This document shows positions 1 to 64,000 of a stretch of 64,000 bases of DNA, in pieces. The stretch covers positions 248,001 through 312,000 of the forward strand of contig NZ_CP123897.1 in assembly GCF_029910655.1 (NCBI RefSeq), written 5' to 3'. Under the pieces are notes generated by a model, which did no database searches, was not told the origin of the DNA, and was given only the letters and a program-made list of their open reading frames with translations. How positions within the stretch are numbered: position 1 is the first letter of the stretch; the number at the start of each line of letters is the position of its first letter. The DNA comes from Methylomonas sp. UP202. GTDB lineage: Bacteria; Pseudomonadota; Gammaproteobacteria; Methylococcales; Methylomonadaceae. The translations under genes and the position numbers were made by a program.

Positions 1-1
1 C

Positions 2-394
2 GGTACCAGCGCTAAAATCATCGACTTTGGCCAAATGCCCAATGGCTTGCTGTCTATCTCTTTACGGGGCGAGCAACGCCAAAGTCTGGATGAAATTCAT
101 CAACAAGCCGATGGACTGTGGCTTGCCAAAACGGGCAATTTAGAGGAAGTAAACGTTTGCAACGGGGAAGTTCTACCTATTTGGGCAGCCGTTTTGAAAA
201 GTTTGATCCAAAGTGGCGTTGTCAGCTGTTCCGAGGCGGAACTTTACGACCACCCGGAACTAGCGATGAATTATTTTGCCATGTACGCACCTCTGCCATC
301 GCATTTGAAGCAATCTTTATTGGAAATAGATGACTTACAAATTCGCTGGCAACGTTTGCAAGAATTTACCGCGCAAAGCTTAATTAAGGTTTAG
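2..394 (+). CDS. LON substrate-binding domain protein, 5' part missing
   Basis: The open frame runs in from before the window edge, so the N-terminus is not visible. The first codons read GTSAKIIDFGQMPNGLLSIS, which resembles the core of the Lon protease N-terminal (PF02190-type) domain, where a GT.A.I.....P.G...I pattern is followed by G..R. About 130 residues are visible and the frame ends in LIKV. No ATPase or protease part follows, so this is a stand-alone LON-domain protein rather than Lon itself. The family is thought to bind protein or peptide substrates; the actual role is unknown. An internal ATG at 35 exists, but the homology continues upstream of it. Confidence 0.7.
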   Translation, partial: GTSAKIIDFGQMPNGLLSISLRGEQRQSLDEIHQQADGLWLAKTGNLEEVNVCNGEVLPIWAAVLKSLIQSGVVSCSEAELYDHPELAMNYFAMYAPLPSHLKQSLLEIDDLQIRWQRLQEFTAQSLIKV

Positions 395-683
395 ATGTAA
401 TGATTTAGCCTGAATAACACGTGGCCTTAATCCAAGTTTCGCCTTTTAAAACGAGAGAGTGAGGGGAATATATTTAAATAATCCGCTATCCCTCATTTTC
501 AAAGAGGGGGCAGATCGCTGAGCAGTGACAAAATCCGTTTGATTGCAAGCTGGCACGGAAATTTCTAAGTAGTCCGGACACTCGCCGAAACCGCCGGATC
601 GAGCGCGTTGGACGAGTGCCATTGTTTAGAAATCGAACATAGACATTGTTCATCTGCCTGCAATTCGAACACTTGCGCCACTA

Positions 684-1088
684 ATGGATAACTTGAGATA
701 CCCGCGTATCGCGTTGGGCATGGTCTTGGCCCTAAGCATTTCCCCCTCTTCGGCGACCGACGCCCACATCAGCGACAAAGGCCTGTACCGGGTGAGTTGG
801 CAAAGCTTGGCCCCGGAACTGACAACCGATTTGATACACGAGTGGCTATTGCATGTGGAGACCGCTGACCGACGTCCGGCGGATAACCTGATCATCACCG
901 TTTCCGCCCACATGCCGGGACATGCGCACGGCCTGCCGACTCAACCCAGGGCGACCGCGTACCTCGGCAACGGCGACTACCGAATCGCCGGCATGAAATT
1001 TCAAATGAGCGGCGTTTGGTGGGTACGCTTCGATTTTTGGCGTAAGAACCGGCGCGACTGGGTGATCTTCGAGGTGCCGGTCAAATGA
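684..1088 (+). CDS. secreted YtkA/FixH-like domain protein
   Basis: This 134-residue protein has a likely N-terminal signal peptide (hydrophobic stretch at about 9-24, ending near SSATDA). The body carries the pattern MPGHAHGLPTQP, then a glycine-rich turn, then Y-x-I-x-GMKFQMSGVWWVRF. That layout is typical of YtkA-like/FixH-like periplasmic domains (PF13115 type), which have an Ig-like fold and are often encoded with c-type cytochromes. Its stop codon overlaps the start of the dihaem peroxidase gene (ATGA), so the two are probably translated together. A direct role is not known; assistance to metal or haem-protein maturation is a guess from the neighbour. Confidence 0.6.
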   Translation: MDNLRYPRIALGMVLALSISPSSATDAHISDKGLYRVSWQSLAPELTTDLIHEWLLHVETADRRPADNLIITVSAHMPGHAHGLPTQPRATAYLGNGDYRIAGMKFQMSGVWWVRFDFWRKNRRDWVIFEVPVK

Positions 1089-2452
1089 GCGTCCCGTTCA
1101 AACCCGAGCTCGCCCCAGCGATCGGCCGGGACGATAAGCCCGGTGCCGTAGACATTCCTAGAAACGAACCGCTTACCCGGCAACGGCAGACTTGTTCGGC
1201 CAAGCGCTTGGCGGGCGGTTGGACTCTGCTCCTGGTGTTGAGCGCGACCAATGCTGGGGCGATCGATTCCGGACTATGGTCCGATAGCGAACTGACCACG
1301 CTGCGCTCTCTGGCGCTGTCCAGCCTGCCGCCGTTGCCGGCCGATCCGTCCAACCGTTTCGCCGACGACCCGGCGGCCGCGGCGTTGGGGCGGCGCTGGT
1401 TTTTCGACCAAGGGCTCAGTTCGAACGGCAAAGTCGCTTGCGCCAGTTGTCACGATCCGGACCGGGATTTCCAGGACGGCCGAGACCTAGCGAAAGGCGT
1501 CGGCCGAACCAACCGTCGCGCGATGCCGCTAGCGGGCATGGCTTACAGCCCGTGGCTGTTTTGGGACGGTCGCAAGGACAGCCAATGGGCGCAGGCGCTC
1601 GGTCCGCTGGAAAACCCCAACGAACACAATCTGACCCGCGGCGGTTGCGCCAAATGGGTGTTGGCGCATTACCGGTCCGAATATCGCGCTGTGTTCGGAG
1701 AGCCGCCCGATCTGTCGGCGCTGCCGGATAACGCCGGTCCGCTGGGCGACAAGCGAGCTCGGCGTGCTTGGATCGGGCTTGACGATTCGGCGCGCGACGC
1801 AGTCAATCGGGTTTTTGCTAATGTCGGCAAAGCCATCGCGGCTTTCGAGCGGCGCATCGCGTGGAACGAAAGCCGGTTCGACGCCTATGTGCGGGCCTTG
1901 GGGGAACAGGCTCCGGCCACGCCGGAAAACTCGTTGAGCTCGGAAGAGATCGCCGGACTGAAACTGTTCATCGGCAAGGCCCATTGTGTCGAATGTCATC
2001 GCGGGCCATTGTTCACCGATCTGGATTTTCACAATACCGGCGTGCCGGCCCGCCCCGGTTTGTCCAAGGATTTGGGGCGCCTGGCCGGCGCGGAACAGGT
2101 CGTCGCCGACGAATTCAATTGCCTCGGCGGTTACAGCGATGCCAGTCCGGAACAATGTCGGGAGTTGAACTTCATCAACAAGGGTGAGCGACGCCTGTTG
2201 CGGGCCTATAAGCCGCCCAGTTTGCGCAACGTCGCGCAGCGTCCGCCCTATATGCATGCCGGACAATTCGCCAGCCTGGAAGCGGTGATCGGCCACTATA
2301 ACCGGGCGCCCGCCGCCCCGGCGGGGCGCAGCGAAATCAAACGCTTGCATCTGAAGCCTGCCGAAATGCGCCAACTGGCCGCCTTTCTGAACACGCTGAG
2401 CGGCACCATCGATAGCCCGGCCGACGCGCGACCGCCTGAGTCTACTCGATAG
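1085..2452 (+). CDS. dihaem cytochrome c peroxidase / MauG-family protein
   Basis: A 455-residue periplasmic protein with two c-haem motifs, CASCH (119-123) and CVECH (301-305), in the spacing expected for the bacterial dihaem peroxidase/MauG family. Also visible are the family pieces LGRRWFFDQGLS before haem 1 and PSLRNVAQRPPYMHAGQF near the C-terminus. The family either reduces hydrogen peroxide with electrons from small cytochromes or performs MauG-like oxidative modification; which applies cannot be told. The hydrophobic export segment lies at about 43-59, after an unusual 40-residue leader, so the true start may be downstream of the ATG that overlaps the preceding gene. No mau genes are adjacent. 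Confidence 0.85.
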   Translation: MSVPFKPELAPAIGRDDKPGAVDIPRNEPLTRQRQTCSAKRLAGGWTLLLVLSATNAGAIDSGLWSDSELTTLRSLALSSLPPLPADPSNRFADDPAAAALGRRWFFDQGLSSNGKVACASCHDPDRDFQDGRDLAKGVGRTNRRAMPLAGMAYSPWLFWDGRKDSQWAQALGPLENPNEHNLTRGGCAKWVLAHYRSEYRAVFGEPPDLSALPDNAGPLGDKRARRAWIGLDDSARDAVNRVFANVGKAIAAFERRIAWNESRFDAYVRALGEQAPATPENSLSSEEIAGLKLFIGKAHCVECHRGPLFTDLDFHNTGVPARPGLSKDLGRLAGAEQVVADEFNCLGGYSDASPEQCRELNFINKGERRLLRAYKPPSLRNVAQRPPYMHAGQFASLEAVIGHYNRAPAAPAGRSEIKRLHLKPAEMRQLAAFLNTLSGTIDSPADARPPESTR

Positions 2453-2691
2453 CCTGTCAGCGCTCGAAGAGGCTTGCCTTGAACCGGCGCGCCCGCATCC
2501 AAGCGCTTCGTGGAAACCACGCCGATTCCGCCCAGGAGTGCTCGCGGGCTTAGGCTGGCGGTTGTTCCGGCTTACACGGACGCGCAAAATCCCGTACCCG
2601 CCGACGAGCCGGCGGGCGCATCCATTCGGGAAGACGACCGAACGCGCCGGAGGTTTTGGATGAAACCCCGCGCCCGTGCTACGGCCTCGCT

Positions 2692-2964
2692 TTAATTACG
2701 CTTGGGACAGTTTTCGCAACGCTTTTCCCAGCCGGTTTGCAAGGCCAGATCCATTTTGGCTTCCAGTCGCGCCAAATGCCGGTTCAGCGCGCGAATTTCC
2801 TGATGCAGGGATTGGTTGTTTTCGTGTATGTGCTGGAAGTGGGTCTGAAAATATTTTGGCAGCGGAAACAGCTCGATAAAATCGGATTCCGGTTTGGCTT
2901 GCCGTTTGTTTTTCTTGGCTGCCTGAATATTTTGGGATTGCGATACTGTCGTCAATTGCGTCAT
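2692..2964 (-). CDS. 90-residue hypothetical protein with C-terminal Cys pair
   Basis: A small, charged, probably cytoplasmic protein. Residues about 40-80 (FQTHFQHIHENNQSLHQEIR and beyond, rich in E, R, L and Q) would form a coiled coil, and the end carries CENCPKRN, a CxxC pair. A Shine-Dalgarno (AAGGAG) lies just before the ATG. It is the last gene of the methanol-oxidation block, about 120 bases after fae, with a perfect hairpin in between. I do not recognise a family. A longer overlapping frame on the same strand reaching 3232 has no ribosome site and runs into fae, so I prefer this one. Confidence 0.55.
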   Translation of the reverse strand: MTQLTTVSQSQNIQAAKKNKRQAKPESDFIELFPLPKYFQTHFQHIHENNQSLHQEIRALNRHLARLEAKMDLALQTGWEKRCENCPKRN

Positions 2965-2987
2965 TGGATAACTCCTTTTCAGTCAAT

Positions 2988-3007
2988 GCGTTCGCCTCGG
3001 CGAACGC
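2988..3007 (-). other. perfect hairpin between fae and the 90-aa gene
   Basis: Two 9-base arms, GCGTTCGCC and GGCGAACGC, are separated by two bases and form a very stable stem-loop in the mRNA downstream of fae. No run of T follows on the minus strand; instead the Shine-Dalgarno of the next gene comes directly. It therefore looks like an mRNA processing or stabilising element rather than a classical terminator. A second short palindrome (GCCGGCGCCGGC, 3069-3080) sits just after the fae stop. Confidence 0.5.
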
Positions 3008-3084
3008 TGGATAAATCCATCCGGGATCTCTCGGGTGTGCATCCTTGCCCGTTGTCGGTGCCAGGCTCGCCGGCGCCGGCAAAC

Positions 3085-3594
3085 TCATTTCGCGGCGTAG
3101 GGGTGCTTGGCACCGGCCTTGGCCGCAATCACTTCGGCCGCGCCGGGTCGGTGGGAAACCGCCCGTTCGATAGCCAATTTGGTTGCTTGGTAGTTGTAGC
3201 GTTCGATTTTGTTGTCGTCCTCGGCTGCCCAATGGATGAACACGCCGACCGAGATGAACAAATCGTCGGCCTGCTCGAGTGGGATCGTGCCGTTTTCAAC
3301 CGAATCGGCCACGGCCATTGCCACGCCGCGCTGGGCCGGGCCGAACATTTGCACGGCTTGGCGAGCGCCCTTGATCGTGACTTTGTTGAACAGAATCGTC
3401 GCCGGCTTGACCATCAAATTCGGCGCGACGACGGCCAACAGCGTCGAAAAGCCCTCCTTGTTGTTGGTCAATGCCAGTGCGAACGCGGTTTCGGCGGCGG
3501 AGCCGCGCGGCCCCAGGATCAGATCGATATGAGCAATCTCGTTGCCGTCGCCGACCAAGGCTTCCCCGACGCAAAGATGAATGATTTTCGTCAT
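3085..3594 (-). CDS. fae: formaldehyde-activating enzyme
   Basis: This 169-residue protein matches Fae closely by eye: [20 protein letters not shown] at the N-terminus, with His22 in the position of the family's catalytic histidine, followed by [20 protein letters not shown], the APNLMVKP strip, and [20 protein letters not shown]. Fae condenses formaldehyde with tetrahydromethanopterin to methylene-H4MPT in the cytoplasm, the entry step of the H4MPT-linked oxidation pathway of methylotrophs. It lies downstream of the PQQ dehydrogenase and cytochrome genes on the same strand, 28 bases after the c-haem membrane protein gene. This fits a block that both makes and removes formaldehyde. Confidence 0.95.
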
Positions 3595-3622
3595 GACGGT
3601 TTGTCTCGTTAGAGGTTAAAAC

Positions 3623-4924
3623 TTAGCGCAACATGTAGTCGGCGATGGCCTGCAGTTCGGTTTCGCTCAGATGCGGAAAACCGGGCATTTGCATGCTGTT
3701 CTCGCGCTTCTTGCCGGGATTTTGGGTCCAGCGGATCAGGCCCTTGGCGTCGCCGGCGTAAATTCGGTGGATTTCCCCCATGTCCGGGCCGACCGTCGGC
3801 AGATTAATATGGTGGCAAGCCGCGCAATTGCGCTGAAACGCTTGTTCGCCGGGATCGACCGGTTCGTTTTGTTGCGCCAACGCGGCCGATTCCGCCTCTT
3901 GCCTGGCGTCGGCCGCCGCCGCCAGATAGTTGGCGGTTTTCTGGGCGATCGCGAGTTTATGGTCTTTCAAGGCATTTTCACGGTACTCGTGGCGAGCGAC
4001 GGCCATCGCCAGTATCGTGCAGGCGAACAGGCCGATGATTTTACTGAAGTGCCTGTCCAGCGGGATCTCGTGATTCACCAGATTGCCCCACATCCAGTAC
4101 AGCGCCGGAACACCGAAACCGCCTCCGGCGAACAACAACAAGGTGACGCCCCAACTCATGCCCTGGGCCGGCAGACTGACGAAGACCACCAACCCGGACA
4201 ATATCTGAAAGATGGTCGCGCCAAACGCAAAGGCGTAGAAAAAACGGCGTACCGATTGCAGCAACGGTTGGCTGAGTTTGACCTCGGCTTGAAATGCCGG
4301 TCGGCCGCTCCACCACGCGAAAAACAGCGCGCTGAATAAAATCGCCGCCGAAACGAAGTGCAAGTAACGCTGCAACACGTTCGGCAACAACACTGCCGAG
4401 AAAAAGCCTTTCACCTCCGGCCAATATTCCGGAAACAACATCAGATTGACGTTGGTCATGTAGATCAGCGGAATAAACAGGAACAGTGCCGATTCCAACG
4501 CGGCGATGCCGATATGCAGTTCCGGAATGTTGACGAAGCGATCCCACCAAAACTTATGCGCGTAGGCCAGCAGAAAAGCGACGGCTACCAGTGGGATTAC
4601 GGCCATCCAGGCGCCGCCGATCAAGGCGCTGGACGCGTAAAACTGCGGCGCGTACAGCGTGTTGATGATCAACAGCGGAGCGACGCCCATCACCACCGCC
4701 AGACTTTTGTTGACGGTGACCGCCTGGGCGATTTTATAGGCCAATCGCTCGTATTCGATCTGCTTCAGACCCTTGATCTGGCAGAACAGGCTGAACAGCG
4801 ATCCACCCAGCATCATGTGCACGAACACAATATGCACGATGAACGAGACGATCAACAAGACTTCGAGCAATCCCTCCGGCGCCGGCAGCGGAAGCGGGAT
4901 GTCGCGAGGTACTGGAACATTCAT
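3623..4924 (-). CDS. polytopic membrane protein with C-terminal cytochrome c domain
   Basis: A 433-residue protein with about eight or nine hydrophobic helices (from about 18 to 320), then a coiled, alanine- and glutamate-rich linker, and a C-terminal c-haem domain with CAACH at 367-371 and a likely Met ligand in MQMPGF. The first helix contains HIVFVHMMLGG, reminiscent of the histidine-bearing first helix of cytochrome bd subunit I. It starts 14 bases after the related 478-residue gene, with an AGGAAA ribosome site, so the two are very probably one complex. Likely role: electron transfer between periplasmic cytochrome c and a membrane haem or the quinone pool. The direction is not known. Confidence 0.65.
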   Translation of the reverse strand: MNVPVPRDIPLPLPAPEGLLEVLLIVSFIVHIVFVHMMLGGSLFSLFCQIKGLKQIEYERLAYKIAQAVTVNKSLAVVMGVAPLLIINTLYAPQFYASSALIGGAWMAVIPLVAVAFLLAYAHKFWWDRFVNIPELHIGIAALESALFLFIPLIYMTNVNLMLFPEYWPEVKGFFSAVLLPNVLQRYLHFVSAAILFSALFFAWWSGRPAFQAEVKLSQPLLQSVRRFFYAFAFGATIFQILSGLVVFVSLPAQGMSWGVTLLLFAGGGFGVPALYWMWGNLVNHEIPLDRHFSKIIGLFACTILAMAVARHEYRENALKDHKLAIAQKTANYLAAAADARQEAESAALAQQNEPVDPGEQAFQRNCAACHHINLPTVGPDMGEIHRIYAGDAKGLIRWTQNPGKKRENSMQMPGFPHLSETELQAIADYMLR

Positions 4925-4938
4925 GTCGGGTTTCCTGA

Positions 4939-6375
4939 TTATGGATGAGTAAGATCGGGGATGCTGCCGTAGTGCGTCGAAGCGGCCACGTGATCGGGCT
5001 TGGGAATGCCGGTGACCTGAACGCCTTCATACGACTGGGCGCGGTTTTGCAGCGAAGCCAAATAAACCGCCAGCGCGGTCAGTTCTTCTTGGTTGCCTGG
5101 GAACGGCGGCATGAAATAGCGGGCGCCGTGCATGTTTTCCAGATAGGCCGCAATCACGTCGGCGTTCCAGCGTTGGTCGCCGTACATCCGGACCAATTGG
5201 GCACGAATGCCGTTGACGCCCTTGACGGTGTGGCAACGGGTACAGGTCAGTTGAAACACTTCGCGGCCGGCAACGGTTTGATTGTCGGAGCGTATGTCGC
5301 GCACGCCGGCGTAAACCGCGTGCTTCAAAATTCCGTCGCGCCGCAGCAAGGGGTAATCGGCGACCCGTATGCCGTTGGCGTACATGTAGTTACCGATGAT
5401 GAAGGGCTTGCGGATGAACTCGCGGACCCGCTCGAATTGTCCCAGCATCACGCACAACACCAGCGCCGCCGCCACATACTGACCGCCGTGCAAACGGCCG
5501 GGACGGCGCAGGCTATCCGTCAGGACCCAGCCGACGAACAGCAGGCCGGCGATCAGCACCCATTTGAAATTGGCGAGCCAGTCGGTATAGGCCTGGGTGG
5601 TGATCGCGACCGGGATATTGGCCAGCATGTGCGCCGGCACCACGCTGGAATACCACCACGCGGTTATCGCCAACAGACCGGTCCACAACGCGGTCCAAAC
5701 GCAAATCGTGCGCGCCAAGCCCTCTCGAAAAGTCGTGTCGCGGTCGGTAAACCAATAGCCGAACGCCATCATCGTCATGCCGCCCATGACCATGGCCAAC
5801 GAGGTTCTAAAGGCCAATTGCGGCAAGTACATCGGATTGAACAGGCCGGCCCACAAGGACTGCCGTTCGTGCCAGTCGCCGGGGTCCATCATGAATCCGA
5901 GTATCGCGACGATGATGGCCATCGTAATCCACGAAAACGCCGCCAACATCACGCCAAAGCGCATATGGCGGCGTTTGGCTAGCGCCGATTCGGTCGAGTT
6001 CGGCCAGCTCAGGAAATACAGCATGATCAGCGAGACTTCGCTAACGAATACGATCCATTCGACGAACCAGCCCCAGAAAAACACCCGAATCAAACTACCG
6101 ATGGCCGCTGGATTGACCAAGGCCGCCGAAAACCAGATGCCGACGCCGGTCAACGCGCCGACCGTGGTTGTCACGATGAACACCACTTTCAACAAGCGGT
6201 AGGCCAACGTGTCCCAGCGCGGATCGCCGTGACGAATACCGGTGTATTCCAGCAGAACCACGATAGGCAGGGCGCCGATCGCGAAGGCGTGGTTGATTAA
6301 AACGTGCAGAATCGCATCGACCGCGATCAGCAGGCGGTTTCCGATGAAGTCGATATGAAATATTGGAAAATCCAT
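4939..6375 (-). CDS. CydA-like membrane protein fused to cytochrome c domain
   Basis: This 478-residue protein begins with helices that resemble cytochrome bd oxidase subunit I: an N-terminal His-containing helix (LHVLINHAFAIGALP), then VGALTGVGIWF, then GWFVEWIVFVSEVSLIMLYF with acidic residues as in CydA. The Q-loop signature GRQPW is not visible and no CydB-like gene follows. The C-terminal domain carries CTRCH (378-382) and a Met in YFMPPFPG, so a c-type haem faces the periplasm. With the next gene it forms a two-subunit, two-c-haem membrane module inside a methanol-oxidation cluster. Electron acceptance from the periplasmic cytochrome is the likeliest job; oxygen reduction is possible but unsupported. 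Confidence 0.7.
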   Translation of the reverse strand: MDFPIFHIDFIGNRLLIAVDAILHVLINHAFAIGALPIVVLLEYTGIRHGDPRWDTLAYRLLKVVFIVTTTVGALTGVGIWFSAALVNPAAIGSLIRVFFWGWFVEWIVFVSEVSLIMLYFLSWPNSTESALAKRRHMRFGVMLAAFSWITMAIIVAILGFMMDPGDWHERQSLWAGLFNPMYLPQLAFRTSLAMVMGGMTMMAFGYWFTDRDTTFREGLARTICVWTALWTGLLAITAWWYSSVVPAHMLANIPVAITTQAYTDWLANFKWVLIAGLLFVGWVLTDSLRRPGRLHGGQYVAAALVLCVMLGQFERVREFIRKPFIIGNYMYANGIRVADYPLLRRDGILKHAVYAGVRDIRSDNQTVAGREVFQLTCTRCHTVKGVNGIRAQLVRMYGDQRWNADVIAAYLENMHGARYFMPPFPGNQEELTALAVYLASLQNRAQSYEGVQVTGIPKPDHVAASTHYGSIPDLTHP

Positions 6376-6760
6376 GTAGGTCCCTAAGCAAAAGTCAGAT
6401 TTGCCTCAGCCCAAGGCAAATGCCGTGCCTGTTTTGCCTAACGAGCCTGCCGCGCCGCGAGCTGCAAGGCTTGGCGTTGGCAACAAAAATTTCGCCCGGC
6501 AAAATGGGTCGCCATTTGTAGCGAATCGGCTCGGCGAAATAGTGTAGAAACTGGACAGGTATGCAGAAATTAAACGGACAATAACTGCCCGATCCGTCGG
6601 GGAATCGCGGCGGCGGGCAAGGCCGGCCGAGTTCGGTATAACGCCGGTTTGGCCGGAAACCGGTTTTGGGTATCGTGGGCGCCCCAAAATTCGGTTGGCG
6701 GGATTCGAAAAGTCGAGCCGCCGGTTATGGGCCGACGGCTCGGGCTCGCTTAGAACGCGT

Positions 6761-6835
6761 CTAACGGTTGTAAATGTACATCGTGACTTCGAAGCCGAAG
6801 CGCAAGTCTTGATAACGTGGTGTTTCCCATTTCAT
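6761..6835 (-). CDS. pqqA: PqqA, precursor peptide of pyrroloquinoline quinone
   Basis: A 24-codon gene whose product reads MKWETPRYQDL at the start and RFGFEVTMYIYNR at the end, essentially the consensus PqqA. Glu16 and Tyr20 are in the E-x-x-x-Y arrangement cross-linked by PqqE to build PQQ. An AGGAG ribosome site lies nine bases upstream. The peptide is the substrate for PqqBCDE, which are not in this window. It lies 81 bases after the cytochrome c gene of the PQQ dehydrogenase operon, with a strong hairpin in the gap, so co-transcription with the enzyme that uses the cofactor is likely. Confidence 0.95.
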   Translation of the reverse strand: MKWETPRYQDLRFGFEVTMYIYNR

Positions 6836-6879
6836 GTCGATGATCTCCTAATGAGTTTGCTTGTTAAATACTCGGTGCG

Positions 6880-6912
6880 ACGCCGAACCGGCCGATTTGG
6901 TCGGTTCGGCGT
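6880..6912 (-). promoter_or_regulatory. 11-bp perfect stem-loop upstream of pqqA
   Basis: The arms ACGCCGAACCG (6880-6890) and CGGTTCGGCGT (6902-6912) pair perfectly around an 11-base loop, in the gap between the cytochrome c stop codon and the pqqA ribosome site. No T run follows on the minus strand. It could attenuate read-through or, more likely, define a processed, stable 5' end for the short pqqA message, which must be made in molar excess because the peptide is consumed. Confidence 0.5.
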
Positions 6913-6916
6913 TCGT

Positions 6917-7396
6917 CTATCGGCTGGGATGCGCTTCCCACCAATTGACGAAGGTTGGCTCCGATCCGGTTCCCAATAAGCGTAGATAGGCCGTCAGGTT
7001 GGCGAGATCGTTGGGGCACAAGTTGTTTTTGAACGACGGCATGCCCTCGCCTTCGCCTTGCGTTACCGCCTCGGCGGTTTCGTCGGCTTCCCCGACCAAG
7101 CTCGGGCCCATCGCGCCGCCGTGGCCGCCCATGCCGTGGCAGCTGTAGCAATTCATCCGCATGAAGGCCCGACGACCTTCGCCGGCGGCGTCCTGAGTCG
7201 GCGTGACGCATTGCGGCGGGGTGGTCAATTTCGGATCGGCCGCCACGGTGGTTCCGCCACCGGTGCCGGTCCGGCTGGAAGCCGTTTCCGAATAGCTGCC
7301 GCCCGTCTTGGGTCGATCCGCTCGCGCGGCGCCGATGCCGCCGACGATGAGCATCAAGCCCAAGGCGGCGCAACTGAGTGTCTGTAAAACTCGCAT
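6917..7396 (-). CDS. periplasmic cytochrome c of the PQQ dehydrogenase operon
   Basis: A 159-residue protein with an N-terminal signal peptide (about 1-26, cleavage near AARA), a Gly/Thr/Ser-rich linker, and one c-haem motif CYSCH (83-87). GMGGHGGAMGPSL follows and a probable Met ligand lies in GEGMPSF. The layout matches the small cytochromes encoded next to XoxF/PedH-type dehydrogenases (XoxG- or PedF-like), which take electrons from PQQ. The ribosome site AGAGG is ten bases from the ATG. The gene starts 19 bases after the XoxJ-like gene. Confidence 0.8.
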   Translation of the reverse strand: MRVLQTLSCAALGLMLIVGGIGAARADRPKTGGSYSETASSRTGTGGGTTVAADPKLTTPPQCVTPTQDAAGEGRRAFMRMNCYSCHGMGGHGGAMGPSLVGEADETAEAVTQGEGEGMPSFKNNLCPNDLANLTAYLRLLGTGSEPTFVNWWEAHPSR

Positions 7397-7415
7397 GATT
7401 GATTTACCTCTTATA

Positions 7416-8276
7416 TCAATGGTTAGCGGCCACGCTATCCGTCGCGGATGGCGTTGAGCCGACGATAGGTTGGATGATCGGTACGCGGTAAGCCGCTAGA
7501 ATCGCTTGGATCTCCGGCCGCTTTCTGGTCAGGCTGGCCGCTAAACGATCGGCCAGGGCCTGGTCGTCTTTGCGGACTCCCAGCGCGATGTCGAATGCAA
7601 ACGGCATTTCCGGACTAGTGGAATCGGCCGGTACCGGCGCGACCTGGATTGCGTTGCCGTAAGGCTTGGCGAAATAACCGGCAATCGGCCCCCAAACCAC
7701 GGCCAGATCGATCTCGCCGTTGGCGACGGCGCTCACGATTTCGCCCTGCGGGTTTTCCTGCGTTTCCTCGCCCCACATCGAATAGCCGACGATGTTTTCG
7801 ACGATGCCTCGGCTAGCCAGCGCGTGCGCCGGCGGCGAATTGGCGCCGTCGTTGCCGATCGCATGCAGACCGATTTTCAGATCGTGCAAGCGCGGATCGT
7901 CGAACGACGAGATGTCCAAATGCCGGCCGGCAGGCGTCACGAAGGCGTAACCCGAGCGATAATACGGCGGGGTGGCGCGCACCCGTTCGTAACCGTGGGG
8001 CACGCCCATCACGACATCGCAATGACCGGCACCCAAGGTTTCCCGTATGAAACCCTGGCGTTGCTTTTGCCAGTAAAAGCTCAGCTTGGCCGGCAGATCG
8101 TCGGCTAACAGCGCGGCGATCTTGTTTTCGAACCCCTCTTGATTGCGATTGGAAAACGGCAGATTGTCCGGGTCCGCGCACACCCGCAGCTCGGTTTCGG
8201 CCGAGGCTGGCGCGGCTAGACTGAATAGCGCCGTCAACAAAGCGATCGCGGCATTGCGACTGGAAGGTGGGTGCAT
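7416..8276 (-). CDS. XoxJ/MxaJ-like periplasmic binding protein of quinoprotein dehydrogenase
   Basis: A secreted protein of about 286 residues. After the signal peptide (ending APASA) comes TELRVCADPDNLPFSNRNQE, the typical start of the solute-binding-fold family associated with quinoprotein alcohol dehydrogenases. Later blocks are DVVMGVPHGYERV and IDLAVVWGPIAGYFA. XoxJ/MxaJ proteins are thought to help activate or assemble the dehydrogenase. I chose the ATG at 8276 because GGAG lies eight bases before it and the signal peptide follows at once. An ATG at 8306 overlapping the dehydrogenase stop (TGATG) and one at 8333 are alternatives. Confidence 0.85.
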   Translation of the reverse strand: MHPPSSRNAAIALLTALFSLAAPASAETELRVCADPDNLPFSNRNQEGFENKIAALLADDLPAKLSFYWQKQRQGFIRETLGAGHCDVVMGVPHGYERVRATPPYYRSGYAFVTPAGRHLDISSFDDPRLHDLKIGLHAIGNDGANSPPAHALASRGIVENIVGYSMWGEETQENPQGEIVSAVANGEIDLAVVWGPIAGYFAKPYGNAIQVAPVPADSTSPEMPFAFDIALGVRKDDQALADRLAASLTRKRPEIQAILAAYRVPIIQPIVGSTPSATDSVAANH

Positions 8277-8305
8277 GGCAGCTTTCTCCGTACCGATGAA
8301 GGACA

Positions 8306-10102
8306 TCAGGGCAGTTTGTAAACGTGAACCCAACCGCCGTTACCGGTGGGGTGTTCGCCGCCGGAGTTGGCCGCGCACTTGTCGTCGCTGAATACCGCGA
8401 TACGTTGCTTGCCGTCGGAGCCGGCAAAACTGATCGGGTTGCCGACCGTATTGCATTGCAGCGCGGCGTTAAACAACGGTGCGCCGGTCTTGGCGTCGAC
8501 GGCTTTCAACGCGGGCGCCTTGGTCGAGTAAAACACCACGCCGCCGGCCGTCGTCAACGTCCCCGCGTAGATCCAGGCTTGCTCCTTGACGCCCCAAAGC
8601 TTCTCGCCCTTGGTGGCGTCCCAGGCGATCAGCTCGCTGGCGTAACTGGTGTCCGACGCCGGCCCGATGCTGTAATCGGTCCCCATATAGGGTGCGCCGG
8701 AGATGAATTCGGCCTTCAATGCCTCTAAATTGCTGCACAGATTGAAGGTCGGCGCGTAGAACAATCCGGTTTTCGGCGAAAACGAAGCCGGTTCCCAACC
8801 CTTGCCGCCGAGCACCGACGGACAGATCTTCTCGGTCAGCACGCCTTGGTGGACGCGCATATCTTCGTTGACGTCCGGCAGGCCGGTCGCGGTATCCACT
8901 TCGTTGGCCCAGTTGACTTCATCCACGAATTGCGGTGCCAGCAGCACTTCGCCGGTGGCCCGGTCAAAGGTGTAGGCAAAACCGTTCTTGTTGAAATGCA
9001 CCAGCAATTTGTCATGGCGAACGCCGCCGACCGTGACGGTTTGATTGACCGCGATGGCCTCGCTGGCGGCGTCGTAGTCCCAACTGTCGTGTGGGGTAAA
9101 CTGGTAGGCCCAGACCGCTTCGCCGGTATCCGGTTTTCTGGCGAAAACCGATGCGCCCCATTTATTGGCGCACTTTTGCGGGTCCTTGGCATACGCGGTT
9201 TGGTCGCAGCGCATATCGGCGTTCCACACGCCCGGCTGGCTGGTGCCGTAGAACAGCAAGTCCAGCTCGGGATCGTAGGTCAAATAACCCCAGGCGGCGC
9301 TACCGCCCAATAGATAGGCGCGCTGGTTGGGCCAACTGGTCGCGCCCTGGTCGACTTGACCCTTGTAATAGACCGAATTGTCGCGGAAGTTTTGGCCGAT
9401 CAGCACGTCCTTGTCGGGACCCGTGTTATAGGCGCGCCATAAGGCTTTGCCGGTTTTCAGATCGAGCGCCTGAATCCAGCCGCGCACGCCCATCTCGCCG
9501 CTGGAAGACGCCGTAATCACCTTGCCTTTGGCAATGATGGGCGCGACGGTCATCGTCACGCCGGTATGCGGATCGGCCAAACGATTGCGCCAGACTTCCT
9601 TGCCGGTGACCGCGTCGACCGCCACGGTGGTGTTATCGAGCAGGTTGAAGACGATTTTACCGTCGGCATAGGCCGCGCCGCGATTGATGCCGCCGCAGCA
9701 ATTGGCGCCCTTGGCGTATTCGCTGATGTTTGGGGCGTAGGCCCATTTGGGTTTGCCGGTGGTTAGATCGTACGCGATCAATTTGTTGGGAAACGGTGTG
9801 ACGACGTACAGCGTTTTACCGACCACCAATGGTTCGCCCATGTGGCTGCCGTGAGTGCCGGTTTTAAAGGCAAATTCTTCTTTTAATTTCGCGGCGTTGG
9901 CGGGGGTAATGTCGGCCAGCTCGCTATAGCGTATGCCTTCCGGCGTACCGCCGGCGGTGGTCCACTCGGCGCCGGCGCCGGTTTGCGCCGACGCGGTTTG
10001 CGCGGCCAACAGTCCGGCCCCAAACAGCAGGGCGGTGATCGGCGTCGTTCGCCGATTTCGGCTGAGCTTTGAATTACGACAAAGCGGGTTGTCAGTGGTC
10101 AT
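8306..10102 (-). CDS. PQQ-dependent methanol/ethanol dehydrogenase, lanthanide type (XoxF-like)
   Basis: A 598-residue periplasmic quinoprotein with a signal peptide ending near TASAQ. It shows repeated beta-propeller W-motifs (DLTTGKPKWAY, DAVTGKEVWR, DLKTGKALWRAYNTGPD), the adjacent cysteine pair CC at 135-136 that packs on PQQ, and SWDYDAASEAI at 340-350. There Asp342 fits the catalytic Asp and Asp344 the extra acid that marks lanthanide-binding enzymes. The C-terminal half diverges from textbook XoxF, so methanol as main substrate is likely but not proven. The start at 10102 has GAAGGAGG before it; an upstream in-frame ATG at 10285 lacks both a ribosome site and a sensible leader. Confidence 0.88.
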   Translation of the reverse strand: MTTDNPLCRNSKLSRNRRTTPITALLFGAGLLAAQTASAQTGAGAEWTTAGGTPEGIRYSELADITPANAAKLKEEFAFKTGTHGSHMGEPLVVGKTLYVVTPFPNKLIAYDLTTGKPKWAYAPNISEYAKGANCCGGINRGAAYADGKIVFNLLDNTTVAVDAVTGKEVWRNRLADPHTGVTMTVAPIIAKGKVITASSSGEMGVRGWIQALDLKTGKALWRAYNTGPDKDVLIGQNFRDNSVYYKGQVDQGATSWPNQRAYLLGGSAAWGYLTYDPELDLLFYGTSQPGVWNADMRCDQTAYAKDPQKCANKWGASVFARKPDTGEAVWAYQFTPHDSWDYDAASEAIAVNQTVTVGGVRHDKLLVHFNKNGFAYTFDRATGEVLLAPQFVDEVNWANEVDTATGLPDVNEDMRVHQGVLTEKICPSVLGGKGWEPASFSPKTGLFYAPTFNLCSNLEALKAEFISGAPYMGTDYSIGPASDTSYASELIAWDATKGEKLWGVKEQAWIYAGTLTTAGGVVFYSTKAPALKAVDAKTGAPLFNAALQCNTVGNPISFAGSDGKQRIAVFSDDKCAANSGGEHPTGNGGWVHVYKLP

Positions 10103-10937
10103 TGAATGGCCTCCTTCTAATGGTTTAACGGTCGAAAAGGCAATAACGAAATCAGCGGAAAATCGCGAGAAATGAATATCGAAATTCGTTTCGATAACTG
10201 ATGACGTCGAGTCCCTTCGAATTTGTGAGAAAACAAACCTAGTGTTTAGGCGTGAATGCGCCGATATCGGAAAACGATCGGGCATATTCAGAATATCGAG
10301 CTGGAATGAATGTTTTGTTAATGCGGGATTAAATCCAAATTAAAACCGGGATTTTTTCCTATTGACAGGGTTGGCTTGAATGCTTGCGCTGGCTAAAAAC
10401 TCTATATAGCTGATTTATATTGGTTATTTCTATTTGGCTGGCGGCGGATTGGTGGCTCGGCACGAATTGGGCTTTGCCGGGAATTGAAAGGCGCGGAATT
10501 TTAATTTGAGTGGTTCGGCGTCGAATAACTTCGAAAATACTCCGCCCCATTATCGCATTTAATTAATTCTGGTTCAGGCTTGGCACAGTAAGCCGGTAGA
10601 ATAAATTCAAGCTTAAAACTCTATTAGAATTTTATTAAAACCGCTTGGTCGGCAATCGGCAAATTGTGCCGGCGATCTATCGTTACCAATATCAATCCAA
10701 GGCAATCTCGGTTTAACGGGGCCGTTACCGCGCGGCGTTTGTCGCCCCATAAAACCCAAGCCAATTAATGGCAGCAAGAGCGAGGACTTGAGAAAACGCA
10801 GCCGAATGTTGGTGCGCTAGTCAGGAGACGAGCGTAGCGCTTTAGTCGAATAGTGAGAGATAGTTCAGTGCTGGATGCTGACCCGCTTTACTCGGCGGCG
10901 GCGAGCGTTCCGAGTGGGGAGGCCGGGAAATCCTCGT
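10103..10937. other. 835-base non-coding region upstream of the PQQ dehydrogenase operon
   Basis: No convincing gene is visible. The part nearest the dehydrogenase (10103-10620) is AT-rich relative to the flanks, as expected of a promoter region for a highly expressed operon, and would hold the operon promoter on the minus strand. I could not fix a single -35/-10 pair. The part from about 10740 to 10937 has no recognisable feature. Short open frames here lack ribosome sites. Confidence 0.4.
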
Positions 10938-11729
10938 TTAAAGCAGCCTGTCCACGATCGACATCACAATCTCGACCGCGATCAGCCAGATGATGATCCA
11001 TTCCAGCGCCGAGGAATGCTGGTGCTTTTGTTCGTCGGCCAGCATCTCCAGCAGTTCGTGTATCGTTTCCAGTTTCTTGGACAGCACCTCGGTGCGCGGC
11101 GCGATTTCCAGATAATTGGCGGCCATCGAATACATGCTCTGATATTCCGGGTGTTCCCAGAAGAATTCCGGGGTATCGAGCAAATCGTAGTTCAGGATGA
11201 TGTCGCTCTTGGTTAGGAACAACTGGCCGCGGATCATTGCCATCGCCTGGCGATTGAGCTTGATTTTGCCTTCGCGAGCCAGCGATCGGGGCAGGTGAGC
11301 GGTCGCGCGGATTGTGTCGATGGCGTGGCCTTCGAAGGCCGCCAGTTTGATCGACTGGGCCATCGCGTGCGACAAGGCCAGCAAGACCAGGAAGTCGCCG
11401 GATTGCAATTCGATATGATCGTGTTGAAAACGATCCTGCTCACAGTCGGTTTCGTAGCTGAAATTGTCTTCCGGCGGTTCGTCGGCCGGCGTCGTCGCAT
11501 ATTCGAGCAACAGCTCTTGCAAGCCGTGGCGCTCGTCCAGAGCGACGTTCCAGTAAACCACGACGCCGTAGGAAAATACCACCGCGCAACCGGTTTTGTA
11601 ATCCACGATCAGCGCGTTCCGAAATACTTGAGTGCGCCGGGTGTCGAGCAGTTTTTCGCGCAGATCGGCAAAACGGAACGATTGCGCCAGGCAGACGGTC
11701 ATGCAGCGCTTAACGATACGATTTTCCAT
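10938..11729 (-). CDS. DUF155 / RMD1-family protein
   Basis: A 263-residue protein with the DUF155 layout: an N-terminal part with VFSYGVVVYWN, a central helical part (LALSHAMAQSIKLAAFEG), the block FLTKSDIILNYDLLDTPEFFWEHPE, and a single membrane helix at the very C-terminus (ALEWIIIWLIAVEIVMSIVD). RMD1-type proteins are membrane-anchored and of uncertain function in bacteria. The ATG at 11729 gives the usual length. A longer frame to 11846 would overlap the promoter of the divergent DAHP synthase gene and is less likely. Confidence 0.75.
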   Translation of the reverse strand: MENRIVKRCMTVCLAQSFRFADLREKLLDTRRTQVFRNALIVDYKTGCAVVFSYGVVVYWNVALDERHGLQELLLEYATTPADEPPEDNFSYETDCEQDRFQHDHIELQSGDFLVLLALSHAMAQSIKLAAFEGHAIDTIRATAHLPRSLAREGKIKLNRQAMAMIRGQLFLTKSDIILNYDLLDTPEFFWEHPEYQSMYSMAANYLEIAPRTEVLSKKLETIHELLEMLADEQKHQHSSALEWIIIWLIAVEIVMSIVDRLL

Positions 11730-11834
11730 GGTCAGGTCGATTTCCGTTACAGGCTTAGCATTACTTTGTATCACAGGCGGCGCAAAGGTTAAAATAGCGG
11801 TTTTCGACCATTCATCGAGCCTACGGCCACGCTT

Positions 11835-12914
11835 ATGCCTACCCACTATAACACCGACGATTTAAGAATTTGCGACACCAAGGATGTCGTAGCGCCGATT
11901 CAGGTTCATGAAGAGATCCCGATGACCGAATTCGCCGCCGCCAATATTCTGAAGACCCGCGCGGCGATTCACGACATTTTGTACGGCAACGACGACCGGC
12001 TGTTGGTCGTCATCGGCCCTTGTTCGATACACGATCCGGAAGCGGCGGTGGAATACGCCCGGCGTCTGAAACTGGAAATCGAGCGCCTGGAGCGAGACCT
12101 GGTGATCGTGATGCGGGTCTACTTCGAAAAGCCGCGTACCACCGTGGGCTGGAAGGGTTTGATCAACGACCCGGATTTGAACAGCAGCTTCAACATCAAC
12201 AAAGGCTTGCGGATGGCGCGCAAAGTGTTGTCCGACGTCAACAATCTGGGCGTGCCGGCCGCGACCGAATACCTGGACTTGATTACGCCGCAGTACGTGT
12301 CCGACCTGATCTCCTGGGGCGCGATCGGCGCCCGTACCACCGAAAGCCAGGTACACCGGGAGCTGGCTTCCGGATTGTCTTGTCCGGTCGGCTTCAAGAA
12401 CGCCACCGACGGTGGCGTCAAAATTGCGATCGACGCGATCAACGCGGCAATGAGTCCGCACCACTTCCTGTCGCTGACCAAGGAAGGCCGTTCGGCGATT
12501 TTTTCGACCCGCGGTAACGAAGACGCCCACATCATTCTGCGCGGCGGCAACAATCGCCCCAATTACGACGAAGTCAGCGTCCAACAGGTCGCCGAAGGTC
12601 TGGAAGACGCCGGCCTGCGCCCCAATATCATGATCGATTTCAGCCACGCCAACTGCCAGAAGAAATACGAACGGCAAATGTTGGTGGCGCAGGACGTGGC
12701 CGGCCAAATCCGCCAGGGCGATCGCCGCATCGTCGGCATCATGGCGGAAAGCCATCTGGTCGAAGGCCGTCAGGATGTCGAAGACGGCAAGGCGCTGGTG
12801 TTCGGCCAAAGCATTACCGACCCCTGCCTGGGTTGGGACGATACCGTCAAATTACTTAACGATCTGGCCGGCGCCGTCGAACGCCGCCGCGCCGCGACTT
12901 CACCTAAGGTTTAA
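11835..12914 (+). CDS. aroG: 3-deoxy-7-phosphoheptulonate synthase, class I
   Basis: This 359-residue cytoplasmic enzyme condenses phosphoenolpyruvate and erythrose 4-phosphate, the first step of the shikimate pathway. The AroFGH-type pattern is clear: LLVVIGPCSIHDP, MRVYFEKPRTTVGWKGLIND, GARTTESQVHRELASGLSCP, GFKNATDGG, and a metal-binding region with DFSHANCQK and MAESHLVEGRQ. Which isoenzyme class (feedback by Phe, Tyr or Trp) cannot be assigned. The thiazole synthase gene follows after three bases, suggesting one transcript. Confidence 0.93.
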   Translation: MPTHYNTDDLRICDTKDVVAPIQVHEEIPMTEFAAANILKTRAAIHDILYGNDDRLLVVIGPCSIHDPEAAVEYARRLKLEIERLERDLVIVMRVYFEKPRTTVGWKGLINDPDLNSSFNINKGLRMARKVLSDVNNLGVPAATEYLDLITPQYVSDLISWGAIGARTTESQVHRELASGLSCPVGFKNATDGGVKIAIDAINAAMSPHHFLSLTKEGRSAIFSTRGNEDAHIILRGGNNRPNYDEVSVQQVAEGLEDAGLRPNIMIDFSHANCQKKYERQMLVAQDVAGQIRQGDRRIVGIMAESHLVEGRQDVEDGKALVFGQSITDPCLGWDDTVKLLNDLAGAVERRRAATSPKV

Positions 12915-12917
12915 CGC

Positions 12918-13895
12918 ATGAAAATACAAGTCAACGGCGACAGCCGCGAAGTGGCCGACAATACCTCGGTCGCCGACGTCATCGCCGATTTGGGCCTGAC
13001 CGGCAAACGCATTGCCGTCGAATTGAATCTGGAAATCCTGCCGTTTACCCAGCACGGCCAACATGCTTTGAAGGACGGCGACCGCCTGGAAATCGTCCAC
13101 GCCATTGGCGGCGGCCAGGACGATTATTTCACGCTGGCCGGCAAGCAATACCGCTCCAGGCTGTTGGTCGGCACCGGCAAATACCGGGATCTGGACGAAA
13201 CCCGCGATGCGATTGCGGCCAGCGGCGCCGAAATCGTCACCGTGGCGATTCGCCGTACCAACATCGGCCAAAATCCGGGCGAACCGAATCTGCTGGACGT
13301 GATTTCGCCGGACAAATACACGATATTGCCCAACACCGCCGGCTGCTATACCGCCGACGACGCGGTGCGCACCTGCCGTCTGGCCCGCGAGTTGTTGGGC
13401 GGTCACAAGTTGGTCAAGCTGGAAGTGCTGGCCGATCAATTGACCTTGTTTCCGGATGTCGCCGAAACCTTCGTCGCCGCCGAATTGCTGGTCAAGGACG
13501 GTTTCGACGTGATGGTGTACACCAACGACGACCCGATCGCCGCCAAGCGCCTGGAAGACATCGGCTGTGTCGCGGTGATGCCGTTGGCCGCGCCGATCGG
13601 TTCCGGCCTGGGCATCCGCAATCCCTACAATATCCTGACCATCGTTGAAAACGCCAAGGTGCCAATTTTGGTCGATGCCGGCGTCGGCACCGCTTCCGAT
13701 GCGGCCATCGCGATGGAATTGGGTTGCGACGGCGTGTTGATGAACACCGCGATCGCCGCCGCCAAGAATCCGGTGTTGATGGCCTCGGCGATGAAAAAAG
13801 GCATCGAGGCCGGCCGCGAAGCCTTTTTGGCCGGCCGGATGCCGCGCAAGCGTTTCGCCTCGGCCTCGTCGCCGATCGACGGCTTGTTTTTATAA
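12918..13895 (+). CDS. thiG: ThiS-ThiG fusion: sulfur carrier plus thiazole synthase
   Basis: Residues 1-66 are a ThiS-like ubiquitin-fold domain ([12 protein letters not shown] at the start, then IVHAIGGG, the Gly-Gly normally at the free C-terminus of ThiS). Residues about 68-325 are a complete ThiG barrel with LLVGTGKY, a Schiff-base Lys in KLVKLEVL (Lys167), [14 protein letters not shown] and [11 protein letters not shown]. ThiG forms the thiazole phosphate of thiamine from deoxyxylulose 5-phosphate, dehydroglycine and ThiS thiocarboxylate. In this fusion the carrier's Gly-Gly is internal, so adenylation would need cleavage, or another ThiS must exist. The gene follows aroG by three bases. 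Confidence 0.93.
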
Positions 13896-13944
13896 GCCGG
13901 CGCGGGCGACCTCGATCCATCACCCTAAAAAGAGCAGTTTGGCG

Positions 13945-14084
13945 ATGAAAAATCCCGTTCGTCCTGAGTTTGTCGAAGGGCGTGCGGGATTTTTCATTCA
14001 CCCGTTTGGCGAGTGTATTGCGAGCCGTACATCATGCTTCGACAGGGCTCTCATGAGCGCAGCCGAAGGACTCAGCACGAACGG
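13945..14084. repeat. nested inverted-repeat element (REP/MITE-like) after thiG
   Basis: Inner arms ATGAAAAATCCCG (13945-13957) and CGGGATTTTTCAT (13985-13997) form a perfect 13-bp stem. A second pair, CCGTTCGTCCTGAG (13955-13968) and CTCAGCACGAACGG (14071-14084), is inverted over a longer distance. The core GTTCGTCCTGAG.TTGTCGAAGG and its inverted partner resemble the dispersed intergenic repeats seen in many gammaproteobacterial and methanotroph genomes. It may also end transcription from the aroG-thiG unit, since the first stem is followed by T-rich sequence. Confidence 0.65.
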
Positions 14085-14309
14085 CCCGCAATACACGCAA
14101 ACTACCCTTTTTAGGATCACGCGGTAAAAGCGGCGATTTGCAAAGTCGGCTTGAACTGAAAACCGCCGAGTTTCAATTTTCCTGCCCTTTCTGCCGAGCC
14201 GGTTTAGCCCGAACCGGCCGCCGGCAACCCATCGGACCGCGAAATACTCGCCCCGCCTACGCCAATCTCGCCCCCCGGCAAGGCCGGCTCGAGGTCATCG
14301 GCCTTTCCG

Positions 14310-14435
14310 TGTCGTGTTTCCAAGCTTCAGTGACGTCCTTCCAACGTTCCGCGACGTGCTTCCAGGCTTCCGTGACGTCCTTCCAACGTTCCGTGACGTC
14401 CTTCCAACCTTCCGTGTCGTGTTTCTACTGCTCCG
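14310..14435. repeat. six tandem copies of a 21-bp unit
   Basis: Units begin at 14310, 14331, 14352, 14373, 14394 and 14415. Copies 2, 4 and 5 are nearly identical (GTGACGTCCTTCCAACGTTCC), while the outer copies are more diverged. Because 21 is a multiple of three, all six forward and reverse frames give seven-residue repeats. The frame 14138-14560 (+) would give SVTSFQR-type heptads and another frame LPTFRDV-type heptads. No frame has a good ribosome site, so I call the DNA a minisatellite rather than a gene. Confidence 0.75.
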
Positions 14436-14887
14436 TGAAACCCGAATCGCCGGAAGCCTTGCCAGCCGTGGCCTACAGCGCTTTTCCCCCAACGTTGGAA
14501 ACACGCGTAAAAACCGTTCCGGGACGGCCTTTCCGGCCGGGGTACCGCCAGCCGCTTTGAAACGCGCGCCGATTCGCCGGCCAGGTAGCTACCGCAAGCA
14601 GATTAGCTAGTGCCATAGCCGATACGCACGCTGCTTGAGCGTTGGATGCGGTCGCTTACACACTGAAAACAGCACAGCAAGGCCGCTAATGCGCTCACGC
14701 GGATATTTTTCGATGTGCTACGTTCAGTATGCATTACGTTAGGGAAGGTTTGGGGGGCGGCTTGCGACCCGTTGCTGTCTGTCGCTCCATCTGTGCCAAT
14801 GGCTGTAATTAGATCAATACCGACTATAATAAATCACCCAGGAGGCTGTCCGACTTAAAGGTTCTGACTGAATCAAAAGGTTTTCAT

Positions 14888-14958
14888 GGGGGTAGTACAA
14901 TATGGCTAGTACATTCACTTCGGTGAAGATACGGGTTCGATTCCCGTCCCCCCCACCA
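14888..14958 (+). ncRNA. tRNA-like sequence with CCA end but no normal anticodon loop
   Basis: The T arm is perfect (ACGGG, loop TTCGATT, CCCGT), the D arm is good (GTAC, ten-base loop with GG, GTAC), and the 3' end is seven C, then A, then CCA encoded in the DNA. The acceptor has only five G-C pairs (GGGGG) before two mismatches. In the anticodon position is TTCAC-TTCG-GTGAA, a five-pair stem closed by a stable UUCG tetraloop instead of a seven-base loop, and the variable region is three bases. A possible -10 box TATAAT lies at 14825-14830. It cannot decode a codon. It may be a decayed tRNA, an attachment-site remnant, or a functional tRNA mimic. Confidence 0.55.
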
Positions 14959-14971
14959 TTTAGCTGTCACA

Positions 14972-15694
14972 ATGAATGATCAAGATATATTCGACCTATA
15001 CGTGGCTCAAAGCGAAAATGTTAGGGAGCTTTGGAAAGCAAAGGAAAGTCTTGTAAAAGACATTAACTGCTGTATTAGAAAAAGCGAGGAATATCAGCTG
15101 AGCGTAAAGACAAAGTTTTTGGCATTGCTATATTCAGCGTGGTCAGAAGCACAGTTTACGCAAATTGTCTACACTCCCAATGGCTTTTCATACTCTGAAA
15201 TTAAACACATCCTACGCTACAAAAAGAAAAATGGTATTGGACAAGCGTGGAAGCTAATGCTTGAAAACGCAATGAGAAAAGTTGGAGATACGGCCACACG
15301 AGGAGACTTGAATAACAGATTAAGAAAACTCGTTAATATAGCTAAAGATTACATTGCGGAACCAAGCGAGATACGTAATAAAATTGCACACGGTGAGTGG
15401 GTAAATGCTTTAAACAGTACAGTAACTGCAACAAATCCAACCATATCACAAATGCTAAAACAATTAGACCCAGTATTAGTCGAAAAGCGTTTCGAAATCC
15501 ACAGGTATATGGGCTATATAGTGCGTGATTTAATTCAATCTCCAAAGGCAGGTTTTCATAAGCACTACTGGACCAATATAGTAAACCTTGAGGATTACAT
15601 GAAAAAGACTGCCTCATGGAATCTGAATACAAAAAAGTGCTGCTTTTTAAAAAGCCTATATTGTATTGCGTATAAAAAATGGCTTACAAGGTAA
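14972..15694 (+). CDS. AT-rich hypothetical protein with HEPN-like motif
   Basis: A 240-residue, lysine-rich, probably cytoplasmic protein with no signal or membrane helix. Its base composition is much more AT-rich than that of all neighbours, which points to transfer. The motif EIRNKIAHGEW (Arg135, Asn136, His140) has the R-N-x3-H arrangement of HEPN-domain proteins, many of which are RNases in defence and toxin-antitoxin systems. I see no other recognisable domain and no partner antitoxin. It begins 13 bases after the CCA of the tRNA-like sequence, a typical place for an integrated cargo gene. There is no integrase in the window. Function unknown. Confidence 0.6.
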   Translation: MNDQDIFDLYVAQSENVRELWKAKESLVKDINCCIRKSEEYQLSVKTKFLALLYSAWSEAQFTQIVYTPNGFSYSEIKHILRYKKKNGIGQAWKLMLENAMRKVGDTATRGDLNNRLRKLVNIAKDYIAEPSEIRNKIAHGEWVNALNSTVTATNPTISQMLKQLDPVLVEKRFEIHRYMGYIVRDLIQSPKAGFHKHYWTNIVNLEDYMKKTASWNLNTKKCCFLKSLYCIAYKKWLTR

Positions 15695-15855
15695 ATCCAG
15701 CCGACTTTTTAGTTGCTAATATTCCTACTGCTCGGTTGATTTGCGATATTAAGCGACTGCTCAGAGACCTTTACTTGTTATTGTCTTGAAGAGCGTGATG
15801 GTCCCTTATTGGCCGAGCGTGCTCTGTCAAAATTGAAGGAGCAAAACCGACCCTT

Positions 15856-16031
15856 AGCAGGTTGTTGAAAAATGGAATTCGGTGGAAAAAATCTTCCAAA
15901 ATCCTTCAATTTTTCACTAAAAGTCATTTGGCTACAACGAACAATCAATGACTTACAAAATTTTATTTTGCGAGATATGTGTTTTTGAGGACAAAAGTGG
16001 AGCAGATTTTTAAATTTCAACAGCCTGTTAG
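15856..16031. mobile_element. MITE-like element with terminal inverted repeats
   Basis: The left end AGCAGGTTGTTGAAA (from 15856) and the right end, read inverted as TAACAGGCTGTTGAAA (ending near 16030), match apart from a few bases and enclose about 170 bp of AT-rich DNA. Ends of the form CAGGCTGTTGAAA are common on insertion sequences. The interior has only a short minus-strand frame (15778-16020) of low complexity and no transposase, so it would be a non-autonomous element or an IS remnant. It lies downstream of the HEPN-motif gene. Confidence 0.45.
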
Positions 16032-16099
16032 CGGAAACTCGTATCCCTACCTGGAGTGTCCGGTTTAAAAATCGAAGCGGATCGCAATTATAAAGTCCG

Positions 16100-16163
16100 G
16101 TAGGGTGGGCACGGTTTTTGTGCCCACGCGGATTTTAACGGTGGGCAAATTTGCCCACCCTAC
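16100..16163. repeat. palindromic intergenic repeat with TAGGGTGGGC ends
   Basis: The element starts GGTAGGGTGGGCAC and ends TGCCCACCCTAC, so its ends are inverted. Internal copies (GTGCCCACGCG and CGGTGGGCAAAT) add a second pair. This is the layout of a short palindromic repeat family that is usually dispersed between genes. Between 16164 and 16521 I see no supported gene; a frame around 16270-16450 (TQDLQRYLAEYYQAAIYSN) may be a decayed gene end. Confidence 0.5.
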
Positions 16164-16521
16164 ATCTGCTAAAAGCAAGTAGCCTCGATGGAATCGAGGA
16201 TTCAAAGGCCGACACCCTTTCAATTGCCGATTTTGGTTTGATGACGGGTTGGCCGCCCTTCGATTCCGCTAACGCTGCATCAAGGCTACGCAAGACCTGC
16301 AACGCTATCTGGCCGAGTACTACCAGGCAGCTATCTATTCAAATGTGGAAGCTGGCAAAATAGGGTCGTACGATGCGATAAACAACATGCATCGCCCCCC
16401 ACCAAATTTTGCAAACACCCAAAACCTCGGAGCGGCGGCGGCCGGGATTCGGTAATATAGGAGGCGGTCGCGCTTGACGGCCAACAAGCCATATCAACAT
16501 CATAGCCTTGGAACATTCAGC

Positions 16522-16722
16522 ATGAGCCTAGACCAGGACGACGTCCTTTGTTTTTGTAGCGGCACCACTCGCCGCCAGGTCGAACAATTGATCGCGGACG
16601 GCGTGACCGACCCGGAGCGGGTGTCGCGCGTGACCGGTGCGGCGTCCGGTTGCGGCGGTTGCGAGTACGAATTCGAGCAGTTGTTTAAAGCTGATGCTCG
16701 CCGGGCGGCCGGCGGCGCATAA
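16522..16722 (+). CDS. BFD-like [2Fe-2S]-binding protein
   Basis: A 66-residue protein with Cys10 and Cys12 (CFC) and Cys44 and Cys47 (CGGC), the C-x-C...C-x2-C spacing of the BFD-like [2Fe-2S] domain (PF04324). Such proteins pass electrons to bacterioferritin for iron release or serve as assembly partners. The ATG at 16522 is chosen because the domain starts directly after it; a TTG at 16474 would add an unrelated leader. No bacterioferritin gene is adjacent. Confidence 0.8.
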   Translation: MSLDQDDVLCFCSGTTRRQVEQLIADGVTDPERVSRVTGAASGCGGCEYEFEQLFKADARRAAGGA

Positions 16723-16743
16723 GCGAGTGCGCGGGAAAGGCGG

Positions 16744-16974
16744 TTAGCGTTCCGCCAAGAACGCGGCGACCTGCTCGGCGTCGAACGGCCAGTTCAGTTC
16801 CGCGCCGTCGGCCGGGTCGCGCAGTACCGGAATCCGTAGCGCATAACGTTGATAGACTGCGTCGTCGTTCAGTATTTCTTGTTTTACAACGTGCGCGCCG
16901 GCCCGAGCCAACAGCGCTTCAGCGTCCTCGCACAAATGACAGCCGTCGCTGCCGTACAAAATCAATTCCGCCAT
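16744..16974 (-). CDS. glutaredoxin-like (DUF836) small thiol protein
   Basis: A 76-residue protein with the thioredoxin-fold start [20 protein letters not shown], holding a CHLC redox motif, and the cis-proline region YALRIPVLRD. The family is DUF836/glutaredoxin-like, with proposed disulfide reductase activity. The ATG overlaps the stop of the upstream UPF0114 gene (TGATG), so the two are coupled. Longer upstream frames are in the other gene's antisense-like frame and are not used. Confidence 0.8.
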   Translation of the reverse strand: MAELILYGSDGCHLCEDAEALLARAGAHVVKQEILNDDAVYQRYALRIPVLRDPADGAELNWPFDAEQVAAFLAER

Positions 16975-17480
16975 CAGTGCTTGGAAATCTTGTCCAGGTA
17001 GCCCATGAAGAAGGCCGACACCACCAGCGTCAGGTGAATGATCACGTACCACTGCAATTTGTCGGTTTCGGTGGCGTGCAGATTCATGAAAATTTTCAGC
17101 AGATGAATCGACGAAATCGCCACGATGGACGAAGTGACCTTGGTTTTTAAAGAGCCGTAGTCGTGGGTGCCCAGCCACTCCAGCTTTTCGGTGTCGGACT
17201 CGATGTCCATCCGCGACACGAAGTTTTCATAGCCGCTGAACATCACGATCACGGTCAGGCTGCCGACCAAGGCCAGGTCGATGAAGGTCAGCAATTTCAG
17301 GATGATTTCGGTATCCGGCAAGTCCATGACGTGCGGGATGAAATGCCAAAGCTCCTGAAAGAACTTGACGGCCAACACAGCCAGAATCAGCGTCATACCG
17401 AAATAAATCGGCGCGATGATCCAGCGGCTGGCGTACATGGTGCGTTCCAGAAAATGTTCGATGCGTTTTGGGGTGCTCAT
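16974..17480 (-). CDS. UPF0114 (YqhA-type) membrane protein
   Basis: A 168-residue protein with about four hydrophobic helices and the family pattern [17 protein letters not shown] at the N-terminus, then [24 protein letters not shown] and [20 protein letters not shown]. It is an inner-membrane protein of unknown function. The ATG at 17480 starts the conserved part; an in-frame extension to 17795 runs into metH and is rejected. Confidence 0.88.
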
Positions 17481-17542
17481 AGTCGTCTTGGGTCGCCGAG
17501 CTAAAGACCGAAAATCAGAGTCTGCCTTTAGCTTCGCCGCGC

Positions 17543-21217
<3,675 letters not shown>

Positions 21218-21297
21218 CGATCCGAAGAATAAGAGTGGTTACCGACTCGGAGTGGGCGATGCCATCAAGGAATCCGTTTTAAACACCGAGGGGAAAA

Positions 21298-21486
21298 ATG
21301 TCGAAACCCAGCATGTTACATGTTATCAAAAGCGTGCTCGCCGCCGGAATCGGCGTACAAAGCAACAAGAACCGGGAAATTGATTTCAAGCACGGTTCGC
21401 TACCGGCTTATATCATCGTGGGACTAATTGCGACGGTACTGTTTGTTTTCGCCATCGTGACGGTGGTCTCGCTAGTCACGGGATGA
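21298..21486 (+). CDS. DUF2970 small membrane protein
   Basis: A 62-residue protein with a good ribosome site (GAGGGGAAAA) before the ATG. The N-terminal part has VIKSVLAAGIGVQSNKNREIDF, matching the DUF2970 pattern of a helix followed by G.QS..NRE.DF. One C-terminal membrane helix (YIIVGLIATVLFVFAIVTVV) follows. Function unknown. It faces a convergent membrane-protein gene, with a perfect hairpin between the two. Confidence 0.8.
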   Translation: MSKPSMLHVIKSVLAAGIGVQSNKNREIDFKHGSLPAYIIVGLIATVLFVFAIVTVVSLVTG

Positions 21487-21503
21487 TCAGTACCGGTGGG
21501 ACG

Positions 21504-21540
21504 GCGCGTAAGCTCAAATCCAGACTTCGGGCTTACGCGC
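21504..21540. terminator. hairpin between convergent genes
   Basis: The 10-bp arms GCGCGTAAGC (21504-21513) and GCTTACGCGC (21531-21540) are perfect inverted repeats lying between the two convergent stop codons. The T run is poor on both sides, so termination efficiency is uncertain. Confidence 0.5.
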
Positions 21541-21545
21541 GGCGA

Positions 21546-21965
21546 TTAATTGCTGGAGGTTTTAAAGCTGTCTTTAATGCTAATGAGCATTTCCTTGATA
21601 CCGCTAAACAGGTTGGCCGGTGTCGGCGCTTCCTTCAAAATGACTAGCGTGCGGATGGCGGCCACGGCTAGAACGCCGGCAACCGACGGGAATAATTCGC
21701 ACAAGCTGTTGACGAAGAAGCCGCCGGGGTTTTCCTGGGTTCTTCTGTCGCTGACGCTCGCTAAATCGCGATCGTAGCTGTCGCCTATATCCTTGCCGCC
21801 CAATGCGTCGATGATTTCAATGCAAAAGATCTGGGCAACGAATTCGACCGCGAAAAACACCACCACGCATGCGGCTACCCACATGAGCACATTGCTCTTT
21901 TTGGCTTTCATCATGGTCTGGTAGACCCAGATCGCCGTTAAAACCATTACTATGCCGCCTATCAT
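21546..21965 (-). CDS. hypothetical membrane protein, 139 residues
   Basis: The protein has a hydrophobic helix at the N-terminus (about 1-17), a second at about 27-50, and a third near 93-108 (LFPSVAGVLAVAAIRTLVIL), with a hydrophilic stretch rich in D, S and R between helices 2 and 3. AGGGGAGAAATC before the ATG is a strong ribosome site. No family is recognised. It faces the DUF2970 gene. Confidence 0.6.
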   Translation of the reverse strand: MIGGIVMVLTAIWVYQTMMKAKKSNVLMWVAACVVVFFAVEFVAQIFCIEIIDALGGKDIGDSYDRDLASVSDRRTQENPGGFFVNSLCELFPSVAGVLAVAAIRTLVILKEAPTPANLFSGIKEMLISIKDSFKTSSN

Positions 21966-22079
21966 GATTTCTCCCCTATGACTATTGTTATTGTTATGAA
22001 ATTAACACGCGCCCATACTACTCATATTCTCTCTGGATGGCAATTGCACCGCGATCTTTAACAATCACCCACCAATTGC

Positions 22080-22107
22080 TTGACTTTGCAAGCAGCTAAA
22101 GTAACAT
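22080..22107 (+). promoter_or_regulatory. possible sigma-70 promoter for the 42-residue protein
   Basis: TTGACT (22080-22085), 16 bases, TAACAT (22102-22107). A TATGAT at 22107-22112 is an alternative -10 but with a worse spacing from TTGACT. It would give a leader of about 60 bases before the ATG at 22175. Confidence 0.35.
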
Positions 22108-22174
22108 ATGATGCTCGACCGCCAACGAACTGGCACATTTTATAACAATTAACTTATTTAGGTAGGAGGCACCC

Positions 22175-22303
22175 ATGGGAGCGATCTTAGACTTAACAGA
22201 AATGCTGAAAGAACCTTCAGGCATGATCGGCGCGGTAGTGATTATCGCTGCCGGATATTTTTTCGTAAAATGGGTGTTTGCCGAACCTAAAGACGAAGAA
22301 TAA
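22175..22303 (+). CDS. 42-residue single-span membrane protein
   Basis: A very short gene with a strong ribosome site (GGTAGGAGG) and ATG at 22175. The product is MGAILDLTEMLKEPSG, then a hydrophobic helix (MIGAVVIIAAGYFFVKWVF), then the acidic tail AEPKDEE. It is followed by a strong terminator, so it is a free-standing unit. No family is recognised; it would sit in the inner membrane with one span. Confidence 0.75.
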   Translation: MGAILDLTEMLKEPSGMIGAVVIIAAGYFFVKWVFAEPKDEE

Positions 22304-22334
22304 GACAGTTCGGTTACGAACAAGCTTTTCTGGA

Positions 22335-22373
22335 AAAGGCGGCTACGGATTGATCCGTAGCCGCCTTTTTTTT
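22335..22373 (+). terminator. rho-independent terminator
   Basis: AAAGGCGGCTACGGAT and ATCCGTAGCCGCCTTT form a long perfect stem with a two-base spacer, followed by a run of T to 22373. It ends transcription from the 42-residue gene and shows that the next gene does not start upstream of it. Confidence 0.9.
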
Positions 22374-22445
22374 GCCAAAAATTCGGGAGGGAGGTTGCAA
22401 TACCTTATAATTCCTGATCTTTTTCTTCCGCCGTTTCGATCAAAC

Positions 22446-24350
22446 ATGTATAGAGCCCTTGTTTCCAAATTCGCAACGCTTTACTCAAAGAGAGTTCCAG
22501 CCACGGGCGTGGGGCTGTTTCGCATGTTGTTCGGTCTGGTCACGCTTCAGGAAGTGTGCTTCCTGATCTATTTCAATCATTTGATCTTCGACCCCATCCC
22601 GTTTCTCGATGTCGAATTTCCGATGATCGTATTCGCCCTGTGGCTCTGGGCCGTTGTCGCGCTGTGTTTGGCGGTGGGCTACCGCTGTCAAGCCGCCAGC
22701 GTCGCCAACTATCTGTTATGGCTGATTTTCGTCAACTTCACGCCGATGCAGCGTGATTTCGACGGCGGCTTCGATTTGTTCATGATAGGCGGCAATTTTT
22801 TCTTGATGTTTATGCCGATGGATAGGGCGTTTGCTATTGATGCGCTCCTCCGTAAATTGCGGGCGCCGTTTGCTATTTACGACCGCACACGAGTGGAGCA
22901 AGTGTCAGCGTTAGTCTATATTCTGCCGGTTTCGATCTGTCTAGGTCTGCTCTATTTTGATTCCGCCATCCATAAAATGTTTGCCGAGCACTGGCGGAAC
23001 GGGTTGGGTGCCTGGTTGCCTTCCTCAATGCCGTATTATATTTCGGCCGTCGATCTGGCTTGGTTGCTGAATATCGAAAGCCTGCAAAAATTTATAGGCT
23101 ACACCATCATCGTCTTCCAATTCAGCTTCCCGTTTTTTTACTTTTTAAGACGATTGCGGCCGCTGTACTTTTTGATCGGCGTCGCGCTGCATCTGGGCAT
23201 CAGCTTGTCGTTCAATATTTATCCGTTCGGTATGGGGATGTTGATTTTCTATGTCTTAGTCATGCCGTTTTCCTGGTATCGGCGCATCGGTACTTGGCTG
23301 AGAGGCAAGACCAAGCTGACGGTGTTCTACGACCGGCAATGCCCTCTGTGCAATCGCACGGTGTTGACGCTGGCTCATTTCGACGTTTTACGCCGTGTCG
23401 AATTCAAGCCGGCCCAAGTGCATGCGATCGAATATCCCGCGTTGGCCGAATTGGACGAACAGCAATTGCTAACCGATCTCTACGCGGTGGATAGCGAGGG
23501 GCGTGTGTATGCCGGCGTCGATACCTATGCGCAAATCCTGATCGCAATGGCCTATCCTGCCCCAATCGGTTGGCTGATGAATCTCCCGCTATTGCACGGT
23601 TGGTTATATCGACGCTATCGTGCGATCGCCGACAGTCGTGCCCGTCTGGCTTGCGACGTGAGCTGCGTTACAGAGACGGCGCCGGACGTAGCGTTTTCCT
23701 GGTATGAGCGAGTCTTTGAGCCGGAGCATGCGACGCCGGCGCGTAGCCGAATTCACAAGATTGCCAAAGTCGTAGTGGTGCTGTTGTTTTTTCAGTTCAA
23801 CAGCAGCATCCATTACGGTTTGCTATATCGCTTGCATGTCGATACGCGGCAAACGATGCTGGCCGGCATGTTGACCGACGCGAGCAACGGAATTTTAATG
23901 CTCTCGCATACCTTTCTAGGCATTACTCCTCACGCGCTTTACTTGCACGACCACTTCGAAGGCTACGATCGCATTCTCGGCATCACTTATCTGAACGCCG
24001 ATGGCGAAGAGTTCTGGTTACCGTTTGTGAATCGGCAAGGACGCTTACTGGCGCCCAATTGGGGGCGGGTGCATTCGATGTGGGCTAACATCGCCGTGAC
24101 CCCGAATATCGACGAAGTCAGGCTCAAGAAATTCATCATGAAGGTCACCGCTTTTTGGGGAAAAAAGTCCGGACTGGATTTGGAAAACACCCAATTCATC
24201 ATCAAAATGAAGCGAACCCGTGCACCGTCTTCTTGGGAAAAAGATCTAAGAAATAATAACTTATCTGGAGATTGGGAGGCGATAGGTTCGGCGGCCTGGT
24301 CCGGTAAGGAAATCAAGATTAGTCTGCCAAAAGACATCGATTCGCTATGA
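22446..24350 (+). CDS. HTTM membrane domain fused to DCC thiol oxidoreductase domain
   Basis: A 634-residue protein. Residues about 1-300 are a multi-span HTTM (vitamin K gamma-carboxylase-like) domain, with GLFRMLFGLVTLQE, LLYFDSAIHKM and VALHLGISLSF. Residues about 300-430 are a DCC (DUF393) domain beginning LTVFYDRQCPLCNRTVL, with the CPLC redox pair, and CDVSC further on. A long C-terminal part of about 170 residues, with one hydrophobic segment, has no recognised domain. The ATG at 22446 follows the terminator of the upstream gene; an in-frame start at 22278 would lie inside that gene. A thiol-disulfide or carboxylase-like membrane role is inferred from domains only. Confidence 0.75.
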   Translation: MYRALVSKFATLYSKRVPATGVGLFRMLFGLVTLQEVCFLIYFNHLIFDPIPFLDVEFPMIVFALWLWAVVALCLAVGYRCQAASVANYLLWLIFVNFTPMQRDFDGGFDLFMIGGNFFLMFMPMDRAFAIDALLRKLRAPFAIYDRTRVEQVSALVYILPVSICLGLLYFDSAIHKMFAEHWRNGLGAWLPSSMPYYISAVDLAWLLNIESLQKFIGYTIIVFQFSFPFFYFLRRLRPLYFLIGVALHLGISLSFNIYPFGMGMLIFYVLVMPFSWYRRIGTWLRGKTKLTVFYDRQCPLCNRTVLTLAHFDVLRRVEFKPAQVHAIEYPALAELDEQQLLTDLYAVDSEGRVYAGVDTYAQILIAMAYPAPIGWLMNLPLLHGWLYRRYRAIADSRARLACDVSCVTETAPDVAFSWYERVFEPEHATPARSRIHKIAKVVVVLLFFQFNSSIHYGLLYRLHVDTRQTMLAGMLTDASNGILMLSHTFLGITPHALYLHDHFEGYDRILGITYLNADGEEFWLPFVNRQGRLLAPNWGRVHSMWANIAVTPNIDEVRLKKFIMKVTAFWGKKSGLDLENTQFIIKMKRTRAPSSWEKDLRNNNLSGDWEAIGSAAWSGKEIKISLPKDIDSL

Positions 24351-24362
24351 ATATAAGGGGTG

Positions 24363-24391
24363 TTGCAAGCCGAGAATGATCATGCTATAAA
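24363..24391 (+). promoter_or_regulatory. sigma-70 promoter of first small lipoprotein
   Basis: TTGCAA (24363-24368), exactly 17 bases, TATAAA (24386-24391), giving a leader of about 60 bases before the ATG at 24456. Confidence 0.6.
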
Positions 24392-24455
24392 ATCCTGGTG
24401 CTCGAGATTTGTGCACGAGAACTATAAAAACCTACATTTTTATTCGGAGGATGTT

Positions 24456-24593
24456 ATGAAAAAAGTTTTGTCTCTTCTTGCGATGGCGATGATGATTGTT
24501 AGCTTGAGCGGCTGCATGGACGACCCGGACCAAGGTAATCCAAAACCAAAAAACTACGGTACTCCTGCCCAACAAGGTTCAGGCGTCAACTGA
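24456..24593 (+). CDS. 45-residue lipoprotein, copy 1
   Basis: The start MKKVLSLLAMAMMIVSLSGC is a lipoprotein signal with lipobox LSGC; the mature protein would start CMDDPDQGNP and is only about 26 residues, rich in N, P, K and Q. The ribosome site GGAGG lies before the ATG. The gene has its own promoter and terminator and is followed by a related gene at 24784. Asp at the +3 and +4 positions does not decide membrane choice by itself. Function unknown. Confidence 0.75.
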   Translation: MKKVLSLLAMAMMIVSLSGCMDDPDQGNPKPKNYGTPAQQGSGVN

Positions 24594-24623
24594 TCGTAGT
24601 TAGGGATTTAGCAAAATCCTTTT

Positions 24624-24655
24624 ATAAGGCCCGCTTTATGCGGGCCTTATTTGTT
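24624..24655 (+). terminator. rho-independent terminator after lipoprotein copy 1
   Basis: ATAAGGCCCGC and GCGGGCCTTAT form an 11-bp perfect stem with a five-base loop, followed by TTGTT. Confidence 0.8.
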
Positions 24656-24683
24656 CTGAAACCGTTCTCTAAAGATATTTTGT

Positions 24684-24712
24684 TTGCGAAAATCGGCTTT
24701 AGTCTGTATAAG
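24684..24712 (+). promoter_or_regulatory. sigma-70 promoter of second small lipoprotein
   Basis: TTGCGA (24684-24689), 17 bases, TATAAG (24707-24712), with the same spacing as the promoter of the first copy. Confidence 0.55.
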
Positions 24713-24783
24713 TTTCGCCGTGCTTAATTCTTTTTTGATTTCGTACACGAAAAAATATAAAAAACATTCATTTGGAGGATATT

Positions 24784-24903
24784 GTGAAAAAAGTACTGTC
24801 TTTGTTGGCGATCACCCTGATGCTGGTTGGCCTGAGTGGTTGCATGGACGATCCGGACGCATCCAAACAAAAAGTTTCAAGCTCTACTTCCGTACAGCTC
24901 TAA
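24784..24903 (+). CDS. 39-residue lipoprotein, copy 2
   Basis: It starts with GTG after GGAGGATATT and begins MKKVLSLLAITLMLVGLSGC, with the same lipobox LSGC and the same mature start CMDDPD as the gene 300 bases upstream. After that the tails differ (ASKQKVSSSTSVQL). It is clearly a tandem paralogue: the signal and first mature residues are kept and the tail is free to vary. It has its own promoter and terminator. Function unknown. Confidence 0.72.
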   Translation: MKKVLSLLAITLMLVGLSGCMDDPDASKQKVSSSTSVQL

Positions 24904-24913
24904 AGCTTAACGG

Positions 24914-24950
24914 CAAGGCCCGCTGTCGGCGGGCCTTGTTTATGTTTTTT
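24914..24950 (+). terminator. rho-independent terminator after lipoprotein copy 2
   Basis: CAAGGCCCGC and GCGGGCCTTG form a 10-bp perfect stem with a five-base loop, followed by TTTATGTTTTTT. The stem shares its core with the terminator of copy 1, so the duplication included the terminator. Confidence 0.85.
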
Positions 24951-24970
24951 CCTAATATCCTCTTCAAAAA

Positions 24971-25729
24971 TCAAGCGCTCTCGGCGGAAATCTCCGTCAT
25001 GGCATTCCCAATCCATTCTTCCGCAGCGGCGTTAATCTCTTTAGCGGTTTTGCCGGTGACTTCGATAGTCGGCCCTATCTTGACTTTAATTACGCCGGGA
25101 TATTTCAAAAAACTGTTGCGCGGCCAAAATTCGCCGGCATTGTGAGCCAGCGGTATTACCGGAAAACCGGATTTTTGCGCCAACATCGCGCCTCCGGCGT
25201 TGAATTTTTTGGAGTCGCCTGGCGCGACACGAGTGCCTTCCGGAAACACCAGTACAAACAGACCTTCCTTGAGGCGCGCAGTGCCTTGTTCCAGTAACAT
25301 TTTCAGTGCCTCTTTTTGCGCGCTTCGATCGATCGCAATTGGTTTTAGCGTTGCCAAGCCCCAGCCGCCGAACGGGATGCGTAATAACGATTCTTTCAAG
25401 ACAGCGGTTTGCGGCGAGATAAACTGACGTAGCGCGATAGTCTCCCAGGCCGATTGATGCTTGCTCAGGATCACCGCCGCGCGATCCTTGGGAACGTTTT
25501 CCAATCCCTCCACCTGGCAACTCAAACCGCAGCATAGCTTGAGCATGAACATCAGGTAGTTTATCCAGATATCGGCGATTCGATACCGCAGCTCGAAAGA
25601 CAACGGTATTGCCGCCAGTATTAGTACGCCGACAATCGGGGTGGAAAACAAGATGTAAATAAAGAATAGGGTGGAGCCCAAATAGACTCGGAAATCAGCT
25701 TTGCGTGACGATGAAGTTGGCTGCGTCAT
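24971..25729 (-). CDS. plsC: 1-acyl-sn-glycerol-3-phosphate acyltransferase
   Basis: A 252-residue membrane-associated enzyme that acylates lysophosphatidic acid to phosphatidic acid. One N-terminal membrane helix region (about 15-45) is followed by the acyltransferase motif I as HQSAWET (Glu in the place of the usual Asp) and motif III FPEGTR, with AHNAGEFWPR further on. It overlaps the end of gmhB by 35 bases. The order glyQ-glyS-gmhB-plsC is common in gammaproteobacteria, which supports the assignment. Confidence 0.9.
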   Translation of the reverse strand: MTQPTSSSRKADFRVYLGSTLFFIYILFSTPIVGVLILAAIPLSFELRYRIADIWINYLMFMLKLCCGLSCQVEGLENVPKDRAAVILSKHQSAWETIALRQFISPQTAVLKESLLRIPFGGWGLATLKPIAIDRSAQKEALKMLLEQGTARLKEGLFVLVFPEGTRVAPGDSKKFNAGGAMLAQKSGFPVIPLAHNAGEFWPRNSFLKYPGVIKVKIGPTIEVTGKTAKEINAAAEEWIGNAMTEISAESA

Positions 25730-26237
25730 AAAGAGTGTCGAAGATAGGACAGTAAAGTTCTGGATGATCTTGCATGGTTTTCAGGCCCTTGCCGGTCTTG
25801 ACCAGGATAGGCTTGGCGGCGGCCGTTTCGGCGGCTTGCAGGTCGCGGAACGAGTCGCCGACCGCGTAGATTTTGCTCAAGTCGGCGCGGTAGTCGGCGG
25901 CGAAGCGGCGAAATAGCCCGTCCTTGGGTTTACGGCAATCGCAGGCATCGTCGGGCCCGTGCGGGCAGAAATAGATTGTTTCGATCTTGCCGCCCGCGTC
26001 GATTACCAACTGTTTCATCTTGGCGTGTATCGCCTCCAGCGTTGCGAGATCGAACAGGCCGCGCGCCACGCCGGATTGATTGCTGATCACCACGACTTTA
26101 AAACCATGGTGGCTCAATAAGGCGATGGCATCCAGGCTACCGGGTAGTGGTTGCCATTCTCCCGGCGACTTGACGAAGGTATCCGAGTCGACGTTGATGG
26201 TGCCGTCTCGATCCAGGATGACATAACGGTCCGTCAC
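25695..26237 (-). CDS. gmhB: D-glycero-beta-D-manno-heptose-1,7-bisphosphate 7-phosphatase
   Basis: A 180-residue HAD-family phosphatase of LPS heptose synthesis. DRDGTIN is motif I, with nucleophile Asp and acid Asp; VVISNQSGVARGLF is motif II; a zinc-binding loop CPHGPDDACDCRKP is present; and AVGDSFRDLQAAE is the last motif. Its start overlaps the glyS stop (ATGA). All family landmarks are in place. Confidence 0.93.
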   Translation of the reverse strand: MTDRYVILDRDGTINVDSDTFVKSPGEWQPLPGSLDAIALLSHHGFKVVVISNQSGVARGLFDLATLEAIHAKMKQLVIDAGGKIETIYFCPHGPDDACDCRKPKDGLFRRFAADYRADLSKIYAVGDSFRDLQAAETAAAKPILVKTGKGLKTMQDHPELYCPIFDTLYDAANFIVTQS

Positions 26238-28297
26238 GCTTGCAGCTTGGAAATGTCGGCGATCCGCAAGAACTGGTTGGACAATTTCGCCAGCAAGGCT
26301 AGGCGACTGTTACGCAACGCCACGTCGTCGGTGTTGACCATGACGTGATCGAAAAACGCGTCGACCGTATCGCGTAGCTGCGCCAAGCGGCTCAGTGCCA
26401 ACGGATAGTTGCGCTCAGCCAGCAGCGGCCGAATCGCGGTTTCCGCTTCTTCGGCGGCGACCAGCAGATTTTTCTCCTGCGCTTCAACCAACGTACCGAT
26501 GGATTCGGAAACCGTCTGCTCGGACTTTTTCAAGATATTAATGATCCGCTTGTTAGCGGCAGCCAGGCTTTCCGCTTCCGGCAGGGTACGGAAGCTTTGC
26601 ACCGCGCGTAGCCGCAACATGAAATCGAAAGGCTGGGTCGGATTGACCGCCAACACCGCTTCGAATTCATCGCTGCTGAAGCCTTGATCCAGACAATAGC
26701 CTTTCAGGCGATCGAACATGAAGCCAACGACTTTTTGCAGGGTTTCAGGCTTGTTGAAGTTGTGCTTGAATTGGTCCAGCGCCGCATCCAGCAATTCAAC
26801 GACATCCAAATCCAGGCCGTTTTCGATCAAGGTGCGCAAGATACCCAACGTGGCGCGGCGCAAGGCATAAGGGTCCTTGTCGCCGGTTGGTATCAGGCCG
26901 GCACTGAAAATGCCGGCCAGCGTGTCGATTTTTTCCGCGACCGCCAATGCGACACTGATCGGTGCCGAGGGGATTTCGCCGCCCGATTGTTTCGGAAAAT
27001 ATTGTTCTTCCTGGGCATTGGCGACCGCCGCATCCTCGCCGTCGGCCGCCGCGTAATAACGGCCCATCGTGCCTTGCAGATTGGCGAATTCGCCAACCAT
27101 GTTGGTTATCAAATCGGTTTTCGCCAATAACGCCGCGCGTTTTGCCAGAGCCACGTCGGCGCCAAGTCTTTCGGCGATCAAGCCAGCCAGATGGGCAACG
27201 CGTTCAGTTTTGTCGAACAAGGTGCCCAGGTCTTTTTGAAAGACGATGGTTTTCAGGCTGTCGACGCGATCCGCCAGGGATTGCTTGCGGTCTTGTTTCC
27301 AGAAGAATTCGGCATCGACCAAGCGAGGCAGCACCACGCGCTCGTTGCCGGCGCGTATCGCCGCCGGATTGGAGCTTTCGATGTTGGCAAAGGTGATGAA
27401 GTGCGCCAGCAAGCCGCCGTTTTCATTCTTGACTGGGAAGTACTTTTGGTTGGACTGCATGGTCGTGATCAATACTTCCTGCGGCAATTCCAGAAAGCGG
27501 GCATCGAAATTGCCGACCACCGGCACCGGCCACTCGTTCAAGGCCGCGACCTCTTCCAGCAAATCGGCCTCGATATGCGCGATGCCGCCCAGTTCGGTCG
27601 CCGCCCGCTGGGCGCCAGTTTCGATTTGTTTCATACGCTGTTCGAAATCGACCGTCACTTTCGCCGCCAACAGTTTGTCGATGTACTCGTTCGGATGACT
27701 CAATTCGATCTGAGCAGGTGCATGCATGCGGTGGCCGAAGCTATGACGACCGGTCTTCAAGCCCAGGATCTCAGCCTCGATAATGTCGTCGCCGAATAGC
27801 AGCACCGCATTGTGCACCGGTCGCACGAACTCGTGGTCGTAATTGCCCCAGCGCATGCGCTTGGCGATCGGCAGTTGCGCGAGGCTTTTGCGGATGATGT
27901 CGGGGATAAGCTGGGAGGTCGCTTGACCTTTGACAGCCTGTTTGAAAATCAGCCAGGAACCTTTATCGGTTTCCAGTTTTTCCAGCTGCTCGAAGCCGGC
28001 GCCGCAACTGGACGCAAAGCCCAGTGCCGCCTTACTTGGCGCGCCATCCGGACCGTAGGCCGCTTGCAAGGCTGGGCCGCGCTTTTCGACCACCTTATCC
28101 GCCTGCTGGCTGTCCAGGTTACGGATGATCACGGCCAAACGGCGTGGTGTTGCGTAGGCCTTGGCCTCGCTGAAATTCAGGCCGGCTTCGTTCAAGCCGG
28201 CGACCATGCCGTCCAGCAAAGACTGGCTAAGCTTCTTCAAGGATTTGGGAGGCAGTTCTTCGCCACCCAGCTCGAATAACAAATCATTGGTGCTCAT
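26234..28297 (-). CDS. glyS: glycyl-tRNA synthetase beta subunit
   Basis: At 687 residues this is full length. The start LLFELGGEELPPKSLKKL is the usual GlyS N-terminus, with MRWGNYDHEFVRPVHNAVLL and PYALRRATLGILR further along and a C-terminal anticodon-binding region ending in VMVNTDDVALRNSRLALLAK. It forms the alpha2beta2 enzyme with GlyQ, whose gene ends two bases upstream. Confidence 0.97.
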   Translation of the reverse strand: MSTNDLLFELGGEELPPKSLKKLSQSLLDGMVAGLNEAGLNFSEAKAYATPRRLAVIIRNLDSQQADKVVEKRGPALQAAYGPDGAPSKAALGFASSCGAGFEQLEKLETDKGSWLIFKQAVKGQATSQLIPDIIRKSLAQLPIAKRMRWGNYDHEFVRPVHNAVLLFGDDIIEAEILGLKTGRHSFGHRMHAPAQIELSHPNEYIDKLLAAKVTVDFEQRMKQIETGAQRAATELGGIAHIEADLLEEVAALNEWPVPVVGNFDARFLELPQEVLITTMQSNQKYFPVKNENGGLLAHFITFANIESSNPAAIRAGNERVVLPRLVDAEFFWKQDRKQSLADRVDSLKTIVFQKDLGTLFDKTERVAHLAGLIAERLGADVALAKRAALLAKTDLITNMVGEFANLQGTMGRYYAAADGEDAAVANAQEEQYFPKQSGGEIPSAPISVALAVAEKIDTLAGIFSAGLIPTGDKDPYALRRATLGILRTLIENGLDLDVVELLDAALDQFKHNFNKPETLQKVVGFMFDRLKGYCLDQGFSSDEFEAVLAVNPTQPFDFMLRLRAVQSFRTLPEAESLAAANKRIINILKKSEQTVSESIGTLVEAQEKNLLVAAEEAETAIRPLLAERNYPLALSRLAQLRDTVDAFFDHVMVNTDDVALRNSRLALLAKLSNQFLRIADISKLQA

Positions 28298-28299
28298 GA

Positions 28300-29226
28300 T
28301 TACGCTCCTTGTCTGGCCAGAATCGGAAAGCCCAACGCTTCGCGGCGGGCGTAGTAGGCTTCGGCGACCGACTTGGCCAGATTACGCACGCGCAAGATAT
28401 AACGTTGGCGCTCGGTGACCGAGATGGCGTGGCGCGCATCCAGCAAGTTAAATGAGTGCGAGGCTTTCAAGACCATTTCGTAAGCGGGCAGGGGCAGGTT
28501 TTGTTCGAGCAGTTTTTGGCATTCCGCCTCGAAGGTATCGAAGCATTGAAACAGGAATTCGACGTTGGCGTGTTCGAAGTTGAAAGCAGACATCTCCACT
28601 TCGTTTTGGTGGAAGACGTCGCCGTAGGTTACGACGCCTTGCGGGCCGCGAGTCCAGACCAGATCGAACACCGACTCCACGCCTTGCAGATACATAGCGA
28701 TGCGTTCCAGACCGTAAGTGATCTCGCCGCTGACCGGCTTGCATTCCAGGCCGCCGACTTGCTGGAAATAGGTAAACTGCGTGACTTCCATGCCGTTCAA
28801 CCAGACCTCCCAACCCAAGCCCCAGGCGCCCAAGGTCGGCGATTCCCAGTTATCCTCGACGAAACGGATGTCGTGTTCCAATAAATCCAGGCCCAGATGG
28901 CGCAACGAGCCCAGATACAATTCCTGGATGTTGTCCGGCGACGGCTTCATGATGACCTGGAACTGATAGTAATGTTGCAGGCGGTTGGGGTTTTCGCCGT
29001 AGCGGCCGTCGGTGGGGCGGCGCGAAGGTTGGACGTAAGCCGCGTTCCAAGGCTCCGGGCCTATGGCGCGTAAAAATGTCGCGGGATGGAAGGTACCGGC
29101 GCCGACCTCCTGATCCAGGGGTTGTAATAACACGCAACCCTGCTCCGACCAGTATTGCTGCAAGGTCAGAATCAGGCCTTGAAAAGTAGAGACATCAGTG
29201 TTGGTCGTCGTCACGTCGCAAGCCAT
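28300..29226 (-). CDS. glyQ: glycyl-tRNA synthetase alpha subunit
   Basis: A 308-residue catalytic subunit. [40 protein letters not shown], and [20 protein letters not shown] are signature blocks of GlyQ, as is [19 protein letters not shown]. It is the first gene of the glyQ-glyS-gmhB-plsC unit, read on the minus strand, with about 130 bases before the divergent acetyltransferase gene. Confidence 0.97.
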
Positions 29227-29358
29227 TTTAAGGGATTAAAAAATACTGCGATTATACTCCAAAAGCCCCCTCGAACGCGGCGGATGGCAACCGACCAGCG
29301 CTGATGGGTACTCGGAAAATTCGGTTACACTGGCGGATTCGAATTAGGAGACGACACT

Positions 29359-29805
29359 ATGCGGATCGATTTGGCCTGTGCGGACGACATCGCGGTCCTA
29401 AGCGATTTATTGACTGAGCTCTTCGATCAAGAAGCCGAATTTTGCCCGGATTCGACGGCGCAACAGCGAGGGTTGGCGGCCATCATAGGTGATCCGACGA
29501 TCGGCGAAATCCTGGTGGCGCGGGAAGACGGCCGGCCTGTCGGCATGGTCAGCTTGCTATACACGGTGTCCACGGCGCTCGGCGGGCGCGTGGCATGGCT
29601 GGAAGATATGGTGGTGACCGCGAATCGGCGCGGGTCGGGGATAGGCCAAGGATTGCTGAAAGCGGCCATCGCACACGCCAAATCCGGCGGTTGCCGCCGG
29701 ATTACCTTGTTAACCGACGCGGAGAATGCGGCGGCACAAGACTTTTATCGGCGGGAAGGTTTTAACGCTTCGCCAATGCGGCCTTACCGCTTGTCGCTGG
29801 AGTGA
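29359..29805 (+). CDS. GNAT family N-acetyltransferase
   Basis: A 148-residue single-domain protein. The acetyl-CoA site is seen as VVTANRRGSGIGQGLLKAAI (R-x-x-G-x-G/A type), followed by ITLLTDAENAAAQDFYRREGF, the usual beta-alpha end of the fold. The substrate is unknown. The ATG at 29359 follows GGAGACGACACT. Confidence 0.88.
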   Translation: MRIDLACADDIAVLSDLLTELFDQEAEFCPDSTAQQRGLAAIIGDPTIGEILVAREDGRPVGMVSLLYTVSTALGGRVAWLEDMVVTANRRGSGIGQGLLKAAIAHAKSGGCRRITLLTDAENAAAQDFYRREGFNASPMRPYRLSLE

Positions 29806-29838
29806 CGCAGCCGAATGCGTTTGACGTCACGCGCCGGA

Positions 29839-31983
29839 TTATTCGCCGGCCGCCGTAAAGGCGTCGCGTAATATTTGTTCGGCGCTGTAACCGGCTTCAG
29901 CCAGGGCTTGGGCGCGCAATATCGACAATCCCAGGCCGTGACCACTGCCCACGCCTTCGAATTGCCAGCCCCTCCCGCCACTGAGTGCTTCGATCCGGTC
30001 CGGGCAAGACGGCAATTTGAGTGTATTGCGGAATACTTCGCAGGCTAGGACCTCCTCGCTTTCCGGATAGTATAGGCGGACCAACAATTCGCCGGTTTTG
30101 CGGCGTTCGCGGCGGATAGCGTCGATGCGTTGTTCCGCGAAACGGCCTTCCAATTCCGCGGCCGCGATTTGGCGAATCCAGCGCCGGTCGCCGCCGTTGG
30201 CGAAGGGCAGCCAAGTTTGTCCGTCCGCCAGCGCATCCAGTAATCGCAACAAGTTGGGGTCGGTTCGCTCTCCGCTACGGGAATTGGCGTTTGGCGCCTC
30301 GCCCAGAAACACCATGCAATGGGTGGTATCGCACAGAGCCTGACTCTCCGAGTGGCGATGCTTGCCGTGGCTGCCGTTCCAAATCACGAGGGCTCGCATC
30401 GCTCGGCGGGCACTGGCGGTCAAGGTTTGCGCCTCGGCTGACAAAACGCCATCGGCATAGGTTTCCGCGTCGGTTTCCAAAATGTCGGGACCGTCGCCGA
30501 CGTTGTTCAATAGACCCGCAATCAAGCGAACGGAACGACTGCCGCGCGCGCTGGATACCAGTGTAAACGACCCGCAACGGCTAAATCGTCCGGCCGGCCC
30601 GTTCAGTTCCGGGCAGTCTGCGTCGGCTTGCCAGCTATTGCGTTCGGTGGCGGACAGTAAGCGTACCCGGACGGCGGCGAATTCGGCGGGATATTGTTGT
30701 TGCCAGCGTTGCAGCCGCGGCGACGCATAGGCTAGGACGCCGGCGCCGTTGACGCCGCGCTGGCGGAAAACCGCTAAATAGACCGGATGTCCGGCCGGCC
30801 AGGCCACCATCAGATGACCGATCTCGGCTTGGCCGTCCGCGCTCGAGACCGTGCCGGTTTTTGCCATTGCCTGTAATCGGCGCAATATCGCTAGCTCGGA
30901 GTCGGGGCGAGCGGCCAAGGTCGAACCGGGCAGGCTGCCGTTTTGGGTCAGGCCGCGAAAATAGGCGGGCTGGCTTAACAATGCGGCTCGCAAGGTCAGC
31001 GCCAATTCGGGTAAGTCGGCGATAATTGGAAAGCCGCCGTCGGCGTCGCGTTCGCCTAAATACACGCGCCAATCGCGTTCGCCGCTCGGGATTGTCGGTG
31101 GGCTTGGCGGTGTCGGTTCCTGCAAAAATCGTCGGTAAAGTTCAGGTTGAAATTGTGCGCGGCGCTGTAGCAATTTGTCGGTATCGCTGGTCGCTAATTC
31201 GGTTGCCAACACCTCGGGATTGGCGTTCCGCAACGCGGCCGCATAAGGAATCTTCAACAACGAACCCGCCGGCAAGGCGGTTTGCAAGTCACCGCCTTGT
31301 TCCAGAATCCGTCCCGAAATCAGGTTCATTAGTAAGTAGCCTGCTCCTGCGCTCGCATTGGAGCCCAACCAAGATTGCCATTGTGGCGGCGCGCCACAGG
31401 CGCGCGCCGGCCAATCATCTGTCACCGCGAGGCGGCCCAGTAACGATCTGGCTTTAGCGCTCAATTGATTGCCGGAGCGGATGTCTGCCGCTAGCGCTTC
31501 CAACTCGGCAGCATTGAGTTGAGACGGGGCATCGACGTTGGATAGTTCGCCGCTAAAGCGCATTGCGGCGGCTTCCTCGATCCAGGTCGGCCAAAGTCCC
31601 CCGCAGCTGCGATGGCTGGCTTCGTGAAACAGCTCGTGACGCAAATAGATCGCCGCGTCCAGACCGCCTTTCGGTTGTCGGCGTAGGTAAATACTGCCCG
31701 GTCGCCAGCCGCCGGCGTGATTACCACTGAACTGGCCGTTCGTCAGTGTCGGAAATACGCGAACAGGATCATTTTCGCTGGGGACTCGGTAGCCTTGTTC
31801 GATCAATTCGGCCAACGCTGCAACGCCGGCGTCGTGCAAATCTGGCGAATGGGCCAGGCTGCCGAAAAACAGGATAGCGGCACCGGCTTCCGCGCAGTAC
31901 CCAAAGCGAAGCAAGGGGCGTATCCAGGCCGCAATGGTCGTCAAAGCTAAAATCCTCCAACAAATAATGTCAGGGTACGTCAT
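29839..31983 (-). CDS. DUF2300-type secreted protein with HExxH motif
   Basis: A 714-residue protein with a hydrophobic N-terminus (export). It contains HELFHEASHRSCGGLWPTW near residue 115, an HExxH zinc-protease-like motif, then repeated blocks (DWRVYLGERDADGG; QAEIGHLMVAWPAGHPVYLA) typical of DUF2300 proteins (YfaQ-like). The end GSGHGLGLSILRAQALAEAG, with AEQILRDAF, resembles the SpoIID C-terminus. It is probably periplasmic and wall-related. The catalytic role of the HExxH is a guess. Confidence 0.65.
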   Translation of the reverse strand: MTYPDIICWRILALTTIAAWIRPLLRFGYCAEAGAAILFFGSLAHSPDLHDAGVAALAELIEQGYRVPSENDPVRVFPTLTNGQFSGNHAGGWRPGSIYLRRQPKGGLDAAIYLRHELFHEASHRSCGGLWPTWIEEAAAMRFSGELSNVDAPSQLNAAELEALAADIRSGNQLSAKARSLLGRLAVTDDWPARACGAPPQWQSWLGSNASAGAGYLLMNLISGRILEQGGDLQTALPAGSLLKIPYAAALRNANPEVLATELATSDTDKLLQRRAQFQPELYRRFLQEPTPPSPPTIPSGERDWRVYLGERDADGGFPIIADLPELALTLRAALLSQPAYFRGLTQNGSLPGSTLAARPDSELAILRRLQAMAKTGTVSSADGQAEIGHLMVAWPAGHPVYLAVFRQRGVNGAGVLAYASPRLQRWQQQYPAEFAAVRVRLLSATERNSWQADADCPELNGPAGRFSRCGSFTLVSSARGSRSVRLIAGLLNNVGDGPDILETDAETYADGVLSAEAQTLTASARRAMRALVIWNGSHGKHRHSESQALCDTTHCMVFLGEAPNANSRSGERTDPNLLRLLDALADGQTWLPFANGGDRRWIRQIAAAELEGRFAEQRIDAIRRERRKTGELLVRLYYPESEEVLACEVFRNTLKLPSCPDRIEALSGGRGWQFEGVGSGHGLGLSILRAQALAEAGYSAEQILRDAFTAAGE

Positions 31984-32008
31984 CTCTCGTTTAAAGACAC
32001 GAATTAGA

Positions 32009-32036
32009 TTGACAAGCCGGCGAATCAGCCTAGAAT
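32009..32036 (+). promoter_or_regulatory. sigma-70 promoter and long leader of cold-shock gene
   Basis: TTGACA (32009-32014), 16 bases, TAGAAT (32031-32036). Transcription would start near 32043, leaving a leader of about 147 bases before the ATG at 32190. Long, structured leaders are typical of cspA-like genes, where they sense temperature. The leader holds several AT-rich and pyrimidine-rich stretches; I could not derive a fold. Confidence 0.6.
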
Positions 32037-32189
32037 AAGGTCAGCTAGAAAATACGTTTTTACCTTTGTTTATCAAATCGGTGTCGGTAAGTTAGACATT
32101 CGTCCTTGTTCTTCATTTAGTAATTCCAGCATTTACCAGCGTTACCGGCCTATCGCAGGCCAAATTTTAATATTTTTCTAGGACTTATC

Positions 32190-32408
32190 ATGTCTACTAC
32201 TTTCACCACCGGCGTCGTCAAATGGTTTAACGCGGATAAAGGCTTCGGCTTTATCGAGCAAAAACAAGGCCCGGACGTTTTCGTTCATTTCAAAAACATT
32301 CTGAACCCGAACAACAGTTACAGAACCTTGGACGAAGGCCAGCACGTGCAGTTTAAATTGGGTCGCGGCCCTAAAGGTCCGCAGGCCGAAGAAGTTAGCA
32401 TTATTTAA
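32190..32408 (+). CDS. cold-shock protein, CspA family
   Basis: A 72-residue single cold-shock domain. TTGVVKWFNADKGFGFIEQ includes RNP1 (KGFGFI) and VFVHF is RNP2. It binds single-stranded RNA or DNA as a chaperone. A promoter with a long leader precedes it and a strong terminator follows, so it is monocistronic. Confidence 0.95.
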   Translation: MSTTFTTGVVKWFNADKGFGFIEQKQGPDVFVHFKNILNPNNSYRTLDEGQHVQFKLGRGPKGPQAEEVSII

Positions 32409-32416
32409 TGCGGAGA

Positions 32417-32447
32417 AAGGCCGCCGAGATGTCGGCGGCCTTTTATT
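32417..32447 (+). terminator. rho-independent terminator of cold-shock gene
   Basis: AAAGGCCGCCGA and TCGGCGGCCTTT form a 12-bp stem with a four-base loop, followed by TTTATT. Confidence 0.9.
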
Positions 32448-32590
32448 GAGCCGCATCCGGTTTGGTGCCAGCTTCTCTATCCAGATGGGCGACGCTAAAC
32501 TCCCTCTCCTTACTCGATTCGGTTCTGGTTAGCGAAAAGCTTGCGCCGAAGCTACCCATCTTTGTTAGAATAAGCCATCCAAGACGGCAT

Positions 32591-32667
32591 CGGAGTGTAG
32601 CTCAGCTTGGTAGAGCACTGCCTTCGGGAGGCAGGGGCCGGAGGTTCGAATCCTCTCACTCCGACCA
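32591..32667 (+). tRNA. tRNA-Pro (anticodon CGG)
   Basis: A 77-base cloverleaf with CCA encoded. The acceptor CGGAGTG pairs with CACTCCG, the D arm is GCTC...GAGC, the anticodon stem CTGCC/GGCAG encloses the loop TTCGGGA with anticodon CGG, and the T arm is GGAGG TTCGAAT CCTCT. It closely resembles the proK type. A possible -10 box TAGAAT lies at 32566-32571. Confidence 0.97.
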
Positions 32668-33652
32668 TTCCAAATTTATTGAAAATCCCTCGTGATTGTC
32701 AATTGTCATTGATAAATTCGCAAGTATAAAATTGGGCCGTTGCCTGACAACGTGGATCACGCCGTTTCTCTGTCTTGAAAAGGTTTACGGCATTTGAAAA
32801 CTTCAGTGCTGTACCGGCATTGTCTTTGTTGAGAACAATCTAAACGAGCCCTGCTATGCTGTACCAGCAGGATTTTAGGGCGCAAACGGAATGCTGAAGG
32901 CAGCTCGCATCTGGTGGCGGATGCTATCGGCGTGCTTTGGACTTCGCAGATGATTTCCCCGGCTGAGTGTACGCGCAGGTATAGCGGCTGCAGACGCGCA
33001 GGGAAATCAGCTTTTTATCCCTCACCATCGGCCGTGGTTCCGGGGTTACAAACCGGAGGAAATGGCTGGCGCCAACTTTTTAAATGCTTGGCACCGATGG
33101 TTTGTCTTTCACGATTACAAGGGGATCTGAATGCCGTGAGTTACGGTAAAAATAGATCGTCGGCGTTGCCACTCGTTTTTAATTGACTTCTTAAGCACTT
33201 GAACTGACTTCCTGGCGCCGCGAAGGGATATCAAACCGTCTCGGCCCCATATCTACAGCGCCCTTAGGCATTTTCCACTGTCCTTAACGCAATCGTTCTA
33301 GCCTGGACGGTGCGCTAGCCAATCTCGAAAAAACGGCCCGAAGCAGCGATGGTATCGCTGAATGTCGTGCAAGTGTGGTCGGCGTGGCTGTCCACGCAAG
33401 TAATTTCGTTGCAATCCTCGCTTACAATGGATGCGAACCAAGTTTTGGGTTCGAGCCTGCCGCGACTTTGGCGTTGGAACGGCGGTTAACAAAGTTTTAC
33501 CTGCTTTTACCTTTTCGGTGGCCCCGTTGAAGGCGATGTCTTCTAGTATTTCGTTGGCCGGTCAAGTCGCAACTTCCCTCTATTCGATTTGGCCGGCTAC
33601 CGGCGACGGCGTTGCCGTCGCCACATTCCAACGAAAACCAGGAGTTTTAATC
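32668..33652. other. 985-base region without a supported gene
   Basis: No frame here has both a plausible product and a ribosome site. There are some inverted repeats: GATTTCCC and GGGAAATCAGC followed by TTTTT (about 32950-33015), which could be a terminator or a structured RNA 3' end, and CCTGCT...AGCAGG near 32860. The last 50 bases form the leader of the EF-hand gene (CCAGGAG before the ATG). No known riboswitch or RNA family could be recognised. Confidence 0.4.
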
Positions 33653-34108
33653 ATGACTAGAGCATGGCTGATTTCCAGTCTCTTGATCGCGTTGGTCGGC
33701 AGTGCGCCGGCTTACGCCAAATCGTCGCAAACCGCGCTACGGACCGCCGAGTTCGAAGCTGCCAATACCGACACCGCCGACGACTTGACCTTGGCCGAGT
33801 ACCAGACCTATATCGCCGGGTTGACCGACACTCGTTTCGACGAACTGGATGCGGATGATAGCGCCGACATTTCGCTTAGCGAATTCGTCGTCGGCAAGAC
33901 CGGGAAGGCGCTGACTTTGGAAACCGAAGTTTTCAATTTGGCCGATGCTGATGCCAGCGGTGCGTTAAGCAGCGAGGAGTTCGCCGTGACCGCATTGGGC
34001 AACAGTGATGGCGAAGTATTGCGCCGCTTCGCGGATATGGATCGAGACAGCAGCTTGACGGTCAGTCTGAGCGAGTATTTGGTCGGTTGTCGGAAACAAC
34101 GTCATTGA
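33653..34108 (+). CDS. secreted EF-hand calcium-binding protein
   Basis: A 151-residue protein with a signal peptide (MTRAWLISSLLIALVGSAPA, cleavage near AYA). EF-hand loops are seen at DADDSADISLSEF, DADASGALSSEEF and DMDRDSSLTVSLSEY, all following the D-x-D-x-[S/D] pattern with Glu at position 12. It is likely periplasmic. The ATG at 33653 is set by AGGAG and the signal peptide; a longer in-frame reading to 33431 has neither. Role unknown; it could bind calcium or lanthanide. Confidence 0.8.
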   Translation: MTRAWLISSLLIALVGSAPAYAKSSQTALRTAEFEAANTDTADDLTLAEYQTYIAGLTDTRFDELDADDSADISLSEFVVGKTGKALTLETEVFNLADADASGALSSEEFAVTALGNSDGEVLRRFADMDRDSSLTVSLSEYLVGCRKQRH

Positions 34109-34320
34109 TTCGCGTACTCCGTCGGAGGGTTAACTGGGCGGCAAACGCACAGAGGCGGTTCGCCTTGATTTAACTCCTTACGGCTCGACACGCCTGTCCG
34201 CGAGAGGGAGCTTCGCCCTAAAAAGCACGCAAGACCGGCGCTTGGGCCAATTGAAAATGCAGCTCGAAATTTGTCGAAACTGGCGGCGTTTATCGATGCC
34301 GGTTTCGGCGCGGCTTGCGT

Positions 34321-35445
34321 TTATTGGGTTTTGTGAGCGAGAGCGGAGTCGGGTTTCAAAATCACCGCCGTCCGCAGCCTGGATTTGCCGAAACAGCACA
34401 TCCGCTCGAAATCCTCGCGGGCGATCGGGATGAACTGGCAATCCAGGTCGCTTTGCCGGCCGTCGTCGGGGTCGGAGTCGTGCATGTACAAGCAATCGTT
34501 GTCGTAGCCGCTCATGACGACCCAATGCGGGGCTTTCTTACGGTCCATCGCATAGGTGCTGATCAGAATCAAGGGAATTGCACCGGTCTCGAACGCGGCG
34601 ATTAGATCGGCCTGGCTGATGCTGGCGTAATGTACCGGTATTTGCCGACGCTCGGCTTCGCGTTTGAAATATTGATCAGTGAGTTCGATGACGCGTTTTT
34701 TCTCGTCGCTGCGTACGCTGTCGATGAACAAGGTCGAGGTTTGGTTGATCCAGGTTTCCACGTGAAAACCGCGCCGGCCCGCCGCCAGCGCTAAACCGAG
34801 CGGGTGGCAGCCGCCGTGGCCGGAGGTCATGAAGACTGTGGTGGCCTCGCGCCAAAGATTGATTTCTTCGTCGGCCGACGGCTGGTAGGTTCGGTTCAAG
34901 GCGTGCATCGCCATCATCAGCGCGGCCGGTCCGCAGGTAAACGGCGTGGTTTGTCTGAGCCAGTGCACCGAGCGGTGCTGCGGTTTGTCGCGGTAACGGC
35001 GGATGCGTTTTTGATAGCGCAGCGCGTCCTTATGATCCTGATAATAATCGCGGTAGACCCCGAAACGCTGGTAGCCTAGCGCTTCGTAGAGCTTGATCGC
35101 CGCCGCGTTATCGACGCTGACTTCCAGGCGCAGATAAAGCCTGCCGTCGTCGCGAGCGGCTTGTTCGCCGGCGGTCATCAAGGCCTTGGCGATGCCGTGG
35201 CCGCGCAACTCCGGCGCCACGGCCAGCGAGTAAATTCGCGCCAATCGGGTGCCGGGATGGTAAATGATCAAAATGTAGCCCGCCACCCGATGTTCGAATT
35301 CGCCGACCAGCAGGGCGCGATGCTCGTTGGTCAGCCAATGCCGAAAACTGCGCCGACTGAGTTTGTCGGTGGCGAAGCTGGCGTTTTCCAGTGCAACCAG
35401 CGCCTCCAGATCGGTCGGCAGCGCCGGGCGTATCACGGTCGTCAT
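34321..35445 (-). CDS. GNAT acetyltransferase fused to peptidase C39-like domain
   Basis: A 374-residue two-domain protein. Residues 1-150 are a RimI-like GNAT domain (VIRPALPTDLEALVALENAS; LAVAPELRGHGIAKALM). Residues about 155-360 are a papain-fold C39-like domain with TTPFTCGPAALMMAMH, where Cys is the likely nucleophile, and PHWVVMSGYDNDCLYMHDSD, with the His and Asp. The start overlaps the DUF2817 stop (ATGA). This GNAT/C39 and DUF2817 pairing recurs with RimK-type ligases in other genomes, which suggests peptide processing or modification; no such ligase is present here. Confidence 0.85.
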   Translation of the reverse strand: MTTVIRPALPTDLEALVALENASFATDKLSRRSFRHWLTNEHRALLVGEFEHRVAGYILIIYHPGTRLARIYSLAVAPELRGHGIAKALMTAGEQAARDDGRLYLRLEVSVDNAAAIKLYEALGYQRFGVYRDYYQDHKDALRYQKRIRRYRDKPQHRSVHWLRQTTPFTCGPAALMMAMHALNRTYQPSADEEINLWREATTVFMTSGHGGCHPLGLALAAGRRGFHVETWINQTSTLFIDSVRSDEKKRVIELTDQYFKREAERRQIPVHYASISQADLIAAFETGAIPLILISTYAMDRKKAPHWVVMSGYDNDCLYMHDSDPDDGRQSDLDCQFIPIAREDFERMCCFGKSRLRTAVILKPDSALAHKTQ

Positions 35446-36539
35446 CGTGTCAGCCCGGCTAGTGCTTGGCCGATGACCTGACGGGCGCGAAACAGTACCT
35501 GTTCGCGCCAGACCGGGTCCTCCGGACAGAAATGCCGGCGCATCGCGTCGCGGTGGATCAGGCGAGCCGCGTCGTTGCCGGTTTGTGCCCAAAGCAAATG
35601 ATCTTGCAGCAAGACATCGAACAGCGCATCGGTGGAGTAGGTGCCGAACTCCAGCGTGACGTAGCAACCGGCATCGCCGATTGCCGCGTGCCACAAATAA
35701 TCCAGCAAACCCCATTTCGGTACCGAACTCGAGGTGCCGGCCGCCGGTAAGGTCACCGCGTCGCCGTACCAAGTTTTTGCAAGCGTCGAGCCGATGCTGT
35801 TCGGCGCGTGGTCGCAGATGATTTCTCCGTAACCGTAGGCTCCTAGTCCTGTGTGGATGTCGACGACCGCCAGCCGGCGCCGATTGAGTTGATAGCGAGC
35901 AATCAACGCTTCGCATACCTTACGGCCGTGAGCCGGCGCGCGGCCGCCGTAAAAAGGCCCGAGCGGATCGAGGTATTGCCCGCCGCTGATCGCGATTTCC
36001 AGCGCGGTTCGACCGTGGCGGGCGGCGAATTCGGCGAACGCTTGTTGGCGGCGGCCGGCATCGGCTTCGAACAAGATCGGCCGCAGTTCGCGGTAATGCG
36101 GGTTGTCGGGTGGCGGTAGGGAGAAATCGATTGCATTGCGGTTCAAATCGACGCCGTCGGCATCGCAGCGACGCGACCAGGCATAACCCCACGGCGTTAA
36201 TGCATGCACCAGCACTAATGCGACACCGTTGGGCAGCAGCGAGGGTTGTGCACTCAAACGGTGCAACCAATCGGTTTGTGCCGCCGAACCGGCATAGCCT
36301 TCGATGCCATGGGTGCCGGCCAGAACCACCGCCACCCCTTCGGCATAGGTTGGTCCTATCCAGACGCTGTCCGAGCATAACGCAACGCCGTCCGGTCCCT
36401 GGCCGGGACAGGGAAAATCCAAACTCTCGCAATGCAAGCTTAGTTCCGCCGCCGCCGCTAGCCAGCCCTGGCGCGCTTCGACGTAGTTGCTTGGAAAGCA
36501 AGCGAGGTCTAATGGGTTGGAAGTGGTTGAGCTGGACAT
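35442..36539 (-). CDS. DUF2817 / M14-like metallopeptidase
   Basis: A 365-residue protein. Zinc-ligand-like motifs are [10 protein letters not shown] (His and Glu), [11 protein letters not shown] (His) and a late Glu in [11 protein letters not shown], as in M14 carboxypeptidase-like DUF2817 proteins; [12 protein letters not shown] adds the Arg/Asn block. There is no signal peptide, so it is cytoplasmic. The start at 36539 is the first ATG before the conserved part. It is translationally coupled to the GNAT/C39 fusion. Confidence 0.85.
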
Positions 36540-36786
36540 GGTGTTTTGGTGGCGGGGCGAAGGCCGGTTTTGCGGATCACGGATTATCGGCCTTCCTCGG
36601 CTAGCGAGTCCAGCGCTGACTGGAGAAATACCGGCCGGATTTTTGCATGGATTCGTCCGCAACTATCGGTTATCAGTAAATAGTCAATTCGTGAACAATC
36701 CCGATTTTCGGCTGTGTTTATTTGCTGTTTGCAATAGAATAGCTGCATCACCGCCATTAAACGCAAGCTTTCAGGAGAATTCCCCG

Positions 36787-38082
36787 ATGACTGACAGAAA
36801 AGTGACGATAAAACGGGACGATCAGGACCAGCACTACGAATTGCCGGTGATGCCCGGTACCTTGGGGCCTTCGGTGATCGACATTCGCTCGCTGTACGCG
36901 CAGACCGGCCATTTTACTTACGACCCTGGTTTTACCTCCACGGCCAGTTGTACGTCCAAGATCACTTTCATCGACGGCGACGAGGGCGTCTTGCTGTATC
37001 GCGGCTATCCGATCGAGCAATTGGCTGAAAAATGCGACTTTTTGGAGGTTTGCTACCTATTGCTGAACGGCGATTTGCCCAACGGCGCGGAAATGAAGAA
37101 TTTCGTCACGACGGTCAGCCAACACGTGATGGTGCACGAACAATTGACCAAGTTCTACAACGGTTTTCGCCGCGATGCCCACCCGATGGCGGTGCTGGTT
37201 GGCGTGGTCGGCGCGCTGTCGGCTTTCTATCACGACGTCATGGACATCAACAGTCGTGAGGATCGTTACATGTCGGCAATCCGGCTGATCGCGAAAATGC
37301 CGACCATCGTGGCGATGTGTTACAAGTACAGCATCGGCCTACCCTTCATATATCCCAAGCGCCGCTTGGGTTACGCCGAAAACTTCATGCGGATGATGCA
37401 CGGCGATCCGTACGACGATTACATCGCCAATCCGGTGCTTACCCGCGCGCTGGATCGCATCCTGATCCTGCACGCCGATCACGAACAAAACGCATCGACC
37501 TCGACGGTGCGTCTGGCGGGTTCCAGTGGGGCGAATCCCTATGCCTGCGTCGCGGCGGGCATCGCTTGCTTGTGGGGCGCGGCGCATGGCGGCGCCAATG
37601 AAGCGGTGTTGAACATGTTGGAGCAGATCGGCGATGTCTCCCGAATTGGCGAATACGTGGCGCGGGCCAAGGACAAAAACGACTCGTTCCGCTTGATGGG
37701 GTTTGGGCATCGGGTCTACAAAAATTACGACCCGCGCGCCAAACTGATGCGGCAAACCTGCCACGAAGTGTTGGACGAATTGAATTTAAACGACGATCGC
37801 CTGTTCAAGCTGGCGATGGAATTGGAACGCATCGCGCTGGAAGATCCGTATTTCGTCGAGAAAAAACTTTACCCCAATGTCGATTTCTACTCGGGTATCG
37901 TGTTGCGGGCGCTGGGCATCCCGACCGAGATGTTTACCGCGATTTTTGCGCTGGCCCGTTCGGTGGGTTGGATCGCGCAGTGGGACGAAATGATTTCGGA
38001 TCCGGAGCTGAAGATCGGCCGGCCGCGCCAGCTATATCGCGGGGTCGGCAAGCGCGATGTCAAGTTTATCTCCGGCCGCTAG
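36787..38082 (+). CDS. gltA: citrate synthase
   Basis: A 431-residue type II citrate synthase. [20 protein letters not shown] holds the first catalytic His, [16 protein letters not shown] the second His and substrate Arg, and [12 protein letters not shown] the catalytic Asp. It condenses oxaloacetate and acetyl-CoA. AGGAGAATTCCCC lies before the ATG. The in-frame region upstream to 36487 is not coding. Confidence 0.97.
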
Positions 38083-38097
38083 CTCTTAAGGCCGCCA

Positions 38098-38119
38098 GCG
38101 GCCGGCGCGCGCCGGCCGC
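38098..38119. terminator. GC-only 22-bp palindrome between convergent gltA and diaA
   Basis: The stretch from 38098 to 38119 is a perfect palindrome (arms GCGGCCGGCGC and its complement) made only of G and C, located just past the gltA stop and opposite the diaA stop. It would fold in RNA from both strands, but without a T run, so it is a bidirectional hairpin with uncertain terminator strength. Confidence 0.45.
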
Positions 38120-38150
38120 GTTCCGTCAAACTCTTGCTCGATCTCTTAGG

Positions 38151-39107
<957 letters not shown>

Positions 39108-39111
<4 letters not shown>

Positions 39112-40934
39112 TTCAAAAATCCGTCGGCGATCGGCACGCCGGCCTTGAATTGCGCGCAAACCAGCGCCCGGCCGATCCGGTTTTCGCCGGTCAAGGTCAA
39201 GCGTCCGGTGGCGCCGGCATAAGCGCCGCCGGCTAACTGGGTCAATTGCCCGCTCAGATTGTAGGCGTCCACGCCCAGCGCCACCAGTTTGATTTGGCTG
39301 TCCGGCAGACCTTGCCAGATGTTTTGCAACGCCGACTGGCTCAGCGGGCCGGGATAGTATTCGCCGAACAACCATGGCATGTCGCAAAAGCGGATGGCGC
39401 CCAAGTCCACGTCCCGCACCGGATTTTGCCGGCCGCTGTAAAGGTTGGGCATCGCGTAAATCGACAATTCGGCGCTTTGCGGGTACTTGAGCTGCGGCGC
39501 CAATTCGCGGGCGACTTCCGGGCTTGCGCTGACGAATACCGCCAAGGGTTGTTTCTTACCGTCGATACTGACCGAGGGCGCCAGCAAAGTGGCGACCGAT
39601 CCCGAGAAATCGTGCTGCTTGGGGTCGTATTGTTCCAGACCTACAACGCTGCCGCCGCCGGCTTGCCAGGCCGAGGTCAAAAAATGGCCGACGCGCTGGC
39701 CCTGTGGGGTATTCGGCACCAGAAACACCGCGTTTTGCAGGCCGTCGCGGCGGGCTTTTCGCGCCAGTTGCTCTGCTTCGTCTTGCGGACTCAGACCGAA
39801 TTGGTACAGGTTGGCCTTGCCGAGATTGTCGACCTGGTTCAACGCCAGCACCGGTATCGTCAGTTCGCTGGATAGCGCCAAGCTTTGAATGTCTTCCTTA
39901 ACCAACGGGCCGATCACCAGGCCGGCGCCCTCGGCGATGGCCTTGCGGTACAGTTCGCCCGGTTCGCCCTGGCTGGTGTCGTAAAACTTCAATCCCGGTT
40001 GCGGCGCGGCACTGGCCGCCAAGCGGTGGGCCACCGACAAACCCTCCGTGATGGCTTTCGCGGCGGGTGCGTAAGGACCGGCACTGGGTAACAACACGGC
40101 GAGGTTGGCGCCGGCGGCGGAGGTCGCCGAGGCCGGGCCAATAGCGGATTCACTCGGCGCGGGTTCGGCTGCGGCCGCCGGCGCATTCAGGTAGGTTTGC
40201 AGATATTCGGCGTTGGCCGGATGGTAGGGATAGGCTTGCCGCCAGCCGGCGATTTGCCCGCTCAAATCGAAACCCGGCGAACCTCGCTGCTTCAGGATCT
40301 TGGCCAGCGCCATCCAGCCGCCCAGTTCGTCGGCCACCGGCGCAGATGCATTCAAGGTTTCCACCGGCAGTACGCTTAATGCGTCCAGGATTGCCGCGAT
40401 ATTCTGCCTTTGCTGTTCCGGGGCTTGCAGTAATTGGCCGAGCTTCAAGCGGGCGCGTACCGAGGGCAGGACGTCGCCGAGCAAGGCATGCACGAAGGCC
40501 AGGGACTGATAGTAAGCGATTCGGTCGGCTTCGGCCAACACCGCCGGCCGGGTGCCTTCCAGTTTGTGCAAGGCTCGTTCAGCGTCTCCGGCGCTCAACG
40601 AGATTTGCGCGTCGAGCAGTTTATACTTGCTCAGTTGCTCGGGCGTTAGCTGCTCCGGATTGATCCGGTCCAGGGCTTTTTGCGCGGCTTCGCTGTCGCC
40701 GGCCTGAATGCGGGTATCGGCATCGAGCAAATGCAAGCCGTTCTGGTTGTCCGCTATTCGGTAGCTTTGGGCCGGTTCGTTGGGCTTGCCGCGTTTCGCC
40801 GCCGACTTGGCCCGCGCGGCCTGAGGTTTGACGGATTTCACCGGCTCTTCGGCGCAGGCCGTCAATAACAGCCCGAAAACCCAGCAGGCGGCCAAGCGAG
40901 CGGGCATAATGGCGGCGAATTTAAAATCAGACAT
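39108..40934 (-). CDS. lpoA: outer-membrane lipoprotein LpoA, activator of penicillin-binding protein
   Basis: A 608-residue lipoprotein: lipobox LLLTAC at about 24-29, an N-terminal helical (TPR-like) part with ALDRINPEQLTPEQLSKYKL, and a C-terminal periplasmic-binding-like part (NLAVLLPSAGPYAPAAKAI; PVLALNQVDNLGKANLYQFG). LpoA activates PBP1a during peptidoglycan synthesis. The ATG at 40934 shares the CATG tetranucleotide with the putative divergent rsmI start. An ATG at 40907 is the alternative. Confidence 0.9.
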
Positions 40935-41814
40935 GACAAGAGGGCCTGCAGCGGAAATGTCCGGGAAATTATACGTGGTCGCCACGCCGATAGGGAATCT
41001 GGCCGATCTTAGCTTTCGAGCCGTCGAGGTTTTGAAGTGCGTCGATTTGATCGCCGCCGAGGATACTCGCCACGCCAAGCTGCTGATGCAGCACTACGGC
41101 ATCGGCAAGCCGTTGCAATCGCTGCACCAGCACAACGAAGAGCATGCCTCGGCGGGCTTGATCGCCAAAATTCAAGACGGCCAGTCTGTGGCACTGGTCT
41201 CGGATGCCGGCACGCCGCTGATCAGCGATCCTGGCCTACCCTTGGTTCAACTGGCGCGACGCCAACACATCGATGTCGTGCCCATTCCCGGCCCTTGCGC
41301 GTTGATTGCCGCGCTCTCGGCCGCCGGCTTGCCGACCAGTCGCTTCAGTTTCGAAGGGTTTTTGCCGCGCACCTCGTCGGCCCGCAAAGGCTTTTTCGAA
41401 ACCAAATTAAGCGATACTTCGACCTGGGCCTTTTACGAGTCCAGCCATCGGATCGAGGATGCGCTGGCCGATATGCTGACGGTGTTTCCGCCTGAACATG
41501 CCATCGTCGTGGCCAGGGAAATCACCAAATTGCACGAGACCATCGTCGGCGATCGCTTGGACAAGGTTGCCGAACGCGTCAGAACCGACGAAAACATGCG
41601 CAAGGGCGAGTTTGTGGTTATCGTCGCCGGCTATCAAGCGCCGGAAACCGCCGGCGAAATCAGCGACGAAGAGCGGCGGATTCTGGCCTTGTTGTTGACG
41701 GAGTGCTCGACGAAAACCGCCGCCGCGTTGGCGGCGGACATCACCGGGCAGCGTAAAAAGTTGCTGTATCAAGCGGCGTTGGCGATGCAGGGCGGCGCCA
41801 ACGCCGCCGATTAA
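40933..41814 (+). CDS. rsmI: 16S rRNA (cytidine1402-2'-O)-methyltransferase
   Basis: A tetrapyrrole-methylase-fold enzyme with LYVVATPIGNLADLSFRA, LIAAEDTRHAKLLMQHYGI, LVSDAGTPLISDPG and VPIPGPCALIAALSAAGLP, the signature blocks of RsmI. It methylates the ribose of C1402 in 16S rRNA. ATG codons at 40933 and 40957 both fit; neither has a good ribosome site, and the first overlaps the lpoA start. The divergent lpoA-yraN-diaA order is conserved. Confidence 0.93.
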   Translation: MTRGPAAEMSGKLYVVATPIGNLADLSFRAVEVLKCVDLIAAEDTRHAKLLMQHYGIGKPLQSLHQHNEEHASAGLIAKIQDGQSVALVSDAGTPLISDPGLPLVQLARRQHIDVVPIPGPCALIAALSAAGLPTSRFSFEGFLPRTSSARKGFFETKLSDTSTWAFYESSHRIEDALADMLTVFPPEHAIVVAREITKLHETIVGDRLDKVAERVRTDENMRKGEFVVIVAGYQAPETAGEISDEERRILALLLTECSTKTAAALAADITGQRKKLLYQAALAMQGGANAAD

Positions 41815-41830
41815 CCTACGTTGCCACGGC

Positions 41831-43300
41831 TCAGCTTCGACGGATTAGGGGTTTCAGATCGAACGTCGCGACGACCGCCAGATAAATCGTCAAGCCCAGG
41901 CCGCCACTCAGCCAGGCGTTCCAATGGAATTCGCTTAGGGTCCAGCGATTGGCGAAGTACAAGCCCAACCCTAGGATCAAGTAACTGAACATCCGTGCCA
42001 ACGGATACGGAACCGGGTAATAGTGCCGTCCCAGCAGCCAGGAAGCCGCCGCCATGAAGGCATAGCAAGCCAGCGTGGCCCAGGCCGAGCCGACGTAGCC
42101 CCAAAGCGGTATCCAATAAAGATTCAAGACTACCGTCAACGCGGCGCCGGCCAGCGATACCCAGGCACCGAGGCCGGTGCGGTCGCCGAGTTTGTACCAG
42201 ACCGCCAAATTCACATAGATACCGAGCAGCAAATTCGCCATTAACAGGACGGGCACGATTTCCAGGCCGGCTCGATATTCCGCGCCGATAAAATACTGGA
42301 AGAAGTCGATAAACAGCGTCACCAACAAAAAGATGAACACCCCGGCGATGACGAAATAGCGCATCACCAACGCGTAGGCGCGTTTGGCATCGGCGCGGCC
42401 GGCGTAAGCAAAAAAGAACGGTTCGCCGGCGTAGCGGAAGGCCTGCACGAACAAACTCATCAGAATCGATAGTTTGTAACAGGCGCCGTAGATGCCCAGC
42501 AGTTTCAGGTTGGTGGTCAGATCGTAAGGTAGTAGGATTTTCAGGATGGCCCGGTCCAGCATTTCGTTAACCATACCGGCGAAGCCGATCACCACCATCG
42601 GTAGCGAATAGCGCAGCATGGGGCCGAGCAGCGCCGGATTTAGGTTGACCGGTATCCGGCGGAATTGCGGCATCAGCAGCAGCCATTTTGTCAGACTGGC
42701 GATCAGATTGGCGATGAAGATGTAGCCCACGCCCAAGGTGGGGTCGTAAAAGCGTAACCACGCCGCGTCCGGCCAGTGTTGCGCCAGTTTTGGGCATAGC
42801 AACAGGAAAAATAGATTCAGCGCGATCGTCATCGCGATCTCGCTCAATTTGATGCCGGCGAAACGCCAGGCGTGGTTTTCGGCGCGCAGTCGGGCGAACG
42901 GCAGCGCGGTGATGCCGTCCAGCGCTAAAATCGCGGCAAACCAGACCAGATACTCCGGATGATCCGGATAGCGCAGCCAATCCGCCAAGTCCTGGCGCCA
43001 GTAAGCGACGGCGGCGAGGAATCCGGTATTGGCCAAGGTCAGTAAACTAAGGGCGTTAGCATAAATCGCGTCGCCGGAATAGGCGGGATTTTGCCGAAAC
43101 CGAAAGTAACCGGTTTCCAGGCCGAACGCCAACACGACCGCGAAGAAGCCGGCGTAGGCGTAAAACTCGGAGACCACGCCGTATTCCGCGGCGCTGTAGG
43201 TATAGGTGTAAAGCGGGACCAACAGATAATTCAAGAAGCGGCCGACAATGCTGCTGAGGCCGTAGATTGCGGTTTGGGAAACCAGTTGGCGGAGATTCAC
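41831..43300 (-). CDS. polysaccharide flippase (Wzx/MATE-type)
   Basis: A 489-residue protein with about twelve to fourteen hydrophobic helices, starting MNLRQLVSQTAIYGLSSIVG, with RFLNYLLVPLYTYTYSAAEYG typical of the polysaccharide-transporter (PST) family, and YSLPMVVIGFAGMVNEMLDR in the middle. It is an inner-membrane translocator of lipid-linked oligosaccharides, probably for exopolysaccharide or LPS. There are no glycosyltransferases next to it. Confidence 0.88.
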   Translation of the reverse strand: MNLRQLVSQTAIYGLSSIVGRFLNYLLVPLYTYTYSAAEYGVVSEFYAYAGFFAVVLAFGLETGYFRFRQNPAYSGDAIYANALSLLTLANTGFLAAVAYWRQDLADWLRYPDHPEYLVWFAAILALDGITALPFARLRAENHAWRFAGIKLSEIAMTIALNLFFLLLCPKLAQHWPDAAWLRFYDPTLGVGYIFIANLIASLTKWLLLMPQFRRIPVNLNPALLGPMLRYSLPMVVIGFAGMVNEMLDRAILKILLPYDLTTNLKLLGIYGACYKLSILMSLFVQAFRYAGEPFFFAYAGRADAKRAYALVMRYFVIAGVFIFLLVTLFIDFFQYFIGAEYRAGLEIVPVLLMANLLLGIYVNLAVWYKLGDRTGLGAWVSLAGAALTVVLNLYWIPLWGYVGSAWATLACYAFMAAASWLLGRHYYPVPYPLARMFSYLILGLGLYFANRWTLSEFHWNAWLSGGLGLTIYLAVVATFDLKPLIRRS

Positions 43301-43364
43301 TTGATGAAACCGGGGAAACGAGGGCGGCGCTTATTGTAATCGTTGCAGGCGCGAGCGAAATGGC

Positions 43365-43928
43365 TCAATCGCGGGCCGATGCGATCAGGATTTTGGCGGC
43401 CTCGCGCGCCAAGCGCATGTTTTCGGTGCCGCGCCGCATTTGCTCGCCGACCATCGCGCCGGCGATCAACATCGCCAACTGTTTGGATAACGGCTCCGGA
43501 TCTCGGACGCCGGCCCGAGCGGCTAAATCGGATAACAGCGCGCGAAAGCCTTCCGAAAATTCGGCGGCGGTTTGTTGAATCGGACTGCCGGAGTCGGCGA
43601 ATTCGGCGGCGGCGTTGATAAACGGGCAGCCGCGAAACGCCGGGTTGGCCTGCAAATCCCCGAAAGCATCGAAAACCGCCAGCAGTTGTCGCCCCGGATC
43701 GGTACCGGCCTTGAACAAATATTCTTGGATGTAAGCCTGAAGTTTGGCCCGGCTCTTGCGCAAATGCGCCAACACCAGATCGTCTTTCGACGGATAATAT
43801 TTGTACAAACTCATTTTGGTGGTGCCGGCCGCTTTGACGACGGCATCGACACCGGTGGTTTTTATGCCCTGGCTGTAAAACAGCTCCGAGGCGACATTCA
43901 GGATATGTTCTTGCAGATTGCGGGTCAT
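43365..43928 (-). CDS. TetR/AcrR-family repressor
   Basis: A 187-residue protein. The N-terminal helix-turn-helix reads ILNVASELFYSQGIKTTGVD and VVKAAGTTKMSLYKYYPSKD, the classical TetR recognition region. The ligand-binding C-terminal part contains RGCPFINAAAEF. It is divergent from a glutathione S-transferase gene, with paired operator-like sites in the 109-base gap, so it likely controls both. The start is the ATG at 43928 next to the helix-turn-helix. Confidence 0.9.
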   Translation of the reverse strand: MTRNLQEHILNVASELFYSQGIKTTGVDAVVKAAGTTKMSLYKYYPSKDDLVLAHLRKSRAKLQAYIQEYLFKAGTDPGRQLLAVFDAFGDLQANPAFRGCPFINAAAEFADSGSPIQQTAAEFSEGFRALLSDLAARAGVRDPEPLSKQLAMLIAGAMVGEQMRRGTENMRLAREAAKILIASARD

Positions 43929-43962
43929 GGCGGCGAGAGAAAAACGATGTTGCAACTATACC

Positions 43963-44000
43963 GACCGGTCTGTATTATTTCAATAGACTGACCGGTCTGT
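43963..44000. promoter_or_regulatory. two TetR-type operator sites
   Basis: The sequence GACCGGTCTGT occurs at 43963-43973 and again at 43990-44000, 27 bp apart and in the same orientation. Each has the palindromic core GACCGGTC. They lie between the divergent repressor and GST genes, which is the usual place for autoregulation. Confidence 0.6.
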
Positions 44001-44037
44001 TCGGGTCGGTCGTTTTTCAACCAAGGGAGACAACAGC

Positions 44038-44685
44038 ATGATTACTCTGTACGGTTTTGCGATCAGCAATTATTACAACAAGGTCAAATTCGCGCTTTTA
44101 GAGAAAAACCTGCCGTTCAATGAAGAATTGGTGCGGCCTAGTCAGGACGAAACGGTATTGAAGCGCTCCCCGCTCGGCAAAATCCCGTTCATTAAGACCG
44201 CCGACGGTTATTTGTCGGAATCTCAAGCCATACTCGAGTATTTGGAAGACGCCTTCCCCGAGTATCCTCTGTATCCGGCCGATCCTTACCAACGCGCGAA
44301 ATGCCGCGAATTCATTCAACATATCGAATTGAACGTCGAACTGATCGCTCGCCGCCTCTACGGCGAAGTGTTGTTCGGCACCGCCGTGTCCCAGGAGGTT
44401 AAGGACGAGGTAAAAACCAAGGTGGAAAACGGTTTGAAAGGTCTGAACCGCATCATGCCCCGGAGCCCTTACGCGCTGGGTGAGCACTTCACGTTGGCCG
44501 ACGTGATCGCCTGGCCGCACTTGCAATTGGTGGGGTTCGTGACGCAGAAGATTTACGGCGTCGATTTAGTGGCGGAGCATTTGCCCGACGTTGCCGCTTA
44601 CATCGCGCTGATCGAAAGTCGTCCGCATGCGCAAACGGTGTCGGCGGGACGAGCCGAAGCTCTGGCGAAGTTTTTCGCACGTTAA
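44038..44685 (+). CDS. glutathione S-transferase family protein
   Basis: A 215-residue protein. The N-terminal thioredoxin fold shows ITLYGFAISNYYNKVKFALL, LGKIPFIKTADGYLSESQAI with the cis-Pro and the glutathione-contacting ES; the C-terminal helical domain has LGEHFTLADVIAWPHLQLV. It probably conjugates glutathione to electrophiles or reduces peroxides. Expression is probably repressed by the divergent TetR protein. Confidence 0.88.
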   Translation: MITLYGFAISNYYNKVKFALLEKNLPFNEELVRPSQDETVLKRSPLGKIPFIKTADGYLSESQAILEYLEDAFPEYPLYPADPYQRAKCREFIQHIELNVELIARRLYGEVLFGTAVSQEVKDEVKTKVENGLKGLNRIMPRSPYALGEHFTLADVIAWPHLQLVGFVTQKIYGVDLVAEHLPDVAAYIALIESRPHAQTVSAGRAEALAKFFAR

Positions 44686-44707
44686 TTGTCGGGAAGACGG
44701 GCTGGCC

Positions 44708-45769
44708 TTAACTCAGATGTTCCCAGGCGACGTCGGCGCTCAAAAACGCGGAGATGGCCTGGGGCGAGTCGAAATTGGCGAGCGCCAGTATGAGTTTGGC
44801 GTAAGCCGCTTCCGGCGATATATTCCAAATCATTTCGGCGCCGGCCGAAAGCAATGCGCGGGTCGAGGCGTAAGCGTCGTCCGAATACAGCGCCGGGGCC
44901 AGATACAGCGGAATGCCGCGCTGCCGGCACGCGGCGGCGAACTCGATAAGGTTGTATTCGGCGCCAACTTCTGCCGATACGCAGGCGGTGCCGGAGTGGT
45001 ACAGGTCGTGCAGCACTGCATCGCAGCCATCCAGACGGAGGTCGCGGTAATTCAAGCCGGGATAGGGGCGGATCAACAGCAATTTTTTCGAGAAATCAGG
45101 TTTTAGTTCGTACGGGCTACGTGGCGACAGCGGATGATGGAATTCGAAACCGTCGGGCGAATAGGTCGCGTAGGGCCGGGATTGAGCGCTGATGAAATCG
45201 CTACCTAGCGGCAGACAGGAGGCTAGGCGACTGGCCAGATGTAAGCGCATCACGCCGCCTGGGTTGCGATACGCCGCAAACACGCCGGCCGTGCCGATGT
45301 CGCGGATATAGGACACCGCGCAACTGAAATTATCCAGCCCGTTAGCCCGCGGATCGGCAAGCGGTTTATCGCTGGAGACTAGTACCAGCGGTATCGGCAA
45401 ACGGTTGAAGTACAGCGCCAGCATCGCGGCGGAAAACGCCAGGGTGTCGGTGCCGTGGGTAACGATGATGCCGGCGAAACTCGCCAGATCCAGGGCTTCT
45501 ATCGCGGAGACCATGGATCGCCAATGGCTGGGGTGTAGATTTTCCGATAGTATGTCAAACGGCTGCATACTGGAAAACGTCACGGTTTCGGCAATGTCCG
45601 GGTGGCTTTGCCGGTAGCGTTGCAACAACGCGAAGCCGGCGTCGGCCGAGGTGTTTATCGTGCCCGCCTCCGATTTGGAGCCTATCGTGCCGCCGGTAAA
45701 TACCACCAGTATGTTTTTCTTCATGGGCTGATGTCTAGTATCATCTTCGGTTTGAACAAGGCTAGCCAT
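44708..45769 (-). CDS. asparaginase family protein
   Basis: About 353 residues. VVFTGGTIGSKSEAG is the first active-site threonine motif and IIVTHGTDTLAFSAAM the second. It hydrolyses asparagine or a related amide in the cytoplasm; no signal peptide is seen. The ATG at 45769 has GGAG eight bases upstream and is preferred; the ATG at 45724 gives the more usual N-terminus (MKKNILVVFTGGTIG) but has no ribosome site. It is divergent from folA with only 13 bases between start codons. Confidence 0.88.
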   Translation of the reverse strand: MASLVQTEDDTRHQPMKKNILVVFTGGTIGSKSEAGTINTSADAGFALLQRYRQSHPDIAETVTFSSMQPFDILSENLHPSHWRSMVSAIEALDLASFAGIIVTHGTDTLAFSAAMLALYFNRLPIPLVLVSSDKPLADPRANGLDNFSCAVSYIRDIGTAGVFAAYRNPGGVMRLHLASRLASCLPLGSDFISAQSRPYATYSPDGFEFHHPLSPRSPYELKPDFSKKLLLIRPYPGLNYRDLRLDGCDAVLHDLYHSGTACVSAEVGAEYNLIEFAAACRQRGIPLYLAPALYSDDAYASTRALLSAGAEMIWNISPEAAYAKLILALANFDSPQAISAFLSADVAWEHLS

Positions 45770-45782
45770 CTTAACCCACTCC

Positions 45783-46295
45783 ATGAAAATTTCACTGATC
45801 GTCGCGATGTCGTCCAATCGGGCGATCGGCTTGGACGGCCGTATGCCCTGGCATTTGTCGGCCGACTTGCGGCGCTTCAAACGCATCACGCTGGGCAAAC
45901 CGGTTTTAATGGGGCGTAAAACCCATCAGGCGATCGGCCGGCCGCTGCCGGGTCGGGAAAATCTGGTGGTCAGCCGCGCGAGCGATTACCGGGCCGAGGG
46001 TTGTCTGGTCTTTACCGGCATCGACGCGGCGCTGGCGCATTGCCGGGACAATGACGAGGTATTCGTGATCGGCGGCGCCGAACTTTACCGGGCCTTGCTG
46101 GACCGGGCCGACTGCTTGTATTTGACCTGCATAGACCGGGATTTCGCCGGCGACACGTTTTTTCCGGAAATCGATGCCGAAGCTTGGCTTGAGGTCGAAT
46201 CCGAGGAAGTCGACGACGACCCCTCCGTCGATTTCGGCTATCGGTTTTTGACGTTACGCCGCGCCGTAGCCGATAGCGCGGTTAGGCGCGAATGA
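45783..46295 (+). CDS. folA: dihydrofolate reductase
   Basis: A 170-residue protein starting [20 protein letters not shown], then [13 protein letters not shown] with the catalytic acid, [20 protein letters not shown] and [14 protein letters not shown]. It reduces dihydrofolate to tetrahydrofolate. It is encoded immediately opposite the asparaginase gene. Confidence 0.96.
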
Positions 46296-46331
46296 CGCCG
46301 GCGGCCGGCTAGGCCTACAATTCGCCGGCAA

Positions 46332-46371
46332 TTGTCACAAAACTGTCATATTCGCTTCATACTATTGTCAC
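46332..46371 (+). promoter_or_regulatory. tandem pho boxes (PhoB binding) upstream of pstS
   Basis: Four seven-base half sites at exact 11-bp spacing: TTGTCAC (46332-46338), CTGTCAT (46343-46349), GCTTCAT (46354-46360) and TTGTCAC (46365-46371). PhoB dimers bind CTGTCAT-type repeats spaced 11 bp apart, so this is room for two dimers. It lies 55 bases before the pstS start. Confidence 0.85.
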
Positions 46372-46425
46372 GCTTGCTTGGCAAACTGTTTGCAAGTTTT
46401 AAAACAAACCTTTTCGAGATCATTT

Positions 46426-47412
46426 ATGAAAAATACTTTCGCGCTGAAGTCACTGGCATTAGGATTCGGGTTCGTATCGGCAACGCTGACTGGAGTCGCG
46501 GCCGCCGCGCCTGCCACCTTAGATCCCGCTCTGCCCGAATACGCGCCGGCCAGCGGCGTCTCCGGTAACATTTCCAGTGTCGGCTCCGATACCCTAGCCA
46601 ACCTGATGACACTGTGGGCGGAAGAATTCGGCAAGATTTACCCTAACGTCAATATTCAAATTCAAGCCGCCGGCTCATCGACCGCGCCGCCGGCGTTGAC
46701 CGAGGGAACCGCGAATCTGGGTCCTATGAGCCGGAAGATGAAAGACAACGAAATCGACGATTTCGAAAGCAAATACGGTTATAAACCAACCGCTATCCCG
46801 GTCGCGATCGATGCGTTGGCGGTATTCGTCAACAAGGACAACCCGATCAAGGGTTTGAGCATTCCGCAGGTCGACGCCATCATGTCGTCCACCCGAAAAT
46901 GCGGCTATGCGAACGACATCGGCACCTGGGGACAAGCCGGCCTGACCGGCGGCTGGGCGAGCAAGCCGATCCAGTTATACGGCCGCAACTCGGTTTCCGG
47001 CACCTACGGCTTCTTCAAGGATGAAGCACTGTGCAAGGGCGATTTCAAAAGTAACGTCAACGAACAACCCGGCTCGGCTTCGGTCGTGCAATCGGTGACC
47101 ACGTCGAATAACGGCATCGGTTATTCCGGTATCGGCTATTCGACTTCCGGCGTAAAAGCCGTGCCGCTGGCCCGCAAGGACGGCGAAGCCTTCGTCGAAG
47201 CTTCTCCCGAAAACGCCACCTCCGGTGCTTATCCGTTGTCGCGCTTCCTATACATTTATGTCAACAAAAAACCCAACGAGCCGTTGGCACCGTTGGAAAA
47301 AGAGTTCTTCAAGATGGTGCTGTCCAAAGCCGGTCAGCAAGTCGTGATTAAGGACGGCTATATTCCGCTGCCGGCCAAAGCGGTCGAAAAAGCCCTGTCC
47401 TTGGTACAGTAA
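46426..47412 (+). CDS. pstS: phosphate ABC transporter substrate-binding protein
   Basis: A 328-residue periplasmic protein with a signal peptide (cleavage near VAAAA). It has [31 protein letters not shown] and [14 protein letters not shown] as in the PstS family, and [16 protein letters not shown] at the phosphate pocket. It binds phosphate for PstCAB. The upstream pho boxes show PhoB control. A terminator follows, so pstS is probably made in excess over the permease. Confidence 0.95.
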
Positions 47413-47536
47413 TCTAAGTTTCAGGGATGGACGATACATGGATTTCGTTGCAGGGATGCAACCAAGGAACGGCGACTTGCATCAATGCCTATTCCCCACT
47501 CCCCCTTTCTACGGGCGTTGATCTTGTATAATGCTC

Positions 47537-47571
47537 AAGCCGATAATCCCTAAAGGTTATCGGCTTTTTTG
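47537..47571 (+). terminator. rho-independent terminator between pstS and pstC
   Basis: AAGCCGATAA (47537-47546) and TTATCGGCTT (47557-47566) form a 10-bp stem with a ten-base loop, followed by TTTT. It should limit read-through from the pho-box promoter into pstCAB. Confidence 0.85.
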
Positions 47572-47627
47572 TTGGCGCCGCGTCGTTTCCGAGCGGCGCA
47601 ACCCAAGTTAACTACACATGCCTTGTT

Positions 47628-49904
47628 ATGACTGAAGTCCAATCGATTCCGGCGAAACCTAGTTTGCTGCAGAGCGCCTCGAGCGAACGTCATCAGCGTT
47701 GGCGGCTGTTAAAAGACAAAATCGTCGCGCGCGGCGTGGTGGCGGGTGGTCTGAGCATCATTGTCGCCGTCGTCCTGATTTTCTTCTATTTGCTGTATGT
47801 GGTGTTTCCGTTGCTGTTGCCGGCGACACTGCAGCCGGCTGGCGGTTATCCGGTTCCGGAGCCGGCCTTGGGCAAGACTCGTTTCCTGGCCACCGAAGAG
47901 CAAAACGAATTGGCCGTGCGCTTTACCGATACCGGTAATGCGGTATTTTTTCGGGTCGCGGACGGACAGACAGTGAAAGCCCAGGCGTTGCTTGGCGCCG
48001 ACGCCGCCAAGATTGCCAGTTTTAGCCACGGCAGCCCGGACAGCGGCGTCGTCGGCTACGGTCTGTCCGACGGTCGCGCGGTAATTATGAAGCACGAGTA
48101 CAAATTAAGTTACCCCGACGGCAAGCGGGTGGTGACGCCGAATATCAGTTACCCGCTCGGCGAGCAGCCGTTGACGATAGACAACTCCGGTCAGTCCTTG
48201 CTGCAATTGACGTTCGCGATCGGCGATGAGCATAGCCTGCTGGTTGCCAAGACCGCCGATCATCGTTTGATTCTGGTTAGGCTCAGCAAGAAAGAGTCGA
48301 TGTTCGACGACGAAGTCACGTTGGATAGAAGCGATGCAACGCTGGATGTACCGGGCGACGATGTCGAATTCATGTTGTTGGATAAGGAACAGCACAACCT
48401 TTACCTGCTCTCCAAACAGAGCCTGACGGTGGTCGATGTTGGCGAATCGTCGGCCTTGGCTGTCAAGCACAAAATGAACTTGGTCGATAACGGCCGGCAA
48501 ATTACCGACGTCGAGTTTTTGAATGGCGAAAATTCGCTGCTGGTCGGCGATTCCAAGGGCGAATTGGCGCAGTGGTCGATGGTACGCAACGAGCAGAATT
48601 ACGTTAGCTTGCAAAAATTGCGCAGTTTCAAGCTCGCCGACAGCCCCATCGTCAAAATCAATCCTGAGCAGCGCCGGCGCGGCATGCTGGTGGTCGATAG
48701 CAGCGGTATGCTGGGCGTGTTTAATTCCACCGCCGAGCGCGAACTGATCAAACAGCCGGTAATGCCCGGCGCGCCGATGGCAATGTCGTTGTCGCCGAAA
48801 GCCGACCATGTGCTGGCCGAGGACGCCGACGGCAACCTCAAGGCCTGGAAGCTGACCAACGAACATCCGGAAATTTCGATGAAATCGTTGTGGCGGAAGA
48901 TTTGGTACGAGAGCTATTCCAAGCCGGATTACATTTGGCAATCCTCGTCCGCCAGCAACGACTTCGAACCGAAAATGAGCTTGACGCCGCTGGTGTTCGG
49001 CACATTGAAGGCTTCGTTTTACGCGATGTTGGTCGGCATTCCGCTGGCCTTGTTCGGCGCGATTTACACCGGCTACTTCATGTCTTCGGGGATTCGCCAA
49101 TACGTCAAACCGGGCATCGAAATCATGGGGGCGTTGCCGACCGTGATATTGGGTTTCCTGGCAGGTTTGTGGTTGGCGCCGTTCGTCGAAGCGAATCTGG
49201 CGGGAATCTTCGCACTACTGATGATCGTGCCGTTGGCGGTAATGCTGTTTGCCTACGCTTGGCAGTTCCTCCCGGAGCAAAAACGGCAAAAAATTCCGGA
49301 CGGCTGGGATGCCATTATATTAATCCCGGTCGTGGTTTTCGCCGCTTGGCTGGCCTTTCAAGTCAGTCCCGGTATCGAAGCCTTATGCTTTAACGGTGAT
49401 CTGCGCACCTGGATGCGCGAGGAATTCGGCATCGCTTACGATCAACGCAATACATTGGTTGTCGGTCTGGCGATGGGATTCGCGGTCATTCCTATGATTT
49501 TTTCGATCGCCGAGGATGCGATTTTCAGCGTTCCCAAGCATTTGACCACCGGATCGCTGGCCTTGGGAGCGACGCCCTGGCAAACCTTGACCAAGGTGGT
49601 GTTACTGACGGCCAGCCCCGGTATTTTTTCGGCGATCATGATCGGCTTCGGCCGGGCGGTCGGCGAGACGATGATCGTGTTGATGGCGACCGGCAACACG
49701 CCGGTGATGGACCTGAGTATTTTCCAGGGCCTGCGGACCTTGTCCGCGAATATCGCGGTGGAAATGCCCGAGTCGGAAGTCAACAGCACCCACTATCGGG
49801 TTTTGTTTTTGGCCGCGCTGGTCTTGTTCATGTTTACCTTCGTGGTCAACACCTTGGCTGAAATGATTCGGCAGAATCTGAGACAAAAATACAGTTCATT
49901 ATGA
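47628..49904 (+). CDS. pstC: phosphate ABC transporter permease PstC, long form
   Basis: 758 residues, far longer than E. coli PstC (about 320). One membrane helix near 37-60 is followed by about 400 residues of a periplasmic beta-rich domain (repeats such as LDVPGDDVEFMLLDKEQHNL). Then, from about 465, comes the permease part with GALPTVILGFLAGLWLAPF and SLALGATPWQTLTKVVLLTA, the EAA loop that contacts PstB. The long-domain form is known from Pseudomonas-type bacteria. It overlaps pstA by four bases (ATGA). Confidence 0.93.
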   Translation: MTEVQSIPAKPSLLQSASSERHQRWRLLKDKIVARGVVAGGLSIIVAVVLIFFYLLYVVFPLLLPATLQPAGGYPVPEPALGKTRFLATEEQNELAVRFTDTGNAVFFRVADGQTVKAQALLGADAAKIASFSHGSPDSGVVGYGLSDGRAVIMKHEYKLSYPDGKRVVTPNISYPLGEQPLTIDNSGQSLLQLTFAIGDEHSLLVAKTADHRLILVRLSKKESMFDDEVTLDRSDATLDVPGDDVEFMLLDKEQHNLYLLSKQSLTVVDVGESSALAVKHKMNLVDNGRQITDVEFLNGENSLLVGDSKGELAQWSMVRNEQNYVSLQKLRSFKLADSPIVKINPEQRRRGMLVVDSSGMLGVFNSTAERELIKQPVMPGAPMAMSLSPKADHVLAEDADGNLKAWKLTNEHPEISMKSLWRKIWYESYSKPDYIWQSSSASNDFEPKMSLTPLVFGTLKASFYAMLVGIPLALFGAIYTGYFMSSGIRQYVKPGIEIMGALPTVILGFLAGLWLAPFVEANLAGIFALLMIVPLAVMLFAYAWQFLPEQKRQKIPDGWDAIILIPVVVFAAWLAFQVSPGIEALCFNGDLRTWMREEFGIAYDQRNTLVVGLAMGFAVIPMIFSIAEDAIFSVPKHLTTGSLALGATPWQTLTKVVLLTASPGIFSAIMIGFGRAVGETMIVLMATGNTPVMDLSIFQGLRTLSANIAVEMPESEVNSTHYRVLFLAALVLFMFTFVVNTLAEMIRQNLRQKYSSL

Positions 49905-51556
49905 TGAAAGAATGGTTCAAAAGCGGCACGCCGTGGATTTGGTTTACCGCCGGCGCGGTCAGTATCAACCTGGTTCTGGTGATCGGTTTGCTATTGTTGA
50001 TTGCGGTGCGCGGCCTGGGGCATTTTTGGCCGGCCGACATCGTCGAATATCACTACCGCGATCAGCAAGGCTTGGACAGCGTTATCGTCGGCGAGCAGGT
50101 CGCCACCGCGTTGCTGCCGACCGCGCAAGCCAGGGCCGCCGGTCACGAAGTCTTGAACAATGCCGAATACTTGGAACAGCATCTGGTCAAGACCGGCAAT
50201 CGGGATATATTAGGTAGCGATTTCCGTTGGATATTGCAGCAATACATTACCGGAATAGCGCATCCGGACGATCTGGCGTGCATCGAGCGCCGCGAGTGGG
50301 GCAATTTTTACGGCCGACTGGTCGCGGTCAAGGAGGACGGCAACGTCCTGGCGCAAGGCGGATCCGCTTGGTCGGTAGCCCAGCAAAAACTGAATGACGC
50401 GCTGGCCTTGCATGAACAGATCGACCGTTTGCAAAACAAGGACATCGGCGCGATTAATTACAATCTGGAGCGCCTGCGCTTGCGGCAACGCAAGCTGGAG
50501 TTGGAAGGTACCTGGAGCGCCGACACCGAGCGGGAATTCGCCGCCCAAAAGCAGGCCTATCAGGTGCAATATCAGCAAATTCAACAACAACTCGCACAGC
50601 TCAACCGGGAGATCAAACGCGTCAATCTGGTCGTCGCGGAAGCCGGCGGAAGAGAAGTCAATCTACCGTTGCATCGGGTCGTCAAACTGACGCGGCCCAA
50701 TGCGATGAGCACCTTCGACAAATCGATCGAATACGTAGCGCGCTTTATCGACTTCATCAAGGAAGAGCCGCGCGAAGCCAACACCGAGGGCGGCATATTC
50801 CCGGCCATTTTCGGTACGGTGCTGATGGTGTTGCTGATGGCGGTGGTCGTGACGCCATTCGGCGTGATTGCGGCGGTTTATTTGCGCGAATATGCCAAGC
50901 AAGGTTTCATCACCCGGGTGATCCGCATCGCGGTGAACAATTTGGCCGGGGTGCCGTCCATTGTGTATGGCGTGTTCGGTTTGGGCTTTTTCGTTTATAT
51001 CATCGGCGGCAATATCGACCGGCTGTTTTATCCGGAGGCGGCGCCCGCGCCGGTGTTCGGTACGCCGGGTCTGCTCTGGGCGGCATTGACCTTGGCGTTA
51101 ATGACCCTGCCGGTGGTTATCGTCGCCACCGAGGAAGGTTTGTCACGGATACCCAAATCCATCCGGGAAGGCAGTCTGGCGCTCGGCGCGACCAAGGCCG
51201 AAACCTTGTGGCGCACGGTGCTGCCAATGGCGAGCCCGGCCATCATGACCGGTTTGATCTTGGCCGTGGCTCGTGCCGCCGGCGAAGTGGCGCCGCTGAT
51301 GCTGGTCGGTGTCGTCAAGCTGGCGCCGACCTTGCCGCTGGACGGCAATTTTCCCTATCTGCACTTGGACCGCAAGTTCATGCATTTGGGTTTCCATATC
51401 TACGACGTCGGTTTTCAAAGCCCCAACGTCGAGGCGGCCCGGCCGCTGGTATACGCGACATCGCTGTTGCTGGTGATGGTCATCGTCGGTCTGAACATGA
51501 CCGCGATCGCGATACGCAATAACTTGCGGGAAAAATACCGCGCCCTCGAAAACTAA
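49901..51556 (+). CDS. pstA: phosphate ABC transporter permease PstA, long form
   Basis: A 551-residue partner of PstC with an N-terminal helix (17-42), about 230 residues of charged, coiled-coil-like sequence ([34 protein letters not shown]), then the permease domain with [40 protein letters not shown] and [20 protein letters not shown], which is the EAA loop. The long periplasmic part may act with that of PstC. Confidence 0.93.
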
Positions 51557-51591
51557 CAGCCATCGATATCCCGATGTTCGGACCCGATAAC

Positions 51592-52425
51592 ATGACGACA
51601 CTACAAAAACGCACTCACGGCATTGACATTAATGCGCTGAATCGAGAAGAGAAGCCCGATGCCGGCAAAATCGAAACCTGCATCAAAGTTGAAAATCTGG
51701 AATTGTTTTACGGCCAAAAACAAGCCTTGCATAGCATCAATATGGAAATGCCGCGTAAGAAGGTCACGGCCTATATCGGTCCCAGCGGTTGCGGCAAATC
51801 GACCCTGTTGCGTTGCATCAACCGGATGAACGATCTGGTTGACGGTGTCAGCATCCGCGGCAAAATATTGCTGGACGGCGACGACGTCTACGACAAATCG
51901 GTCAATGTCGCGGCCTTGCGGCGCCGGGTCGGCATGGTGTTTCAAAAACCCAACCCCTTTCCGAAGACCATTTACGAAAACGTTGCTTATGGCTTGCGCA
52001 TCCAAGGCATCAACGACCGACGGGTTCTCGATGAAGTGGTCGAGAAATCGCTACGCGGCGCGGCGCTGTGGGACGAGGTAAAAAACCGCTTGAACGACAA
52101 CGCCTTGGGCATGTCCGGCGGCCAACAGCAACGCTTGGTGATCGCCAGAGCCATCGCGATCGAACCGGAAGTGATTCTGCTCGACGAGCCCGCTTCGGCC
52201 TTGGACCCGATTTCGACGTTGAAAATCGAGGAACTGATCAACGAATTGAAGGAACAGTACACCATCGTCATCGTCACCCATAACATGCAACAGGCGGCGC
52301 GGGTATCGGACTACACCGCGTTCATGTACATGGGCGAACTGATCGAATTCGGTGAAACCAGCGAGTTGTTTACCAACCCGGCTAAGAAACAAACCGAAGA
52401 TTACATTACCGGCAGGTACGGCTAG
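51592..52425 (+). CDS. pstB: phosphate ABC transporter ATP-binding protein
   Basis: A 277-residue ATPase: Walker [10 protein letters not shown], the PstB block [20 protein letters not shown], signature [11 protein letters not shown], Walker [14 protein letters not shown] and the switch His in VTHNM. The ATG at 51592 and one at 51574 are equivalent choices; neither has a strong ribosome site, and translation is likely coupled to pstA. Confidence 0.97.
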
Positions 52426-52434
52426 GAGGTAAAC

Positions 52435-53154
52435 ATGGATAACAGCAAAATCAAACAACACATCTCCCAGCAGTTCAACCAGGAAATGGAGGAGCTGCGT
52501 AACAAAGTGATGATGATGGGCGGGTTGGTGGAAGAGCAAGTCGATCTCGCCACCAAGGCCTTCATGAGTTACGACATGGAAAGCGCCGATCAGGTGGTGT
52601 TGCAGGATCATCAGGTCGATACGCTGGAAAAGGAAATCGACCACGAATGCACCGATATCATGGCGCGCCGCCAGCCGGCCGCCTACGATTTACGGATGCT
52701 GATCGCGACGATCAAGATCATCACCGACCTGGAGCGGATCGGCGACGAGGCTACCCGGATCGCGCGGATGGTGATGCGTCTGGAAGGCACCGACTACTAT
52801 CAGGACAAATACTACGAAATCGAGCATTTGCTGAATCTGGTCAAGGGTATGCTGAACGGCGCGCTGGATGCCTACGCCCGCAACGACGTCGAGGAAGTCA
52901 TCGCGATCACCGCGCAAGACGCCAAGGTCGATCGCGAATACAACAGCATCACCCGCCAGCTGATCACGCAAATGATGGAAGATCCGCGCAATATCACTCG
53001 GGCGCTGGATATGCTGTGGACCGCCCGCGCCCTGGAGCGGATCGGCGACCATTCTTGCAACGTCTGCGAACATGTGATTTACATGGTCAAGGGCAAGGAT
53101 GTCCGCCATCTCAGCCGCGAGGAAATGGAACGCACCATCAATTCCGTGCGTTAG
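52435..53154 (+). CDS. phoU: phosphate signalling protein
   Basis: A 239-residue all-helical protein with two PhoU domains: MEELRNKVMMMGGLVEEQVD, then RQPAAYDLRMLIATIKIITD LERIGDEATRIA in the first half and DMLWTARALERIGDHSCNVC in the second, both containing the metal-binding E-R-I-G-D motif. PhoU restrains PhoR and PstSCAB when phosphate is high. AGGAGG precedes the ATG. No phoBR genes lie in the window. Confidence 0.96.
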   Translation: MDNSKIKQHISQQFNQEMEELRNKVMMMGGLVEEQVDLATKAFMSYDMESADQVVLQDHQVDTLEKEIDHECTDIMARRQPAAYDLRMLIATIKIITDLERIGDEATRIARMVMRLEGTDYYQDKYYEIEHLLNLVKGMLNGALDAYARNDVEEVIAITAQDAKVDREYNSITRQLITQMMEDPRNITRALDMLWTARALERIGDHSCNVCEHVIYMVKGKDVRHLSREEMERTINSVR

Positions 53155-53233
53155 CACCGAGCTCGGCCGGAACCCGCGAGCTAGGGGGCCGGCCTTGTGC
53201 CCTTACGGTTACCGGTGAAGGGAAGTTCCCGGC

Positions 53234-54796
53234 CTACCCTTGACTGGACTCAGGGGTCACGCCGTATCCGGTATAAACCCCGGGCTCCGACTGGTCGGCG
53301 TCGGTGGAGGCGACCGGCAGTAAAATCGTGAAGCGACTGCCCACGCCGGGCCTACTGTCGACCAATAATTCGCCGTTCATCAACTCCACCATGTGTTTGG
53401 TGATCAAAAGACCGATCCCGGTGCCTTCGATGGTTTCCTGTTCCAAATGAAAACGGGTGAAGGGTTGAAACAGCAGGGGCATATTCTCGGCGGCGATGCC
53501 GCGGCCGCTATCTTCGACGGCGATTGCGACTTTGGTCTCGGCCATGAAGATCGATACCTGGATCGTGCCGTCGGCGCGGTTGTATTTCACGGCGTTCGAC
53601 AGCAAATTCAACAAGCACTGTTTCAAACGCAAACGATCGGCGCTCGCCGGCGGTAGCGCTTCGCCGCCGCTGATGCCGATTTGCAGTCCCGCTTGATGAA
53701 CTTGCGGGGTGACAAGTCGGACGGTTTCCTCGACCAGCGATCGGCAATCGATCGATCCGGGTACCAGATTCAGTTTGCCGCTTTCCACGGTAGCGAGGTC
53801 CAGCAACTCGCTGATCAGCGCCAGCAAGTGATTTCCGGAATTCAGGATATGCCGCACCGAGTCGTGTTGCTCCTCGCTTAGCGGGTGTTCGGGGTCCGAT
53901 TCCAGTAATTGGCCGAAACCGATAATGGCGTGCAGCGGTGTGCGCAGTTCGTGGCTCATCCTCGACAAAAACTCGGATTTGGCGCGGCTGGCGCGCTCGG
54001 CTTCCCATTTGGCGTGAGATAGTTTGACGATCAGGGCATTCTTGTTGTGTTCCTGTTGTTCGAGTCGGTCTAGCATGTTGTTGAAACTGTGGATTAAAAC
54101 GCCGGTTTCGTCGCGGCTGTCGGCATTTAGGCGCGTGTTGAAACTATGATTGCGGCTGACTTGTTCGATGCTACGGGTCAGACGTTGCAATGGACGGCTG
54201 ACCCGCCGCCCCAGCCAGCGGGCTAGTAATACCGAAAATAGAATGGCGATCGCTAAGCCGGAAACGGCTTCGTGGACCGTGCGTCTGAAATGTTCCGAAG
54301 TTTCCGCCAGCGACAGATGCAGGTCGATGAACCCGACCCATCGGCTGTCCAGTCGAATCGGTACGACGACGGCCAGACAATCGTCGTTAAAGCGGTAGGT
54401 CGCGTCGTCGCTGGATAGCGTGTCGACGGTGTGGGAACCCGCTGAAATCCCTTGGTCGATTTCAGCCAATAACGCCATGTGTTGGCTTAAGCGGCTGCGA
54501 TATTCCGCGAAAACCTGGCGGTCCGGTGTGAATACGTGGGCCGAGATCACGTCGGACTTTTCCTTCAGCGCGGCCAATACCTCGGTCGCGGTGGCCGGAT
54601 CGTGGTAAATCACGGCGGCGGCCACGTTACTGGCTAGGATGCGCGAGAGTAATTTGCTTTGCTCCAGCAGGGTTTGTCGCTGCTGATGAAAATCGGTAAC
54701 CAAAAAAAACGACAAGGACAGGATTCCGGTCAGCAAGGCAGTGGCAAGCGCCATCGCTAGAATTTTTTGTCTGATGGATGGCGTGCCGCTGAACAT
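53234..54796 (-). CDS. membrane sensor histidine kinase with HAMP domain
   Basis: 520 residues: one N-terminal helix (about 12-32), a periplasmic sensor of about 130 residues, a second helix (LAIAILFSVLLARWLG), a HAMP domain, then the dimerisation/phospho-acceptor box FLSRMSHELRTPLHAIIG and an ATPase part with KQCLLNLLSNAVKYNR, VEDSGRGIA and GTGIGLLITKHMVE. No receiver domain and no response regulator are adjacent, so the output partner is elsewhere. It is the third gene after the TonB receptor and the YfiR-like protein. Confidence 0.92.
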   Translation of the reverse strand: MFSGTPSIRQKILAMALATALLTGILSLSFFLVTDFHQQRQTLLEQSKLLSRILASNVAAAVIYHDPATATEVLAALKEKSDVISAHVFTPDRQVFAEYRSRLSQHMALLAEIDQGISAGSHTVDTLSSDDATYRFNDDCLAVVVPIRLDSRWVGFIDLHLSLAETSEHFRRTVHEAVSGLAIAILFSVLLARWLGRRVSRPLQRLTRSIEQVSRNHSFNTRLNADSRDETGVLIHSFNNMLDRLEQQEHNKNALIVKLSHAKWEAERASRAKSEFLSRMSHELRTPLHAIIGFGQLLESDPEHPLSEEQHDSVRHILNSGNHLLALISELLDLATVESGKLNLVPGSIDCRSLVEETVRLVTPQVHQAGLQIGISGGEALPPASADRLRLKQCLLNLLSNAVKYNRADGTIQVSIFMAETKVAIAVEDSGRGIAAENMPLLFQPFTRFHLEQETIEGTGIGLLITKHMVELMNGELLVDSRPGVGSRFTILLPVASTDADQSEPGVYTGYGVTPESSQG

Positions 54797-54804
54797 AATG
54801 CCGC

Positions 54805-55380
54805 CTACTCGACCAGATGGGAGCTGCGCAACAACTTGGAGCTGATTCGCAGGTTGCCGTTCGAGACATTGCGCATCTGGATCACGGGTACTATCCGCCG
54901 ACCCTCGCTAGCGAGTCGAATCATGCCGCCGCGTTGTTCGAAATCCGGTATGTCGCTAACCGTCAACACCGGGTATGGCTTGATTTGTTCCAGCGCGGCG
55001 GCCGTTATGCGCTCCTGTTGCAGCGGAATGAACAAAATCTGGCATTCGCTCAGTCGATCGGAACCCGGGTCGACAATTAGCCGGAACGGACGGTTGTGCA
55101 ATCGTTCGCCGTCAACCAATCGGGCCAACACCGGCGTCACCGGCGAGGCGGAATAGCTGCAAATGTTGAAGTTCGCATGGATGTCGTCATCGGGCCAGCT
55201 GGCGAAATACGCGAAGTTGTATAAGAACGCGGCTTTTAGTTCGTGTTCGCTAAACTGGTGTTGCTCGGTGGCGCAAACGATGCCGGAAAGCAGCCAGCCC
55301 AGCAGCCAGCCGCGTCGCGGCCCCTTGGCGGGACCCGGAAGTCCGGGCTTGCGGATGCGGAAGCTTTGCTTCGCCGGCAT
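54805..55380 (-). CDS. YfiR-family (DUF4154) periplasmic protein
   Basis: A 191-residue protein with an N-terminal hydrophobic segment (about 24-36) that may act as signal or anchor. The YfiR pattern is clear: EHELKAAFLYNFAYFASWPD, then FNICSYSASPV, LSECQILFIPLQQE, and GGMIRLASEGRRIVPVIQMR. YfiR proteins are periplasmic inhibitors in c-di-GMP or redox signalling. The gene follows directly after the TonB receptor and nine bases before the kinase gene, so the three likely form one sensory path. Confidence 0.88.
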   Translation of the reverse strand: MPAKQSFRIRKPGLPGPAKGPRRGWLLGWLLSGIVCATEQHQFSEHELKAAFLYNFAYFASWPDDDIHANFNICSYSASPVTPVLARLVDGERLHNRPFRLIVDPGSDRLSECQILFIPLQQERITAAALEQIKPYPVLTVSDIPDFEQRGGMIRLASEGRRIVPVIQMRNVSNGNLRISSKLLRSSHLVE

Positions 55381-57357
55381 TTAGTAGCGCACCGTGGCTT
55401 TAAGATAAAAATTGCGTTCGATTTCGCTGGCAACCAGGGCATTGTCCGGGCTGGGTGCGAATTCCAGGTGCCGGTTGTCCAGTAGGTTCTGGGCGCCGAG
55501 TGCTAGTTCGAGATGTAAATTAGGCTGCCAGCCCAGTCTCGCGTCGAAGCGGTGGTATCCGTCAATTTGGCTGCGCAAGCGGCCGGTGTAGTACCAGTGT
55601 AGGTCCAATTCCAGTTGGTGGGGCAGGTTCAAGTACGAGCTGATGTTGAAGCGGTTGGAGGGGCTAGCGGTCTCGGCGGCTTCTGCGGCGCTATCCAAAC
55701 TGGCCGGACGCTTGTGCAGCGCCATGCCGAACAAGCTGTAGCTGGCTTGCAACCGCCAACTTTGCGCGGGTCGCCAATTCACAGCCGATTCCCAGCCGTA
55801 GGTTTCGCCATAAGCCTGATTGTCGATCAATAGCGGGATCGTTATGGTCCGATTCCCGTTGACGGGAGCGAGCGGTTCGGTCGTGGTCAGTCGGCTATAG
55901 TCGCCGTAGAACAAGGTGGTGTCCAGACTAAACGCCGAATTGGGAAAGAAGCGATAGCCGATCTCGTAATTGACGACCGTTTCGGCAGCTAAGTTCGGGT
56001 TGCCGCGAATGTTGGCGGTCGTGCCCGGTCCCAACGAGAAAAAGGTATTCAGGTCATGTTCGACGCGCGTCGGAACGCGGACGGCCCGCGAAACGCCGGC
56101 CCAAGCACTGTGATGGGGTGCCGGTTGCCAAAGTAGGCGGGCGGAGGGTTGCAACTGGTAACCGCTAAAATCGTTATGCTCAAGACGGCCGCCCAAAACC
56201 AGGCGCAGTTCTTCCGCCAGTAAGCGCCACTCGTCTTGGGCAAACAGGTTGAACCAATGTCGGTCTCGATGCGTTGGGCATATCGTCAACGACGGCGACT
56301 TAAGTTGGAGCATGTCGCCGACGTAACGATAGCCGGCGCCCCAAGTCAACAGATGGTCATTCCAGGGGAAATCGTGCTGCATGTCCAAGTCGAGGGAGTC
56401 GCGGCTGTAGTCGAGTAACGACTGGTCGCGGGTGGCATGGTCGAAGTAGCCGCGAATTTGCAGGCGAGCGTCGTCGGCCAGCGCCTGCTGCCAGCGAAGC
56501 AGTAAGTTGCCGCCGTAGGATTTACCGGGATCGGCCGAGATGCTCATACCGTCCAGCGGATTGCTTAGAGTCTGGTCGGTGTTACCGTTGTAATAGTCGC
56601 CTTGGGCGATCAAGCTATGGCGAGCGTCCAAACTCCAATCGCTACGAAAACCGGCACGGCCGATGTCCAATGCGTCGTAAGCCAGATCGCTGCCGTTCAG
56701 ATGCAAACGGTCGCGGTGGTTGTATTTACCGTATACGCGATAATGCAAGTCGTTGTCGAGTTTTCCGCCGTAGCGGACACTGACGAAGCCGGGTTCTTCC
56801 TGGCTCGTGCCGGTACTGACCAGCGTGCCTTGGGTCTCCTGCGCGGAGCGAGTGACGATATTGATCACGCCGTTAACGGCATTTGAACCCCACATTGTAG
56901 CGGCGGGTCCGCGAATCACCTCGATACGGTCGATATCCTCGAGCGGATAATCCTGTTCGTTCCAAAACACGCCGGAGTTGAGAGGATCGTAGACGGTGCG
57001 GCCGTCCACCATCACCAACAATTTATTGGCGTAAAGTCCGTTGAAACCGCGACTGGTGATAGCCCAATGATTTCCGTCCACTCGGGCGACTTCCAGGCCG
57101 GGCACTCGGCGGAGAATCTCCGGGATAGACTGCAAACCCGAACGGCGGATTTCTTCCTGATTGACCACGAATACCGCGGAGGGTGTTTCGCCGACCGCCT
57201 GGCTGCGCTTGGCGGCGATCGCCACGGTACTGCTGCTTAGCGCCTGGAGAGACAGCGATTTAAGCTCCGAAATCGCTTCCTCGCCATGGATCGGTTCGGC
57301 GGTGACCGCCAACAGCAGTAAAAGGCGCGCTCGCGCGTTGATATGTGAAAGTGGCAT
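55381..57357 (-). CDS. TonB-dependent outer-membrane receptor
   Basis: A 658-residue protein. A signal peptide is followed by a plug domain with SAVFVVNQEEIRRSGLQSIP, RVPGLEVARVDGNHWAITSR, and VMVDGRTVYDPLNSGVFWN, then GPAATMWGSNAVNGVINIVT, and a C-terminal beta-barrel ending in an aromatic residue (KATVRY). The ligand is unknown; siderophore, copper or vitamin are options, and there is no riboswitch or Fur box that I can recognise. It leads a TonB-YfiR-kinase unit. Confidence 0.92.
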   Translation of the reverse strand: MPLSHINARARLLLLLAVTAEPIHGEEAISELKSLSLQALSSSTVAIAAKRSQAVGETPSAVFVVNQEEIRRSGLQSIPEILRRVPGLEVARVDGNHWAITSRGFNGLYANKLLVMVDGRTVYDPLNSGVFWNEQDYPLEDIDRIEVIRGPAATMWGSNAVNGVINIVTRSAQETQGTLVSTGTSQEEPGFVSVRYGGKLDNDLHYRVYGKYNHRDRLHLNGSDLAYDALDIGRAGFRSDWSLDARHSLIAQGDYYNGNTDQTLSNPLDGMSISADPGKSYGGNLLLRWQQALADDARLQIRGYFDHATRDQSLLDYSRDSLDLDMQHDFPWNDHLLTWGAGYRYVGDMLQLKSPSLTICPTHRDRHWFNLFAQDEWRLLAEELRLVLGGRLEHNDFSGYQLQPSARLLWQPAPHHSAWAGVSRAVRVPTRVEHDLNTFFSLGPGTTANIRGNPNLAAETVVNYEIGYRFFPNSAFSLDTTLFYGDYSRLTTTEPLAPVNGNRTITIPLLIDNQAYGETYGWESAVNWRPAQSWRLQASYSLFGMALHKRPASLDSAAEAAETASPSNRFNISSYLNLPHQLELDLHWYYTGRLRSQIDGYHRFDARLGWQPNLHLELALGAQNLLDNRHLEFAPSPDNALVASEIERNFYLKATVRY

Positions 57358-57435
57358 AAACCCAAAGCCGATTGCGTTAGCGTCCGGCCATTTTAGACCG
57401 GGGGGCGCAAATGGTAAAACCGGGATGCCGTTGGC

Positions 57436-58053
57436 CTACTTGACCGCGCGGATCAGTTTGATCATGTCGCCGCTGGCCGGATCGACGTAGATATGTCGGA
57501 AGGGGCAGGATTGGACGTTTTTGACGGTCTCTCGGTTGATGTTGGCACCGAACAGACGGACGGTTAATGGATTGCACAGCCGCATCAGTGCTGCCATGAT
57601 CCGGTTCGCGCTTAATACGTGTTCCAAAAGCAGCACTTGACCGCCGGGCTTGCAGACTCGGTAAAGTTCCTTCAAGCCCTTGCGCGGACGCGGTACCGAG
57701 CAGAACACGAAGCTGGCGATCACGGTATCGAAACAGTTATCGGCGTAATCCAGAGCCTGCACGTCCATCAGCGCCAGTTCCGCGCTCAGGCCCTTGCGTT
57801 CGCGCTTACGTTGGGCGATCGTCAACATGTTGGGGCTGAAGTCGATCGCGGTCACGCGAGCGTCGGCCGGGTAAAACGGAAAATTCTTGCCGGTGCCGAC
57901 GCCCACTTCGAGTATGTGCTGCCCTTGGACCTCGGCCCAAAGTCGCTTGCGCCAGCGGCGGAAGAAAAGCCCTTCCAGGACGCTCTCCAGGCCGTCGAAC
58001 CACGGCGCCAGCCGGTCGTAGCGCCGCCGAATCTCGCGACTGTCGGCCGCCAT
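57436..58053 (-). CDS. class I SAM-dependent methyltransferase (UbiE-like)
   Basis: A 205-residue protein with the SAM-binding motif HILEVGVGTGKNFPFYP, DFSPNMLTIAQRKRE, and FDTVIASFVFCSVPRPRKGL, typical of UbiE/COQ5-type enzymes. The substrate is unknown. The first codon in frame is a TTG two codons before the ATG at 58053, which I chose. It nearly abuts the Tim44-domain gene. Confidence 0.86.
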   Translation of the reverse strand: MAADSREIRRRYDRLAPWFDGLESVLEGLFFRRWRKRLWAEVQGQHILEVGVGTGKNFPFYPADARVTAIDFSPNMLTIAQRKRERKGLSAELALMDVQALDYADNCFDTVIASFVFCSVPRPRKGLKELYRVCKPGGQVLLLEHVLSANRIMAALMRLCNPLTVRLFGANINRETVKNVQSCPFRHIYVDPASGDMIKLIRAVK

Positions 58054-58055
58054 GC

Positions 58056-59003
58056 TCAATTCTCGATTTGCTGGATACCGTCCAGATACCAGCGCGGCTC
58101 ATTACTGAATTTCGGTTTGGTAAAATGCCAGGCTTCCCTTACGGGGTTCGCTTGACCGCCGTTTTCGCGGATCGTGGCATCGAATAGCACCGAGGCTTCC
58201 AGTTCGCTACCGACTTCCCGGACATCCAGTAACTCAGCGGTCAGCGCCAGCACTTCGGTGCTGTGGGTTTCGCCGGAAGCGCGCAGCTGCTCCTGTATCT
58301 CGGCGAACACTTTATCGGTAGTGAGGCTGCGGATTTCCGCCAGATCCCGGTTGTCCCAGGCCGCTTGCAAATGTCGATAGACGTTTTGCGCGCCGTTCAG
58401 AAAGATTTTCGCGTCGAAACCGGCCGGCAGGTTGCCGGCGTCGAAGGCTTGCGGCGCCGGAGCGCTACCGACTGCCTTGCCCTTGCCGAATAATAAATCG
58501 GTGTTGAAACCGGCCGTGCTTTGCGCGGGTTGTCGGTAGTCCGCCGGATCTGCTTGGGGCGGGTAAGCTTCGCGGGCATGCGCGCCTTCAACGGCGGGCT
58601 GGCGCGCGGATTTGGCGGCGAACAGCCGGTACAGGAGGAAGGCGAGGCCGGCGAATAGCGCGATATCCATCAAATTGAGACCCTCGAAGGCGCCTCCGAA
58701 GAACATCGAACCGAGCAAGCCGCCCAACGCCAATCCGCCCAGCATACCCATCAGGCCACCACGTCCGGCCCAGTTTTGCCGGGCGGCCTGATTTTGCGCG
58801 GCGGCTTGTTGCTGAGCCGGCGAGCGGATAGGTTGGCTGGTCGGCGCGCTGGGTGTGGGACGCTGGTACGGCGTGCTGTAACTGGGTTTACTGCCGAACG
58901 ATTTGCCGCCGCCCATGCGCTTGGCGTGGGCCGCGTCAATGCCGCCGAACGCCAAGGCCATTGCGATCAGCAAGCCGGCTAAAGTACGCGTTTTGTTGTT
59001 CAT
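58056..59003 (-). CDS. Tim44-like domain membrane protein
   Basis: A 315-residue protein with a signal-like helix (about 7-27), a low-complexity stretch rich in Q, A, P and S (about 30-90), a glycine-rich membrane helix GGLALGGLLGSMFFGGAF, another helix (LMDIALFAGLAFLLYRLF), and a C-terminal Tim44-like domain with FLNGAQNVYRHLQAAWDNRD and HFTKPKF. The family is associated with membrane complexes in bacteria. Start at 59003; longer frames have no good leader. Confidence 0.85.
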   Translation of the reverse strand: MNNKTRTLAGLLIAMALAFGGIDAAHAKRMGGGKSFGSKPSYSTPYQRPTPSAPTSQPIRSPAQQQAAAQNQAARQNWAGRGGLMGMLGGLALGGLLGSMFFGGAFEGLNLMDIALFAGLAFLLYRLFAAKSARQPAVEGAHAREAYPPQADPADYRQPAQSTAGFNTDLLFGKGKAVGSAPAPQAFDAGNLPAGFDAKIFLNGAQNVYRHLQAAWDNRDLAEIRSLTTDKVFAEIQEQLRASGETHSTEVLALTAELLDVREVGSELEASVLFDATIRENGGQANPVREAWHFTKPKFSNEPRWYLDGIQQIEN

Positions 59004-59146
59004 GTTGTGGTTTACCTGGTGTTGATTGAAGTCTATGCCGATAGTCGGGGTAAGATCGTCTTTTTCAAGTAGAATAACGGTTCGTGCCAACGGCAACAAC
59101 CCGAGCTTACCTGAATCCGCCATCATACAGAGTATTAAACATTAAA

Positions 59147-59539
59147 ATGGTTGCATTCTTGCGTCGGTTTCTCGTGGTGTTTTTGGTGTTGCTGCAATTG
59201 GTAGCCCCGCTGGTGCATGCGCATGTCGGCGATGAAGTCGGTGTCGGCGGCTGGCATTTGCATGAATTCGAGCAATGGCGTGCCGCGAACGCCGACGAAG
59301 TGCTGGCCCATATCCATCACGAGCTCCATGCGCAAAGTGCCGTGGTTGAAGTCGGTTCGGCAATTAAGCTCAATTTACCGTTATTTTACGCCGATAACCT
59401 TTCCCATGCGTTCGACACGTCGATATTCGGCCCAGCACCGCTAGCGTCTGCGACTTTGGTATTCCGTCGTCTCGATCCCCCTCCGGAACTCATCCAGCCC
59501 GGTGTTAGTCTCCATTCTTCTCGCGCGCCTCCCTGTTGA
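59147..59539 (+). CDS. 130-residue secreted His-rich protein upstream of efflux genes
   Basis: A signal-peptide-like start (MVAFLRRFLVVFLVLLQLVA, ending near VHAH) is followed by a small His-rich region (HAHVGDEVGVGGWHLHEFEQ; HIHHELHAQ). Later sequence has no recognised motif. Its position 118 bases before a heavy-metal efflux operon, together with the His-rich N-terminal part, suggests a periplasmic metal-binding or sensing role. That is an inference. No ribosome site of good quality precedes the ATG. Confidence 0.55.
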   Translation: MVAFLRRFLVVFLVLLQLVAPLVHAHVGDEVGVGGWHLHEFEQWRAANADEVLAHIHHELHAQSAVVEVGSAIKLNLPLFYADNLSHAFDTSIFGPAPLASATLVFRRLDPPPELIQPGVSLHSSRAPPC

Positions 59540-59656
59540 TTAGTCAAACGTCGCGCTGACGTCCGGCTTGCTTCGGCCAAGCTCGGTATTTTGGCGCTCA
59601 CCCGTTTCAAATCGGGTATTCTGGATTTCTGCATACCTACATTTTCGGAGAAAAAT

Positions 59657-60961
59657 ATGACCGGATTTCGTCATATTCCAAACGCGTTGTTCGGCGCGTT
59701 GTTGTCAGCTGGCGCGTGTTGGGCGGAGCCGCCGGCCACTGAGTTACCGCCACCCGTTCAAGCAATGTCGGCCGGGCCGATGATCGTCGAGCATCTCGAT
59801 CCGATAGAAACCGATCCGCAACTGAGTTTACCGGGCTTGATCGAACAAACCTTGGAAAAATACCCCGACCGCTTGATCAGCGAGGCCTTGAGCCAGGAGG
59901 CCGAGGCCCTGACCGAGCGTAGCGACAGCTGGGTGGCGGGTTCCACGGCCTTGCAATTGGGTTACATGGACGACCGGATCGCCGACGATCTGGGTTCGCG
60001 GGAAGCGTCGGCCCAAGTGGAGATCACCACCTGGAAATGGGGGCAGCGCGAAGCGGGTCAGGTCGTGGCGGATCGCGCCGGCGCGGCCGCGCAAAAACAA
60101 CTGGCAGCGGTTAAGTTGGAAGTCGTTCGGCTGGTGCGCGATGCCTTGTGGAATATGGAAATTGCCAACATCGGCTTGCAGCAAGCGCAAAACGCGCTGT
60201 CGATCTCCGAGCAATTGATGAAAAAGGTCGAGCGCCGGGTCGAGCTGGGCGATTTGCCGCGCGCCGACTTGCTTTTGGCCAAGGGCGAATATTTGCAAAA
60301 TCGGGCGCTGGTGACGCAGGCGGAAGCCGAAGTCATGCACAGCCGCAAGGCCTACACCAATCTCACGACACTGACCAAGGTGCCGAGTAGCTATCGCGAA
60401 CGCCAGAGCGAGATTACCACGGTCGCCAACGATCATCCGATGTTGGATGCCATCAACGCCATCATCGAGCGGCGGCGCGCCGAGGTCGAATGGATACGCA
60501 CGACCGATCCGATCAACCAGCCGAAACTAGGCGTAGGGGCAAAGAGTCAACGCGACGGCCGGGGCGGGCAGAATGTCGAAAGCGTGGGCGTGAACGTCGT
60601 CATGCTGTTTGGTGGCGATGCTTACAACGCGCCGGAAATCGCCAAGGCTAATCTGGAGTTGAACAATGCGATGGCTCAACGCGAACATTTGTACCGGCAG
60701 CTCGAAAAGAATTTGCACGAAGCCGAGCATGCGCTGGAAGTGACCCGCGCGGAACTGGCCATTGCCAACGAACTGAAAGACATCGCCGAAACCCATTTGA
60801 AGATGACCGAGATCAGTTTCTCGGCCGGCGAGATCAACCTGCTGGATTTGTTAAAAATTCAAGCCAGAGCCTTGGAGGCGATTCGTAACGCCAAGCTGCA
60901 AGAGGTCAAGTTGGAACGCAATATCGCCTTTTATAATCAGGCAGTAGGAGTAGCGCCGTGA
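59657..60961 (+). CDS. TolC-family outer-membrane protein (CzcC-like)
   Basis: A 434-residue protein with a signal peptide (cleavage near CWAEPP). It has long coiled-coil helices with repeats typical of outer-membrane efflux proteins: VVRLVRDALWNMEIANIGLQ, ALSISEQLMKKVERRVELGD, LPRADLLLAKGEYLQ and, in the second half, AEHALEVTRAELAIANELKD. It is the channel of the CzcCBA-like system that follows, and it ends with a GTGA overlap with the adaptor gene. Confidence 0.88.
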   Translation: MTGFRHIPNALFGALLSAGACWAEPPATELPPPVQAMSAGPMIVEHLDPIETDPQLSLPGLIEQTLEKYPDRLISEALSQEAEALTERSDSWVAGSTALQLGYMDDRIADDLGSREASAQVEITTWKWGQREAGQVVADRAGAAAQKQLAAVKLEVVRLVRDALWNMEIANIGLQQAQNALSISEQLMKKVERRVELGDLPRADLLLAKGEYLQNRALVTQAEAEVMHSRKAYTNLTTLTKVPSSYRERQSEITTVANDHPMLDAINAIIERRRAEVEWIRTTDPINQPKLGVGAKSQRDGRGGQNVESVGVNVVMLFGGDAYNAPEIAKANLELNNAMAQREHLYRQLEKNLHEAEHALEVTRAELAIANELKDIAETHLKMTEISFSAGEINLLDLLKIQARALEAIRNAKLQEVKLERNIAFYNQAVGVAP

Positions 60962-62049
60962 GATCGATGTTTTTGTGCGGTTTTTTTATCGTGTCTTGCG
61001 GACAGGCGAGCGCGGAACTCTCGCAAATTCGCATGTCCCAACAGCAAATCGACAATCTGGATGTGCGAGTGGCGCCTCTTGCCGCCGGCTCGAACATCCC
61101 GCTGTTTTACGCGCCGGCGCGCGTGACTGTGCCGGCCGATCGCGAAGCGCTGGTCGCCAGCAGCGTGGCGGGCCTGGTCACTAAAATTCACGTCAATATT
61201 GGCGATCGGGTGGTCAAGGGGCAGGTGCTGGCCACGTTGAATAGCCCGGAGTTGGTCGGTTTGCAACAGGCTTATTTGACGGCCGGTAGCGAGCATAATT
61301 TGGCCGATATCGAGCAAGGGCGCGACCAAAAGTTATTGCAGGAAGGCGTGATCGCCGAACGGCGTTTGCAAGAAACCGAAGTGTTGCATGGCAGCAAATC
61401 GGCCAAGGCCGATGAAACCAGACAATTGCTCGAGCTTGCGGGCATGTCGGTTGGCGAAATTAAGCAACTGGCGAAAACCAAGCGCTTGAATAACCAACTG
61501 GCGATCCGCTCTCCGCTGGATGGCGTGGTATTGGAACGGCTGGTGGTGTTGGGCAGTCGATTGGATATGCAGACGCCGCTGTTCCGGGTCGCCGATCTCT
61601 CGCAATTGTGGCTGGAAATCAATATTCCGCAAGAACGGATGGGGCAGGTCAAGATTGGCGACAGCGTCGGCGTCGAAGATAGCGGTATCGTCGCCCGCGT
61701 TGCTTTGCTGGGCCAAAGCGTCAACCGAGATAACCAAACCGTCGCCGCCCGGGCCGTGCTCGATGGCAAGGCCGAGGGTTTACGCGTCGGTCAAAGCGTC
61801 AACGTCAAACTGCTGGGCGGTGGTCAGACCGGTTTCCGGGTACCGAATACCGCGTTGGCGCAAAACGAAGGCCATAGTTATGTATTCGTGCGCAATGCCG
61901 AAGGCTTCGCGGTGACCGAGGTCAGCGTGGCTGGTAAACAAGCCGATGTGACTTTGGTTAACGGCCCGTTGACCGGTAACGAGCAAATAGCCGTCAAGGG
62001 CGCGGTGGCGTTGAAGGCTAACTGGTTGGGTTTAGGGGGCGACGAATAA
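60958..62049 (+). CDS. RND efflux periplasmic adaptor subunit (CzcB-like)
   Basis: A 363-residue membrane-fusion protein with a signal peptide (start GTG overlapping the previous stop). ALVASSVAGLVTKIHVNIGD RVVKGQVLATLNSPEL is the lipoyl-like part, followed by a hairpin region and SPLDGVVLERLVVLGSRLDM. The Czc/Cus type is supported by its neighbours. It bridges inner pump and outer channel. The pump gene begins one base before its stop codon ends (TAATG). Confidence 0.9.
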   Translation: MRSMFLCGFFIVSCGQASAELSQIRMSQQQIDNLDVRVAPLAAGSNIPLFYAPARVTVPADREALVASSVAGLVTKIHVNIGDRVVKGQVLATLNSPELVGLQQAYLTAGSEHNLADIEQGRDQKLLQEGVIAERRLQETEVLHGSKSAKADETRQLLELAGMSVGEIKQLAKTKRLNNQLAIRSPLDGVVLERLVVLGSRLDMQTPLFRVADLSQLWLEINIPQERMGQVKIGDSVGVEDSGIVARVALLGQSVNRDNQTVAARAVLDGKAEGLRVGQSVNVKLLGGGQTGFRVPNTALAQNEGHSYVFVRNAEGFAVTEVSVAGKQADVTLVNGPLTGNEQIAVKGAVALKANWLGLGGDE

Positions 62050-64000
62050 TGGCCGGCTTGATCCGCTTTGCGCTGATCCAGCGCCTGTTGGTCATGCTGG
62101 CGGTCGCGTTGCTGACCGGCGGCGGCTATTACGCGTTCACCAATATCCCGATCGACGCGTTTCCGGAGGTGTCGCCAACTCAGGTCAAAATTATCGTCAA
62201 GGCCAACGGCATGACACCGGAAGAGGTCGAAGCCAGAATTACCGCGCCCGTCGAAGTCGAGTTGCTGGGCATTCCCCACCAAGTCATGCTGCGCTCGCTA
62301 GCCAAGTACGCGATCACCGATATTACGCTCGATTTCGAGGAAGGCACCGATATTTATTGGGCGCGGCAACAGGTGGCGGAGCGGCTGAACGGGATTTGGG
62401 GCAACTTGCCGGAAGGGGTTCAGGGCGGTATCGCGCCAATGACGACGCCGCTCGGCGAGATGTTCATGTTCGCGATCGAAGGCGGCGATTTGACTCTGAT
62501 GCAGCGCCGCGAGCTGCTCGATTGGACGATACGGCCGGCCTTGCGCACCGTTAAGGGCGTGGCGGATGTCAACGCCTTGGGCGGCGAGGTTCGCAGCTTC
62601 GAAGTGGTGCCGGACAACATTCGAATGGCGGCACGCCATATCGACATCGCACAACTCAGCGCGGCCTTGAAGAAAAACAATGCCAACGATGGCGCGGGGC
62701 GATTGACCGAGGGCGAGGAGGCACTGATCGTCCGTGCGGAAGGCCGGATTCGCGACGAGCACGACATCGCGACGATCGTGGTCGCCGAGCGCGACGGTCT
62801 GCCGGTCAAAATCGAAGACGTCGCCGAAATCAGGATAGGCGCGCTGACTCGTTACGGCGCGGTCAGCAAGGATGGGGTCGGCGAGGCGGTCACCGCGGTG
62901 GTGCTGGGCTTGCGCGGCGCCAATGCTCGGCAGACCATCGCGCTGCTAGAGGAAAAATTGGGGCAATTGCAGCCCAGTTTGCCTGAAGGCGTTAAGATCA
63001 ATGTGTTTTACAACCGGGGCGTGTTGGTCGGCAAGGCGGTCGCGACCGTATCCCAGGCGCTGCTCGAAGCGATCGTCCTGGTCGTAATTCTGCTGATTGT
63101 GTTTCTGGGCGATTTGCGGGCCGCGGTGACCGTGGCCTTGGCACTGCCGATGGCGGCGCTGATTACGTTTATCCTGATGCAGGCCTTCGGCATGTCGGCC
63201 AATCTAATGAGTCTGGGCGGCTTGGCGATTGCGATCGGCATGCTGGTGGACGGTGCCGTCGTGGTTGTCGAAAACATCATTACCCAACTCGCCGACCATC
63301 GTAAAGCCGAGCGTTTGCCGCGCCTGCACCTGATTTATCGGGCGACCCGGGAAGTCGCCGCTCCGGTGACGTCGGGCATCCTGATCATTGTCATCGTATT
63401 TTTGCCGTTGTTGACGCTGCAAGGGCTGGAAGGCAAATTGTTCGGCCCGGTCGCGATGACGATCGTGTTCGCGCTGAGCGGTTCCTTGTTGTTGTCGCTG
63501 ACGGTGATTCCGGTGTTGGCCTCGTTTCTGTTGAAGAATGTGTCGCACGAAGAGCCTTGGCTGCCGCGTAAATTACTGGCTTTGTATCAGCCGGTGTTGG
63601 CGTGGTGTTTGGCGAACGCCAAAACGGTGTTTATCGTTGCGGGAGGATTGTTGCTGGCAACGCTACTGGTTTTCAGTCGAATCGGCAGCACTTTCATACC
63701 GACGATGGACGAAGGCGACATTATCGTGCAACTCGAAAAATTGCCGTCGATTACGTTGGCGGATTCGGTGGCGCTGGATGTGCGGGTGCAGAAAAACATT
63801 CTCGAGCATGTTCCGGAAGTGGCTCACGTGGTGTCCAGGGTCGGCACCGACGAATTGGGTTTGGATCCGATGAGCCTCAACGACACGGATACCTTTTTAA
63901 TTCTGAAACCGAAAGCCGAATGGCGGATGCATACCAAGGAAGCGCTGATCGAGGAAATCCGCAAGGTCATGCCGCACACGCCGGGTATTGCGTTCGGCTT
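62049..64000 (+). CDS. heavy-metal RND efflux pump (CzcA/CusA-like), 3' end cut by window
   Basis: About 650 residues are visible. IRFALIQRLLVMLAVALLTG is the first membrane helix, IPIDAFPEVSPTQVKIIVKA and GMTPEEVEARITAPVE belong to the HME-RND family, and LAIAIGMLVDGAVVVVENI is the conserved helix 4 with acidic residues for proton transfer. The frame is open to the last base. It exports divalent or monovalent metals (Co, Zn, Cd, Cu or Ag); the metal cannot be read safely from the visible part. Confidence 0.92.
   Translation, partial: MAGLIRFALIQRLLVMLAVALLTGGGYYAFTNIPIDAFPEVSPTQVKIIVKANGMTPEEVEARITAPVEVELLGIPHQVMLRSLAKYAITDITLDFEEGTDIYWARQQVAERLNGIWGNLPEGVQGGIAPMTTPLGEMFMFAIEGGDLTLMQRRELLDWTIRPALRTVKGVADVNALGGEVRSFEVVPDNIRMAARHIDIAQLSAALKKNNANDGAGRLTEGEEALIVRAEGRIRDEHDIATIVVAERDGLPVKIEDVAEIRIGALTRYGAVSKDGVGEAVTAVVLGLRGANARQTIALLEEKLGQLQPSLPEGVKINVFYNRGVLVGKAVATVSQALLEAIVLVVILLIVFLGDLRAAVTVALALPMAALITFILMQAFGMSANLMSLGGLAIAIGMLVDGAVVVVENIITQLADHRKAERLPRLHLIYRATREVAAPVTSGILIIVIVFLPLLTLQGLEGKLFGPVAMTIVFALSGSLLLSLTVIPVLASFLLKNVSHEEPWLPRKLLALYQPVLAWCLANAKTVFIVAGGLLLATLLVFSRIGSTFIPTMDEGDIIVQLEKLPSITLADSVALDVRVQKNILEHVPEVAHVVSRVGTDELGLDPMSLNDTDTFLILKPKAEWRMHTKEALIEEIRKVMPHTPGIAFG

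What the first reader, a model, noticed from the sequence alone, without database searches (positions are those of the whole stretch)
2692..10102. A compact block joining a lanthanide-type PQQ dehydrogenase, pqqA, two c-haem membrane proteins and fae
The sequence shows eight minus-strand genes in a row: PQQ dehydrogenase, XoxJ-like protein, cytochrome c, pqqA, two polytopic c-haem proteins, fae and a 90-residue unknown. Established knowledge: these families cover methanol oxidation, cofactor precursor, electron transfer and formaldehyde capture. Inference: one regulon provides the whole route from methanol to methylene-H4MPT plus a dedicated electron exit to the membrane. The combination with the CydA-like pair is not one I recognise.
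Basis: partly seen in the sequence, partly recalled or inferred. Interest (0 to 1): 0.75.

Follow-up and report, generated by a model that had tools for sequence, protein, structure and literature searches.

The report
Methanol operon beside bd-like oxidase operon
A methane-eating bacterium carries, side by side, a rare-earth methanol-oxidising gene set and a separate gene set for what looks like a copper-free oxygen-using respiratory enzyme that in related bacteria usually goes with an iron-based methane-oxidising enzyme.

Summary
All eight genes are present as described. They are better read as two abutting transcription units than as one. Unit 1 is xoxF-xoxJ-cytochrome c-pqqA, a lanthanide-type dehydrogenase set that recurs elsewhere; a hairpin follows pqqA in 8 of 8 loci folded. 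Unit 2 is TM1-TM2-fae-u90. TM1 and TM2 resemble the cytochrome bd superfamily. TM1 keeps the high-spin haem residues, lacks the haem b558 histidine and carries a C-terminal c haem. It resembles M. capsulatus MCA1187, postulated in 2015 to be a copper-independent cytochrome c oxidase ('cytochrome cbd') and found 28-fold up in sMMO-producing cells. New here: a subtype whose partner subunit also carries a c haem; a sigma54-type box upstream, like that of mmoX; and strong co-occurrence with soluble methane monooxygenase (15 of 16 genomes, against 57 of 237). In 4 of those genomes unit 2 sits 0.7-2.1 kb upstream of mmoX. The join to xoxF was seen only in the window's species. 'One regulon' is not supported. 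The most likely role of unit 2 is a copper-free cytochrome c:O2 oxidase for copper starvation; a dedicated partnership with this XoxF is possible but unproven.

The parts
8306..10102 (-). PQQ-dependent methanol dehydrogenase of the lanthanide type, most likely XoxF3 (clade by elimination); unit 1
   Evidence: TIGR03075 495 bits over cut-off 480; closest PDB sequence 4mae at 458 bits, entries named XoxF 6dam and 6oc5 at 413 and 387; DYD motif where the genome's MxaF-like copy has DYA
7416..8276 (-). XoxJ-type periplasmic binding protein; unit 1 (a longer TTG start at 8333 is possible)
   Evidence: TIGR03871 296 bits over cut-off 212 (run on 7416-8333)
6917..7396 (-). Single-haem cytochrome c (XoxG-like); unit 1
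   Evidence: PF13442 and PF00034; CxxCH at residue 83; follows xoxF and xoxJ in 16 of 17 other xoxF loci read
6761..6835 (-). pqqA, 24 aa; one of two copies found in the genome; unit 1
   Evidence: TIGR02107 44 bits over cut-off 20; other copy at G000:C1:4934228
6714..6742 (-). Hairpin just after pqqA, terminator-like (11-bp stem, short T tract)
   Evidence: 71-nt stretch folds at -26.1 kcal/mol, z -2.27; a hairpin at the same place in 7 of 7 other pqqA-bearing xoxF loci. The terminator scan did not list it
6415..6430 (-). sigma54-type -24/-12 box AGGCACGGCATTTGCC, 55 nt before TM1
   Evidence: consensus YTGGCACGrNNNTTGCW from PMC5874634
4939..6375 (-). TM1: bd-superfamily catalytic-type subunit with C-terminal c haem (cytochrome cbd type); unit 2
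   Evidence: profile to 5doq_A E 2.6e-9; model pLDDT 74, matches bd oxidases, best E 5.9e-6; H24, E106, E113, E319, R322, P324 invariant in 24 sequences
3623..4924 (-). TM2: second bd-like subunit with its own C-terminal c haem; unit 2
   Evidence: model pLDDT 77, best match 7d5i_A E 9.6e-4; profile-profile to TM1 97.7% probability, an alignment that includes the shared cytochrome c tail
3085..3594 (-). fae, formaldehyde-activating enzyme; one of three copies in the genome; unit 2
   Evidence: TIGR03126 237 bits over cut-off 118; three copies; 82% identical to the copy at G000:C1:3623553
2692..2964 (-). u90: small protein with a YFQxHF motif, travels with TM1-TM2; unit 2
   Evidence: no family; found after TM2 in 12 of 13 methanotroph loci; alignment of 14
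1085..2452 (+). MauG-like di-haem protein, possible extension of unit 2
   Evidence: PF03150; a 74% identical copy lies downstream of TM1-TM2-u90 in G103 (L087)
684..1088 (+). YtkA-like protein, neighbour of the MauG-like gene
   Evidence: PF13115; 80% identical copy in the same place in L087

Best explanation
Two operons abut. Operon 1 (xoxF-xoxJ-cytochrome c-pqqA) makes a lanthanide methanol dehydrogenase, its binding protein and its cytochrome, plus extra PQQ precursor; it is followed by a hairpin likely to end transcription. Operon 2 (TM1-TM2-fae-u90), probably started from its own sigma54 promoter, makes a membrane oxidase of the cytochrome bd superfamily. Inferred electron path: reduced periplasmic cytochrome c gives electrons to the c haems on TM1 and TM2, then to the high-spin haem pair in TM1, where O2 is reduced to water, without a quinol site and without copper. 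Because the module co-occurs with the iron enzyme sMMO and shares its promoter type, it most likely serves copper starvation, when copper-dependent cytochrome c oxidases fail. Fae would capture formaldehyde made by methanol oxidation. Shown: genes, families, conserved residues, separate recurrence of the two units, co-occurrence, promoter-like box, hairpin. Inferred: oxidase activity, electron donor, absence of copper in the enzyme, copper control, and any coupling to this XoxF.
For: TM1 is CydA-like by profile and model. Residues aligned with the high-spin haem site (H24, E106, E113, E319, R322, P324) are invariant in 19 + 5 sequences, down to 25% identity; at the haem b558 histidine position there is no histidine, and an invariant R190 lies at or next to it. 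TM1-TM2 recur without this xoxF: of the 22 loci, in the DNA held, only the same-species locus L029 has it. Strong TM1 orthologues: 16 of 237 family genomes (17 with the 28%-identical G092); 15 of these 16 have mmoZ against 57 of 237 overall, p 1.4e-9, not corrected for phylogeny. Within the window's genus, 6 of 6 TM1 genomes are among the 18 of 37 with mmoZ, p 0.008. Unit 2 lies 0.7-2.1 kb upstream of mmoX on the same strand in 4 of the 15. A sigma54-type box scoring 9 or more lies within 300 bp upstream of TM1 in 14 of 16 methanotroph regions read (window and L029 are one species; L032 and L034 one MAG), in 9 of 10 mmoX regions (the tenth cut short), in 3 of 15 xoxF regions and in 18 of 268 control ORFs. 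Hairpin after pqqA in 8 of 8. In another family of the order (f4) 10 of 11 genomes with a distant TM1 have mmoZ, 7 of the 10 within about 25 kb. MCA1187 was 28.3-fold up in sMMO-producing cells and was postulated to be a copper-independent cytochrome c oxidase (PMC4831470, passages).
Against: No activity, spectrum or expression was measured for this genome. 42 of 57 sMMO-bearing family genomes lack TM1, so it is not essential to sMMO growth. G010 (a 75% complete MAG) and G092 have TM1 without mmoZ, and so has G296 in f4. M. buryatense (L040) has no box within 300 bp, only one at -430, and L087 scores 8 within 300 bp and 9 at -443. In two of the four genomes with unit 2 near mmoX other genes lie between (L035, L037). 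Relatives in Planctomycetes, Verrucomicrobia and Bacteroidales records show no methane or methanol gene among the 10 neighbour proteins scanned and no box (0 of 6), so the basic function is not tied to methanotrophy. Model confidence is moderate (pLDDT 74 and 77) and TM-scores are about 0.5. The window genome's own mmoZ lies far away at C1:5397534.
Confidence: 0.67

Rival explanations
1. One reading: one regulon for the whole route from methanol to methylene-H4MPT, with TM1-TM2 as the dedicated electron exit of this XoxF.
For: All eight genes are on one strand within 7.4 kb; fae sits between TM2 and u90. In G131 the TM1-TM2-fae-u90 set lies about 10-11 kb from a XoxF5-type gene and its xoxJ-like neighbour (L089). 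A Methylocella tundrae plasmid has a xoxF-xoxJ-cytochrome set beside cytochrome c oxidase genes.
Against: Hairpin after pqqA in 8 of 8 loci, a 385-nt gap, an own sigma54-type box, the join in only one species (2 genomes), and no co-occurrence of this xoxF with mmoZ (5 of 18).
Confidence: 0.17
2. TM1-TM2 is not an oxidase but a cytochrome c-linked membrane redox or sensing complex that uses a bd-like scaffold, for example NO or O2 detoxification.
For: TM2 differs strongly between subtypes: its histidines H137, H189 and H312 are absent in all 6, and H123 in 5 of 6, of the distant relatives compared (5 of f4 and G092). Non-methanotroph relatives have unrelated neighbours.
Against: The residues of TM1 aligned with the haem b595/d site are invariant in all 24 sequences compared. 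MCA1187 was postulated to be an oxidase on the same ground and is induced in sMMO-producing cells.
Confidence: 0.13
3. The juxtaposition has no function: two patchy modules landed side by side. (This concerns the join only and is compatible with the best explanation of each unit.)
For: Both modules are patchy: TM1 in 17 of 237 and this xoxF in 18 of 237 family genomes. Overlap is 4 genomes, 3 if G092 is dropped, and the two are adjacent in only one species.
Against: The overlap is slightly above chance with G092 counted (p 0.03, uncorrected for phylogeny). Both units fit C1 respiration, and fae lies in unit 2 in four genomes of the window's genus.
Confidence: 0.4

Closest known systems
MCA1187 'cytochrome cbd' of Methylococcus capsulatus Bath (PMC4831470, passages)
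   Same: bd-like subunit I without quinol loop or b558 ligands, with a C-terminal CxxCH; tied to sMMO production.
   Different: In the distant sets compared (5 of f4 and G092), TM2 has no CxxCH (0 of 6), and a gene with two CxxCH lies near by in 4 of 7 loci read. The window type carries CxxCH on TM2 in 18 of 18. u90 goes with the window type, though a u90-like gene also lies beside one distant set (L183).
Canonical cytochrome bd quinol oxidase (CydAB)
   Same: Fold and high-spin haem residues
   Different: No b558 histidine, no alignable quinol-loop region, extra c haem; the genome has two canonical CydA genes besides
OR-C / OR-N families of the bd superfamily (Murali 2021; paper not held; families mentioned in passages of PMC10839748 and PMC13189123)
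   Same: OR-N is described as probably cytochrome c-oxidising rather than quinol-oxidising
   Different: Placement of TM1-TM2 in OR-C is from recall and was not tested
XoxF3 gene sets of methanotrophs (PMC12482762, passages)
   Same: xoxF next to xoxJ in one strain; patchy in gammaproteobacterial methanotrophs; some Methylomonas with several copies
   Different: Clade label here is by elimination; pqqA after the cytochrome and the neighbouring oxidase are not mentioned in the passages read

Membership tests
Cytochrome bd superfamily (TM1) | CydA fold and sequence relationship | tested here: met
   hmmsearch 5doq_A E 2.6e-9; Foldseek bd oxidases, best E 5.9e-6; PF01654 itself not matched
Cytochrome bd superfamily (TM1) | Residues of the high-spin haem pair (His and Glu residues, GRQPW-like stretch) | tested here: met
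   H24, E106, E113 align with CydA; E319-RKP matched to E-GRQP by eye; all invariant in 24 sequences. Which haem each binds is recalled
Canonical bd quinol oxidase (CydA) | Haem b558 His186 and quinol loop | tested here: not met
   No histidine there; R190 at or next to the position in all 24 sequences. The region of the quinol loop does not align. Met393 was not tested position by position
Cytochrome bd superfamily (TM2) | CydA/CydB fold | tested here: inconclusive
   Foldseek best 7d5i_A E 9.6e-4, TM-score about 0.5, top ten hits all bd subunits; local profile alignment to the genus's CydA weak, E 0.12
MCA1187-type cytochrome cbd | bd core without b558 ligand plus C-terminal CxxCH | tested here: met
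   1 CxxCH in 19 of 19 TM1; definition from passages of PMC4831470
MCA1187-type cytochrome cbd | Induction without copper | not testable with these tools
   Only indirect: sigma54-type box and sMMO co-occurrence
MCA1187-type cytochrome cbd | Cytochrome c:O2 oxidase activity | not testable with these tools
   Postulated even for MCA1187
OR-C family | Clade position in the bd superfamily tree | not tested
   Defining paper not held
Lanthanide methanol dehydrogenase (XoxF) | Extra metal-site aspartate (DxD) | tested here: met
   DYD in the window copy and the genome's XoxF5-like copy, DYA in its MxaF-like copy. In the 17 relatives read the aspartate is present: DYD in 14, DFD in 3 (L077-L079) (13 of the 14 had been retrieved by a pattern that required it)
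XoxF3 clade | Tree position with XoxF3 | tested here: inconclusive
   40.5% to the genome's XoxF5-like copy; XoxF1 and XoxF2 not reported from gammaproteobacterial methanotrophs in the passages of PMC12482762; no named XoxF3 was aligned and no tree was built
PqqA | Precursor peptide model | tested here: met
   TIGR02107, 44 bits, cut-off 20
Fae | Equivalog model | tested here: met
   TIGR03126, 237 bits, cut-off 118
sMMO (MmoR-sigma54) regulon | -24/-12 box like mmoX | tested here: met
   14 of 16 TM1 regions against 18 of 268 controls
sMMO (MmoR-sigma54) regulon | RpoN- and MmoR-dependent transcription | not testable with these tools
   No expression data; RpoN dependence of mmo is from PMC5874634 (passages)

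The most novel reading that the evidence does not exclude
In this strain a complete copper-independent methane respiration has been brought together: iron sMMO, a lanthanide methanol dehydrogenase with its cytochrome, and a haem-only cytochrome c oxidase of a new double-c-haem cbd subtype. The oxidase operon has been moved next to the dehydrogenase operon so that methanol electrons reach O2 without copper, with Fae clearing the formaldehyde.
Probability: 0.3. Interest if true: 0.75.

Novelty: new variant of a known kind. Interest (0 to 1): 0.56.

Why it matters
How methanotrophs respire when copper runs out is open: sMMO replaces pMMO, but the usual cytochrome c oxidases need copper. A cytochrome c-fed, haem-only oxidase has been postulated from expression data in one species (PMC4831470). 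The present comparison adds a distinct subtype, a promoter type shared with mmoX, and co-occurrence with sMMO in six genera of the window's family. It names culturable hosts, such as Methylotuvimicrobium buryatense 5G with the genes 0.7 kb upstream of mmoX, so the idea can be tested by deletion.

Tried and rejected
One operon for the whole block: rejected as the leading view because of the hairpin after pqqA, the gap, the box before TM1 and the separate recurrence.

This xoxF as the partner of sMMO: rejected, 5 of 18 genomes have mmoZ, p 0.44.

A known RNA element in the block: none at gathering threshold in 1-14000. sigma70-type promoter scan: 5 found against 4.4 expected; terminator scan: 15 found against 12.6 expected, the pqqA hairpin not among them; both uninformative.

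Global profile alignment of TM1 or TM2 to CydA led nowhere, and local alignment of TM2 to CydA was weak, so TM2 rests on its model and on TM1 (where the shared cytochrome c tail contributes).

A conserved ~225-residue neighbour of TM1 (7 loci) and u90 gave no convincing family (three and two members scanned, besides the window's own u90). Among 10 neighbour proteins of the non-methanotroph TM1-TM2 pairs there was no methane or methanol gene.

Limits of the counts: hypergeometric values are not corrected for phylogeny. G092 (28% identity) was left out of the 'strong' set and is reported both ways. Order-wide, matches confined to position 331 or later of the profile (12 of the 40 genomes) were dropped before counting 28 genomes. 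Control ORFs were called mechanically. In one search three xoxF relatives gave no sequence because the pattern was too strict; read them and one more.


Full report
Observation. The window lies in a 5.68-Mb genome in two contigs whose TM1 protein is 99% identical to one in a same-species genome, seen also in a record titled Methylomonas koyamae R-45383 (L029). I call the two polytopic c-haem proteins TM1 (6375-4939) and TM2 (4924-3623) and the 90-residue protein u90. Gaps between genes are under 30 nt except 81 nt before pqqA, 385 nt between pqqA and TM1 and 120 nt between fae and u90 (coordinates).

Unit 1. The same xoxF was sought in 237 genomes of the family at E 1e-150: 18 have it. Of 17 other loci read (L070-L086), 16 show xoxF, xoxJ and the cytochrome in that order (in L084 with about 2 kb before the cytochrome; the contig of L072 holds only xoxF), and 7 also show pqqA next. 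None of these 17 stretches holds TM1. Just after pqqA a hairpin forms in the window and in 7 of 7 others, the 90-nt stretches being about 2 to 4 standard deviations more stable than mononucleotide shuffles; L071 and L074 have clear T tracts, the window only four T (z -2.27 against dinucleotide shuffles; the terminator scan did not list it). The window protein has the lanthanide-type DYD, as does the genome's XoxF5-like copy, while its MxaF-like copy has DYA; the aspartate is present in all 17 relatives read. By elimination from a survey of methanotroph dehydrogenases (PMC12482762, passages) it is probably XoxF3. The genome has one other pqqA.

Unit 2. TM1 strong orthologues (66% identity or more) are in 16 of 237 family genomes, plus a 28% relative in G092. 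A named-genome scan gave 22 loci: methanotroph records (Methylomonas, Methylobacter, Methylovulum, Methylotuvimicrobium and unclassified Methylococcaceae), and records titled Planctomycetes, Phycisphaerales, Verrucomicrobiae, Opitutus, Bacteroidales and others. TM2 follows TM1 wherever the contig reaches far enough, and u90 follows in 12 of 13 methanotroph loci of that scan. fae lies between TM2 and u90 in four genomes of the window's genus: the window's, G107, G129, G131. The xoxF of unit 1 is next to TM1 only in the window's genome and G107; in G103 both are present but far apart.

What TM1-TM2 are. A profile of 19 TM1 proteins finds Geobacillus CydA at E 2.6e-9. Models (pLDDT 74 and 77) match bd oxidases best (TM1: E 5.9e-6; TM2: E 9.6e-4; TM-scores about 0.5). 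TM1 and TM2 align to each other (probability 97.7%, including the shared cytochrome c tail). Residues of the high-spin haem site, H24, E106, E113, E319 and the RKP stretch, are invariant in 19 sequences and in 5 distant relatives (4 of family f4 and G092) at 25-28% identity; at the haem b558 histidine position there is none, and an invariant arginine, R190, lies at or next to it. The mapping of E319 to the GRQPW region is by eye. Which haem each CydA residue binds is recalled.

Link to sMMO. Unit 2 lies 715, 894, 1584 and 2091 nt upstream of mmoX, on the same strand, in four genomes (G159, G173, G049, G053; in the last two other genes lie between). mmoZ is in 57 of 237 family genomes and in 15 of 16 with strong TM1, p 1.4e-9; for the unit-1 xoxF it is 5 of 18, p 0.44. 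Within the window's genus it is 6 of 6 against 18 of 37, p 0.008, or 0.016 without the same-species duplicate. Order-wide (311 genomes), 28 genomes have a TM1 relative that includes the membrane part, and 25 of these have mmoZ against 69 of 311; outside the window's family it is 10 of 11, all in family f4, and in 7 of the 10 the two lie within about 25 kb (positions). These values take no account of phylogeny. The reverse does not hold: 42 of 57 sMMO genomes of the family lack TM1.

Promoter. sMMO transcription is RpoN-dependent in three species studied, and YTGGCACGrNNNTTGCW is reported upstream of every sequenced mmoX (PMC5874634, passages). Upstream of TM1 the window has AGGCACGGCATTTGCC at -55, and nine other loci have such a box at -105 to -109. 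With a score of 9 of 12 or more within 300 bp: 14 of 16 methanotroph TM1 regions (L040 and L087 fail; window/L029 are one species, L032/L034 one MAG), 9 of 10 mmoX regions (including the window genome's own, score 11), 3 of 15 xoxF regions (not the window's), 18 of 268 control ORFs. Non-methanotroph TM1 regions: 0 of 6 (up to 500 bp).

What is known. [quoted passage not shown] My reading was noted before I found this paper and agrees with it, so the mechanism is not new. New against the passages read: the window type has CxxCH on TM2 too (18 of 18), while TM2 of the distant sets has none (0 of 6) and a gene with two CxxCH lies near by in 4 of 7 of those loci; u90 (though one u90-like gene lies beside a distant set, L183); the box before TM1; the co-occurrence; the join to a lanthanide dehydrogenase operon. 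The listings showed no title or abstract start that names this arrangement; only listings and the cited passages were seen. Whether TM1-TM2 fall in the OR-C family of Murali 2021 is recalled and untested.

Verdict. The block is real, but it is best read as two units. The likeliest function of unit 2 is a copper-free cytochrome c oxidase of copper starvation. A dedicated partnership with this XoxF is an attractive but local possibility.

Noticed in passing
684-2452 (+): A YtkA-like and a MauG-like gene face the block; the same pair (80% and 74% identical) lies just downstream of TM1-TM2-u90 in G103 (L087). MauG-family genes are among those that respond to copper in M. capsulatus (PMC4831470).
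   Followed up: partly
L120 3893-9494 (Methylocella tundrae plasmid NZ_CP139088.1): A xoxF-xoxJ-like-cytochrome set lies beside cytochrome c oxidase genes including ctaD and subunit 3: another methanol dehydrogenase set next to a terminal oxidase.
   Followed up: no
L031 8757-9434, L087 12039-12665 and five more loci: A conserved ~225-residue protein lies next to TM1-TM2 in 7 loci; the members scanned gave no convincing Pfam or NCBIfam match.
   Followed up: partly
L089 3-2310: In G131 a XoxF5-type gene (95% to the window genome's copy) and a XoxJ-like gene lie about 10 kb from TM1-TM2-fae-u90, with glycogen genes between.
   Followed up: partly
12918-13895 (+): The ORF reads like ThiS fused to ThiG (thiazole synthesis) in one frame; judged by eye only.
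   Followed up: no
L041-L047: TM1-TM2 pairs occur in Planctomycetes, Verrucomicrobia and Bacteroidales records; no C1 gene among the 10 neighbour proteins scanned.
   Followed up: partly
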